64,000 nt of DNA, taken from contig NC_054746.1 in NCBI RefSeq assembly GCF_018143015.1, positions 16,235,532 to 16,299,531 of the forward strand, read 5' to 3'. This DNA is from Lytechinus variegatus. Its lineage: Eukaryota; Echinodermata; Echinoidea; Temnopleuroida; Toxopneustidae. Positions 1 to 64,000 of this stretch are shown here, piece after piece; within the stretch, counting starts at the first letter, position 1; each line of letters opens with the position of its first letter. The notes under the pieces are model-generated. The model was given only the letters and a program-made list of their open reading frames with translations, was not told where the DNA came from and did not search any database. Both the position numbers and the translations under genes were made by a program.

Positions 1-557
1 AAATCGCCATTTATGAAGATGACTATGATGGGATCAAATTAATTCATCAACTGAAACAGTAAAATAGCCCCAATTCTTCCGCCAGTCAAAAAAATCATTG
101 ATATATTTTCCCAATTTGGGCAAAGGAAGTTCAGTATAGTTACCATTTCTAGAATCAATGTTAGATTTTGAATCATATTCTTACAACTTTTGCCAATCAG
201 CAATATCAATTTGAAAAAAATTGAATGATGGGTTGGGTCGAACGAATATCTTTAGCCCTCCTGATGTAATTAGGCTCGTGGCACCTATATTATATGACCA
301 ATGAATTTTATTTTTTTAAAAAGCTACTCACTCTAGCACAAAGAAGTGCATTAAAAATGCCTATTTTCTATGCAATGACCCATTTTAATGTGTTACTCAT
401 GGATGTATACATATCCTATACCTGTATATAGCCCAACAGTGAATGCAGTGTCAATATAGGCCCTATATTCTCCTTGTAATATAAAGGTGTATGTAAATTT
501 TGTGTAGATATCAGGATACCAGAACTGCCCCAAACATAATTACCAGTTATGCATCTT

Positions 558-642
558 TTTAGAATAGATGATCAGATGACAAGACCCCGGATCGCACCAT
601 ACATCCTATTGAAGAGATGACAAGATCCCGGGGTTTCCCAGG
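558..642 (-). repeat. inverted units of the 50-bp satellite
   Basis: About one and a half units of the sequence that forms the array at 1481-2057, here in the opposite orientation (gatgatcagatgacaagac, then a gatcccgggg core). With the array it brackets the 700-1475 segment, so the three blocks may be one composite element. Unit edges are approximate. Confidence 0.6.
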
Positions 643-699
643 ATTGTTATTCCGAGAACGGAATTACGTTATTCCGAAGGTTCGTTAATCCAAAAAATG

Positions 700-1475
700 T
701 GGTGGTGGCGGGGAGGGGGGAACACCGTTAATTGCTGATCAATTGTTTTGAAGATGGGAAGGCAAGGGCGGCTGAACGAATTTTCGTTTGGGGGGCAAAG
801 CCAAAAATTACCCTCGATCGTACGTCAAAATGAGATTACTATCTGCATGAAGTCATTATGTGTTTTATAGTAATCAAGTGGAGAAAATACTTTTTGAAGT
901 GACTTTTGATAATGGAAAGATGTATATTCAGGCCGCTTTCGCGAGAGAGTATAATGAGCAAGCGGTTTGGAAAATAAATCAAAGCTGAAGTTGTAAAACT
1001 CGTTTTTGCGGTCATATTACTGTTAAAATGGCATTATTGCGAGCGTAAATCACAATCTCAAACTTTAGGGCATTTCAATAAAAAATAAAAATAAATCCCA
1101 GCAGGTTTCTGCCATCATTAATAAGATGTGCATCTAATCATGGAAACTAGGGTCCATGATCTAACTATAGAATTGCGCGAGCTTAAATATACTGACCAGA
1201 AAAGGAACCTGTTAAGGACTGCATTTAGTGACCTTTTAGGACTCGTTTCACCAATCGAATAATGAGAGTGCGCAGTGCGAGCTGAAAAGCTGTAATATTC
1301 TAAACTGAAAATTAATCTAAAATGTATACTTAAGAAAGAGTATTTATTTTGAAAACAAGGAATTTCCCTTTTTGGAACAATAGCATTTCCTTGTTATTTA
1401 TTTTGGGGGTGCAAGTGCCCCCTGCCCCTCCGGTGGATCCAACTTTTTCTAATGGGGGGGGGGGTTCACCCATAA
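700..1475. repeat. degraded copy of the GGATCC-ended repeat
   Basis: The segment begins near a G-rich run and ends with gcccctccggtggatccaac plus a long G run, like the termini of the better preserved element at 2739-3828. Inside is a gagagtgcgcagtgcgagct unit resembling that element's internal tandem unit. No coding sequence is seen. Boundaries are approximate. Confidence 0.45.
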
Positions 1476-1480
1476 TTTCA

Positions 1481-2057
1481 TCTGATCATCTCTTCTAAAA
1501 GATGTAGACATGACGAGTTACGAGATCATGACATCTGATCATCTCTTCCACTGGATGTAGACATGACGAGATCCAAGATCTTGTCATCTGATCATCTCTT
1601 CTAAAAGATGTAGATATGACGAGTTACGAGATCATGACAATTGATCATCTCTTCCACTGGATGTAGACATGACGAGATCCAAGATCTTGTCATCTGATCA
1701 TCTCTCCCACGGGATGTAGACATGATAAGATCCAAGATCTTGTCATTTGACCATCTCTTCAAAAGGATGTATAGACATGATGAGATCCGGGATCTTGTCA
1801 TCCGATCATCTCTTCTAAAAGATGTCAACATGATGAGATCCGGGATCGTCATCCGATCATCTCTTCTAAAAGATGTGGACATGACGAGATCCGGGATCTC
1901 ATCTGATCATCTCTTCTAAAAGATGTGGACATGACGAGATCCGGGATCTCATCTGATCATCTCTTCTGAAAGATGTGGACATGACGAGATCCGGGATCTC
2001 ATCTGATCATCTCTTCTGAAAGTTGTGGACATGATGAGATCCGAGATCTCGTCATCT
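1481..2057 (+). repeat. tandem array, 50-56 bp unit, about 11 copies
   Basis: Each unit carries atgacgagatccgggatctc followed by atctgatcatctcttctaaa. The period is exactly 50 bp for the last units (the agatgtggac phase falls at 1871, 1921 and 1971) and about 54-56 bp in the earlier ones, which hold an extra ttgtc. The core gagatccgggatctc is self-complementary. The reading frames that cross it are products of the repeat, not genes. Confidence 0.9.
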
Positions 2058-2216
2058 GGGGAGCGTTTCATGAAAGGACTTGTCAGACGTTTTATCCGAC
2101 TAGTCTTGATTTATCAGACAGTTACTATAGTAACAGTGCTTCTCAACCAATCAGAATCCAGGAAAATTGTCAGATCTGACAACTTGTCGGACGAAAATAT
2201 TGATGAAACGCCCCCT
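2057..2216. mobile_element. short MITE, copy 1
   Basis: About 160 bp with inverted ends gggagcgtttcatg and tgatgaaacgccccc, and an inner tcagatctgaca palindrome. A second copy with matching ends lies at 56423-56587. It abuts the tandem array directly. No coding capacity; superfamily not assigned. Confidence 0.7.
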
Positions 2217-2738
2217 GGTCTTTTCGCTTGCAAGCTGTCAACTTCCCAAGATAATTATCTCAACATCTGGGTGGCACTTTTAAGCTTCCATATTATATTG
2301 AACACCAGGCATCTGGATTGATCACTCAACCATCAATGGCACATTCTCCCCTCCTTCATCATTCTTTCTATCTCTATTTCTCTCTCTTATATCCTTTTAT
2401 GCTTCAAACTGCACACCTCATTTAGGGTGGTTTATACATATTATATAAATTGAATCAATAATGATGAACTACTTTTCTTGCATTTTCCAAACGTGACATT
2501 CAGATAACATAATAATATATAAAGAAATGTAATATTGAACCCGTTATCGTCGTTATCATTTTCATTTCTTCTCTCTAAAATCGTTTTAAAATCTCCTTGA
2601 TAGTGACTTCAATGCAGCAACCTACAGGTCAGTCTGATCGGTTTGGTTAATGTAACTGACAGTTGTCCCGCCCTATCCCTTTCTTTCTTTTCCTCAAAAC
2701 ATCTCGTACATACTCCGTTTACATTTTCTTTGACCAAT

Positions 2739-3828
2739 CAGGGGCGGATCCAGCTTTCGCCAATAGGGGGGGGGGGGGCCGAAAAATATTTTCATCAACA
2801 TTTTTCTCGATTGGCCGCTATAATCTGATTTTTTTTTTTTGGGGGGGGGGGTTCAGGGGGTAATCCTAACTAAAGACTGAAGTTTTAAGTATATGTTAGT
2901 TTTTATTGTTATAAACAAGATAAGGTATCTCATGTGGTCTTAATATATAATGCGAACGCGAAGGGTGAGCTAAAATTCTTTAATATTTTATGTCCTTAGA
3001 ACTGAAGATTCTGAGCAGTTCTTATAATCATGAACAAAGATAAGTATCCAACTAAACAATGCGAGCGCGAAGCGCGAGCCGAAATTTTATTATAGTAACG
3101 TGAAAAGGGACTCAATTAGGACTGTTTTTGTGATTAATGAAGAGGATACAAGTATCACCAATTAAATAATGATAGTGAGAAGCGCGAGCTCAAAATTTTT
3201 GATATACCGACCTGAAAACTGGACAGTCTAAGCGCGTTTTTATTTAAATAAACAACAAGCTGTGTGTCTCAAACAATTAAATGCGAGCGCGAAGCACGAG
3301 CTTAATTCTTTTTTATACTGACATAATAAAGAAGCATTTTGAAAAATTTTGGCAAGAATTTCCAAACAGGATAGGTATCTCACAAATCAAACAATACGAG
3401 CGCGTAGCGCGAGCTGAAAATTTTGATATAACAATTTGTGTAAATCAAACAAAATAATGAAAGCTTGATGTGCGAGCTAAAATATTGTGTGCAAATTGAT
3501 TTCAGAACTGGATATATGAAGTGTCATTTAATTCTCTTAAATGGGATTCATTACACAGGCAATGCGAGCGCGAAGCACGAGCGAAAATTTGTATATAAAG
3601 TATTTTTTTCAATTCTTTCCCTCATCTTTTTCTTGTTTCCTTTCGGGGTCTGGCCGGCCGTTACGAGGCTGTAAATTGCATATCATGGGTATTATACCTC
3701 TTTCTTACTTTTCTTTCTGTTTTTCGTAGTTACTATTAAGATAAAGAGTACACTTTTTCTGCAGGTTGTCAAAAAATAGCGGGGGGGAGGGCCGGGGCCG
3801 GCTCGGCCCCCTCCTGGATCCGCGCCTG
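2739..3828. mobile_element. 1.1-kb TIR element with internal tandem units
   Basis: The ends are inverted: caggggcggatccag on the left and ctggatccgcgcctg on the right, each next to a G/C-rich run. The interior has about seven spaced copies of a GC-rich unit (gcgagcgcgaagcgcgagc and variants near 2952, 3062, 3170, 3283, 3396, 3465 and 3564), each followed by an AT-rich stretch, at roughly 110-bp spacing. There is no transposase-like frame, so it is non-autonomous. Confidence 0.75.
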
Positions 3829-4306
3829 CCGATGGTTGGATTTAGCAAGGGAAAAACATCCACTAAAAAGAGATAAATCTTTAGACGAATAAAGCGTTAT
3901 TATCGGTCGTTTTAATCATCCCATTTTTGCTTCTTCCTATTTTATTCGAGGAGAATATTGAACGATCCATATTTTTGTGAGAAGTTTGAATATGATATTG
4001 ATAAGCATATCAATGTCAATCATATTTTTTAATGGATTGGGTTATAAAAAGACAAACGAATATGAACCGTTATTTACCTAATCTTAAGTTTATGAAGAAA
4101 GTGTTTGGCTGCAGAAGAAATGCAATTGATATGACCGAGAAAAATTTGGTTCTCTTGCCAGATCAGAAAATAGCGCGCTAATTTGAAAACTCGGGCTGAT
4201 GCAGATCGACATGTATTATATTATGTAAATATTTTTTGTTGTACTGCTCTGAAGCGCTTGAGCATTTAATTAAGATGGAAAGTGCGCTATACAATCTCAT
4301 GTAATT

Positions 4307-4440
4307 ATTATCATCATCATCATCGTCATCATCATCATCATAATCATCATTGTTATTGAAATAATAATGATAATAATAATAATAGTAATAATGACGATGA
4401 TGACTGATAATAATAATAATAATTATCTGTAATATGTATA
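4307..4440. repeat. ATC and AAT microsatellites
   Basis: Runs of tcatca units followed by ataataataat-type units with a few interruptions. Simple sequence only. The rest of 3829-4870 shows no gene. Confidence 0.9.
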
Positions 4441-4877
4441 ACTTCGAATGTCAACGTACCCGGATAAACAACTTGAACAATGATAAGGCTAACTCATGTA
4501 ATATATTCCAGTTTTCATAATAGTTTGTCATATTTTGAAATATCATAATTGCAATAGTTAACATAATGGAAATATCTTTCATAACAAGATTCTAAGAATA
4601 TGAATAATTGTATAATACGTTGCAAACACTATTTTTGTTGTGGCGATGCATACTCTCTCCATCACAAAGTGATGGTCTCTCTGTTGTATTTTCATATACT
4701 GTCTGGCCCCTCACTCCATCTCTCTTTCATTGACACAGTCACCTTTCTTTTTCATTTAAGATGTTTGTCTCTTTCCGCATATTCCATCAGCTTTCTTATG
4801 TAATGTGTGTTAGGTCTTATGCATTGTGAATTGTACCTGTTCAGTTAATATATTATATACATGAAAGGGAGTTTCAC

Positions 4878-5105
4878 TAGCGTACCTACGGGGGGGGGGC
4901 AGAGGGGGCAGTCTGCCCCCCTGACGAGCCACAACCCATACAAAAGACATACCCCCCCCCCCGACGAGCTTGAGCTTTTTTTTTTTTGCTTGTCAAATTT
5001 TTTCTGGTACAATTGAAGAGGTTTTTGATTGAAGATTGAAGACCCTTTTTTTTGCTTGTCAAAGTTGTCGACCGGTTTTGCCCCCCCCCCCCCCCCCTGT
5101 TTGTC
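4878..5105. repeat. homopolymer-rich repeat fragment
   Basis: A cluster of G, C and T runs (G run near 4890, C runs near 4950 and 5085, T runs near 4977 and 5046) with two copies of ttgcttgtcaaa. A related piece (ttgcttgtcaaaatttcctc) appears near 43606, so this is probably part of a dispersed repeat. The frames crossing it are low complexity and not credible genes. Confidence 0.55.
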
Positions 5106-5589
5106 CCGGCCATCATCACTGGTAGAGGACCTGGGTTTATTGTACCTTAACTCTATATTTTGATTATATAAAATGATTATAATAACAATGATAATGAATG
5201 ATAATAATAATAAAATAATATAATTCAATTCTTCATCATCATCATCAAATAGGTCATAGCCTAAAAAAAAGTTATACTGAGCTGAGGGAGAGGGGGTACA
5301 TGTATATATGTGCAGCTATTGTAGCTGTACCTGTAACTTTGTTAGGCCTGGCCTACCATCAAACTCGATCCTCGGGCAAAATAAAATAAATTCCGAATGA
5401 TCTCTGTCTTCTCCTTTCCTTATTTCACTTCATGAACTTATATGAAATTCACATAATGAAATCAATCATTCACGGCCGTTTTGGGGTACACAGTCACAAT
5501 CTCGATCGGTCCTGCGACCCCTCTGACTGCGAACAAAACAGAGTACGAAACACCCGGTCATGCGAGCGGAAATAGGTCAATTAATTCGA

Positions 5590-5597
5590 TGACGTCA
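5590..5597. promoter_or_regulatory. CRE-type palindrome TGACGTCA
   Basis: A perfect TGACGTCA lies about 860 bp upstream of the SOCS start codon. This is the consensus CREB/ATF site. Whether it is used is unknown; no transcription start or TATA box can be assigned with confidence between 5300 and 6458. A second GACGTC core sits inside the palindrome tacgacg-tcg-cgtcgta at 5704-5720. Confidence 0.35.
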
Positions 5598-6458
5598 TTA
5601 TTTCCGTTTCGGCGACGAAAAAAAAAAGACCAGACAAAATATGTGAACACACTCAAAATGTACAATGCATAAATGCCTACGACGACAGGTACGGTACGTA
5701 CAGTACGACGTCGCGTCGTACATGTATATGCACGACATGTATCATACACACACACATGTACCTGCATAGCGCATTCACGATCACCGAGATCAGAGGGTAT
5801 TGTTTGCACAGATATACAGAGTCAGAGGAGGAGCATGTTAGAACAAGTTTTCAGAAGAGACTATACAATACCCGAAATAATATTTCACCAGTGATATGAC
5901 GTTTCATCGTACATTTCTGACTCTTGTTACCCCGTTCCTAGGATATTTTGTGAACGGATAAGATGATTTGATTCGGATGTAATTGTGTCTCCGCCGGTGA
6001 AGTCAATAAGAAGGGCCCCGATCCGATGTGTGCAAACGCGAACGTGAAGGCAGGACTCGCTATCGCACAGATTCTCCGACTCGCTGATGATGTGATGTCG
6101 CCGTCCTACACTGTTGTGCATGCAATTCAATGCAGTCACAGGTAACAGGGAGGCAAGTACACTGTGCCAGTGGATGTAGCTGAGGCTGAGCTAGCTGTGT
6201 GCCATGTGCTGTGTGGTCATTCCATGGTTTTGTATTATAATTTAGCAATTGTGGTCACTAGACGCAGAGTAAACTGAAGCACAGCTAACGAAACGTTACT
6301 TAGACTACGGTAAGATCTCAGTCACAGAAGCAAAGACCAAAGTAACTTTTTGTCAGGAGTCACATCATTTAGAACAGGATACTGTCGACTAACGACACGT
6401 TAATAGAAATTGAATCTAGACTAGACTAAAGTCAAGACTTTTGATAATAACAATAAAG

Positions 6459-8252
6459 ATGGCATCTGCTTCATCAGCATCAATTCTTTTTGCTCTCTCC
6501 AAAAGACGGTCAACTTCTTCTCCACAATTACATTGTGAAGCTACAGACTTTTCATCACTGACTGGAATTCCAAATGCAACAAGCACTTCTGCATCTTCTT
6601 GGTCAGATGGTAATGGGATCACTGTCAATACAGTAGACAGGAAAAGCGTGAAGATAAATAACATCACACAGGCATCTGTGCATTGGCTAGAGCCAAAGCA
6701 AAGGGCAGTTCTCCAAGATGTTGTAGACCCAGTGGTGAAACCCAAGAAGTCTGCATTTGTTCAGATGAGAGGAGGTAGCAGTGACAGAGAAAGTTCATGT
6801 CGACCTGGTGAAAGACAGCTCAGACCGGATTCTGAACTGCTATGTTGCAATGAGACAATTCATTATCTCCAAGGTAGTGATTCTGAATCAGAGACCTCTC
6901 CTGGAGGGTCACCAAGACGGAAATCGCACACTGGTATCAAGCAAAAATATCAAAGTAAAAAACTGAAGAGGTTTAGTAAGGCAGCTAGTCAGATATTTTC
7001 GAAACTGAAACTAGAATCCAAAAGTATAAGAGGAAAAGACAGGAGGAAGCACACTGATAAAAGCGACGATGACTCCGATGATGAAGATGTACTACCAATC
7101 TCAAGGAGACGTTCAAGGTCATTGACCAGCAGGGTAATGAAACGATTTGGGCACAAGGATGAAGATGTTACACACGAAAGCTCTGATAGTCCCAAGGCTG
7201 ATGCAACCACAGTCAAAAGCACATCGATGTCTTCTGATGAGAAAGAAAAGCAAAAGATAAAGCATAAAAAACAAGCCACAAAAAGGTCTTCCTCTTCAAG
7301 CAGGCATAGAAAATCACGACAATCCCCGCTTGTTAATTTTGCAAAGTTTGATCCAGAGAAGTATCCCATTGAATGTACCGAAGAAATCGAAAGAGCAGTG
7401 AGGGAAAGGGAAATAGAGGAGGGAATTTCTGTTGCTGCAATCGATTCACATGTACCCATCTCCCCAGGTGCAGTCGTACCAGCATCTGATATACTTGCTC
7501 GTCTGCAAAGAACAACAGTACCAGATACCTGTATGACAGTAACCACATTGCCTGAAGCCGGTGAAGCAAGTTCAAGCTCTTACCAAGTTGTTGATGCTCC
7601 AACACATACCACAGAAGATATCTATGATCTTTATGGATCGTTGACCCCATCAGGAACCTTCATACCTCGTACTGTTCATACTCAGATTGACTACATGCAT
7701 TGTCTCGTCCCTGATCAGTGGAACATCATGAAGTCTCCTTACTATTGGGGTAAAATTGATCGATACGAGGCAGATATGTTGTTAGATAACAAGCCAGAAG
7801 GTACATTTCTCTTGCGGGATAGTGCCCAAGAAGAGTTCCTCTTCTCTGTCAGCTTTTGCAGGTATGGACGCACCCTTCATGCACGGATAGAACAATGGAA
7901 TCACAAATTCAGCTTCGACGCTCATGACCCAGGAGTTTATTCTTCGGACACCATCTGTAGCCTCCTCGAGCACTATAAGGATCCTAATTATTGTATGTTC
8001 TTTGAGCCAATGTTGACCAATCCACTACCTAGGGCCAATCCGTCATCTTTGATGGAGCTCAGTAGGGCAAGGGTATGCCAGCATGTTTCATACGATACCA
8101 TTAGCTACCTGAAGTTGCCAAACAGTCTGAAAGAATTCTTGAGGGAGTATCACTACAAGCAACGTGTACGCATCAGGAGGGTGGAGGTTGACATGCCTCA
8201 AATTCCAGAGGCTAAGCAAAGCATTGTTACAAATACTTGCATCTCTAGGTGA
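6459..8252 (+). CDS. SOCS5: SOCS4/SOCS5-type suppressor of cytokine signalling
   Basis: Intact single-exon gene of 597 codons. The start is the ATG at 6459 (context aagATGg); the frame runs upstream only through non-ATG codons. The N-terminal 420 residues are serine- and charge-rich, with a basic stretch near 160-195 and acidic SDDDSDDED near 202-210. The SH2 domain spans about 429-525, beginning at [11 protein letters not shown], with FLLRDS (Arg453) as the phosphotyrosine pocket and [17 protein letters not shown] downstream. The SOCS box is about 530-576 ([10 protein letters not shown] as BC box, [14 protein letters not shown] as Cul5 region). The SH2 and SOCS box order, the EYHYKQ ending and the intronless coding region fit vertebrate SOCS4/SOCS5 and insect Socs36E. 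Family role: binds phosphotyrosine on receptors or JAKs and recruits Elongin B/C and Cullin-5 to ubiquitinate them. SOCS4 versus SOCS5 cannot be decided; it may predate their split. Two SOCS-box positions differ from consensus (see findings). Confidence 0.95.
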
Positions 8253-8800
8253 GGTGCATCTTGGTCAAATTTTTTATCTGTACATTGTGTGATAATTTGA
8301 AATTATGTACTGTATCTCATACAGGCTACATGTACAGTTATACTAGAACTGTACATGTACATTGTAAAGGATGTTAATCGTTTTTAAATCTTAAAAAACA
8401 AAAATGATACACTATACAGCATTACATCTACATACTTGTTCATTGTAAAGGATGTCATTTTGTTATGATCCTAAATGTCTTTGTACAGACCTTACCAACA
8501 CATCATCCCTAACTTTAGGGATGATGTGTTGGTAAGGTCTGTAGTCTTTGTACCCTTAAAAGTATTCACTTTCTCTTCATCGTATTCAATTACACATGTA
8601 CATGTACTTTCTGCTTTTGCACTTTTCACCACCTGTCTACATTTACATGTAATAGAGCAGTCCTGCAATCTATATGTATGTAAATGTACATGCATGTTCA
8701 TGTATTACACTACATGTAGGTGAAAATTACATTTACATACAGTACATGTAGGCCTACATGTACATGTTAATTTGTCAAAAGAAAAATAAAAAAAATGTTT
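8253..8800 (+). other. probable SOCS 3' untranslated region
   Basis: The stretch after the SOCS stop codon holds many tacatgta palindromes, a perfect foldback at 8484-8543 and an AATAAA at 8785-8790 that could be the poly(A) signal. The 3' end is inferred only from that hexamer. Confidence 0.35.
8477..8553. repeat. perfect 29-bp-stem foldback between 10-bp direct repeats
   Basis: Arms 8484-8512 and 8515-8543 are perfect reverse complements with a 2-base gap. Each side is flanked by gtctttgtac (8477-8486 and 8544-8553). In RNA this would be a near-loopless hairpin in the presumed SOCS 3' UTR. It could be a tiny foldback insertion or a template-switch product. Confidence 0.9.
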
Positions 8801-8950
8801 GGGAGTACTAACAGAATGAGGGAAATGTACATGTATGTAGTTAAACATACCTGAACTTTTTGGAGGTAAAGAGGAAGTCCTTAACTATTTCAAAAGGTAA
8901 AAAAATAACCAGTGTTCACCTTATAATGCCCCTGAGAGCACATACATGTG

Positions 8951-9550
8951 CAGTTAAGGCCAAAAGTTTACATACACCCACAGAATTCAGTGAAACACTA
9001 CCATCATGAATTTGGTATTAAATGAAAGAGTGTATTACAAATGTACTACAAAAGCTCTTTCACATGATTGGGATGCCGTTGGGATTAAAGTATATTTCAA
9101 GTGGAATTTCTTTGAATAAAACAAAATATTCTTGCCAATGTTTTCTATTTGTTATTATAATTTCAAATTTCATTTAATCATAGAAAAAAGTCAAATCTGT
9201 AATTTATTTTACATTTTCTATCTGAACAAAAAAGTGTGATCTGTTCTGGAATGTTTGTGTTAAAAAGTAACTAGCACAAATATATGAAATGTTTTTGTCA
9301 AGTTTTTATTTTTAATTTGTCTAAAATATGACGATTTGTTGGAGAAAAATGACACCTACATATAAATATTTTTCAGCTCCTGATGACAAAGCAATGTGAT
9401 GAAGGGGCATGACATGTACAAATTTGTTTGATATCACATTCATCATGATAGCACAAACATTTTATAAGATGCATTAAATGTTATGATATTTGCCAAGTGT
9501 CAACTTTTCTTTGAATTTCCTGGGTGTATGTAAACTTCTGGCCTCAACTG
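8951..9550. mobile_element. non-autonomous Tc1/mariner-like element, 600 bp
   Basis: The left end cagttaaggccaaaagttta and the right end, complement cagttgaggccagaagttta, are inverted repeats that continue through catacaccca. The CAGTTGA...AAGTTTACATACAC pattern is typical of Tc1-like terminal repeats. A TA follows the right end; the left flank reads TG, probably a mutated TA target. There is no transposase frame. Confidence 0.85.
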
Positions 9551-12480
9551 TACATGCAGTAGTGTGTCTACCCAGTTGCCAGGCATAGTGGTGACTGATT
9601 TATATGAAATGAAATTCAATTATTTTTCAGGAGGTACATGTATCCCTGGCCGAAAATCCTTTATGTCCAAAGAGTAGGCCTATATAATTAAATCAACAAT
9701 AAATCTGATAAAAATGGTGAAGTTATTGAATTCTCAACTTCGGCAATATGTTTGGAAAACCGATGTGCAAACGTTAGGCCATCAATTTTCATGAAAATTA
9801 GGTACATGTAGGCCAATTAGTCATGTCTCCACTTTCCCTTTTCTTATTTTCTTAAATTAAACCAAAATTCATATTTTTAAAGGGGAGATAAGTCTAAGAT
9901 CAGCTTGCTTACCGTATTGCATATTTATGAAGAAACACATAACAAAGTAAACAAACACACCAAAATACCCCAGTAATGTAAAGTTTTATGTCATATATTT
10001 GCTATTCCTCTCTCAATGAGGAATTAGATGGTGGATTCATCACCAAATTTAATGAAACTTTCAGTATTTCTGATTTTATACTTCAAATCATTTGTGGCCC
10101 AATTTTCAGCATGGAGTACTCCTCGTTTTCATTTCAGTCTGGATTGGAGAAAAATGAATTGAAATGGGAGATTACTGAGTCAAAAGAATATCAATATATA
10201 CATTTCTATTCTTTCATTCTGAAAAGTCATTGATATTCTCTGAATTCTCTTTACAAGTACGACATGTTCAATGTTGCTGTACTGCAGTACATGTATGTCT
10301 CTTACAGTGATGTACAGTACATAAATCTAGTGGATTATGGATTTCTGAATGATTACAATCATATCCACGATTCCACACTACATGTATGTATCTGTAATCA
10401 TTTCAATTTATCTGATAAAACTTCAAGGAATATTTTACCTGGTATCACAACACAATCACATTACGATTTGCTCTACATTTTTTTAAGACTGATACATCAA
10501 AGAAATTTTATGTAGTTCTACATCAGACTATACAAAATATAGATGAAAGTTTTTCTCTCACAACCAGAAATGCTATATACCGGTAATCAAATTTAAAAAG
10601 TAAAATTATTCCCTGGACTTGATAGCAGTCTACATGTAGTTCAAGTCATAATTGCTAGAGAATTTATCATGTACTGTATTTGCCATATTATGATCGGGTT
10701 TTTAAGACCAGTCTTATTACTGTAGCATGAGCAGGATCTATAACTTCATAAAAGTACATTTAACTTTATGTTATGCAATCATGTATGTTGATTATCTCAG
10801 CTCATACTACATACATGTACATGTAGATGTACAGATCATGAAATAAAATCAGTTCATTTTTTGCCATATACATTTAAGTGTTTGAGTAATTGTGCAAATG
10901 TGAATTATGTAGTGTGAAAGCTGAATGAAGTTTTCATTGCAATCTTTATCCCAAAATGTCAGATTTCCCTGCATATGCATAATCATATTGTGTTGCTACA
11001 CTTCATATATAAGTTAAACAATGATCCAATGTTGACTTTTGATGTAGATGGCAAGTAATTGTAACTTGACCATTTGTTTATAAAACTGGAAAACGGTAAC
11101 TTCTGTAGTTCATAAAATCAAGGAAATGGTATCCATTGTCATTGTGGTTTCAATTACACAATTTTTTTTAAATTTAACATGTATGAAATGAGTACAGTAT
11201 GTCTGTGAATAATTGAATGCAGAGTCTTCCTCTATTAAAATGTAATTGTACTAGTGATATTTGCACATGTCATTTCATTTATTTGAATTTTGAAATACAG
11301 GTACAGTGTAGCAGTTATTTTAAGAAACCATGCACTACCCTTTTTTTCATTAAGATGTAAAGGACTTGATCTTTTTGTATCTTTCATGTAACATCATTCA
11401 CTTCTTACCCTAGAGTTGAAATTCAGAGTTGAGAAAATATTCAAACCAAACAGAAAGGGGATGGAAGTAACATACTTGTATTTCATCATTCATCTGCATT
11501 ATGTTATGGATAGAAATTAAAAAATAAAAATGGGTTTTGATATTGCAAACACAAAAAAGCAGCTGTACATCAAGGTACCAATTTTAAAGAATCATTCAAA
11601 ATAGATAGAACTCACGTTTTGACACACTACTCCGGAAATAAGAGAATCAAGAGATGAATATTACATTTCAAGCGATGGAATAAACAAGAGGATTTGACTT
11701 ATTTTTTTCTTCATGCGCTATCCCTCGGAGTAATCCAGCACTAGCTCATTTCCATAAATAAAGCCATGAGGCTTTCTTTGCGATCCATCGCTTCCTGTCA
11801 TTTGCATATCATTTGCCAGGAGGCAGGTAATGGAAGAGATACTATGATCAAATTCTACCTTAGTCTCTTTTGTCTACGTTTGCATTTTGATGGAATGTCG
11901 TCAACATATTGATGGTACTGGTAGTATGTTTACGATTTGTCTCAAACTTTAGGTGGAAAATAAAGTTTTTGAATTTTCATCTGTAGGTAATATGCTTTAT
12001 ACCAGTTCTAAAAGGTGCCAATTATAGATGATATAATTTTCAACATTGTAGGAAAGATAAGAGTCTACTGTAGTCCTTTTTAATGATAATTCATGACTTT
12101 GCAACAGACCTGACAAGGGTCCATGGTCAATTTCAAACACTGATTCCAATAACCATGTAATAGCTCCATGCAATAACTATTTTAAAAAAGAAAGTACACA
12201 CATACAAAATTAAAGTACATGTATTACTCCCCATGATTTTTTTTTAGTTGCGACTTTCAACTTGTGAAAATGTTCAATATACATGTAGATCTGTGTTTTG
12301 AGTTTTGACTTACTGAATGTTTGAGAAATGATTTGGAATCTCATTTTGGCCTGCCACCTACATGTACATGTACTTTGTATGACTGTTGGAAAACGTCCAG
12401 CTTCCTCATTATACTTGTAGTGTACCCAGGGATATGAATAGTGTCAAATCTCCCATCTCATTGGTATAAAATGGTGAAGA
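9551..12480. other. intergenic, no gene seen
   Basis: AT-rich sequence with scattered tacatgta palindromes. Short open frames here (for example 9988-10233 and 10264-10515) have no recognisable domain and AT-driven composition. Confidence 0.6.
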
Positions 12481-12482
12481 CC

Positions 12483-13160
12483 CAAGGGTAGTCCAGGCTG
12501 AAAATGATGTGATTTGATCAGAAAGAGTAAAATCAGACAAACAAAGCACTGAAGATTTCATCAAAAGTTGACAAGGAATAATGTACTTAAATGTATATTT
12601 CAATGACAATTAAAAGTAATGATTTATTTGGGTGATACAGTTTTACTGTACATGTACGTATGTACATTTATGTCCTTATGAATATTTATTATTCAATGAG
12701 TTAGCTGATGATGTCATCTCCCCCACTAGACTTTTTTTAATTTTTATTACAGTACATGTAATTGGAAAATCTTAAAATTCTGTGTATGTAGATGTAGGAT
12801 TGACTGCATGTATTTGACTGCTGATTTAATGTGTAAAGATAATCATTGCTGAAACATGCATGTTTTCTGTCACAAGAAAGACATATTTTTCACATCTTTG
12901 AAGATATGAAAAAGATTGATTACATGTTATACACTATTGGGGGACATGATATCTTCAGCCCACCTGTTGAATATTCATGACTGCATGGACATAATTATGT
13001 ACTGTACATGTATGTATGATCTGATTCTGCTTTAACAAGTTATTGCAAAACCTTAAATTCAATTCATTTTAAAAATCAGATTTCAATGAAATTTACAGCA
13101 TTTAATCATTGAATTCAACTCTTTTTATTTATATTGTATTTCAGTCTTTACTACCCCTTA
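12483..13160. mobile_element. family A MITE, diverged copy
   Basis: Left end aagggtagtccaggctgaaa, right end complement aaggggtagtaaagactgaa. The inside has the family marks: gatttcatcaaaa, a gatgatgtcatctcccc block and, near the right side, a mirrored fcatgac-type block with atatcttcagcccacctg. Same family as 46505-47085 and 50140-50715. Confidence 0.65.
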
Positions 13161-13679
13161 AATTTTGTACGTTAGTATTTGCACAATTACTCAATCACAA
13201 ATCTGTTAATAATATTGATTGTATTTAGTTGTTAGTTTTGTGTAATGTTGAAATGCCAATCATGCCATAGAAAGTGTGCTTTTATATTTATGTTTCTGCT
13301 TAAATTTATTTATCAAAAGTTTTTGTTTCCTTGCTTAGCTCGCAATGTCAATAAGAAATATGAGAAAATGATTATTATTTGTTTATGAGATTATTCTGAA
13401 ATATGCAGTTAGAGCCTTGTATACATGTACATGTGTATTGGATATTAATAATGTGAATACATAAGTATTATTACTAAGATTGTACATGTAGTAGAATGCA
13501 TGTTTTGATAATGCAACTTGCATACATGTATTAGATAGTTGTAAACTTTCCAAGGCAGCAGACTCTTGTAGAAATATGGATTGCTTTCACTCAATAAATT
13601 TTCTTTGTGTGATAGAGAACGATCTCTCTAAATGTTTATGCAGTCAATGATTTTCTTGATATTGTCTGCAATACAGGAT

Positions 13680-13692
13680 TACCCCCCCCCCC
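13680..13692. repeat. C homopolymer
   Basis: A run of about 13 C. The surrounding 13161-14050 shows no gene. Confidence 0.8.
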
Positions 13693-14051
13693 CATTCTGG
13701 CCAAAAAGGAAACCATTTTCAGGATGTAATTCATCTGAATCAAGAACTACACTGTATTCATATTAAAATGTTTAAAATCTCATCTTCATCATTTGAGACC
13801 AAATAAAGATAGAGGCCTGACAAAATCAATTTTTGCAGAAACTCACATTTGAGTCTGCGTCCTTTTACAGATACTCATACAGTGGGGCAAAAAATGACAC
13901 AGAGCAAAAGAAATGCTAATGAGTAATGAACCATCCGTTTTTGATGCAAGGTACCAGATTTTGTCTGTGCAACCTGACTTTGACAAATTTTCTACCTCTT
14001 CTTCCCCATTGATATGTATGGTTTGAATATCATACTAAATACATGTTAAAT

Positions 14052-14450
14052 TGCCATTTTGTCCACTCACCACAGTGACCACACGGTCTACCTTCATTTA
14101 GTCTAATGTCATTCCGTCAATCAACATTTTTCTGACAACCATTTGTTCCAAATCATCACTTCGTCTAATCACCAGTTCGTCTATGACCATTTCGTCTGTC
14201 GTCTCACAAACAGTTGGTCTAATATTCTTTTTTTTTCATTCATTTTGCCCATTGAACACTTAGTCTGATTAGACCAAATGGTATATGGACTAAATGGCTA
14301 TTGGACCAACTGGTTGTTAGACGAAATGGTGAGTTGGGGAAATGGCAATTAGACCATGTGGATATTGGACAAACTGATGGTAGACCAAATGATAGACGAG
14401 TTAGAAATTGGACAAATTGACATTGGACCAAATGAAAATGGACCCTATTA
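14052..14450. repeat. foldback of degenerate 20-25 bp units
   Basis: The left half repeats units like catttcgtctaat and accagttcgtctatgacc; the right half holds their complements (gacgaaatggtga, ggaccaactggttgttagac, ggacaaattgacattggacc). The whole forms an imperfect palindrome made of many short tandem units. No coding capacity. Confidence 0.7.
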
Positions 14451-15177
14451 CACATACAACTATAAATATGTATCAAAATAAAAACAACTTCAGCTTCTGA
14501 TGATGTAAATGATATATTATGAATTGTGATATTCCCATCCCATTCAAGAAAAAAACACTTTGGTTTCTTTTTTCTGGGACACTATAAAGAATACAATACA
14601 AACAAGTGTACTAAGTCCCTTTATTTCAGTCGATAATCTAAAATCATTTGACAGCAACGTTCAATTTAAGCAAACTGGATGAATGGGTGACAGAAAAGGA
14701 TGTTTAAAAAAAATCTATAAAATGAGGAAGCAATTAGAGAATGGAATGAGAAGCAAGATCTGAATAAATCCTGCATCTAAGAGAGGAGATTGGAGAGGAT
14801 TGGATTGTCTATGAAAAAAAAGAAGGGCAAAGGAAAATGGTGACGAGGGCTGAGGCATGGAAATAATTAGTGGATTATGAAACGGGATATGATTCCCCAA
14901 ACAAAAATAGATTTGAGGAAGGGGACTGAATACCAGATTTTATCTTTTCTGTAAAGAGGAAGGGATTGTATGTGTGTGTGTGAGGGGGGGGGGGTGTATG
15001 AGAAAGGAGGGGGCATAATGTATTCTGGATACTTGGATATACATGTATGTAACTACACATGTAAATCATGTTTGGGTTTTTTTTTAATCAGCAAAGTAAT
15101 GCATGTTGAGTAGAATATGCATATCTACAAATTATACTTTTACCATCTTCTAAACATTGTAGGTCCTACAGACAGAT

Positions 15178-15402
15178 CGGGGCCCTGTCTTACAAAGAGT
15201 TACTGTTGATCCAATCAACCTCAATTTTGTGCAATGTCCTTTGAAATATCGAGCATACTGAATTTTCACAAAAACAGTGAACGAATATGTATCATATCCA
15301 GAAAATATTTGGAACAAACATGTATTTTAGATGTTGACGTAGCTGGCTTTTCATAGTTGTGGTTGATTGGATCAATCATAACTCTTTGTAAGATGGGGCT
15401 CT
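15178..15402. mobile_element. 225-bp MITE
   Basis: Inverted ends of about 40 bp: the left end contains ccctgtcttacaaagagtta and gatccaatcaacc; the right end has the complement of cccatcttacaaagagttat and gatccaatcaacc. Superfamily not assigned. Confidence 0.75.
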
Positions 15403-16167
15403 GGTGGTTATATACTATCTGTATACATACATGGACCTGTAAGTTATAAATAGCAAGGTGGAAAAATCTGAGGATGAAGATGACAAAAAGACATGGTTTA
15501 AGGTTTTAAATGATGCAATCCATGAAACGGGGAAGGCATCTAGAGAGAGAAATAGAATGAGAAATGGATGGAAGTCAAGTTGGGAGATTATGGGAAAAAA
15601 GAGAAGAGAGACAGACAGAGAGAGGAGGGAAGGGTGGTGAATATGAGTCGCAAATTCATTGATCATTGCATATTATAACAGAGCCATGAGATGGACAGCT
15701 CGCTTCATGAATAAGCCTCTCACGGTCTTCTTAATAGATGAGTCATTATTACCAGGAAATGCTTCAATCATCTACACACTAAAAATAACTCGCCATTTCA
15801 CCAGTTTGCCTGATTTTTTTTTCTACGTGCAGCCGGACAAATCATCAATTTATACCAAACTAAAGGATGATTAAGAAATTTGCAAAGTGACGAATGGTGA
15901 CGAATGGTTGTGTGCACTCTCACTGTGCAAATACATTGGAAAAATTGTTAGAAAATGGCATCTCACAATTCTGCATTCCATATGTTGCAGATTTTGTTTC
16001 CTCCAAATTGCCCTAAAGTGAAATGCTACCCGCTCATTAAATGATATATGTGTGATTATAATCCAATGGGGATTTCTGTAAGTATAAGAATGACTGTTTT
16101 AATCTGGGATAAATAAGGGGGGGTATACAGAATATAAAAAATTGCTAACTTACGTTTTGTAGGTTAG

Positions 16168-16550
16168 CCAGTTAATGTGTTCAGTCTTTCATTTACAGAT
16201 TTGTATTAAAACCATTTACATAATCTAAATCAATTGATAGGAGAGCTATTAGCCTATCACTAATGATGAATCAAATATGGACATTCTTGTGTCATGTGCA
16301 ATGACCAATTAAAAGTTTGTACATTTTGGTTTTGAGATAATAGTGGGTGTATGTGGAAGGGTAAAATTTGAGGCCTGTTCATCTTAATTAAAAACATTAT
16401 TTTCTTACTGTTTTTTTTAATACAGGAACAGATATCATTGTAGTGGTACATCTATTAAAGGGGTAACCAGTTAATATGTTCAGTTGGTCATTTACTGAAT
16501 TGAACTAACACCCTTCTCCCTTCACATTCTAAATCGATTGATAGGAGAGC
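16168..16550. repeat. direct duplication of a 90-bp segment
   Basis: The segment from ttagccagttaatgtgttca to ctaaatcaattgataggaga (from 16168) recurs diverged from about 16467 (accagttaatatgttcagtt to aaatcgattgataggagagc). The spacing is about 300 bp. Confidence 0.65.
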
Positions 16551-16700
16551 CCGGGGGCCACTTCCATTGACGAGTGGATACCATGCGTGACCATGGGGTC
16601 TCGAAAAGCACCCTAAACACGTATTTTCCATATTCTGAAAATGCACCACTTAGTATTAGCGTGTGAAACCCTACCCTTAACATTTATTGGCAACAAAACA
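16551..16700. repeat. repeat fragment with ggggtctcgaaaagcaccct
   Basis: A block less AT-rich than its neighbours, starting cccgggggccacttccattg. Its composition and sharp left edge at the end of the 16467 duplicate suggest a fragment of a dispersed repeat. No family is assigned. Confidence 0.35.
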
Positions 16701-16735
16701 ATACTCTTGCCAAGTATTCCCTGAATATGATTTTA

Positions 16736-17245
16736 ACAGATAAAGAAAAATCAACAAGACAAAACATGGCAAATCTGATCTAAAGTGGACAAGGAATAAA
16801 CAAAGTTAAATTTTAAGAATTTGCATTACCGGTATATTTTGGTGAAATAGTAATGTTAATCTTCATGAATATCCAATGAGCAACTGATGTCATATCCCCA
16901 CTTGTTCAATTATATTTTATTACATAAAATGTTTATTGATTTTTTCCCCTCCAAGAACTAAAAAAATAATGCATTTGGATATTGATTGCTGCACTTTATT
17001 TTATCACAAGGGAGATATATCGCTCACACATGTATGAAAATATGAAATAATTTTGATTTATAGAAAAAAGGAAAGTGGGGATGTGAAATCAGTCCACTTA
17101 ATTAGTATTCATGACGACCTACTTATAACTGTTATATTGATATACCTTAAAATTTATAAATATATTTTTATCAGATTATGATGAAATTTTCAGCATTTTG
17201 CTTGGTGAATTTTACTTTATTGAGATATACTTTTTCGGCAAGAGC
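16736..17245. mobile_element. family A MITE, truncated copy
   Basis: Shares with family A the gatgtcatatccccacttgt block, the gggagatatatcgctcacac segment, the mirrored ggaaagtggggatgtgaaat block and gatgaaattttcagcatttt. The terminal repeats are eroded. Confidence 0.55.
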
Positions 17246-17560
17246 ACCCCTTCTCTGAAATGAAAAAGAAAAAATAAGATAGGAAAGGGATTCAAGGAAA
17301 ATCAAGAGCAGGATGAAACTACCTAAGAACAAAAATCAAAATCTGCTTTAAGACAGAGGGAAAGCTACCAAAGGCATCTGGATTAACACAGATTAGATAG
17401 ACTTCCTTGTATAACTACCACCTGGTCTGATTAGTTTGTTTCGCAAACCCCTCACTGGAGGAAAGTGGTCTGAATTTGCAAGCTAAAGTTCCCTGGCTAT
17501 GACTTGTGCACAGGCCATTTTCCAGCAAGTTGTAGTCTGATGTGGAGACCCACTTGTTGG

Positions 17561-17995
17561 GTCACAGCATGGACCTATATGGCCCGAATTCACAAAGGTG
17601 GTTTTGAAAACCCACGGTTGAGTCCATGGTTTATGCAGATTTCCTGTATAAATTACGCTTACTTTATCGTGTATACGTATAAAAACATTCCAATGCTGAT
17701 GCACGCTTATGTCACAGTGCGCCAACTTTTTGACGCCCGTTACCATGGTTAGATACGCTATTTTATTTATGAGTCCACTGTTTGAAGAGTGGACTTGTAA
17801 ATTAAATAGCATGGATAACCACGGCAAAAGGCATCACTTTGGCGCACTGTGGCAAAAGCGTGCATCAGAATTGGACATTTTTCATCATACGCTGTAAAAT
17901 AAGCATATACAGGAAATCTGCATAAACCATGGACTCAACCGTGGGTTTTCAAAACCACCTTTGTGAATTCGGGCCATATAGGTCCATGGTCACAG
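17561..17995. mobile_element. complete foldback MITE with 7-bp target duplication
   Basis: The element (17568-17988) starts catggacctatatggcccga and ends with its reverse complement. The arms pair for about 80 bp (including ccacggttgagtccatggtt and the cagatttcctgtat region), then less perfectly to the centre. It is flanked by gtcacag at 17561-17567 and 17989-17995. Reading the right edge one base earlier gives 8 bp, which would suit the hAT superfamily. No coding capacity; the short frames crossing it are artefacts. Confidence 0.88.
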
Positions 17996-20900
17996 TTTCA
18001 ATCAGGGTTGCAGACTATGGTCTAATCCCATTTTACACTTAGTGAAAGACAATCTGAGAATTGACTAAAAGTCTTCATACATCGTGCAAGAAAGGAGCAG
18101 AGTAAAAGAAAAATATGTTCAGACATTAGATTAAAAAGTTCAAAATTGCAAATTTATCAAATTAAAAAGGTTCATTTTGATATTACATGTACGAGTTTGC
18201 TAAATGTTTCTTTTTGAGTGTTTCCATGCTACTTTGAAAAAATCTCATTCTGTGCTTTTCAACTCTTCACACAGATGATTGATTTGCATTTGGGGTCATC
18301 TTGCAAAAGTCTTGAACCTTTGCAACATTTACCACACCAATAAGACTTTAGTGAAAATAAACTTTCCAATGGAATTGGCAGTTTGGCACCAAACCTTACC
18401 TCTTCAGATTACCGGTAATATTTTTGTACCCAACTTATATTTTAACCCTGATAGATCAACCCATATTATTACCATGATGAAGAGTTTATAAGTCCTTCAA
18501 CAAATAAGTCCCTGGAGCCAATTTCGCTATGTAACATAATACTGATATGGTTTACTATATTTCTGTCTTAGAGAGATGAAATATGAAACAATTTGAGGAT
18601 GAAATATAAATATACAAAGCAAAAATAATAATTAGTCATAAGATAGAAACTGTGTACTATCCGATGGCTCAGTGCCAGCTTCTCGGTGGGAAACAAACAA
18701 CAACCATTCAAGGAAGTATTTTGTCATGATCATCATACATTTATTGCATTATCATCTGCAAATATCAAAATAGATATATTTCTTCATTTATTCATAACAA
18801 ACAAAGTCTGAATTCATGGAAATAGAATACATGGGATTTTTTTTAGACAGACAATACAGAACAAATGTAACTCATAGCTATAACATTCATGGGATCTTCA
18901 GTCCCAGATTACTTATCTTGAGCACAAAAGAAACCATTTTTTCATTTTAAAGATTCGCACCTGCAACAACTGCTTTTGTTATTACCCTTCTGGAGCAAAT
19001 GATGAAGTCTTAAAATTCATAGCAAAAAATGAAAAAAGACCTGTAAGGGTTTTTTAAATATGATTTATGTATCTTAGTGCAGGATCAATTTTTAATTCAA
19101 AATGTCACCCCAATCATCATAATATGATTAACAAAATACAGATCGAACAGTAGCTATAGACTATATAAACAACTCTAAAATTTCAGATAAATGGCAAAGA
19201 GTAAACGAACCAACCCTCTTTTCCCAGATTTGTTTGCAGAATCCCGATTCTCCTCCTACCTCACCAGGGAATTGAATAAAAAATGAAAATACATGTAAGA
19301 TCTCCAGCTTTGAGCCGATGTAATTGTGTATTGTCTGTGGGATGCATTTCAATCTAAAATCTAAGTAAATGACATCACGGGGGAAATGAGGGATTTCCCC
19401 TTCAATCTCCCTATTTGAGAGAACAAATCAAGAAAGCAGAAATGCGTCTAGAATAACAGCTCTGATGTCTCTACCCCAGAGGGGGAGAACTACAGACAAT
19501 ATGGATACCAAACATGAATACCAAGAATTTCCAGCACTCAAAACAGATATCATGTATATGTCTTTAAATTTCACCAACATTCAAACCAACAACAAAATTT
19601 GTTCCATTGTGCATGCATCATAATGATTTTTTCTCTCTGTATTTTCATCCTCTTGATGGAGAGTAATCAATTTTCGATGGGATTTGTGTCTTATTTCCTC
19701 CTCTAATCTCTTCAATGATATTGCCAATGGCATTGCCTATTCATGTTTCAAGGAACTTGGCAGAGAGATTTGAATTTAAATAAATTTAAACTCAGGTCCT
19801 GGATGCACGCTTGAGATTAGTTGAAAATCAAGTTGCATTTAATTGCAACTGTTTCTACAACACAAAATTGAACAGGTTGAAGTCATCAAAAATATAACTT
19901 CTTTCCCATGCCTACAATAACGGTCAACTATGCTAATACACTTTATGCGAGTTTGCAAAGGAAATCATTTTCAATATTCCATGACGTGCTATGAATTTCC
20001 AGAACAGAAACTACACACATTCTTCTCTACATGGTTATTTACATGACAACCACCTTGATTATTATCCAGAGTTAGATGTTAGAGTCTGAGTGACGTCTAG
20101 GTGCAAGCATGCAGAACTGGTGCGAGACTTACTTTGCAAAACATCAGAGCAATCTCTTAAATAAATAATTTTCCATGACTTAAAAAGAAGAAATCAACTA
20201 CTTCCCTCACATTTGCTGACTTTGTTGTTTCTGCAAAAATGAATTATCTCATTTCCTGAACAGCCATGACTTTCTTATGATCACCTGACCTGAATTCCTG
20301 TATATATATTAATCATCTTTACATATTTTTTAAGATTATTTCAGCAGATTTTGAAACAATTGCTACAGGGATACTCAATCAAAAAAGGCCCTATTCTAGG
20401 GAATTAGGAAAGAAAATGATCAATATGAAAATCATTTCTAAAGATAAGGTTATAAATGCTATATTTAATATATGAAAATAAAAAGAAGCATTCTTAAAAT
20501 GTGTTTTAAAGCTTCACATAAGCTGTCTTTGAATTCATACAAGGCATATAAACTTTTAATGACACAATCTATTTAGAAATGATGATTCAATACCAACAAA
20601 CCATACAGCCAAATGCATCTGCATGATACATATAGCTTACAATACTGGAATCCCATAATTTGGACTGATCATGATTTTACTGGAAATACAATACACTAAA
20701 ATATTCAAATGGATTGATGAATTTCACTTATTCATTACCATAACTTTATTTTCAAACCCTTTTACAATTTTCTTCAATTCAGTAACAGCCCAATCAGTCA
20801 TCTTGAAACAAGAGTTCATTTGCATTACACAAATGACACACCATCACCACATGTGGCATTTAAAATAAAAACAATCAAATTGGGAATTGACACAAATCAC

Positions 20901-21118
20901 TAATAATGACCGACCCCTTAATAACCTCAGTTGTACAAAAATATAGGCAGCACACATGATTGTGTAGAAAGAAAAGTACTATGTATACCCCAACTGTACA
21001 TGAACCAGCCACAATTGGTTCACATGATATGTGAGGACTTAGCCTCTACCGGCAGATAAAATAGAGGAAGGTTGAACCATATAGGAATCTCAACATGATA
21101 TGCCAATACCACGTTTGT
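17996..21118. other. intergenic DNA and ALDH6A1 3' flank
   Basis: No further coding sequence is seen. A minus-strand AATAAA (TTTATT at 20745-20750) lies about 370 bp past the ALDH6A1 stop and is one candidate poly(A) signal. Confidence 0.5.
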
Positions 21119-21319
21119 TTACTTGAGGACTGGCATAGCAACGGCAGCCCTGGAGTGAGTCACGTCTTCTGACCTCCAAAGCTGGGTGACCGTCTTGACC
21201 TGGGTGTAAAACTGGAGACCTTGTTTGCCATAGAAGTTGGTGTCTCCCTTGAAGGAGCCTCGGGATCCAGTGAAGGAGAACATGGGGAGGGGCACAGGGA
21301 TTGGTACATTCACACCGAC
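21119..21319 (-). CDS. ALDH6A1: ALDH6A1 coding exon 13 and stop
   Basis: 66 codons plus TAA, from [20 protein letters not shown] to [24 protein letters not shown] is strongly conserved in the family. Confidence 0.97.
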
Positions 21320-24300
21320 CTAGAAACCAAAAGAAAATAATTCTTGGTTCATTTCAGGTCAGATTTAGGAAAAAGGATCAAAGATCTAACTACAGGAAGA
21401 GTGTTGCATAAAGAGTGAAGTGTGATTTCATACAATAACATACAAAAGAAAAGGTGAGTGAATGACATCATCAGTTGCCTCATTTGCATACATGTATGTA
21501 AATAATATTGTGACATAGAGCGATATTTCAAAACATCGTAACTCTCTTATTTGACATCAGACTTTGATATTTTCAGCAATGGGATGCAATCTACAAGGCT
21601 GTATGGTTAATTTTTACCAAATCATATTTTTCTAATATGAATTAATTATGCTAAATTATGTTAATTCACTGGAGGGTATTCATTTGTCTCGCAATCTACT
21701 ATGGTCAACAAGGAAATTCGTGATCACTCTCGCAAAAAGTGTTCACTGGCTTTCTAGGAAATTCGTGATCACTCTCGCAAAAAGTGTTCACTAGCTTACA
21801 AGTTCATGAGCTTTCGAGTGCCGCTGCAACTCTTTATCAAGTGACGAAAATTGTCCGATATCGTACTCTATTTATACTAATCTCCAAGACCGTACGCACA
21901 AACGCAGGATTAAGGAGGCTATTAGTATACGTCTTTGTCCTAACAACTTCAACAGAGACAGCGGGATCGACATCCCCGATTTCTGAATGCGAACCATCCG
22001 ACAGCACAATAACCCCCCTTACCTGACAGTACACGCTGACCCGATCGTTCCCGGCCCCGATCGAGGGACCGCTCAGCTAGTCAACCCCCGCCCACGAGAA
22101 ACTAGCGAGCCCGCCAATTTTGGTCTCATTTGCATATTGCAGACCCACGGCGTATTTGCATATACCCCCGGCTTATTTGCATAACTCCTGACCAATCAAA
22201 CAACGGATCAGTGCCCACCTATTGTCCTCGCGTTTGTGCGTACGGTCTTGGAGATTAGTATAAATAGAGTACGATATCGGACAATTTTCGTCACTTGATA
22301 AAGAGTTACAGCCGCACTCGAAAGCTCGTGAACTTGTAAGCTAGTGAACACTTTTTGCGAGAGTGATCACGAATTTCCTAGAAAGCCAGTGAACACTTTT
22401 TGAGAGAGTGATCACAAATTTCCTTGTTGACCATAGTAGATTGCGAGACAAATGAATACCCTCTAGCGATTATTTCAATCCGCAATAATGAACCTATTTA
22501 GTATGTTAATTCATGCGTTAATTATGCTAAATTATGCGTAAATCATACTCTTTGCTCTAATTCACTACTAAAAGCTCATAGAGTGCTAATTTTTGGTGTA
22601 AATATTTTCATACCATTGTTAACAATTACAAATGAAAAAAATCCTGGTTTGGAAATGAATTTCTTGGGCATGGTGCATAAACCTTTTTACCTGAGAAAAC
22701 TCTGGTTAAAACTGAAAAACTAAGGTTAGTCTGATTTCTGCCATTGACTTTAACATAGGGCAAAACTCTAGCAAAAACAACCCGAGTTTTCTCAGGTAAA
22801 AATTTTATGCAACGAGCCCCTTAAGCATTTCATTGTTCTATGAATTTATGTATTTCTTTGTTTTCCAACTTTTTGTTTTTCTTCTTTTTTTCCACAAAAT
22901 TTATAGAAGAACCTTTTAGAAGCATAATGATTATGCTAAAAATCAATTAATTTCAGCTGATAAAAGTAAAAATAATCATATCTTTACAAATAAGGTGAGA
23001 AAATTCAATTTACATTGACTTTGTACACAAAATCACCTTTTGGAGCAATTCAGGTCTGACACGCACTTAGTAATGTTGCGTAATTTTTGAACCGCATACC
23101 TGGGCATTGTAAATTTGGTCTCAAAAGATGCACAAGACTTCAAAGTAAAAAGTCGGTGAATGGCGAGGTCGAAAATTTTCAGTGGTATGGTCATGGAAAA
23201 TGTCGAGGGGGGGGGTCGATTCAACCCCCCCCAGCTTTAGGGTTAAGCAAGGTGATTTTTTTTAGCTCATCTGTCACTTAATTGCTGTGATAATTATGAC
23301 TACAGTCATCAGAGTCTATATGGACACTTAACAATAATGTAGACTGTGGAGAAATAGTAATAATAATATAGGGTATTTATATTGCGCACATATCCACCTT
23401 GTTAGGTCCTCAAGGCGCTCCTACATTACCCGGCTAAGCTAGGCGTTCATAGCGCACACAGCTTTTTTAAGGAATTACTTTTTATAATCACTTTTTACTT
23501 ATTGTAAACCATGTAATGATGCTTATAAAATAAAATTGAAGATAGGCCTTCTCACCTGACCAACATCAATCAGTTCTGTGTAAGTCCTGGCAGTCGCTCC
23601 GTTGGTTGTGAAGATGGCAGTTCCGTTACCGTATGGGTTGCTGTTGACAAGTTCAATAGCTTCATCTAGTGTATCTACATTGACCACAACCAATACAGGT
23701 CCAAAGATCTCTTCCTTGTAGCAAGTCATATCAGTCTATTATCAAAGAAAACATGGAACTCTTGTAACCAGAGGGTCCTGGGTTCAAATCTTACACTAGA
23801 CATTAATATCCTTCAAAAAAATATTAATGCATACTGCACTGCACTCAGGAGGTTTAGGCCCCCCCCCCCCAAAAAAAAAATACAACGAATGCAATTTTTT
23901 CAAATATTGGGTCTATCATTCAGTCATTTTTTCTTCCATACATACACCAACACACCCAAACTACAAAAATAAAATCTTAAACACTGTAATTATTTCTAAA
24001 GGCTACACCACTGAGAGTATTTGAAGGCTCCAACTTTTACTAGCAAAAGTTTTTAAAAAGTCACCTTCCTAACCAGTTCAGAAAACCATCTCGCGATGTA
24101 ATTTTGAAGATCGCTTTGTCTCGTTAAACTGGTTTTAGCGTGAGGACACAATCGTTCTTCGCACATTTCATGCATGCCACTCTGCACACTGTACGTGGAA
24201 TGCCTACGCTGCGGTTTCAAATTTCACATGAAAAATGTCACCCCACTGAGGATGCTCCCATAGCAACAAGACCGCTTTACATGAAGTGGTTTTGAAAACC

Positions 24301-27300
24301 ACTTTCGGGTTATTGAATGGTAATGCTAGCAAAATGATCTTCCAAACTGGTTTCCTGAACCAGTATCCAGTAAAGCAGTTTTAGAAAGTATAGTGAGAGT
24401 GCTGTTCATAAGCCGGTTATTCGAGTACAACCACACAATTGCTAATTTTTTTTTTTTTTTTTGGGGGGGGGAGTTGGGCTTATTGGGAACCTGGCATGTT
24501 ACTTTCAACAGATACATAAATTGAGCATTTGTGAAACAAGTTCATTTTGTGCTATGGATAGCTAAAGGAATGTGATCATACCTATTAGGTTCATGCTCTT
24601 TTCCTTGATAGCATAATCAGGGTTCCCACAGAAATTTGAAAACAGAATTCCATGACTTTTCCATGACTAAATTGCTGCTTTCCATGACTTGCTTTCTGGC
24701 ACCGTTTCCAAAATCAGACACATTATGATGGCCTCCATAACCTTCCCTCACAGCCATCCATTCCACCCACTACCTTACTCATGACATGTACATCTACATG
24801 TATTATCATTGGTAAATGGCCTGTTTCTGACCAGGGTACAGTACCATTTTCGTTTCACCAACATCAAGATTCAAAATTGTCTTGAACACAAACTCATGTA
24901 ATTTCTTGAACTGACAGACTTCCATGAACTATTTCCAAATTTTCAGAGCATAGCATGCAGATCTTGTCACAAAAGTGAACTACACAATACATGTAGATGT
25001 AAATGTCAAATTTTCCAGGCATATAGAAATTAGAATCCTGAATTCACCTTTTCTACAAAACTTCCACATAAAAGTCATGGACTTCTGATTTAAAATTTCT
25101 TGGGGAACCCTGAATTATTTATATATGAAGATGAAACACTTTACATATGTCACACATGAGCCAATTATTACAAAAGAGTGACATTTAAGTTTTACAATAA
25201 GGTGACATGAAAAAAAGGCTAACAAAGACATCCTCATCCTAAAATTCTCAACATAGTGCTGCATTTCACTCTACATTACAAAAAAATGAGGCCATTTGTG
25301 ATATAACTTGAGGACACCAGCTAAATTAACAAGTGTATTTCTCTATATGCTCCAAAAATAATGAGGATATCTTGAAAATTTGACATTTGATGCCTATCTT
25401 GGTATTTAATTAAACTTCATTTTCAAGTAACTTTCCAGAGAGGACACATTATTTGACGCTAAAATAACAATTGAAACATCTTGTGTAACTAAGAGATTCA
25501 GAACCTTTTGAATGTATTGTGTTCTGATAGCCATGCTGGTAGTGATTAATCAGTTGTGACTTGATATGTCAACTAATTGCCATTAATGTTGAGTAAAATT
25601 GTACAAAACTTGAAATTTAAATTCTCTAAAAACAACTAAGAATGCAAACCTGGTTACAAAGTGTGACATATTAAAAATAAATTGACTGATTGGCATCTTA
25701 TATCATTGCAAAAAAGATGAAGTTTTCTGTAGTCTGGTTGTCTGAATTTAATGTCAGGAGCAATCAATTTATTCATGGCCATGTGTATTTTGAGTGAGGA
25801 ATGTGTTTGTATTCACAAAAACCTTTTTATTAAATGTTATTTCAACCTTGCTAGCCCTAACACTAAGTCATCTTGGATTTTTGAACATACAGACAACTGA
25901 CTGGTCTTGTATTACCCGAGTGTATTACTTGACCCTGTAAACCATGGTTAAGACACCAAACTTATATTCCCCAGACAGATATTGAACAAACTATGTCCTT
26001 TTATAAAAGAAGTATTAAAACATCAGACATTTTGTACTCCATTTTTGGAAGCCATCTTGGAATTTTGAACATACATGTACTAGACCAATGAGTGTCATTG
26101 CAACTTGTCCTTGTATATAATTTGACCCTTGAAACCATAGTTTAAACACCAAAATCATATATCACTGGTGGATTTAATTAAAGGACAAGTCCACCCCAAC
26201 AAAAACTTGCTTTGAATAAAACGAGAAAAATTCAACAAGCATAACACTGAAAATTTCATCAAAATCGGATGTAAAATAAGAAAGTTATGACATTTCAAAG
26301 TTTCGCTTAATTTCACAAAAACAGTTATATGAACGAGCCAGCTACATCCAAATGAGAGAGTCGATGATGTCATTCACTCACTATTTCTTTTGTATTTTAT
26401 TGTTTGAAATATGAAATATTTTTATTTTCTCGTCATTGTCATGTGAAATGAAGTTTCATTCCTCCCTGAACACATGGAATTCCATTATTTTAACATTTTG
26501 TGCTTCAGACAAGGAGGTCCCAATCGTCAAATTCGTAAAAATTGAAATATTGTATAATTCATTCCTCCCTGAACACATGGAATTCCATTATTTTAACATT
26601 TTGTGCTTCAGACAAGGAGGTCCCAATCGTCAAATTCGTAAAAATTGAAATATTGTATAATTCAAACAATAAATAATAAAAGAAATAGTGAGTGAGTGAC
26701 ATCATCAAATCTCTCATTTGGATGTAACTGGCTCGTTCATATAACTATTTTGTTGAAAATAAACGAAACTTTGAAATGTCATAACTTTCTTATTTTACAT
26801 CCGATTTTGATGAAATCTTCAGCATTGTGCTTGTCTGATTTTTCTCTATTGATTCAAATCAACATTTTTCTGAGGTGGACTTGACCTTTAAGTATGAGAG
26901 AACTTTGCGAGACACGACAAAACGGAAAGCTGCCATAGCCATGAGGTAAATGCAATTCCATGACTTTTCACAAATTTTCCAAATTCCCTCACTTTTCCCT
27001 GACTTTCCAGGACCACAAATTTTTCCAGGATTTTCCATGACCGTGGGAACCCTGATAATGAGCCCAAACTTTTTTGCGTGCAAGACATGGGGAAAAGGGA
27101 AAAATTTCTATAAAGTTGCAAGCAAGCAAGCAAAAAATAAAAAATCTTACCTTATTAACACAACAAAATCTAATTTTGTGTAGATTTAAACAGAACAGGT
27201 GAAACAGAATATTCAGAAATTAATATGCTTCACCATACCTTCTCATTTTTTTTCTTGGTCAGGTTTTTTTTTTTTAGGGGGGGGAAGGGTCCATTGACGC

Positions 27301-30300
27301 CAGCCCCTCCCCATCTGTATGACATTGCTTTCCCTTAATGCCTAGTCCACAAAATAAATGTAACTGAAATCCTTTTCACTTTAAATGTTGGAATATAAAG
27401 AAGTTAACATTGACATTATTTTTAAAATATAATTTCTTATCAAAACTAATATACTCTTCATCACTTAACACAAACTCGTATCAAATAGAAATATCTATAC
27501 AGAAATGTCAAGAAGCTTGCTTTCCTACCTTTACGTCTGTGATAATGGTTGGTCCAACAAAGTTGCCCTTCTCATAGCCTTCAACCACAATGTCCCTTCC
27601 ATCTAGGAGAACGTTTGCTCCCTCATCAACTCCAGACTGGATTAGCTCACATACCCTGGATTTAGCTTGGGGGGAGATCAAAGGGCCAAGATCTGCACCG
27701 GGCTGGTCACCTTTGAAACAAAAAATAAGTATCAATAAAGATTTCATGCACATACAGATATGATGCACCACGCCGTACACCGGGGTACTGTAGTACCTCG
27801 GGGTACGGCGTTGTGCAGCGCCATCTCGTGTTGTAATAGTGTACAATTACATTGTTGTCATGGTGATCACGGTCGTACGATCGGTGCGACAATCATGACA
27901 ATGAATGGGGACAATGATCACAATGCCTATTTCCTTTCTTTGATACAATCTAATGCCAATAATAGTAAACAAATTATGTTATACTTAAGAATTTAAGTAT
28001 ACTTTTCGACAGCTAACTTACACAAAAGATTAGCTTATAGTCCCAAAACTCGCCCTGGTACACGCGGTGGGGGTGGTGTAGGCTTATTACTCGTCCATCA
28101 CAGGCACAGCGCAGTGCATGTGCAGCGCATTTGCAATGGTATTGCATGATTTCCAAAAGTGAAGATAGCCATTAGTTTTTGTATAATGATCGAGCAATGT
28201 TTGGGGAGAGCTAAAATTAAATTTATGGACTTTGATTCTTGTGATTAACGTCAATAATTATAATTTTTTCAAATTTCATTCAAATATTCAACTAAATAAT
28301 TGAATTGAATTGAATTCAAAGACATAAGATCAATAATGACAACTACAAGTATCATTATTGAACAGTGAAGATTAGAACAGAACATGAAAATTAGAATAAA
28401 GTTATCATTTGCATGCATTAATTGTTACATAAGATCACTAAAAAGAAAGAAAAAATCTGTACAAAACATTAAAATATACTTGTACACATTTTTTGGTAAC
28501 CCAGGGTACAGCGCAAAAAACAAAATAAATAATTCAACAAAATGGCGAATTATTATTTGGTACCCCAGGGTACCAAATACTGCATCATATGGACAAAATA
28601 TTTCTCTAAAGATTTTTATAAACAATCACATTAGTCAATATCAATCAACATATCATGCACATTTATAAAGAAATAACAAATTACTTCTCTAAAGGCAACT
28701 GCACACCTTACGATTGACCTATGACCTAAATTTTAAACAAAATGTTATAACAATTTATGAGAAGAATAAATCATGTAACAGACTAGACTTCTAAATTCTG
28801 CATTGTCAAGTGAATACTCAAATGAAAATTAATTGGCCATTTATAATTCCTCTTCATAATTATAGAAGTGGAATGCCTCTGGCAGTCTCGCTTGCATTAC
28901 ATGATTTGATATAGCAGCAGTGCTGACTTTGAAAACAGCTATTTAATAATTATTCACTAAAGAAAACATTCATATGATAATGAAATACTATGTCCATTGA
29001 CCAAAAATGACCTTTGACCATGATCATGTGATCTAAGATGTGTGCAAAACAATCATTTATACTTGATTACTCTTATGTCTATGTTTTTTTAACTAGATCT
29101 ATAAACTTTCAAGTTGCGATGCTAATTCAACAAATACCCCCAACATGGCCAAAGTTCATTGACCCTAAATGACCTTTGACCTTGTTCATGTGACCTGAAA
29201 TTTGCACAGGATGTTCAGTGATACTTAATTACTCCTATGTCCAAGTTTTATGAACTAGCTCCCTAAAAATTTTAAATTATGATGGAAATTCAACAAATAC
29301 CCCTAACATGCCCAAAGTTCATTGACCCTAAATGACCTTTGACCTCTATATAGCTCTATATATGTTCAAAGTTATGATGACATTTCAAAAAGTTAACCTT
29401 AGGTTAAAATTTGATGTTGATGCCATTATCAGAAAATATCTTAAAAGCAGTTTCTTCCCATATCAATTTGAAGACCAGTTGTAGGGTGTGCGGTGGCTTT
29501 AAAATCTTTCAATTTAATCACTGAAAATACCAGGTGAGTGTTTCATAAAGCTGTTTGTAAAGTTATGAATAACTTTATGCGTGACTGGAACATGTTTTTA
29601 GGTCCTTAAATGACATAGGGATATAACACTAAGCACAATAAAGGGTCACTAGTTGTGTTAAGTCATTTGTATCTTAACCCTATCTAGGCCCGGGGTATTT
29701 TGGGAGTTCATATGGCCTCCCAGGCCCCCGTTGAGATCTCGGCCATCGACCGCGCGATCGCGCCGAAAATTGGCACGCAGGTTGTCTGGGATATAATCTA
29801 CAAAATTGTATAGTAATTTTTTTCATGCGAACTGTTATTAGGTAATTATGCTAATTTATGCGTAATTAGTATGCGAAATCATACTTTTTCCTCAAACTCC
29901 ATAAATAAAGCTCCAAATGTTCTAATTTTTGGCACAGAAACTCTTTGTGATGTTCTTAGCAAGTGTACATGAAAAAAATTTTGATATCAGATCAATTTCT
30001 TATGTATTATATTGTTTTCTGCAATTTCTTATGTATTTCTCTCTCTGTTTTTTTGGACCTTTTGTTTTTTCAATGAAATTCGTTGGGGACTCTTCTCAGA
30101 TCATAAACAGCATAAAATTCATTCATTTACGCCAGCAAAACTAAAAATAATCATACATTTATGATTTTTGGTTGAAAACACTATTTACATTGACTTTGTA
30201 CACGAAATCACGTTTTTAGCAATTTTTGGTCTGACATGCACTTACATAACGTTGCGTAACTTCGTAACCGCGTACCCGGGTGACGAAAAATTGGTCTCAA

Positions 30301-33300
30301 AAGTTGCGCAAGACTTGAAAGTAAAAAGTCGGTGAGCAGCGCGGTCAAAAAAATTTGCGCGGCAAAAATACTGCGCGACTTGTTGAGAGTGGGCCTCTGC
30401 CCCCCCTCCCGGCCTAGATAGCGTTAAAAACAGTTTTATGAAACACCTACCTGAACTGTTCTCAAAAGAGCAACATCCACTTTTGGGGAAAGTAAAGGTA
30501 TAAATATAAGATCATTATTATTAAGGGGCATGTCTTTGATCTTAAATTTTGAGAACAAGATCAGAAAAATTTATTCCAACATCATATTCCACAGCGAACT
30601 GTCTTCGAAGCAACAAAGACTACTGGAGTAACTTTTGGAAATGAGGTATTCATAATTTACTTCTCTTAAATTAACCCTCACCTAAAAATAGCTGCATTTT
30701 TCAGGATTTGTGTACAAATGAAGAATAATACTGATTTTAACAAAATTGCACCAAATACTGGAGTGAGTACTCACCAGAATTAACCTTGAGTGCCTGAGCC
30801 CTTTGTACAAGCTCAGGTAGCCATTCCTTGGCTTCTCCAACAAAAACTGCTGTGGACAATGCCATACATCTCTGACCAGCAGCACCAAAGGCGGCTCCAC
30901 AAAGCTGCCAAGAAGAAAAAATGTATCATGTAATAATGTAATAATGTACCAGTGTGTTGACTCATCTCACAACTGGGAGGTCGGGAGTTCAAACCTTGGC
31001 TGCGTCAGACCAAAATATGTTAAGAGATGGGAGTTGCTGCACCCTGTTTGGCATTCCAACAATTAAAGAGATAGAGCCTCATCGATCTGGCGCTGCACGG
31101 CGACTGCCGGTCCCACGATCAATTGGGCAAAGTGAATTTTCAGAGTATTTCATTCCATGTCTATTTTGAACAATAAAATACGGAATTTTATTTCATTTAA
31201 CTTCAGGGTTCAACAAAGGTTATTAATCCTTCGCTAAATGACCTTGGCCAATGAAGATCATTGTTGCATGCCATATGCTTCCATGAAACCAATTAGAAGT
31301 GTTCTTTAATATTTGTTATCAATTGCAAACCTTAGTGTTACGGGGCCCTGATGATCATAGTAGAAACTCAGTCAGTAAAGTGTGACTAAGAATATAAGTA
31401 AGTCTTTGTCTCTGACATCAATTCCATTTTTAAAAAATATTTTCTTTCCCCCTTTTCCATACACCTAGTATAAAGTTAATAGTATCAGAAACAATGGGTG
31501 CAACAGACAGCAATAAAAATTTAATGGAAGTTTTTTTGTTGAGTTGCTCTATATTTTTACAGAATTTAGTTTTCATCAACTTGAGGAACAGAAGTATAAC
31601 TAACTGGCATCCAACAATTATCAGTTATCCATAGACGATGAAATCAAAGATTGAAAATATTATCAACTCAACAAATAACTCACCAGGAGTCCTGTATACT
31701 TATTTTTCCTGACTTGTCATCTAGTGATATTTTCATAGAGTTTTAAAAGAAGATAGTACCTGGTTGAGAGTATTCTCTTTGTTTGCATCAGGCATGATAA
31801 CACCATGGTTCTTAGCTCCCATGTTACACTGTACACGCTTGCCATTCCGGCTCGCTCTCTCGTGGATGTAGTTACCAGCCTGATCTGATCCAACAAACGA
31901 CACAGCTCTGATCAGGGGATGATCGCAAATGAAGTTCACAGCTGTAAGGGATAAATAATACAGAATGCTAGAGTTAAAGAATACCATAATAAACAATATT
32001 TAGGAGCTACAGATGATAACAAGTGGAATGCCTCTGGCCGTCTCACCTGCATCACGCGGTTCAATATAGCAGCAGTGCTGACTTTGAATACTACTCTAAC
32101 TCGCACAAGATGTTCAGTGATACATGGTTACTCTTATGTCTACTTTTTATGAACTAGACCAATAAACTTACAGAGATATGATGGTTATTCAACAAAAAAC
32201 CCAACATGGCCAAAGTTCATTGACCTTACATGACCTTTGACCTTGATCATGTGACCTGAAACTCGCACAGGATGTTCAGTGATACTTGATTACTCTTATG
32301 TACAAGTTTCATGAATCAGATCCATAAACTTTCAAAGTTATGATGGTAATTCAACAGATACACCCAATTCGGCCAAAGTTCATTGACCTTTGACCTTGGT
32401 CATGTGACCTGAAACGCGCACAGGATGTTCAGTGATACTTAATTACTCTAATGTCCAAGTTTAATGAACTAGACCAATAAACTTTCGAAGTTATGATGGT
32501 AATTCAACAGATACCCCCGATTCGGCCAAAGTTCATTGACCCTAAATGACCTTTGACCTTAATCATGAGACCTGAAACTTGCACAAAATGTTCAGCGATG
32601 CTTGATTACTATTATGTCCAAGTTTCATGAATCAGATCCATAAACTTTCAAAGTTATGATGGGAATTCAACAGATATCCCCAATTCGGCCAAAGTTCATT
32701 GACCCTAAATGACCTTTGACCTTGGTCATGTGACGTGAAACTCATGCAGGATGTTCAGTGATACTTTATTAACCTTATGTCCAAGTTTCATGAACTAGGT
32801 CCATATATTTTCTAAGTTATGATGACATTTCAAAAACTTAACCTCAGGTTAAGATTTCGATGTTGATTCCTCCAACATGGTCTAAGTTCATTGACCCTAA
32901 ATGACCTTTGACCTTGGTCATGTGACATGAAACTCTAATAGGATGTTCAGTAATACTTGATTAACCTTATGGCCAAGTTTTATTAACTAGGTCCATATAC
33001 TTTCTAAGTTATGACGTCATTTCAAAAACTTAACCTCAGGTTAAGATTTGATGTTGACGCCGCCGCCGCCGCCGTCGGAAAAGCGGCGCCTATAGTCTCA
33101 CTTTGCTTCGCAGGTGAGACAAAAATGAAAAGTGAAAAATTGAGAGATGATTGATTATTATACAAGCCTGGTCATTAATAGGGAGTTTTGCAGAACTATG
33201 GAATCAACTGCCTATCCAATTATGCCAAATTTCATCAACTGAAACATTCAAATCCCAGTTGAAAACTTATTTAATCTCCCATTAACAGTTTAATATTGTG

Positions 33301-36300
33301 TTTATTCAGGAGAATTCAAATTCTATTCTTGTTTGTTTTCTATTGTTGTTGTGTTTTGTGTTTATTTTCCTTGAAGCGCCATGAGCACCGAAAGGTGGAC
33401 CTGTGCGCTATATAAGTAGCCACCATTATTATTATTATTATTTAGGGAACATAAAGAATGTATCAATTGTCAAATGTCCTTGATGTCAATAAAGTCTTGT
33501 CAAGGGTTGGTGAATCGAAACAGCATGTAGTTTAGCTTTAGCTTTCTAGTTAGCTACATGTCACTTTGATTTGGAAGGAAACGTGAGACGGACTGACATA
33601 ATGCCATTCCACAGCATTTGTTCTGTATCACGGTGTGAATACTCCCTATTATAACACTGATAAGTAAGAGGGCTCCAGTTTTTGAGACTCCTTGGGTAAA
33701 CAGAAAATGTGCGATAAATGAAAAAACATAATGAACTCAAACTGTAAATGAATGGCAAGCCAACATTAATAGAGATATTAATAAGACAATGTTTCTACAG
33801 CTTCATCTACGGTCACACCAACACCAACCATCAGAGAGCTGCTAACTTTCATATTCACCTTTCAAGTAGAATTTACTGGGGGAGGGAGATCTTTCTTGAG
33901 TACACACAGTCCACTGAAGAAATCAATGTATGAATAAGGGAGATGTTGAAAATCTGCATTTTTTTACTTGAAAATCAGTCAATTTTTAGGGACTCTCCTT
34001 GAAAATCAGGGAAACTTTGTAGTCCTGCCATCAGCACCACAATCACCCATCACCAAAACCACAACCATCAAGACCCCACCGCATCTCACCATCATGTTGT
34101 CCATGAATAATGTTGACTACTCCATCCGGTAAACCAGCTTCCTTGGCTAGTTCAGCTAAGATCATACATGCTCCAGGATCCCTCTCTGATGGTTTCATAA
34201 TCACTGTATTACCGGCAACAGCAGCTACAGGAAACATCTACACAACAGAAAGATATCATGCTATTGATGAATCATTTTACTGTTGCCATTTTTTGGGGGT
34301 AGTAACTTACTTGTTATAGGAATACATTGATGTAATATCTATATCTGCATTTTGTTTATTCATAATTATAAAGTGCATAGAGAGGTCAGTTACTTTGGCC
34401 AGCCTAATTCTTGCAAATGGCATCAACCAAAAGTTCCAGAATGTAGCAAGCACACGATGGCAAGAGATTTACACAAAACCATTTGTACAATGCAACATTT
34501 GGATTTGGATATCTGAAACTATAGCACGTTGCAGATCCAGAAGCGATATATTATTATTATTATGTCTGTGTGTGTGGGGGGGAGGGGTAGATTCTATAGC
34601 CAGGCTTTTTAGGTCATCATCCATGATATCACAGCAGGAGCAGCCTTGGACCCACATACATGAATCAAGATTTGAAGGTATGAAGACTTCAATGAGCCTA
34701 ATCACATGCAATAAAGATAAGGTATATAACAAGAAGCGAATGAAAAGTGCACCAAGAAATCCCTTGCTGCCAAAACAGCAAGAAGAGTACATGGAAAATT
34801 CTATAAAAATTCAAAGTGTCTGTGGACAATATCAATAAATTAAAAGGGTGACTGCATTATCTTTCTCTGAAATCTTAAGTAATTGAGAACAGTGGTATTG
34901 ACATTATTTAGTGGAGCAAGACAATGAGTTGAACTATATAATTGCCTAATTTGATAAGAAAGCTGGTCACTGATAGGATAAATCCCTAAAGTAAATATAA
35001 ATCACTTTGTAACTTTAAAGGTCAAATCAGCAGAATACTTACCCATAATGGAATCATGGCAGGGAAATTGAATCTGTGACAAAGGATAGAAAGGATATTA
35101 AATTTTATCAAACAGTGTCTCACAAAATATAATTCAAATAGCATAATTACATCTGGGTCAGCAAAAAACATCAATTTACCCTAAACTTTTGATCATGTGA
35201 CCTGAAACTCATGCAAGATGATCAGTGATACTGATTACCCTTACTTCCCTGTTTCATGAAATTAGTCCCTATAGTTAAGTTATGATGACATTTAAAAAAC
35301 TTACTCTTTTCAATCCATTATCCTTATTTCAAGGATTAAGAGATTATTTTCATTTACATTCAAACATAATACAAATCAACATAAATCAAAGTGAAATTAA
35401 TGAATATGAAATATAACAATAACACAAATGGGAATTGCAAGAGAGACTAAAAATTGTTAATAAAACAACAGTAAAAAATGGAGCATATGGACAAAGAAAT
35501 GAGAGGAATCAAGTGACAGCAATGTGATGTTTTTTAATTGTTGTCCCACTTAAAAATGCAAGAATAATTAATTGGTTACTTAATACTAAAGGAAAGAAAA
35601 ATTAACTCATGTGGTGTGATCTTACGGAGTGATGCCTGCACAGACTCCCAATGGTACACGCATAGTGTAAGTATCCATGTCCTTTGCAATGGATGGTAGG
35701 GTTTCTCCCAGCTGCAATGATGTAATACTACATACATGCTCAACAACCTCTGAATTAAGAATGATAAAATGTAACAATCATTGCATTGAAAAAAAATTAA
35801 TAAAGCTTTAATACATCAAGTTCAGCAATATTTATCAATGAAAAAATAAATATAAAAATAAACATACTAATCAATACTCAAGTATGATACAATCTTGATG
35901 TGATTGATGAGATGACATAAAATGCAAATTCAAAGAATATTACTATTTATTACAAATAGTGCTTTAGTTGTAATGTGAACATATCCTGATTTCCAACTGA
36001 ACAGCTCATTTGCTTTTAAAACATCTTTTGCAACTAAAGTGGTGAATAACAAAGTCTATTGATGGATAATATAAAGAACTACTTTCATACAATGCAATTA
36101 CTTTATTGCATTTATATGTACAGCATGATAATGCTCAATACAATTACTTCATATGTTGTATCCCATTAATATTGAATTTTATTTTTGAACAAGTGTAAAA
36201 ATAATGAACTTACGTAATCCTCTCATGACATCACCCTCAGCATCTACCAATGTCTTGCCTTGTTCTAACGTGATTGATTCAGCAAGTCTTTTCTGTCAAA

Positions 36301-39300
36301 TACCAAACGCATTTATAAACGTATGGATTATTCTTCTGACTATGAAACAGAGGGTCATGGGTTCGAATCCCAGCCAAGGCGTAATTTCCTTTGGCAAAAA
36401 ATTTATCCACATTGTGCTGCACTAAACCAAGGTGAGGTGAATGGGTACTTGGCAGGAATTTATTCCTTGAAATGAAAAAACGCTGTACAAGGCAAATGGC
36501 TAAAGCCAGTAATAATATCAAACAGAGCAAATAGGGACGCATTTAGCAGTGATATGTGCTAAATAAGCATGTTGGTATTATTATTAAATAATTTTTTATT
36601 ACATTATTTAGTCTTATTTACCAAAGTTATCTTAGATTAACTGAAGGTTTCCTTTCCCTATAAATTTGGCCTATTGTTTTTGTTATGATCTTTTGTTGAA
36701 TTGTGTATCTTTCTTGTATTCTCACATTTATTATCTCTTACATGCATTTATACCTTGTAACTTTCTGCTTGCACAGAAGATATCCTTGGTTATCTACTGT
36801 AAATATGCAGGTACTCAACCAATACAGCATATTTGCTAGAATTTTATTCATTATTTTACTCAGAAAAAGAAATACAAACTACAATTACATATTGAAATAA
36901 TGCATTTCCCTTGGAAACCCTAGGGACTTTATGGCAATTGCCTTCTGTCCAAGTTCCAAGGGAATGGAACATAACATGTAAAAAGAATCATGAAAATAAT
37001 TGAATATTGTATGACTGCCGAATATGCCCATAACTGTAAAGGTGTACAGGATTGCTAGTATTTTACCCCCCAAAATATCTATTGAAATCACATAAGACTT
37101 ATTTATTGAATGACAAGAATTCAGTACTTTAAAAAGCCTTTCTTTTCACTGGGTGCTTATTGTGCTTTTCTTACCATATTATCTTTGATGAGCTGTTGAT
37201 ATTTGAACATGATCTGTTGCCTTGAGAGGATACTAGTCTGAGACCACGCTGGGAAGGCGTTCTGTGCAGCATTAACGGCTGCTTCCATCTCACTGGAAGT
37301 AGCTTTAGGGACCCTTGTTACTACCTCATTGGTTGCCTGTGTTGTGTTAGATCAGCCACAAAAGATTTTTTTTTAAACCATCACTTTATTTCAATTTCTA
37401 AAATCAAACAAAGGATCTTAGATGAAGTGTGTACATAAAAAAGGAAATAAGCTCAAGTGATCAACTAGAAATATAATTCTGGGCAACACAAGAGAGTCAT
37501 ATGAAACAAAACTGCAAAGACATAAATTACTAAAATTTCAAGTTTTGAGCATTGAAACATATTTGCAAACAAATGATACATAGGCAGCGGAATGGGAGGC
37601 ATGGACAGAAAAAGGGGCAATATTTGTCCTTCAAACAATTACAATTTGTCACCTTTGAAGCAAATGTGCATAACATCTAAAGATAAAAAAGTATTACTGA
37701 TATTAATCACAATTCCTGGAGAACCAATTTTCACTCATTGATAGAAATCTTATCCTATACTTGTAAATAAACAAGTAATATTGATTCCAGTAATCTCAAG
37801 GCTGAACACTATATCCATGGGTTTTATAATTTCAATTAGGACCAAAAGCAAAAACATCAATACAAAGGCTATCAACTAGTGTGTTGGCTCAGTTGGTAGA
37901 GCATCCGTCTCACAACCGGGAGGTCGGGGGTTCAAACCCCGGCCGCGTCAGACCAAAAGACGTTAAAAGATGGGAGTTGCTGCTACCCTGTTTGGCGTTC
38001 AACGATAAAAGGTATAGAGCCTCGTCGATCTGGCGCTGCACAGTGGCTGCCGGGCCCACGATCAATTGGGCAAAGCAAATTTTTGGAGTATTTCATTTCA
38101 TGTCTATTTCGAACAATAAATTATGGATTTTCATGGATTTTCATCTTCAGAATGTTTTAATCATTTTACAATAAGTTGGAAAGATAAACGTATATTGATA
38201 GTTTGTTAATGGACTTACAGGATTATGGACATCAATCCAGTCTGCAGTCTGGGAGTCTACCATCTCTCCATTGATAAGGAGTTTGGTAGTTGGCTGTGAT
38301 TGTCGAAATTGATGAAAGGAAAATAAGTATAAGTTTTTAAACAAATTTCAACATTAAAACAGATTTCACATGTAAATGCATATCAAATTTTGAAGGAAAG
38401 AAAAGGGATTTCTAAGATAATGTCCAATGGTACATTTCAGGGCAGTGACTACATGTACATGATGCACTGTTAGTGATTCACAAATTTAGAAATGAGAAGT
38501 TGCATAATGATCATACAAGGATGTTCATACATGTAGTCCAACAGTAATATCATGAATTATTCATGTTTAGGCAACTATTCCCTGAGTTCTGATAAAATAG
38601 TATGGCATACTTAAAACAACAAATATTCAACCATCCTTCTAAATAGCTTCAGCCATGTCAAATCTGTTCAATTCCTAGCTCTATGCCTACAAGTTGTGAA
38701 TACTTAACAAGCATTTTTCACAATACAAAAATCACAAACTTTACAAACCTCATGCATACAATACTTACTGCACTTGAGTAGTGACATGTTCCAGCTCGAC
38801 TACCAAGCAGACTCTAAAAATTAAAACAGAAATTTAAAAATGAGAGACCTCCATAGACAGAATAGAGAATGAAGCTTTAGCTTTCTAGTTAGCTACATGT
38901 TGCTTTGATTTGGAAGGAAATGTGAGATGGACTGACATAATGCCATTCCACAGATTTGTAAATTCTTCTGGATTTGTAACAAAAGCTTAATTTCTTTAAA
39001 AAACACAGTGACAGTAAAGATCCTACTGTCCTTCAAGCACTTGCTCTGAGTTTTTTTTGTCAGTTTCGATAACATATGTCTATAATGTAATTTCCCTCAT
39101 TTTGTGGGTACAGTACTTATAGTTTGGACAGTTATTTGGCCTTTTATTTGTCAAGTGCTGTGCATCTGGTCTGGCTTCTCCAAGTAGAACCTGATTTAAA
39201 AATTTGTGTTAAACAAAAAAAAATGACTACCACTACCATTGGCTTTAAAACCTGAGATCAATTCTTCCATATTAGTGAATTTTTACTAAAGGCCAAAATT

Positions 39301-42300
39301 TGCCTTTTTATTCTTCTTTTTTTTTCACATTCACAACCTTTGAACTAACTACATAATACCCTGCATGAGTCTTCATTTTTACAGACAGAAGAAACCACTA
39401 TGTGTGCAGGGTGAATGGCACCTGGGGCTGGGGACAAAATGTCAGGGTCTTCTGCAAATACATTTAAGCCCAACATTCACAACACATTTGTGAGCCCCAC
39501 CAGCACACACACACATCAATTACAATCATAAGGACTCCATTCTCATATTAAACTGGTTCCCCTCAGACCACTTGGAAAAATTATTTAGCTTGCATTCCCA
39601 TCACAATCTTCTGAACTGGTGACGTGAGATCTATTCTGTCAGTGATGATGATTCTGAATTTCTGATCTCATTACCGGTAGTCTTCATTTACACGTGGAAA
39701 TGGGCATGAGCATGTACATCTTTATCAAAAATTATCCATAGAGTTGCACATGTTGATCCCATTTTCATGAGACAATAAAGATAGTTTAATAAATAAACTA
39801 GATCTAGTGAGATTTCGTCAGAATCATCACTGATGAAATAAATCTCAAACAGTGAACTTTCTTTATCTACTTGGTCAAAATCAGAACCAGCATGTAGGCT
39901 TACATGGTAAAAAATTGGTAAAATAGTGGTGATTTTTTACCTGATTGCTAAAAAAAGTCACTGAATGCTTGTGAGCAAGAAACCAGAAGACATATGGCTT
40001 CAGGTCCTCTCTGAAGGACATGGTAATGAGGATTAATGCCTTACCAAAGGGCACTAGCCCCACAAAGTGGAAATCAAACCTGGGTCACCAGAATCCAAAA
40101 TCCCCCACTCTACCGACTGAGCTACCTATCGTGCCTCCAGATCTCTATGGAATTTTCCATAGGGTTGTACATTCTGGCTCCCATTTCAACGAGTAAAAAA
40201 AAAAGAAAGTTTACTAGTGAGATCAGAATCATCGCTTACAAAATAAATCTCACTAAACTGTCTTTTATTCACTCTTTCAAAATAGGAACCAGCATGCACA
40301 ACTCTATGGAGAATTTTCCATGGTGGTTCCTACTTTTAACAAGTAGATCTAGGTCTAGATCTAGAGAAAAGATGGCAACAAAATAAATCTCTCCGGACTG
40401 AGCTCTTAGACTTTGAAAGTGATCTAGAAGCAGCACCATGAGCTGTGATTAACTGTCTAAAAGGGAAAAGTAGGGCATGCCTTGCTGTGAAAATGTATCT
40501 GGTGGGAAATGGAAACTGGGGGCCATTTCATAAGCTGTTTGTAAGATAATTTTAAGAACTTGTGATCCATTCTTGAGATAAATGATATTCACCATTAAAT
40601 GTTCATTTACTAAGCACATAAAAAGGTTCACCAGTTGTTCTTAATGTCTCTCCCAACTTACGAACACCCATGGCCCACCAACCAGATTCCCAATTCCACA
40701 ATTACGCCAAAAAATCACCAGAACAGGTGGTTAGCCTAATCAATGTTACTTACGTTATGATGGTGGTTACAAAGTCTGCCCACCTAATGATTTGAGTTGA
40801 GCTTTAACATGAATTTGTTTTTATTTTACAAAGTCTTTCAGTTGATAATGGTTCTTATATTATTACAAGTGTGTCAAATATCTTGTAAAAGATTAAAATA
40901 TATTATTTTTGGGGAAAAAGCCTTGGACAGTCATTTCCAGATTGAACAAAATAATGGTGCCCGATGTCTGTGCACCCTAGGCCTGCACCCATTCACTTTG
41001 CACACGATTCAGGGATTTTGATGAGAAAGGCTGCATTTTGAGGCAATCATATGATTATTCAAATGCCCAAACTCAATTATTTTCCCATCACTTTGAGTCA
41101 GACCTTTTAATTAATATCTGTCTATATATGTGTAAAGTTTGTGTTCGTTGCATATCTTCTTTTACTAGAATCGCACAGATACACATATCATGTGCAGACT
41201 TGGGGGAATTTGCCATAAAAAATCATGCGATCAAATTTCCAAACGAACATGAGTGACTGGTATTTGAAGAATCAAGCTTTCCCATTTCACAAAAATCTAG
41301 TTTGCGCCAATTTCAAACTTGTTAAATGTAGATCTAGTTGTGAACCAAATCAAAATCAGAATCAACAAGCGTAAATATCATTTTTTATTAAAATGTATAA
41401 AACTCTACTAACTGTAAAAGAAAATTTTACGGATGTTTTACCGTGTTCGCCACCTGTTCATGAGCTACAGTTCATCAACACTAACACCAAACTTGATTTT
41501 CCCAATCTCTGGGAGTTGGTGTTGGTGAATGGGAAAATAACAATAAGGTCGTCAACACCAGCTGTATATGCTCGGTTTAGTAGACGACATTCAACACCAG
41601 CGCTCAGCAACACGAACTGCTTCTCGGCCTCCTTCTCTCTTCCTCTCCTTTTTCTTTTTGTCCATTCTCTCCTTCCATTATTTTCTCTTTTTTGTTCTAT
41701 ACTCCCTTCATTCTTCCCTCCCTCTCTTTCTTCCTTTCTATATTTTATTTTTTCCTTTTAATTCTTTATCCTTATTCTTTCTTTCCCTTCCTACCTTCCT
41801 TCGGCCTTCCTCCCTCCCTCCATTCCTGTTTTTCTTCTTTCTTTCAAAGAATGACAGGAAACATATTTCTTTCCTTCATTCTATCTTTTCCCTCCTTTTT
41901 CTTACTTTTTTCCCTTTAATTCTCTCCATTATTTTGTCTTTCACACATTTATTCATCTTCCCTTCCTTTTCTTTCTTTCTTTCTACATTCATTTTGGATA
42001 TTCATGAAGGAAACCTTTTTATCTCTTTTATTCTTTCTTTCATCCTTTTTTTATTCTGACTTTGTTTTTTCTTTTTTCCTTCATTTTCTTTCCTTCTCAA
42101 TTCATCTCTTTTCTTTCGCTCATTCTTTCTTCTACCCTCCCTTCCAAATCCTTACTTTTTTTTCACAAGTCTAACACTGTGTGTGCATGGGCTTCTTTGT
42201 TGATCTTTGTTTGTCGATTTTCCCGTATTTCATTTTGTGAAATCTGGTCACCCTGCACAAAGTACCGTACACTGTATAGTGAGTAATACTAATATATTAC

Positions 42301-42908
42301 CGACCAGCCTTGTATTACCGCACGCGCACATCATATGCATCAGAAAATAATCAAATACGCTCAAACCTTTGCAACTTCCCTCCAAAGGGAAAATTAATAG
42401 AAAAATTATGAAAAATGATCAAAAACACAATTTCAAAGTCATATCCCCTCAAAACAATAAAATATGGTCAAAATAGCTCATCAGTGACTTTGCTGTTTTC
42501 CCAACTTTTCCCATTGTTATAGAAAACACACGTTCGGTAATAAGATTCCTTTTACAAGTGACCAAAATATTTCACTTGCGAAGAGAGGTCCGATTCATCA
42601 TCATCATCCGTAGTACAGTCCGCCACCAGGTTGGTCGATTATTGGAAGCTGATGTCGTAAAAATGATAAACAATTTCGGCAAAATTTCTGCATATTTATA
42701 CTTTGTAGGTATTTGTATATTTATGGTGAAAGTTTGGTGAATTTATTGGAATTATGTGTTTAATATGATCAAATTCATGAAAAGTGTTCGGTAATACGAT
42801 CCACTACATGTCACTCAGCTGAACATGCAACTGCAGGGCACTCACCACTCCACTGCCACACACGCACTGTGTCAGTCCTCTCGCAGCTCGAGCGACATCA
42901 TCAAACAT
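21119..42908 (-). CDS. ALDH6A1: methylmalonate-semialdehyde dehydrogenase, whole gene of 13 coding exons
   Basis: CoA-acylating mitochondrial aldehyde dehydrogenase that converts methylmalonate and malonate semialdehydes to propionyl-CoA or acetyl-CoA in valine and thymine breakdown. Coding exons in transcript order: 42846-42908, 38769-38813, 38219-38293, 37175-37336, 36214-36292, 35626-35749, 35043-35073, 34090-34237, 31760-31941, 30775-30904, 27529-27710, 23556-23735, 21119-21319. All junctions are GT-AG with matching phases; the sum is 1602 nt, giving 533 residues against 535 in human. Residues 1-36 form an Arg-containing presequence. Landmarks: PFNFP with Asn185, KPSER from Lys208, NMGAKNHG at 282-289 (Asn where other ALDHs carry the general-base Glu, as usual in this family), FGAAGQRC with catalytic Cys316, and the C-terminal FYGKQG. 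Introns are full of transposons. Only exon 1 is uncertain. Confidence 0.96.
21672..22463. mobile_element. 792-bp palindrome with a divergent-promoter-like centre
   Basis: Arms 21672-21905 and 22230-22463 are 234-bp near-perfect reverse complements with only a few mismatches. Each arm holds TATAAATA pointing outwards (21869-21876 on -, 22259-22266 on +) and two 45-bp units with gtgatcactctcgcaaaaag. The 324-bp centre is GC-richer than its surroundings. It contains ATTTGCAT at 22128, 22154 and 22175, CCAAT at 22114 and 22192, and a cccgcccac block. There is no coding sequence. It lies in the last ALDH6A1 intron. Octamer, CCAAT and TATA together resemble histone H2B or snRNA promoters; the function is unknown. 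Confidence 0.85.
22464..23235 (+). mobile_element. family C element, partial copy
   Basis: Matches the full copy at 29684-30427 over long stretches (taattatgctaaattatgcg, acattgactttgtacac, aagtaaaaagtcggtga). It is interrupted by the MITE at 22666-22820 and abutted by the palindrome on the left. The left part of the family may continue before 21672. Confidence 0.75.
22666..22820. mobile_element. 155-bp MITE nested in family C
   Basis: Inverted ends ttacctgagaaaactc and gagttttctcaggtaaaa, with gggcatggtgcataaa and atgcaacgagcccc at the tips. It splits the family C copy, so it inserted later. Confidence 0.78.
23345..23465 (-). mobile_element. SINE or LINE tail fragment
   Basis: AT repeats (aataataatata) followed by gggtatttatattgcgcaca and ggtcctcaaggcgctcctac. 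The complement ends gcgcaatataaatacc plus ATT repeats, the usual tail of retroposons in this window (compare 33400-33440). No internal promoter is visible. Confidence 0.45.
23556..23735 (-). CDS. ALDH6A1: ALDH6A1 coding exon 12
   Basis: 60 codons from [18 protein letters not shown] to YTELIDVGQ, phase 0 on both sides; EEIFGPV is a general ALDH motif. Confidence 0.96.
23858..23880. repeat. C run followed by A run
   Basis: About 11 C then 10 A, one of several compound homopolymers (also 24447-24470, 27267-27286, 43426-43449 and 44510-44524). Confidence 0.85.
24618..25113. mobile_element. 500-bp MITE with cagggttccca ends
   Basis: Inverted tips cagggttcccaca and tggggaaccctg, with internal ttccatgactt repeats. 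A related right-end fragment is at 26950-27054. Superfamily not assigned; the tips are reminiscent of hAT elements. Confidence 0.65.
26178..26891. mobile_element. family B MITE, TTAA-flanked
   Basis: Left end ttaaaggacaagtccacccc and right end ggtggacttgacctttaa, bounded by TTAA on both sides. Long mirrored arms contain ctgaaaatttcatcaaaatc and catccaaatgagagag. The centre holds a perfect 103-bp tandem duplication. Confidence 0.85.
26457..26662. repeat. perfect 103-bp tandem duplication
   Basis: The unit starting cattcctccctgaacacatg occurs at 26457 and 26560 with no differences seen. It lies inside the family B MITE and makes its frames look longer. Confidence 0.93.
26950..27054. mobile_element. 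right-end fragment of the cagggttccca MITE
   Basis: Carries ccatgacttttcacaaattt and ends ccatgaccgtgggaaccctg, matching the complement of the start of the 24618 element. Confidence 0.6.
27529..27710 (-). CDS. ALDH6A1: ALDH6A1 coding exon 11
   Basis: 182 nt coding [19 protein letters not shown] to [10 protein letters not shown], phase 1 in and phase 0 out. Confidence 0.96.
27764..27817. repeat. GC-rich imperfect hairpin
   Basis: Arms tgcaccacgccgtacaccgg/ggtac and complement tgcacaacgccgtaccccga/ggtac pair with about four mismatches. It sits in ALDH6A1 intron 10, just upstream of exon 11. Confidence 0.7.
28862..29480 (+). repeat. DR1-bearing repeat family, diverged copy
   Basis: Begins gaagtggaatgcctctggca, then agcagcagtgctgactttga, followed by units of about 160 bp with aaatgacctttgacc and acatggccaaagttcattga. 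Lies in ALDH6A1 intron 10. Confidence 0.85.
29684..30427 (+). mobile_element. family C element, complete copy, piggyBac-like ends
   Basis: 744 bp bounded by TTAA. Left tip ccctatctaggcccggggta, right tip ccggcctagatagcg, forming a short inverted repeat. The TTAA target and CCCT tip are typical of piggyBac-type elements. It is non-autonomous. Other copies: 22464-23235 and 60270-60510. Confidence 0.8.
30775..30904 (-). CDS. ALDH6A1: ALDH6A1 coding exon 10 (catalytic cysteine)
   Basis: 130 nt coding [20 protein letters not shown] to LKVNS, ending in phase 1. Cys316 is the nucleophile. Confidence 0.96.
30951..31185 (+). mobile_element. tRNA-derived SINE
   Basis: Diverged tRNA-like head with B-box ggagttcaaaccttgg, then a body with atgggagttgctgcaccctg and gatctggcgctgcac. 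About 85 per cent like the copy at 37878-38126. Intron 9 of ALDH6A1. Confidence 0.82.
31760..31941 (-). CDS. ALDH6A1: ALDH6A1 coding exon 9
   Basis: 182 nt from VNFICDHP through [18 protein letters not shown] to TLNQ, phase 1 in and phase 0 out. Holds the family-specific NMGAKNH signature. Confidence 0.96.
32019..33125 (+). repeat. DR1-bearing repeat family, full copy 1
   Basis: Starts acaagtggaatgcctctggc with gtctcacctgca, ends tgcttcgcaggtgagacaaa; these subterminal pieces are inverted repeats. The interior is about six units of 155-165 bp, most with the perfect sequence tgacctttgacct. A (gcc)n block lies near the right end. No coding capacity. Nearly identical to 48661-49762. Lies in ALDH6A1 intron 8. 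Confidence 0.92.
33170..33440 (+). mobile_element. 5'-truncated LINE, 3' end only
   Basis: A short frame at about 33181-33291 ends with [20 protein letters not shown] and QLKTYLISH then stop, the usual C-terminus of CR1/L2/Rex-type LINE polyproteins. A 3' UTR follows with gcgctatataagtagccacc and an ATT-repeat tail. No target duplication was identified. Confidence 0.75.
33535..33614. repeat. 80-bp intronic repeat, copy 1
   Basis: Starts gctttagctttctagttagc and ends catAatgccattccacag in style; it matches 38874-38953 with about five substitutions. Both are in ALDH6A1 introns. Confidence 0.85.
34090..34237 (-). CDS. ALDH6A1: ALDH6A1 coding exon 8
   Basis: 148 nt from [19 protein letters not shown] to NIIHGQHD, part of the NAD-binding domain, ending in phase 1. 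Confidence 0.95.
35043..35073 (-). CDS. ALDH6A1: ALDH6A1 coding exon 7, a 31-bp microexon
   Basis: 31 nt completing Pro183 and coding [10 protein letters not shown] (184-193), including active-site Asn185. Acceptor cacag, donor GTAAGT. Confidence 0.93.
35626..35749 (-). CDS. ALDH6A1: ALDH6A1 coding exon 6
   Basis: 124 nt completing Gln142, then [20 protein letters not shown] and on to [10 protein letters not shown], ending in phase 2. An internal cag before CTGGGAG resembles an acceptor, but the frame is continuous and homologous across it. Confidence 0.95.
36214..36292 (-). CDS. ALDH6A1: ALDH6A1 coding exon 5
   Basis: 79 nt coding [20 protein letters not shown] and DVMRGL, ending in phase 1. 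A tRNA-derived SINE starts about 25 bp upstream of its acceptor (see findings). Confidence 0.95.
36318..36590 (+). mobile_element. tRNA-derived SINE next to ALDH6A1 exon 5
   Basis: B-box gggttcgaatcccagcc at 36359-36375, body with aatttatccacattgtgctg and ggcaggaatttattccttga, and an ATT tail. Same family as 45461-45757. Antisense to ALDH6A1. Confidence 0.85.
37175..37336 (-). CDS. ALDH6A1: ALDH6A1 coding exon 4
   Basis: 54 codons from [17 protein letters not shown] to YQQLIKDNM, phase 0 on both sides. Confidence 0.95.
37878..38126 (+). mobile_element. tRNA-derived SINE, well preserved head
   Basis: The head reads like a tRNA: A-box tggctcagttggtagagc, anticodon loop tctCACaa (Val-type CAC), B-box gggttcaaaccccgg. 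The acceptor stem does not pair (gtgtgtt against gcgtcagac), so it is a SINE, not a tRNA gene. Body as at 30951. Intron 3 of ALDH6A1. Confidence 0.88.
38219..38293 (-). CDS. ALDH6A1: ALDH6A1 coding exon 3
   Basis: 25 codons, [20 protein letters not shown] then DVHNP, the start of the mature enzyme (human PTVKLFIGGKF). Phase 0 on both sides. Confidence 0.92.
38769..38813 (-). CDS. ALDH6A1: ALDH6A1 coding exon 2
   Basis: 15 codons, [15 protein letters not shown], phase 0 on both sides, acceptor ttttag and donor GTAAGT. Ser- and Arg-containing, consistent with the end of a mitochondrial targeting peptide. Confidence 0.75.
38874..38953. repeat. 80-bp intronic repeat, copy 2
   Basis: Second copy of the 33535-33614 sequence, just upstream of ALDH6A1 exon 2. 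Confidence 0.85.
39870..40140 (-). mobile_element. tRNA-derived SINE, third family
   Basis: On the minus strand the head reads gataggtagctcagtcggta (A-box), then a degenerate B-box aggtttgatttcc. The body continues to ttgctcacaagcattcagtg. Intron 1 of ALDH6A1. Confidence 0.75.
41610..42160 (+). repeat. 550-bp polypyrimidine tract
   Basis: Long, imperfect C/T-only runs (cttt, ccttc, ttcattc units) with few purines on the + strand. In the ALDH6A1 pre-mRNA this is a polypurine run in intron 1. The long + strand frames here (41393-42286) are F/L/S-rich artefacts. Confidence 0.92.
42846..42908 (-). CDS. ALDH6A1: ALDH6A1 coding exon 1 (presequence)
   Basis: Proposed first exon, 21 codons starting [12 protein letters not shown], ending in phase 0 at a GTGAGT donor. 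It is chosen because the phase fits exon 2 and the total length then matches the family. The start context is weak (tgcATGt), and an upstream ATG overlaps it. The frame stays open upstream to about 42950 without another ATG. Confidence 0.55.
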
Positions 42909-43005
42909 GCATAGTGACAGTGCCACATCCACAATTTCTCTCTCATGGATCTCAAACTATATTTCTTATTGTAAGAATAGAGCAAAATTACCCTAGCGAG
43001 GAGAG
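42909..43005. promoter_or_regulatory. possible bidirectional promoter
   Basis: 97 bp separate the proposed ALDH6A1 ATG (minus) from the ATG of the cysteine-rich frame (plus). No clear TATA box is seen. The call depends on both start assignments. Confidence 0.3.
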
Positions 43006-43236
43006 ATGAACCAGATCGTCCAATACGCAATACAGAAGACGCCATTTTCAGACTTTAAATGTGTACGATGTCGGACAGAACTGTCTACCACTGGCCTGGG
43101 ATATAACAGTAGTGATCGAGAAAGAATGTACTGCGAAAGACATCTTACTCCTGGAAAATTCTGTAGCACTTGTTTTACCAAATCAGCGCAGTCGATCGGA
43201 CCCGTTTGGAAGTGTGGCACTTCCACTGTGAAATAG
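43006..43236 (+). CDS. possible small cysteine-rich (LIM-like) protein
   Basis: 76 codons, ATG in acceptable context (gagATGa), stop TAG. Residues 18-58 show CVRC, then YCERH, then CSTC, spaced as C-x2-C-x19-C-x2-H-x6-C-x2-C, like the second zinc finger of a LIM domain plus the start of another. Codon use looks protein-like and unlike the AT-rich surroundings. It could be a whole small gene, an exon of a larger one (an acceptor-like ttttcag lies at its residue 15), or chance. I do not recognise an orthologue. Confidence 0.35.
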   Translation: MNQIVQYAIQKTPFSDFKCVRCRTELSTTGLGYNSSDRERMYCERHLTPGKFCSTCFTKSAQSIGPVWKCGTSTVK

Positions 43237-43425
43237 ATTTCTGAAAAGTCACCCGACGGGAGAACAAAATTGATGACCTATTCCAAAATGAAAACTATAT
43301 AATTTTGTGTTAGGTTTCGACATAATAACCAGAAAATGTAAACATATTTCACCATTCATTAATCAATCAATAATGAATGAATAAATTAGTTTGTCTATTT
43401 GTTAATCTTTATTCTATGTTGTTGT

Positions 43426-43449
43426 TTTTTTTTTTTTGGGGGGGGGGGT
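43426..43449. repeat. T run followed by G run
   Basis: About 13 T then 11 G. The stretch 43450-45020 contains gatgat microsatellites and other homopolymers but no gene I can support. Confidence 0.85.
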
Positions 43450-45164
43450 GGGCCGTCTGTCCCACGTACGGCAAACATGAAAACCAGTGACAAATATGGA
43501 TTAGGAACTTGGCAAGTAGGGCATGAGTCAGTAGATAGGTCTTGGATTCCCTTGGATTGATGGTTGATAGAATTAGCCAGCGCCACGGATGATGATGATG
43601 ATTTTTGCTTGTCAAAATTTCCTCAGGAAATGTGCACCCCTTTTGGAAAATCGTGGACCCGCCTGATAATAATGAAGATGATGATGTGGTTGACAGATTC
43701 AGTGCCACATGATATGATGATGAAGATCATGATAATCATGATCATCACAAATTTCTATTTTTGGGGGCATGATCTCGAGCGCACTAGCGCATAAGGGGTC
43801 GCTCTGTTTCCCTTTCCCAGTGACGTACGACCCAGAAAAGCAGAAAAGGAAAGGGGAATGTTGAAATAGTATTTTGTTGAATATTAGGGCCTACTGTGTC
43901 AAGAACAATCACAAATTGCATTTACATTTTATAAGGACAACATTTCTGCATGCTCGCATTTTTTTAGAAGCATGGTGCGGCAATATACCCGACCCGCCCC
44001 CCCCCCCGGCCTCTGCAAAAAAAATAAATAAAAAAAATTGACTCATTAACACCACTGGATGAACTAGATTTTTATCATAACTGAGAAACGATGATTTATC
44101 TCATCCCACCAGGAAGAAGGGGGGGGGGGGGGTATAATCACCGGTCTCTTGATATAGGCCCATTATATATTATAGTAACCAATACCAATGTGAAAAAAAA
44201 TACACAGTGAACGAATTTTGCGGGGATTGAGTGAGCCAATTTTTTAAATCCGTGCCTTCTTTTTGATAAAGAACTACCAGCATAAAGCACCTCCAGGAAA
44301 AAAAACAAGCAAAAAAATAAAAATAAACTCACATGGCTCAATCCATATGACCCTTGGCCACTATGATAATCTGACAAGCAATTTAATTGAAGAAAAAAAA
44401 TCTCACTTCAGAATTAGTTTTGGAGACAGCTTCTAATAAGTATTCATCACAAAACAAAACGGGGGTAATAAGAATTGAATACGTGACAATTCATTGGCCC
44501 CAAGAGGCCCCCCCCCAAAAAAAAGACACCCATCTGCTCGATCTAAATTTCTTTACAATTTGACCAGTATATAGTTATTAGGACGAATTAAGACACATCA
44601 GAAAACTCTTTTTAGTCAAGCTCTATGTTTATTTTTGGACCATGGCATTTGTCTATGCAAAGTTTTACCGTACGAATTTAAATCCTGAATTTTGTCCCAA
44701 TCGTCCAGTTTCTACTTTCTACTACGATAAATAAGACGCAACCACAAAGCCAAAAATGACCCATCTTGCCAATATACATTGTTTGGCTTTGAGTAGTGTA
44801 CATCGTACAGAGACGTACACGGCATCATTGAGAGCCTCAGCGGAAAAGCATTTCATGAGAAAAATAGTAATTTTCACTAACTATTGTTTGAAACAAAGTA
44901 AGGTCCTTGCGTCTGATTTGTTAAGAAACAAAATTGTCATTAAAAATCACTCACTATTCTCATTATGGAAAGTTTCTCCTAGTCCGAACATGCGCACACA
45001 CATTTTGTTCATGATTGGTTGAATTCGTTAGGGTTTGGAGGTGTGAAGGAGGTGTGTCTCTTTCCTTGCACCGGATAGGGCATTGAGTTGGAACACGATG
45101 CGCACCAAAGTTTTTGAAGTGTCAGAACAGTGATGATTTTTTTTTAATGGCACTAGTGAACAGA

Positions 45165-46090
45165 AATTCAACACAGCTTGGGATAAAAGGAAATCCAACA
45201 TTGGCCATAACATGTTGTGTGGAAAGGGAGAAAAATAATTAAGTAAAAAACATCTAAGAAATCGATCGTACAAGCAATAAGAAAGTTATGGCTGCTTTGA
45301 AATTAAGATCCCTAAGACTGCAAATTTCATATTGGCAATTTGGTAAGTACATTATGACAAGGGACAAGGACAGCTTTCCCCATAGGCCATGTACCTAATC
45401 ATCAGGGACTTGTGGCTTCCTCCCGGTCCTATTCCCCTGGGCAGTATAATCATGGACCCTATAGCTATATAATAATAATAATAACACCAATGCGCTTATA
45501 TAGCGCATATCAATGCCAAATGTATTCCTATATGCTTAATTGGATATTATTACCCTGGATTTAGCCCTTTTACAGCGCGGTGGCATTTCAAGGAATAAAT
45601 TCCTGCCAGGTACCCATTTACCTCACCTGGGTCGAGTGCAGCACAATGTGGATAAATTTCTTGCCGAAGGAAATTACGCCATGGCTTGGATTCGAAACCA
45701 TGGCCCACTGTTTTAAAGTCCAAAGACTAATCCACTGGGCCACAACGCTCCTATAATGTATAACAATGGTAGGGTCCATGGTATAACCCAGGCAGCATAT
45801 TTTTTTATGTCCTTATGAAAGAAAAATATCATTTGAATTAAAAAATTTGAGAGAAAATGACATGTAAGCCATTATGACCTATACTATATGGAGGACATGG
45901 AAGACGAGTCCTAGCTTGGCTTACATGTAAGGTAGCCAATTTGAAGTCTCCATTGGTATATAGTGATTACTAAAAACTCTTAAAAATTCATAACTTTATT
46001 ATCTGACATTGTTCAAACTTTTGCCTATTAATTTGTCTGATTTTCCTAATTTTTCCTCTAAAACAACTTATTATTTGGGATGGAAACATT
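45165..46090. mobile_element. family D MITE, diverged copy split by a SINE
   Basis: Matches the intact copy at 47238-47802: aaggaaatccaacattggcc, agcaataagaaagttatgg, cccataggccatgtacctaa, ttattatttgggatggaaac. A SINE interrupts it at about 45461-45757. Confidence 0.7.
45461..45757 (-). mobile_element. tRNA-derived SINE nested in family D
   Basis: On the minus strand: gttgtggcccagtggattag (A-box region), ggtttcgaatccaagcc (B-box), ttatccacattgtgctgcac, gcgctatataagcgcattgg, ATT tail. Same family as 36318-36590. Confidence 0.85.
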
Positions 46091-46504
46091 TAGCAGATCA
46101 TAACTTTTCTGTTATACATGTATTGTAGCAATTACTATTGTTGTTTTGAAAAACAAAGTTTATGAATTCCAGTAAAACCATGTAGGCCTTTAGGCTGAAT
46201 GACCAGAGCAAACACCAAACCATTTTTACAAAGAATAAAGAAAAGATTATGGTCAATAATGAAAGGAATCGATATATAAGGGTATCCGAAGGATCCAAAA
46301 GGTATCTCATTGTTTATTATTAATACAGATCTAGATAGAAAAATATCAACGTTTTTCCCTAGATTCGTTTTATTGGCAAGTTATGGGTTCAATTATCAGG
46401 GCTCCATTTGTAAAGAAATTAGGAAAAGAATAAAATGGACTACAATTTCTAATCAAATCTATCATATCCAGGGATTTCCCCTTCATTCAATTCAAGAACA
46501 TTGA

Positions 46505-47085
46505 TTAAAGGGATGGTTCGGGCTGAAAGTATTTATAGCTTAAAAAATAGAGTAGAATTAACTGAGCAAAATGCCAAAAATTTCATCAAAATTGGATAAC
46601 AAATAACAAAGATATTAAATTTTAAAGTTTAGCCATATTTTGTGAAAGCAGTCGTCATGAATATTCATCAGGTGGGCTAATGATGTCACATCTCCACTTG
46701 CTCTTTTGTAATTTATTATATGAAATTAGGTTTATTCAAAAATTTTCCTCCAAGAACTAAAAAATTGGATTGACAACTGATTTAGTGCATTAGATATTTA
46801 TTGCTGCAAATCATTTCATTATAAGGGAGACATATCATTCACACAAGTATGAAAAAAATGTGATTTTATATAAAAACATAAGAAAACGGAAAGTGAGGAT
46901 GTGACATCATCAGCCCACTTAATGAACATTCATGATGACTGTTTTCACAAAATATTGCTAAACTTTTAACTTCAATAACTTTATCATTTGTTATCTGATT
47001 TTGATGAAATTTTCAGCATTTTGCTCAGTGAATTCTACTCTATGTATCAAGATATAAATATTTTCAGCCCGGACGATCCCATTAA
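46505..47085. mobile_element. family A MITE, complete
   Basis: Bounded by TTAA; tips aagggatggttcgggctgaa and ttcagcccggacgatccca. Arms mirror each other over most of the length (catgaatattcatcaggtgg against tgatgacatcctcactttcc-type blocks; aatttcatcaaaattggata against its complement). Confidence 0.85.
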
Positions 47086-47144
47086 AACTCAACTAAAACA
47101 ATAAGTTTTGAAAGAAAAGGTACTTTAAAAAGTTACCTGATAGG

Positions 47145-48060
47145 TAAGAACATGAAGATTCAAATTATATCTCAAGAACTATTTTCATGTTTCATGAACT
47201 AGACCAATATCTAAGTTATGATTTCATTTCAAAAACTTTAAGGGAAATCCAGCCTTGGTCATTAAATGTGTTGGAAAAGAGAAAAATAAATAAAACAGAA
47301 TGGTGAAAGTTTGGAAGAAATCGGACAAGCAATAAGAAAGTTGAGGGCTTTAAAATTGAGATCCCTATTGACTACATGTATGTAGATTTCAAATTGGCAA
47401 CTGGGTAAGTAAATTTTGACAATGGGCAAGGACAATTTTCCCATAGGCCATGTACTTAATTATCAGGGATTTGCAGTTTTCTCCTAAGTACTCATTCCCC
47501 TGGGGTAGTAATCTAAATATAACCCAGTTAGTATATTGTTTTATGTCCTCATGTAAAAAAAAATTGAAGTAAAACTTTCACAAAAAAATACATTTCAGCC
47601 ATTTTCTGCATTGGAGTACTATGACATCATGCCAATGTGAAGTATCCATGGGTATAGTGATTACCTATAATATTTACAATTCTCAAAATTCGTAACTTTC
47701 TTATTGTTTGTCTTATATTGTTCAAACTCTCACCTATCAACTTGCCTGATATTTCTTTTTATTCTAAAAACAAGTTTTTATTTGGGTTGGATTCCCCTTT
47801 AACCTTCGATTAAGATTTTGATGTTGATTCCGTCAACATGTTTTAAGTTTATTGACCCTAAATGACATTTGAACTGGGTCATGTGACCTGAAACTCAGGC
47901 AGGAGGTTTTCAGTAATACTTGATAACCCTTATGTCCAAGTTTCATGAACTAAATATTTTTTAAGTTATGATGACATTTCCAAAACTTAACCTTAGCCTT
48001 AGATGTTGACGCCGCCATCGCCGTCAGAAAAGCGGCGCCTGTAGTCTCGCTCAGCAAGAT
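47145..48060 (+). repeat. DR1-bearing repeat, partial copy split by a family D MITE
   Basis: The left part ends with agttatgatttcatttcaaa and the right part resumes with cgattaagattttgatgttg, as in 49460-49510. Right end gccgtcagaaaagcggcgcc. The MITE at 47238-47802 sits in the TTAA between them. Confidence 0.82.
47238..47802. mobile_element. family D MITE, complete, TTAA target duplication
   Basis: TTAA at 47238-47241 and 47799-47802. Tips gggaaatccagccttgg and gggttggattcccc. The uninterrupted host sequence (tttcaaaaacttaacctcag) is present in other copies of the surrounding repeat, so the TTAA duplication is directly supported. Confidence 0.88.
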
Positions 48061-48660
48061 ACATACAAGAAAAATATAATTTCAAATAATTCAGTTCAAT
48101 GTATTTTATTGTTGTTAAAATATTTCAGAGGAAGATCAATCATTGCAGAGTAAAAGATAAAGGCATTTAAAACACAAAAATTACAGTACAATTTTCTTGG
48201 ATGGAAGTTCAACATTTCGCAACTTTGCTGTGTTTTTTTCAGATGAAGTTTTGTAATACTAGTTTTTTGTCACAGATCAAATATCTAAGAATATAAAATG
48301 CCCTCCTATCATCTGGATCTAAAAATAGTTTGTTAATGACTAACCAGATGTAGTATTGATTACATAACATCAAATAATAAGGGAGTGGTTACATAACCCA
48401 AACCACCTGCAGACTCATTAGTAAATAAGGGCAATAATGTAGCATATGGGCAGTTACAGTTTGGGAAATCAACATTAGACCATTTTCCTACTATAAAGCT
48501 CCAATGTATATGGTATTGATTGATAATCATTTTCCAAGTTGTTTTGTAAAAGACATACATGTGTATATCAAATTTTTGAGCAAATGAGCACACAATGCAT
48601 AACAGAATCCAATTCAGGATGAGACATGTAACATGGATAGTTTTTCATCAACTATAAAAA

Positions 48661-49762
48661 ACAAGTGGAATGCCTCTGGCCGTCTCACCTGCATCACGCG
48701 GTTCGATATAGCAGCAGTGCTGACTTTGAATACTACTCTAACTCGCACAAGATGTTCAGTGATACATGGTTACTCTTATGTCCACTTTTTATGAACTAGA
48801 CCAATAAACTTACAGAGATATGATGGTTATGCAACAAAAAACCCCAACATGGCCAAAGTTCATTGACCTTACATGACCTTTGACCTTGATCATGTGACCT
48901 GAAACTCGAACAGGATGTTCAGTGATACTTGATTACTCTTATGTACAAGTTTCATGAATCAGATCCATACTTTCAAAGTTAGGATGGTAATTCAACAGAT
49001 ACACCCAATTCGGCCAAAGTTCATTGACCTTTGACCTTGGTATGTGACCTGAAACGCGCACAGGATGTTCAGTGATACTTGATTACTCTAATGTCCAAGT
49101 TTAATGAACTAGACCAATAAACTTTCAAAGTTATGATGGTAATTCAACAGATACCCTCGATTCGGCCAAAGTTCATTGACCCTAAATGACCTTTGACCTT
49201 AATCATGAGACCTGAAACTTGCACAAAATGTTCAGTGATGCTTGATTACTATTATGTCCAAGTTTCATGAATCAGATCCATAAACTTTCAAAGTTATGAT
49301 GGGAATTCAACAGATATCCCCAATTCGGCCAAAGTTCATTGACCCTAAATGACCTTTGACCTTGGTCATGTGACGTAAAACTCATGCAGGATGTTCAGTG
49401 ATACTTGATTAACCTTATGTCCAAGTTTCATGAACTAGGTCCATATATTTTCTAAGTTATGATGACATTTCAAAAACTTAACCTCAGGTTAAGATTTTGA
49501 TGTTGATTCCTCCAACATGGTCTAAGTACATTGACCCTAAATGACCTTTGACCTTGGTCATGTGACATGAAACTCTAATAGGATGTTCAGTAATACTTGA
49601 TTAACCTTATGGCCAAGTTTTATTAACTAGGTCCATATACTTTCTAAGTTATGACGTCATTTCAAAAACTTAACCTCAGGTTAAGATTTGATGTTGACGC
49701 CGCCGCCGCCGTCGGAAAAGCGGCACCTATAGTCTCACTTTGCTTCGCAGGTGAGACAAAAA
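48661..49762 (+). repeat. DR1-bearing repeat family, full copy 2
   Basis: Same start, end and units as 32019-33125, with only scattered substitutions and a few short indels. Five tgacctttgacct sites. Confidence 0.92.
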
Positions 49763-50139
49763 TGACACCAACACAATGTTTGTAAGAAAAAGCTTTATAT
49801 ATTACAAAAAGGGATATCATAAATTTGATAGCCATCTGATCGCCATTTGATGCAAACGGACCACTTTCTAAGAATAAAAATATAACTGTTAGTGAACATC
49901 TCTACACCTCCCTCTGCACTCAGACACCAGGAACCTGTTTCATAAAACATGCTGCAATAACAAATTTGTCATAATTTTATTAAAAGCTACTGAAATCATT
50001 CAATTTGATTGGTTGACAGTAAAGATCTTATAGAAATTGTGCATTTGTCACTATGACAAGTTTTTATGGAACAAAACCAAGGATAATCCAAATGTCAACA
50101 TATTGCATGTACATTGATACCCTTTTCTGTACTTGATCC

Positions 50140-50715
50140 TTAAAGGGATGGTCCAGGCTGAAAGTATGTATAGCTTACTAAATAGAGTAGAATTCACTGA
50201 GCAAAATGATGAAAATTTCATCAAAATCGGATAACAAATAACAAAGTTTTTTAATTTTAAAGTTTAGCAATATTTTGTGAAAACAGTCGTCATGAACATT
50301 CATTAGGTGGGCTGATGATATCACATCTCCACTTCTTTTGCATTTTATTATATGAAATTAGATTTATTCAAATTTGTTCCTCCAACTAGAAATATTGGAT
50401 TGACAACTGATTTAGTGCATTAGATATTTATTGCTGCAACTTATTTCATTATATTCTATTATTCTCACAAGTATGAAATAATGAAAAAAATTATAATTTT
50501 ATGTAATAACATAAGAAAACGGAAAGTGGAGATGTGACATCTTCAGCCCACCTAATGAATATTCATGATGACTGTTTTCACAAAATATTGCTAAACTTTA
50601 AACTTAAATAACTTTATTATTTATAAAATTTTGATGAAATTTTCAGCATTTTGCTCAGTGAATTCTACTCTATGTATTAAGATATAAATATTTTCAGCCT
50701 GGACCATCCCTTTAA
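50140..50715. mobile_element. family A MITE, complete
   Basis: Bounded by TTAA; tips aagggatggtccaggctgaa and ttcagcctggaccatccctt. High similarity to 46505-47085. Confidence 0.87.
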
Positions 50716-51269
50716 TCCTATATCTTTTTTTTCCTTCACACAAAGGCAAAATTTTCTGCCTAACCCTGGATAACTAAACTCTTGCTTAAATGAAGCATGA
50801 TGATGCAAGAAAAATGCATAATCCATGTTTTTTTTTACCATAGTACAACTGAAAGCTCTTTAGAGGATGACTCCATGCACAGACACATACATGCACATAG
50901 GTCAGGGAAGTTAATGTCTTGATTTCTGCTAGTGCAACTGGGCAAGATTGAATTATGTTATATATTTAATAAATAAACATTGTTTGCACCCATATTTTGC
51001 TTTAACTTTCAGACCAGTATGTCTAAACTATGTCTTCAAAACACAGATACCGTTATCCAGTACCAAAATGAGATTTTCAAAACTTTCATGAAGTTTGCCT
51101 TTAATCACAGATGGAATGTCATCAAAGTTAGATAAAATATGAAAATATCTATTAATCTAGATTACAGAGATATAATCAATAATTATGTGCAAATTATCAA
51201 ACACATAATAAGGCAAAGTCATATTGATGCTTCATATGACGTAGGTCACTATGATTTGACTTACTATTG

Positions 51270-51820
51270 CCCTTTTTACACAGGATTTTCTTAACCCCGG
51301 ACTATCGCTAACCCCGTACTATCCTTAACCCCGTACTATTTTTTTTTCCTTTTCACACATGCCAAATTGTTATTGCTAACCCCGGATAAGGAATGCTTGC
51401 TTTTTACACACGAAACTCGCTAACCCCGGACTAGTGGTTATTGTCGATCATTCGTAGTACAAGTGCTTCACTCGTACACTTTTTACACACGCTACAATTT
51501 CCTCAACCCCGTACTATAGGTAGGGCCAAATTGCCATTTATCCCCACCTATAGTACGGGGTAAAGCTTAGCCCACTTTCGTTTTACACATGCGATCTTAA
51601 CCCCGTACTATTGCTCTTAGCACCGCAATTGGTGGGATAACCCTGCTTTTTTGCAGGGCCAAATAATCCCGTACTATAGGTGGGGTTAGCCCACTTTGCA
51701 AAAACGCTGTGTAAAACGAAAGTGGGCTAAGCTTAACCCCGTACTATAGGTGGGGCTAAATTGCCATTTAGCCCCACCAATAGTACGGGGTTAAGGAAAT
51801 TTTAGCCTGTCTAAAAAGGG
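51270..51820. mobile_element. foldback element built of aaccccgtactat repeats
   Basis: Tips cctttttacacaggattttc and complement cctttttagacaggctaaaa. The interior has about 11 copies of aaccccgtactat or close variants on both strands, several followed by aggtggggc, plus ttttacacacg repeats. No coding capacity. Confidence 0.8.
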
Positions 51821-52329
51821 TATATGTCTCATTTATGTCATAAAATCAATTATGTAATTTGCTAGCCTCTCTTCTGAAAGTTTAAACATATTTTTGTTTA
51901 TTCAGATAAACAATATCAAGATATTTTTTTCTCAGATAGTTCATCGAGGTTTTAATGAAAACCCAGCATAGTATACAGACACAGACATATTCAGTAAATA
52001 TAGTGAACCCCTTTGTAAATCAGCTTGCTAAAAGGGCTATCCATCCTACATGTATGACGGATGATTAATAAATCAAATAAACATGCATCAGTGACGAGAG
52101 AAACTAATATGAAATTATGGGTATACAGGCAGTGATATTTATGAAGTCTGTTAAAGTTTTGAACAACAAAGACTCACAACTAAGCTGTTGGACTTGATAT
52201 TATAAACTCAAACAAACATTTATAGTTGTATAATTCAATGGAAAACAGGACAAAATACATTGTGCAGGCAAAGGTAATGGGCACATGGCCTTAAAAACTA
52301 TAAGGTCTGTTAATAAAGCTACATCAGCA

Positions 52330-52830
52330 AGCTTGATAATAATAATAGCATTTATGAGGAGCACATTATCTAGTTACCAATGGTAAATGGTGCACTATAC
52401 CCTGACTTAATGTCCAGCTGCTAAAGGCCCTTGGTGCATTCAAGAAATCAATCCTGACTACTGGGTACCCATTCACCTAACCTGTTAGTATTTATGGTTG
52501 GGCTTGTGTCATCACATCAGGTTGTCGCTTCCGTTCGGGCGGAGGCGTAAACCCAACCATTCCAGAAAAGGGCACCCTATATTCCGAGAAGTAGGGTCCA
52601 GTTTAACCAATGTTTTGTGAAAATTATAACAAACTTCCTGAATGGCCGGTTAAACTGGGTGTACGTGATTGCCCGACCCGACGCAACATCCCGATGTGAC
52701 GACACAAGCCCCTTTGTTGAGTGCAAAGTGCATAAGTTCTTGCTGAAGGAAATCACACTTTTGCTGGGATTTGAACCCACGGCCCTTAGTTGCAAGGGTG
52801 AGAATCAGATCCACCAGACCACAAGACTCC
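52330..52830 (-). mobile_element. tRNA-derived SINE interrupted by a foldback element
   Basis: Minus strand head tcttgtggtctggtggatct (A-box region), B-box gggttcaaatcccagc, then ttatgcactttgcactcaac. After the insert come aggtgaatgggtacccagta and an ATT-rich tail. Confidence 0.8.
52499..52712. mobile_element. 214-bp foldback element nested in the SINE
   Basis: Inverted ends gggcttgtgtcatcacatc and complement gggcttgtgtcgtcacatcg. It splits the SINE body, so it is younger than the SINE. Confidence 0.68.
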
Positions 52831-52933
52831 GCAAAAAGCTTGCAAATTAAATTTCTTTTCCTTTGAACATGGAAATAATTCTTCCTCCATCTCTAAAAAG
52901 GAATCGATACTGTACATGAGAATGTCTGTATTG

Positions 52934-53079
52934 TCATATAATATCAACAGGATCCCAGGCGCATTTCTTTGTTTCATTGAAGCTATGTAATGCAATCATA
53001 TCCTCATCTGACAGAGACCAGTCAAATACATCACAGTTATCAATGATATGATCAGGTTTAGTAGACATGGGTATTACAC
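52934..53079 (-). CDS. aldo-keto reductase last coding exon
   Basis: 146 nt coding [20 protein letters not shown] to CAWDPVDII and TGA. Contains the cofactor-loop segment. Confidence 0.95.
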
Positions 53080-56000
53080 CTGACATGAGGAAGACAAGAA
53101 AACAATATTGGTTAGATTAAACAAAGAAAACTAACCATGAAAATTGCTCTCTTCAGTAAGTCAAAATTGCTAGACGAATAGATAACAAAAACACGGCACT
53201 GGTAATTGCCTGTGTCCATAGAAATACTTCAATAATTTTATGGGAAATCATATTTGTCCATCAAAACACATGCAAATTTCATGAAATTTTCGAATTTAGT
53301 TCAAAAATGCATACTAAAGATTAAAGGAGTAATTGCACTGGGTCCCATGTAATCATCCCTAAGTGCTGTGTTCACAAGTACTGCACTCTGTTCTACCATT
53401 TGTAGCCCCAAAAAAGTGACATAAAAAGTTCTTTTGCATTACAATCAGGTCTTCTCTTATAGTGTAATAAAAGGGTCAACTGTGATTGCTTTCATCTATT
53501 AAGGTTAATGTACATAGTATTTTATTATCATATGAATGGTGTTTTTTGTGAATAATTATTCTATAGTTGTTTTCAAAGTCAGTGCTGCTGCGATATTGAA
53601 ACACATGTATGCAGGCCAGACTGCCTGTGGTGTTTCACTTGTTGGATTGAAGAATTTAATAAATCTACATTTTAAATGACATTTGACCTGATCATGTGGC
53701 TGAGGACTCGCTCTGCTATGCAGGCAAGACAAAATGAGAACATATTGTCCAAACTATGTAAACTGAAGAAAAAGAAGGATTTTTACAGCGAGAATGAGAC
53801 TTCTTGGTTGCCAGGAAGCGACAACTGGTGGGAATTTCTTATGAGCAAGCTACTATAACTGTAAATTGTATGCAGGTCCTAGGTGTTGTGGAGTGTAATC
53901 CCATGTTAGTGATTTATTTTTACTCTCCAAATGTCTTGTTCAAGTCAGATAGGGAATTTGTATAAGATAAACAATGCACATTTAGGCCTGCATTTGGGGA
54001 TCAAACTCTGTGCTCACAGTATATCCATTGCTTCTACTCACACAAGCTAACTGTATGCATTGTATGTATAACATACTATTTACCTATGCCATCCTGCATC
54101 GCCCATTTGAGGAGGACTTGACAAGGCTTACGTTGTATCCTATCTGCGATGGACACTACAGAAGGATGGTTCAGAAGCTGAAAAGATAGGAGAGATGATA
54201 CAATGATGATAATAAAGATGACTGGGATTTTGGTCTCGCATATCAAAGCCAGGTCATATCTTTTTCTTCATGACATGTTACAATATCAGAGGATGAATAG
54301 AAAGTAGTAAAGATTCAAAAGGAATCTCCACAAGAAAAAAATTATGAAAGTTTTGGAAAGGACCAGGTAACCTTGGCTTGCATTCTATTCATTCTTATCT
54401 GTAATTACTATAGTTCCACATTTAATAAAGGTGTCTAACATAAACTTGATAAATGCCAACAAGTCAAGTCAATTCTATTAACAGACCCAGTAACATGCTA
54501 AAAAAAATAATTTACAATTACATTCTAAATCTTTAACTCTAAATGGTCAGTTGTCATTATCATTTGTTTAAATCAAAAGGATCTATGGGATATATATGAA
54601 AAAAAAAATGATATGTCAGTTTCCATCTTGGGCCATTTGTTGACACAACTTTAAATAAAAAAGTCATTCACATCTTTTTTTTAGGCGTAGACATGATAAA
54701 TCTTGTGTGTTATGATTTTAGCTAAATATCGAAAATGGGAAAAACAAAATGTTGTACATCGAGTCCTCTTTCCTGGTTTTAGCCCTCTGACAACGAGAAA
54801 TCAATGAAGAAACTCTTGTTGGAATATCCCCAAGGTGGTGGAGAAAGTGCATACCCTAACCAATCCAACGACTGATGATGGTCAATCAACACCTGTCTGG
54901 AGTTTTTGCAGTGTAAATTGTAAACAGTATAAGATGGAGGCCACTTTATGCACATTTTACAATGGTCTTATAGTGTCATTAGAGATGCAACTATTGTAGC
55001 TTTGTCATTTTGACAACTACCATGGTAACAGGGCTCAACATCCAATCACAATCAAGGATTCCATGGAAACATAGTTGTAATTATTTGTGAAAGTGCTCAG
55101 AGTCATAGTTCCATTGCATTAATGGCTATATAACAGAGAAAAAGAATCATTATTTAACTTCCTCTAAACATGGGAAACATCAAATTTAACGATGATGATG
55201 GTAATGATGAAATGCAACGTGCCTAACACTGCCTATTAGCATTTCAATTTAAATATTTTTAATGGGCAAAGACAAGCACTTCACCTCTTGATTTTTAGAC
55301 TGACTGTCAGACTGAGGAGGGCCCATGAGGTGCATGTCACATATGTTTGTCTCATAAAAAAAAATTCTGCAAATTATCCTGATCTTCAATGTAAACTGAC
55401 ATAATCACTCTAGAAAATGCCCATATCATTTTAACCATGTAGTAGTAAACTATGCACCTTTGGGACATGCTTTGAAGCCAAAGGCAGGGTTTATATGATT
55501 ACGAAAAGCAAAAAATAATTTTGATGTAGACAAAAGTAATCCTCAGCCTCGTGGGCCCTCGGTATCGTGGAAAGACCCAGTCAGACCATCTAACCACTAT
55601 CGATGTAGATACTCACCTCCCCTCTATAAAGTGTTGAGTATGACTGGAAATCTATCCCATTTTTCTGACAATATTGCACAACATCTTTAATCAAATACAG
55701 AGGATGATATTCACTCTGAGGGTAAAAAAGATAAACAATTTACTTTAGGAGAACTTCAATATAATTTAATAAATATTAAGAAACTCATCATTGAGAACAA
55801 ACTCCTCGCATTACATCACTTGACCTATCAAATAAGCATCTCAAAGAGCACCTATATCAACTCACGTTATGTATCCAAAATGGGCTATTTATCCTCTTGA
55901 AAAGGTGCAAGATAAATCCAAGTATTATAATCATATCCGAGTCTACAATTTGTTTACTTTAATATCCATAAATCAAAATAAGAAACTCCTAATATCTTAC

Positions 56001-59000
56001 GAGTTCGAAATAACTTCGAATTAAAGAGAAATTCCAGTAGTTGCAGTAAACACTGATTTCATGAGAAAGTCTGTAAGACAAGGCTTAATTGTCAGTACAT
56101 CATCGAGAATATAGATCTGGTACAGTTACATTAACTGAACTTTGTGAAATCTTAAAATCTGCATTGAAAAATGTTCACACCGAAGATCCCCAACACAGAT
56201 AAGCGCACGTGGGACAATGCATAATTATTGCTTAGAGGCCCGACGCTCTACCCGAATCCTGTGCTTATTTGCTGATTTCTCAGCAATTACACAATTTCTT
56301 TCAGAATTCTTTGGCACATGTGTTTTATTTATACAAACAGACACTTTGGTGGTCATTTTATTGGATTCTGTACGAACTCATTTTGATATCATTACCAAAA
56401 CTAGCATTTACCTTTAAATATTAGGGGAGTGCTTCATGAGAGGACTTATCAGATATTGATAAATCTTTCTTTTCTGACAGTTTCCATAGTAACGGCCAGA
56501 CACCTCTGCTTGTCAGTGAATAAAACTCAAGGAAAGTTGTCAGATCTGACAATTGTCAGGTGACAAAAATTGATGAAATGCTCTCCTGAAACCCAGACGA
56601 TACTTCAAAATGGGTTTCTGAAATTCCAGAAAAGAAAAGAAACAATCAAGGACATACCTGGTTAACAGCTGGTTGAATTTCCGCATACTTCATGAGCTCT
56701 TCCATATGTTTGACTAGGTAGTTGGAAATTCCAATTTGTTTACACTTTCCTACATATAAATGTCAATAATGAGTAATACAGGCATTTAATTCACATAAAG
56801 ATGAAGGACTCGCGGTCTCCCAATTGAAGCAGAAGATGATAAAATTGACTATTACAAAAACAAGTGGAATGCCTCTGGCCGTCTCACCAAGGAGATAGAG
56901 AGATAGAGGTGATATCTCCTTGGTCTCACCTGCATCACACGATTCAACATAGCAGCATTGCTGACTTTGAAAACTACTATAACTTGCACAAGATGTTCAG
57001 TGATACTTGGTTACTCTTATTTCCACGTTTTATGAACTAGACCAATACACTTACAGAGATAGGATGGTAATTCAACAAATGCCCCCAATGTGGCCAAAAT
57101 TCATTGACCTCACATGACCTTTGACCTTGATCATGTGACCTGAAACTTGCACAGGATATTCAGTGATACTTAATTACTCTTATGTCCAAGTTTCAAAAGT
57201 CAGATCAATAAACTTGCAAAGTTATGATGGTAATTCAACAGATACCCCATTATGGCCAAAGTTCATTGACCTTTGACCTTGGTCATGTGACCTAAAATGC
57301 GCACAGGATGTTCAGTGATACTTGATTACTCTTATGTCCAAGTTTTATGAACTAGACCAACACACTTTCAAAGTTATGATGGTAATTCAACAAATACCCC
57401 CAATTCGGCCAAAGTTCATTGACCCTAAATGACCTTTGACCTTGATCATGTGACCTGAAACTTGCACAGGATGTTCAGTGATACTTGATTACTATCATGT
57501 CCAAGTTTCATGAATCAGATCAAAAAACTTTTAAAGTTTTATTGTAATTCAACAGAAACCCCTAAATCGGCCAAAGTTCATTGACCCTAAATGACCTTTG
57601 ACCTTGGTCATGTGACATGAAACTCATGCAGGATGTTTGGTGATACATGATTGAGCTTATGTCCAAGTTTAATGAACTAGGTCCATATATTTTCTAAGTT
57701 ATGATGACATTTCAAAAACTTAACCTCAGGTTAAGATTTTGATGTTGATTCCCCCAACATGGTCTAAGTTGATTGACCCTAAATGACCTTTGACCTGGCT
57801 TGGTCATGTGACATGAAACTATATTAGGATGTTTAGTAATACTTGATTAACCTTATGGCCAAGTTTCATGAACTAGGTCCATATACTTTCTAAGTTATGA
57901 TGTCATTTCAAAAACTTAACCTCAGGTTAAGATTTGATGTTGACGATGCCGCCTATAGTATCACTCTGCTATGCAGGTGAGACAAAAATGATATTTCTGT
58001 AAACAGCTATTGTTTTTATCTTAACACAAAAATAACTTTTCAAAGTCTAAAAACTTACTTTTAACATTAAATGAACTGAGAATATTTCAAACAAAACATC
58101 ACAGGCTCAGAAAATCAAATAAAGGATGAAAATTTATTTATCTTATTCATTACATCACATCAATCATAGTGCTCTCTTCAATAGATTAATTAAATCTAAT
58201 TTAATTCAATTCATTTATTTCATGCATCATCAGTTACAATACAATTGCAGGGGTACATAAGATAAATCATTATCCAATCAATGTACACTCAAAAAATAAT
58301 AATAAAAACAAATGATTGTTTGGTGACCTCGGAGAAAGCACAGCTTATAATAACAGGCCACCAAGTTAGAATACACACTGAAAATACACAATGAATAAAC
58401 ATTTATGCTAAGTACACTGATGTAACAACCAAAATTAATTGAAAAATGTATAGCGAATTGGATTTCATTTCCATCATTTACCTTCCCTGTGCAGCCTCTC
58501 CAATACTTTCCAGGTGACTTGTCTATTCTCTGTATTTTTAGGATCATGTGGTTTAAGTTTTTGAGTTCCCGGCCAGTGTATGAGATAGAGATCAAGATAC
58601 TCCATCTGAAGCTTTTGTAATGAAAGCAGACATGCATCATATGCCTTCTCGCCTTGGTCAGCTGGAGCTACAAATAGATTGTCAAATACAAAAAAAGTTT
58701 TTAAATTTAGTGACTGGTTGTCAATAGTAATAACGAAAAAAAATCCCCAAAATTTTAATTCTTACATCATTAATATTAAAGCCCCAGACAAAAATAATTA
58801 TTTTTTAACCTACAAGTCTATGATCATTTGTTTCTGACTTTTCAAAATTTAGTAACTGGGTGCCAATAATGTAACAATAATTAATCTTTAAAACATCTGA
58901 AAAATTTCTTACATCAATAACAGGAAAGCCCTGACTAAAATATCACTTTTTCATACCTTTATCAACCTGAAAGACTCGTAAGATTATTCGGTGCTGGCTT

Positions 59001-62000
59001 TTCTAGATTTAGTGACTGTTGCCAATAATGTAACAATTAAGCTTCAAAAATCCCCAGTTTTTACAACAATAATGACTAAAAACCCCTGACTAAAAATTAC
59101 CTTTTTCATGTCTTTATCAAACCAAAAGCCCCTAACCTTTCGGTTCTAGCTTTTCTAAATTCAGAGACTGGTTGCCAATAATGTAACAATTAATCTTTAA
59201 AAAATCCCTACAAATGTGAAAGCCCCTGACTAAAATATACATGATTTTTTCTAATGTCTTTATCAACCCACAAGACCACTCAATTCTGTTGTTTAACATA
59301 TTACACAAAGGCATAATGCTTTATTTTATCATACTGTATATGCCAGTGAGTGTTATAAAAAGAGCGTCAACTTGAGTTGGCATCTTCAGCTGGGAATTTG
59401 ACTGTTCGTCCGATCAATAAATGGTGACTTGATTGATTACCCGAAATCAACCTGGCTGTCATGTCCCACTTCTATCATATAATAGAAATAGATAAATCCC
59501 CCACTCTTTTCGATACATTTCTTTATTTTTGAAATGAAGCAAACATTTTCATGATGTATATAATTGTTTTGAATGCAAACTTCCCCCTTGATCAACCCCT
59601 ATGGATGTTCTTATCAGTGGTGGATCTAGCTAGGTTGAAGACAATACCATTCTTGGGGCCCATATTGTTTCTGCACAATAGTTGGCCTCTCAAGATTAAT
59701 GAGTCTAATCTGGCTGGATCTGCACATGGGCTATTCCACGGTTACTCACGTTACATTTGGAGACACCTTGACTCATACTTGGACCTGTAACTCCATTATT
59801 ATTGATAGGAACTGAACATCTTTTTATCACAACAAATTACACAGTCTGACTATCCTTTGTATAAAAACAAAACTTGGGAAATTTTATTATGCTCCTGGCA
59901 AATCTTTGGAATGTGTCGGTTACTCACGTTACATGATTTGGACATGCATTAAATGAAAAGTCGACATAAGTGAAAAGTCTCCTCATGCAAGGCTTTTATG
60001 AAAGTTGATTATATCCATTTCAAAGAAGTATATTAGGGAGACAAACTTTGTATATAATTAAAAAAATAAAGGACACATGGTTTTTACTTGGGGTGCAGAT
60101 AATGTGGTTACTCACGTTACGGTTACTCACGTTACATTTTGTCCATGTATGGTTAGCAACACACGTGTCATTAAAAATTCAATAATGTGTGTAAAATTCA
60201 TTGCTAGGAACATCAAAAAGAGATTTTATACCAAAAATTGGAACAATTGGAGCTTTATTAGGGTTTAGGAGGGAAAGTATGATTTCGCTTACTAATTATG
60301 CATAAATTAGCATAATCGCTTAGTACCAATTTGCATGAAATAAATTACTGTATAGTATTGTAGATTATGTCCAAGACAACCTGCACGCAAATTTTCGGCG
60401 TGATCGTGCGGCCAATGGCCGAGATCTCAAGAAGGGCCTGGGAGGCCCCCACCCCCCCCCCCCCCCGGGCCATATCAACTCCCAAAATACCCCGGTCTAG
60501 ATAGGGTTAAAGGTATAAAGGGCATTCAATGTGTTGTTCGAACATTCTTCGAACACTCGAAAGTTTGGTTAATCAAAACCAAGCCTTACTAATGCACTCT
60601 CGCATTGTGAATACTTCTACTAATATTCATTTTTTTGTGTGATTGTATGACTACTGATATTTTGATGAACAAGAGTCACATCAAAGAGGTGTACCCTCAT
60701 TTTGCTTTTAATTAATCAAAAATAACTTCACAACTCACCATGAGACTTAAAACTTGACATCCCACAGAAAATGTTACCTAACTGAATAATTTTTACTGGT
60801 TACTCACATTACATGATGGTTACTCACGTTACAAAGTTACTCACGTTACAGTTTTTCTTCATCATTTTTATAAAAAAATTGTACTTTTTAATGATTTTGA
60901 TAGTCATCACTGTGTCAAAGATTGTTTGAAGGAAGAGAATTTAAAATCCCACCAATTAACTGTGAAGAATTTTTCTCTCAGAAAACAAAGTCATTTTTTT
61001 CGGTTACTCACGTTACATCACCTCAACAGGTTGCAATATTTAGTTTTGAATGAGTACTACAAATTTACTTGAAAAGCTGTTGTATATTTTAAGTAATTTG
61101 ACCCTTCTAAACTTCAGAAATATATAAAGTGGTATGTTGTTGCAATAACAAAATGGTAATAAGGCATATTTAATTTTTCACTATTTTTCTTGTATTTTGG
61201 TACAAAATGGAAGACACAACTTTTGACCATTTTTTTTCCAAAGTATACATATGAAAATAAACTTTTTATTTCTTGTTCCTGAAACTATCATGTATGAAGG
61301 ACTTAAAGTATTAAAAAATTCAAGAAAATATTGAATTTGAATTTTTAAGCTCATGTCCACCAACCTGTGGAATTGCCCACATGTCTCTCAAACTCTCTAG
61401 CAATCAAAATTAATATGACATAATTTAAATAACGAAGAACACAACAGTCAGTAGGCAGGTCCTCAAAAACTAGCTTCTCTTTATCCAAGTGATTCATGAT
61501 TAGGAGTTTTTGCATATATGATTAGCATGGTGTGGACAAAACACCTCTTTTTATTCAGCTTGCTGCTTTAAATAGAGACAAAATTTTATGTTTTGGGTAT
61601 ATTTATACAGGAAAATAAATCATTCTTTCAAGTCATGTTTCTGGATTTTTAAAAAGATTTTGTAACAGGTGAAACTTTGGATCAAACACAATTATTTTCA
61701 TCCGACAAAAGTTGTTTTGAAACTTAAATTCTGTTTGGGCCTAAATGATTTTTAGATTATGATAAAGCTGAAGATCTAAGCTTTAGTCTGATATGACATA
61801 GAATTTATAAGAAGTGGCATTTTAGATGGGTCAGCTGCGCAGCATCCAGCTTTTGATTGGCCAAGTACATTTAGCAGCTTGAAAACACAAATACTGCACT
61901 CTGATTGGTCAGAGACCATGCACCCACCCAAATTCCAATGGTTTCCATGCTGGGTTCTCTCCAAGATCATACTCACCATGAGGTAACCTCTTCAAAATAC

Positions 62001-62661
62001 CCGTTCCTGTTGTTCAGAAATCTAATACCCAGCCAATCAGAAGTCAGAATTTTCAGAAATCTTGTCTTGCATCTTGATGGGAAAAGCTGGTTCTTGACCC
62101 ATCTAAAAGATGCCACATATCAAGAGCGACATTGTGAGAAAGACAGTACAGAGTTTGAGCAGGGACGTGAGAGGGCTGGTTTGAGCTTCCTGCTGATATA
62201 AATAATATTTGGTTTCAAAATAAAAAGTTATGCACAATTTGCAAGAGAAAACAGCGGAAGAAAATTCTGTTTTAAGGCGTATTTTCAGGCGTGAAATTCA
62301 CTTATCAGAATATTTCATTCAACAGAAATGATCAGTATATAAAAGAGAACCATTTACTCTTTCATTAGGTACAAAAATATTCAATATTTCTTGAAGATAA
62401 AATGTTAAAATTCTTTGAGAAAGAAAGTCTCATAATTCACAAGATTTTGCAGGGAGGTGAATTCAGCCATGAGGGGATTTGGATAAACCTTGCTCATTAG
62501 CATAACGACCTGCAGACTGACTGACAACCCTTCTGTTTCATGATCCCACTCACCAAGTTTACTTGTGATGTAGATATCAGATCTCTCAAGTCCATATTTT
62601 GGGAGAAGCTCTTTCAAAGCATTACCGATGTCTTCTTCATTTCTGTAGACAGCAGCCGTGT
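52934..62661 (-). CDS. aldo-keto reductase, partial (last six coding exons)
   Basis: NAD(P)H-dependent carbonyl reductase of the AKR superfamily. Exons in transcript order: 62554-62661, 58482-58667, 56658-56749, 55617-55715, 54084-54177, 52934-53079; all GT-AG with matching phases. They give 241 residues plus TGA. The first complete codon here is Asp1 of [13 protein letters not shown], so roughly 45 residues (first strand and nucleotide-binding start) are encoded beyond the right edge. The catalytic tetrad is present: Asp1, Tyr6, Lys35 (ITSKL) and His67 (LIHWPG). [21 protein letters not shown] and [12 protein letters not shown] are family motifs. The short C-terminus ends soon after the last helix, like bacterial and fungal YtbE-type AKRs and unlike AKR1. 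The cofactor loop [10 protein letters not shown] differs from the usual IPKS...R (see findings). Substrate unknown. Confidence 0.93.
53567..53745. repeat. DR1-repeat family, rearranged fragment
   Basis: Holds the family's left end in reverse orientation (ttttcaaagtcagtgctgct) joined to a unit with aaatgacatttgacctgatc and the right-end ctgctatgcaggcaagacaa. Confidence 0.65.
54084..54177 (-). CDS. aldo-keto reductase exon 5 of window
   Basis: 94 nt coding [20 protein letters not shown] and [11 protein letters not shown], ending in phase 1. Confidence 0.94.
55617..55715 (-). CDS. aldo-keto reductase exon 4 of window
   Basis: 33 codons, [20 protein letters not shown] to YSTLYRGE, phase 0 on both sides. 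Confidence 0.93.
56423..56587. mobile_element. short MITE, copy 2
   Basis: Tips aggggagtgcttcatgagag and ttgatgaaatgctctcct, inner tcagatctgacaattgtc. Same family as 2057-2216. Confidence 0.75.
56658..56749 (-). CDS. aldo-keto reductase exon 3 of window
   Basis: 92 nt coding [20 protein letters not shown] to QPAVNQ, phase 1 in and phase 0 out. Confidence 0.95.
56861..57990 (+). repeat. DR1-bearing repeat family, full copy 3
   Basis: Same architecture as copies 1 and 2 but more diverged; the GCC block at the right end is reduced (gacgatgccgcctatagtat). A 52-bp insertion lies near the left end (56881-56940). In an aldo-keto reductase intron. Confidence 0.9.
58482..58667 (-). CDS. aldo-keto reductase exon 2 of window
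   Basis: 186 nt coding [20 protein letters not shown] to [12 protein letters not shown], with [11 protein letters not shown]. Phase 1 on both sides. Confidence 0.95.
59740..61017 (+). repeat. cluster of eight ggttactcacgttaca motifs
   Basis: Copies start at 59740, 59918, 60106, 60121, 60798, 60818, 60835 and 61002; two (60798 and 60835) differ at one base and the 60106 copy lacks the last a. All are in the same orientation, in AT-rich DNA with no other shared sequence noticed. Intron of the aldo-keto reductase. Confidence 0.9.
60270..60510 (-). mobile_element. family C element, partial copy
   Basis: Reverse-orientation left end of the family: tcatagcataatt-type AT stretch, ggccgagatctcaagaaggg, ending ccggtctagatagggttaa with TTAA. 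Confidence 0.75.
61814..62116. mobile_element. 300-bp foldback MITE
   Basis: Tips gtggcattttagatgggtca and the complement of gtggcatcttttagatgggt. Three CCAAT or ATTGG pentamers lie inside (tgattggcca, tgattggtca, agccaatcag). No coding capacity. Confidence 0.72.
62554..62661 (-). CDS. aldo-keto reductase exon (first in window)
   Basis: 108 nt coding [20 protein letters not shown] to DIYITSKL, phase 1 on both sides. Acceptor atacag, donor GTGAGT. Confidence 0.93.
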
Positions 62662-62761
62662 CTGTATTTCAATTCATGAAAACAAGAGGGTTGGAAGAAT
62701 CAATAATTCATTAATTTCCACCAATTAATTCTCATGAACAAAAAATTCTAACATACGGCCA

Positions 62762-64000
62762 AAGAAAACTTTTGATGATTCGCCATGAAGAAAATTCAAT
62801 ACACTTCACATTGGGAGAGGAATAACAGGAGACAAAAGAAGGTATGGCACAGACTAAACCAAACACTTCTTGACATAACACTCTGTGAGTGCATGCCTAT
62901 GAACCATGTAATCATGTATAATTTGCTCTAGATGAACACTGTCCTAAAAAGAGTAATCTTTATTTCTTCATGCATTTGACTTGGTATTTATTTAACTTTA
63001 ATCGACACGGTTGTAAGATTTAGAAAGTGTATTTTTTCTTTGAAATATTTAACATGACGTCAGAGATGCTAATTGAGTTCTAGCATTATATATCTGGGTT
63101 GATAGAGGGCGCTGGAAATTTGCCTTGACAAGATCGACAAAGATTTAAAGTTCAGCCCGTCGTGACTTTACAGTAGAATTCAAGATAATCGGTACAAGTC
63201 CAATGTTGTAAGTAAAATGACCTTAATATTTCCTTAATGTAATGCATAACTGAATATATGAGACCAAAATTAACTCTCGACGATAATTAATTTGTTGTTA
63301 ATTTAGCTCATAACTTTGGTGAAAGTGTTTGGAGTTCACGTATAGAATACACGTGTGATAAACGTATATTGACATTGTACACTGATAGGTAATTGGACAT
63401 GCACATGAAGAGCGTTGCGTAATAGCATATCGGTACGGTACTGTGTGGTAATCTCGCACACAGTGCATAGTAGGCTATTCATGTTTAGAGTTGTAAAATG
63501 AAATGGAATGTCAAACAAGTGTTCTTTGTTAGCTGCGTTTGGTTCTAAGTTGTTGAAATAGATAAAGTACATTTATAAGTTTGGAAATAAGGCATTAAAG
63601 CCAGTTTTGGTGCATTTGAAAGCCCTGATAATTGCAAATAACACATAGGTGAAATGAAAGCGTGGTTATTGGATTGAATAAAGTTATTGCTAGTTATTAA
63701 TGCCTCAGAGTATGAAAGTCGTTTAGAGGCAAGGTTATATTGATTTAAGTATCATAGTTTATATAAAGAACACATGAGACAAAGTCAAGGTTTTGTTTAA
63801 TCACATATAGCAAAGTTTATTCAAGGTTCTTTGAACACAGTCATTGACAAAACATAAAAGGTAAATTTGTTACAGAAAACCAGAATATTTATTTATGCAA
63901 GATTCAAACGTCACAATTAATTTGTGCAATACTTAGACTATTTATTTATCTCATGCAAGTACATAATTGTAAAATGTAATTGCATATATACAGATGCTTA
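62762..64000. other. no recognisable exon
   Basis: Upstream intron or flank of the aldo-keto reductase. I looked for an N-terminal AKR exon on the minus strand and did not find one. Short frames here look random. Confidence 0.5.

Follow-up and report, generated by a model that had tools for sequence, protein, structure and literature searches.

A long palindrome in an ALDH6A1-like gene of Lytechinus variegatus, read as a truncated head-to-head Penelope-like retroelement with an H2B-like promoter layout

The palindrome and the tandem unit behind it

The window (the whole 64,000-nt stretch of DNA that was analysed) contains parts of an ALDH6A1-like gene, with a C-terminal exon motif at 21260-21304 (-) and an upstream ALDH exon at 27508-27846 (-). 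A long palindrome lies between the two, about 360 bp from the C-terminal motif. Because ALDH exons on the minus strand stand on either side, the palindrome is placed in an intron, with its complete promoter antisense to the gene. Elsewhere in the window, a long open frame with SH2 and SOCS box (6420-8252) represents a SOCS-family gene.

A sequence-only reading of the window had described two inverted arms of 234 bp. An inverted-repeat search recovers them at slightly greater length, 240 nt each (21666-21905 and 22230-22469), 97% complementary and separated by 324 nt. The outward-facing TATAAATA in each arm, the CCAAT box in the centre and the three ATTTGCAT octamers there, whose spacings are 26 and 21 bp, are also as that reading had them. 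Its right-hand boundary is corrected, since a tail carries the element beyond the right arm to 22501. In the terms of the interpretation developed below, the features are as follows.

21657..21668 (+): left target-site duplication (TSD) TATGTTAATTCA, an exact 12-bp repeat read by eye
21669..22501 (833 bp, no strand assigned): whole insertion of a Penelope-like retroelement (PLE), an inverted pseudo-LTR arm head-to-head with a 5'-truncated copy; bounded by the TSDs, and from blast
21669..21905 (-): left arm, inverted pseudo-LTR without tail; outer end at reference position 562
21804..21844 (-): hammerhead-like RNA of the left arm, one stem I pair lost; fold comparison
21869..21876 (-): TATAAATA of the left arm, facing outward and lacking the octamer/CCAAT set that normally stands behind it; motif search
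21902..21905 (no strand assigned): 4-nt microhomology ACGC at the head-to-head junction; overlap of two blast matches
21906..22105 (+): decayed C-terminal end of the PLE ORF, TAG at 22103-22105; compared with the intact ORF of locus L041
22128..22182 (+): three octamers ATTTGCAT, starting at 22128, 22154 and 22175
22190..22198 (+): CCAAT box GACCAATCA, intact in 37/37 family copies
22230..22469 (+): right arm, pseudo-LTR; inverted-repeat search and end mapping
22259..22266 (+): TATAAATA of the complete right-hand promoter, in 37/37 family copies
22291..22331 (+): initiator-like TCACT (22291-22295) and hammerhead-like RNA with a U3-A8 core; motif and fold comparison
22470..22501 (+): PLE tail, 14 nt into the ORF start (ATGAACCTATTTAG at 22488-22501); comparison with the tandem unit
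22502..22513 (+): right TSD TATGTTAATTCA, an exact 12-bp repeat read by eye

The octamers and CCAAT box stand in normal order upstream of the right-hand TATA only; behind the left TATA lies the ORF fragment. Octamers are not rare singly (12 in the window with 8.2 expected, and as many in 15 of 100 shuffles), and three within 55 bp are improbable (Poisson 6e-8 per stretch at the window rate). It had been stated that neither arm encodes a protein. This is true of the arms but not of the whole centre, where 21906-22105 holds the C-terminal part of a retroelement ORF. This part is decayed: it has an in-frame TGA (21984-21986) and, relative to the intact L041 ORF, has gained a net 2 nt by insertion. 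Close to the element, at 22684-22802, two inverted 24-bp arms (96%) are separated by 71 bp; this repeat resembles a small hairpin or MITE.

Separate searches of the 870-Mb assembly (33 contigs) found both arm and centre dispersed by the hundred. The arm has at least 43 matches (best 40 of 770 candidates scored) and the centre at least 40 at 95-100% identity (best 40 of 315 candidates scored). Where another fetched copy contains both centre and arm, they are continuous and make up a single terminus of ~560 bp; other copies are tandem, or have one arm only within the stretch fetched. At L041, three termini follow one another on one strand, and an intact ORF lies between the first two (tandem units, 4075-7272). 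This is a single ORF of 823 aa (4801-7269). The order of the tandem unit is ORF, octamers and CCAAT, TATA, pseudo-LTR and then, directly, the ATG of the next ORF. The first 200 bp of the centre are thus the last ~65 codons of the unit's ORF, and the arms are pseudo-LTRs. In blast comparisons with the L041 unit, 21666-21905 (-) corresponds to unit positions 2597-2836 and 21902-22503 (+) to 2271-2870.

The L041 ORF matches the reverse transcriptase (RT) profile RVT_1 (E 5.2e-8, 33.3 bits, cut-off 29.6). Its C-terminal 223 aa match GIY-YIG (PF01541) with E 0.0054 and 17.5 bits, below the Pfam cut-off of 22.6 (E 0.21 for the whole ORF), and the string GVVY...YIGET...R...H can be read in the sequence. 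A Pfam profile search with a family-C fragment returned no GIY-YIG match, and comparison by sequence with solved PLE and telomerase structures gave a single, chance-level match. Four PLE families of this genome were compared, termed A to D; the window element belongs to family A, and the related families are 56-63% identical to it in protein. Nine loci were fetched for the diverged families; two of them (L068, L069) proved to be family A, and in two others (L065, L072) a hammerhead string could not be read. The tandem arrangement with a pseudo-LTR between ORFs recurs in family B (L059).

Several of these traits are shared with Penelope of Drosophila virilis, Poseidon of Anolis and Pen of Adineta vaga. 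According to PMC3846280 and PMC11167929, PLEs of this type have a single ORF with RT and a C-terminal GIY-YIG(-like) domain, full or partial tandem arrangement, pseudo-LTRs with an adjacent inverted pseudo-LTR, a tail of ~31-40 nt, short TSDs, and a TATA and TCACT initiator in the pseudo-LTR. Family A differs by the set of three octamers and CCAAT that precedes its TATA, and by a hammerhead-like fold with a U3-A8 core in place of the standard hammerhead. The palindrome is therefore almost certainly a 5'-truncated, head-to-head insertion of a canonical, putatively endonuclease-bearing PLE in an intron of the ALDH6A1-like gene.

Formation of head-to-head insertions

Outer ends were mapped on a reference that runs from the start of the centre into the ORF, with its ATG at 581. 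Both outer ends are available for 13 distinct head-to-head copies. In 12 of these, the tail-bearing end falls at 593-604 and the opposite end at 558-569. The exception, L045, has a tail on neither end and no TSD was found for it. For four partly head-to-head loci (L019, L022, L055 and L056), one outer end is missing from the fetched sequence, and these are excluded from the count. Single arms at other loci fall into the same two classes with slightly wider limits, 563-573 and 594-607. The two end positions are thus ~34 nt apart, and the tail is on one end of an insertion. TSDs of 11-15 bp flank 12 of the 13 copies, one of them with a single mismatch in 15. For the window copy, a script had picked a longer, imperfect local repeat; this was replaced by the exact 12-bp duplication.

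The junctions lie at differing positions of the unit. Nine of 12 simple junctions overlap by 1-6 nt (4 nt in the window) and three contain 5-10 nt of filler; the junction of L036 is too rearranged to be scored. Neighbouring copies within 4 kb, counted by eye, are 14 head-to-head, 3 same-strand and 0 tail-to-tail in family A (first 100 of 520 places), and 11, 4 and 0, respectively, in family B (73 listed places).

The head-to-head joining, the ~34-nt tail on one end and the 11-15-bp TSDs match published PLEs. PMC3846280 describes PLEs with inverted pseudo-LTRs, a 31-bp tail and TSDs of 8-10 bp, as well as cases without TSDs, and places a TATA and TCACT within the pseudo-LTR. PMC11167929 reports that the Anolis PLE enzyme cleaves and extends both strands, and that two internal start sites account for the tail. 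The two classes of ends, the TSDs, the variable microhomology junctions and the likeness to published PLEs lead us to read the insertions as the result of priming from both target nicks. The element's enzyme would cut both target strands ~12 bp apart, reverse transcription would start from both cuts at two adjacent sites inside the template RNA, and the two truncated cDNAs would meet by microhomology to give the palindrome.

A palindrome could also arise if one cDNA or antisense RNA primed itself or switched template, and PMC3846280 does propose self-priming for rotifer Penelope elements with palindromic junctions. However, in 12 of 13 copies each arm ends at a start site of its own, and the positions of the unit that meet at the junction are unequal. 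This agrees better with two separate starts than with one molecule folding back, and we regard such an origin as unlikely. Long inverted arms around a different centre, present in many copies with the arms intact, might instead suggest a DNA transposon of the cut-and-paste kind or a MITE, its terminal inverted repeats 234 bp long and its centre carrying a promoter as cargo. We give this hardly any credence, because longer copies carry an RT ORF and the junctions vary. Moreover, the ends are unlike, with a tail on only one, the TSDs are ~12 bp, and other copies are tandem or show a single arm in the stretch fetched. A CACTA/EnSpm-type transposon, with CACTG ends and a 3-bp ATT duplication, had also been considered and was dropped in view of the RT ORF in longer copies and the 12-bp TSD.

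With priming from both nicks as the preferred reading, the divergent promoter pair is a by-product of inverted insertion. It had been described as a module, but it is not a fixed one: head-to-head junctions vary from copy to copy. Of the three origins suggested from the sequence alone, a mobile element that spreads a promoter comes closest, since arm and centre each occur at many places and the element is the owner of the motifs. The finding named there as a refutation, that the arms are termini of a described transposon whose centre varies, largely holds as to the kind of element. A striking palindrome is thus explained without a new kind of mobile promoter, and family A, with a tail on one end only in 12 of 13 copies, offers a natural data set on how PLE head-to-head insertions form.

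An octamer/CCAAT/TATA layout like that of H2B promoters

Across the distinct family-A termini, the three octamers are intact in 36/36, 36/37 and 37/37 copies. Outside CpG, 1 of 42 motif sites is variable, compared with 58 of 461 other sites (Fisher p 0.03); the test is weak, as similarity was the basis on which the copies were picked. Counted from the first T of the TATA, the A of TCACT is 34 nt away.

The other families are arranged differently upstream. Families B (L059, L061) and C (L063, L064, L071) have TCATT 32 nt from the TATA, and one family-C copy (L067) has TTATT in its place. An inverted CCAAT pair (TGATTGG...CCAATCA) is present in L059, L063 (reverse strand), L064, L066, L067 and L071. 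In most of these loci, TATATAA or TATAAAAGG is present as well, with a minimal hammerhead core after it; L066 has neither of these TATA strings, and the core is decayed in L064 and L066. In family D (L083, L087) the TATA is represented by no more than a TATAAC-like string, and TCACT follows at 33 nt. No octamer was found upstream in the fetched B and C loci, and neither CCAAT pair nor octamer in the family-D copies that keep the upstream part (L083, L087). Therefore, among the four PLE families examined, octamers are found in family A alone.

The motif order had been likened to that of histone H2B promoters. Ten upstream regions, from 36 H2B matches, were compared, two of them from near-identical tandem clusters; the H2B tandem repeats of this genome are ~7.4 kb apart. 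An exact octamer occurs in 9 of the 10 regions (0.2 expected by single-base shuffling), as does TATAAA; the region at L080 has a TATA with neither octamer nor CCAAT. Both the element and these promoters contain ATTTGCAT, which for the most part has the same orientation, a CCAAT box or the complement of one, and TATAAATA. They differ in that the H2B regions have one to three octamers over the fetched stretch, compared with three in 55 bp in the element, and in that they drive a histone ORF, whereas the ORF downstream of the element's motifs in tandem is the PLE polyprotein. No homology to the ten regions extends beyond the motifs, the longest exact match being 13 bp (TCTCATTTGCATA). The likeness is thus real as a layout but not as shared sequence, and it may reflect either a captured promoter piece or convergence, which look the same in this comparison.

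The octamers, CCAAT box and TATA are most likely the element's own promoter. The block would act as a Pol II promoter, so that the copy at the 3' end of each unit would drive the next unit in a tandem, and the RNA would start near TCACT, at the 5' edge of the hammerhead-like fold. By analogy with the host H2B promoters, whose layout it copies, the element is likely to be expressed in dividing cells of the germ line or the early embryo. If an H2B-type promoter works in this setting, it would show how a retroelement can become tied to histone expression and spread outward-facing promoters into host introns. Among the matches listed in a literature search that paired octamers or H2B promoters with Penelope or retrotransposons, there was no publication on the subject.

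The same motifs had led to the suggestion of a decayed head-to-head pair of histone H2A/H2B or snRNA genes, for which octamer, CCAAT and TATAAATA do occur as in the H2B promoters of this genome. Such a pair is unsupported because the motifs sit between PLE coding sequences, the C-terminus of an ORF for an RT and a putative endonuclease behind the promoter and a PLE ORF start in front, and no histone or snRNA gene accompanies them. The hundreds of near-identical dispersed copies and the tandem unit at L041 also contradict it (the gene comparison was made with H2B), and the chance that it is correct is negligible. Co-option of the insertion as a promoter or enhancer of ALDH6A1 is very improbable as well, if slightly less so. 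The element is intronic, near the ALDH exon motif, and retains its octamer/CCAAT/TATA set. However, this copy is 3-5% diverged from its relatives, has a broken ORF fragment and carries its complete promoter antisense to the gene; the proposal of a regulatory element within ALDH6A1 finds its sole evidence in the intronic position. Read as a single truncated PLE insertion, the window copy would have a promoter that points into host DNA, antisense to the gene, and it looks dead, with no sign of host use.

A hammerhead-like RNA with a U3-A8 core

In family A, the string CACTTGATAAAGAGTTGCAGCGGCACTCGAAAGCTCGTGA begins at TCACT and is intact in 30 of 37 copies, with U3 and A8 unchanged in all 37. 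A genome-wide search with this hammerhead-like string gave 520 matches at up to three mismatches, and 0 for the control. At the same place, families B and C have ATTGC-CTGACGA-...-GAAACGTC-GC, which is a minimal hammerhead core, and family D has CAC-TTGACAA-...-GAAACGTC-GTG. The invariant hammerhead core CUGANGA...GAA with C3-G8 is not present in families A and D, which read UUGANAA (U3, A8) and keep the other core letters except in one family-D copy, L086.

Structure was counted over 19 distinct sequences from the four families, including the decayed L064, L086 and L089 and leaving out identical copies and L084 and L085, which are 5'-truncated inside stem I. This count replaced an earlier one of eight hand-picked strings (98.1% of 104 cells paired). 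In stems I and II, 94.7% of 247 cells are paired, compared with 77.2% in shuffles, and changes on both sides of a pair occur in 43 cells (15.4 in shuffles), over 7 of 13 pairs. When the alignment is slid by 1-3 columns, at most 50.3% of cells are paired, with 2 pairs and 5 cells changed on both sides. The number of pairs changed (201 of 500) and the number of pair types (443 of 500) do not exceed the shuffles, and the stem changes represent few events between four families. Covariation across the four families supports stems I and II. The core pair 3-8 is U-A in 13 sequences, C-G in 5 and unpaired in 1.

Rfam searches matched no hammerhead in the window, L041 or L039, in families B and C (L059, L060, L061, L063), or among eight family-D loci, where the sole match was a 7SL-like RNA. 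Minimal type I hammerhead ribozymes of PLEs were reportedly described by Cervera and de la Pena in 2014 and by Lunse and colleagues in 2017, and U3-A8 cores may already stand in either work. All four families have one A between core and stem II, which is a difference from the minimal type I form. Family A further differs from that form by G-C for C-G at what we take to be positions 15.2-16.2. The present RNAs resemble such hammerheads (reviewed in PMC7761336) in their position within the pseudo-LTR, in both stems (I and II), in GAAA, in a vestigial stem III and in tandem arrangement. In families A and D, U3-A8 stands in place of C3-G8.

Stem II differs between families A and D, so the U3-A8 swap, if shared by descent, would have outlived much other change. 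On the tentative picture given below, its recurrence in family D beside a different stem II would point to a natural ribozyme variant of long standing, missed by current Rfam models. According to PMC11167929, the activity of a PLE hammerhead from a lizard is partly restored by C3G/G8C, and a swapped core pair in families A and D is thus not hopeless. If a U3-A8 core cleaves, hammerhead searches may have overlooked a class. In any case, hammerhead-like RNAs in PLE pseudo-LTRs form a data set on why such RNAs persist.

New here are the octamers in one PLE family of four and the U3-A8 hammerhead-like core in two; otherwise the element is of a known kind. A fuller picture, which we put forward tentatively and consider rather unlikely, is of a PLE lineage that acquired an H2B-type promoter. 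Its transcription would then coincide with that of the histone genes, during S phase in the germ line and the early embryo, and its RNA would start at a working hammerhead in which U3-A8 takes the place of the supposedly invariant C3-G8 pair.

Two short RNA-like sequences were seen in passing. A 7SL-RNA-like SINE lies within a family-D PLE (L070 326-424; G000:C6:33491025-33491139). It matches Rfam Metazoa_SRP with 32 bits and E 1.2e-5, below the gathering score of 70, and has 499 candidates genome-wide, of which the best 40, the ones scored, are all 89-100% alike. A 7SL-like Pol III promoter had been considered as a family-D feature and was rejected on its absence from seven further loci (L083-L089), among which only L083, L087 and, in part, L089 keep the stretch where it would lie; the 7SL-like part is therefore taken for a SINE nested in one copy. 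SINEs derived from 7SL RNA are known from primates, rodents and their relatives, and hagfish. A term search of the hagfish paper (PMC7245038) found none of sea urchin, echinoderm and invertebrate. In the window itself, a tRNA-like sequence at 37885-37941 (Rfam tRNA, 32 bits) is possibly the head of a tRNA-derived SINE.
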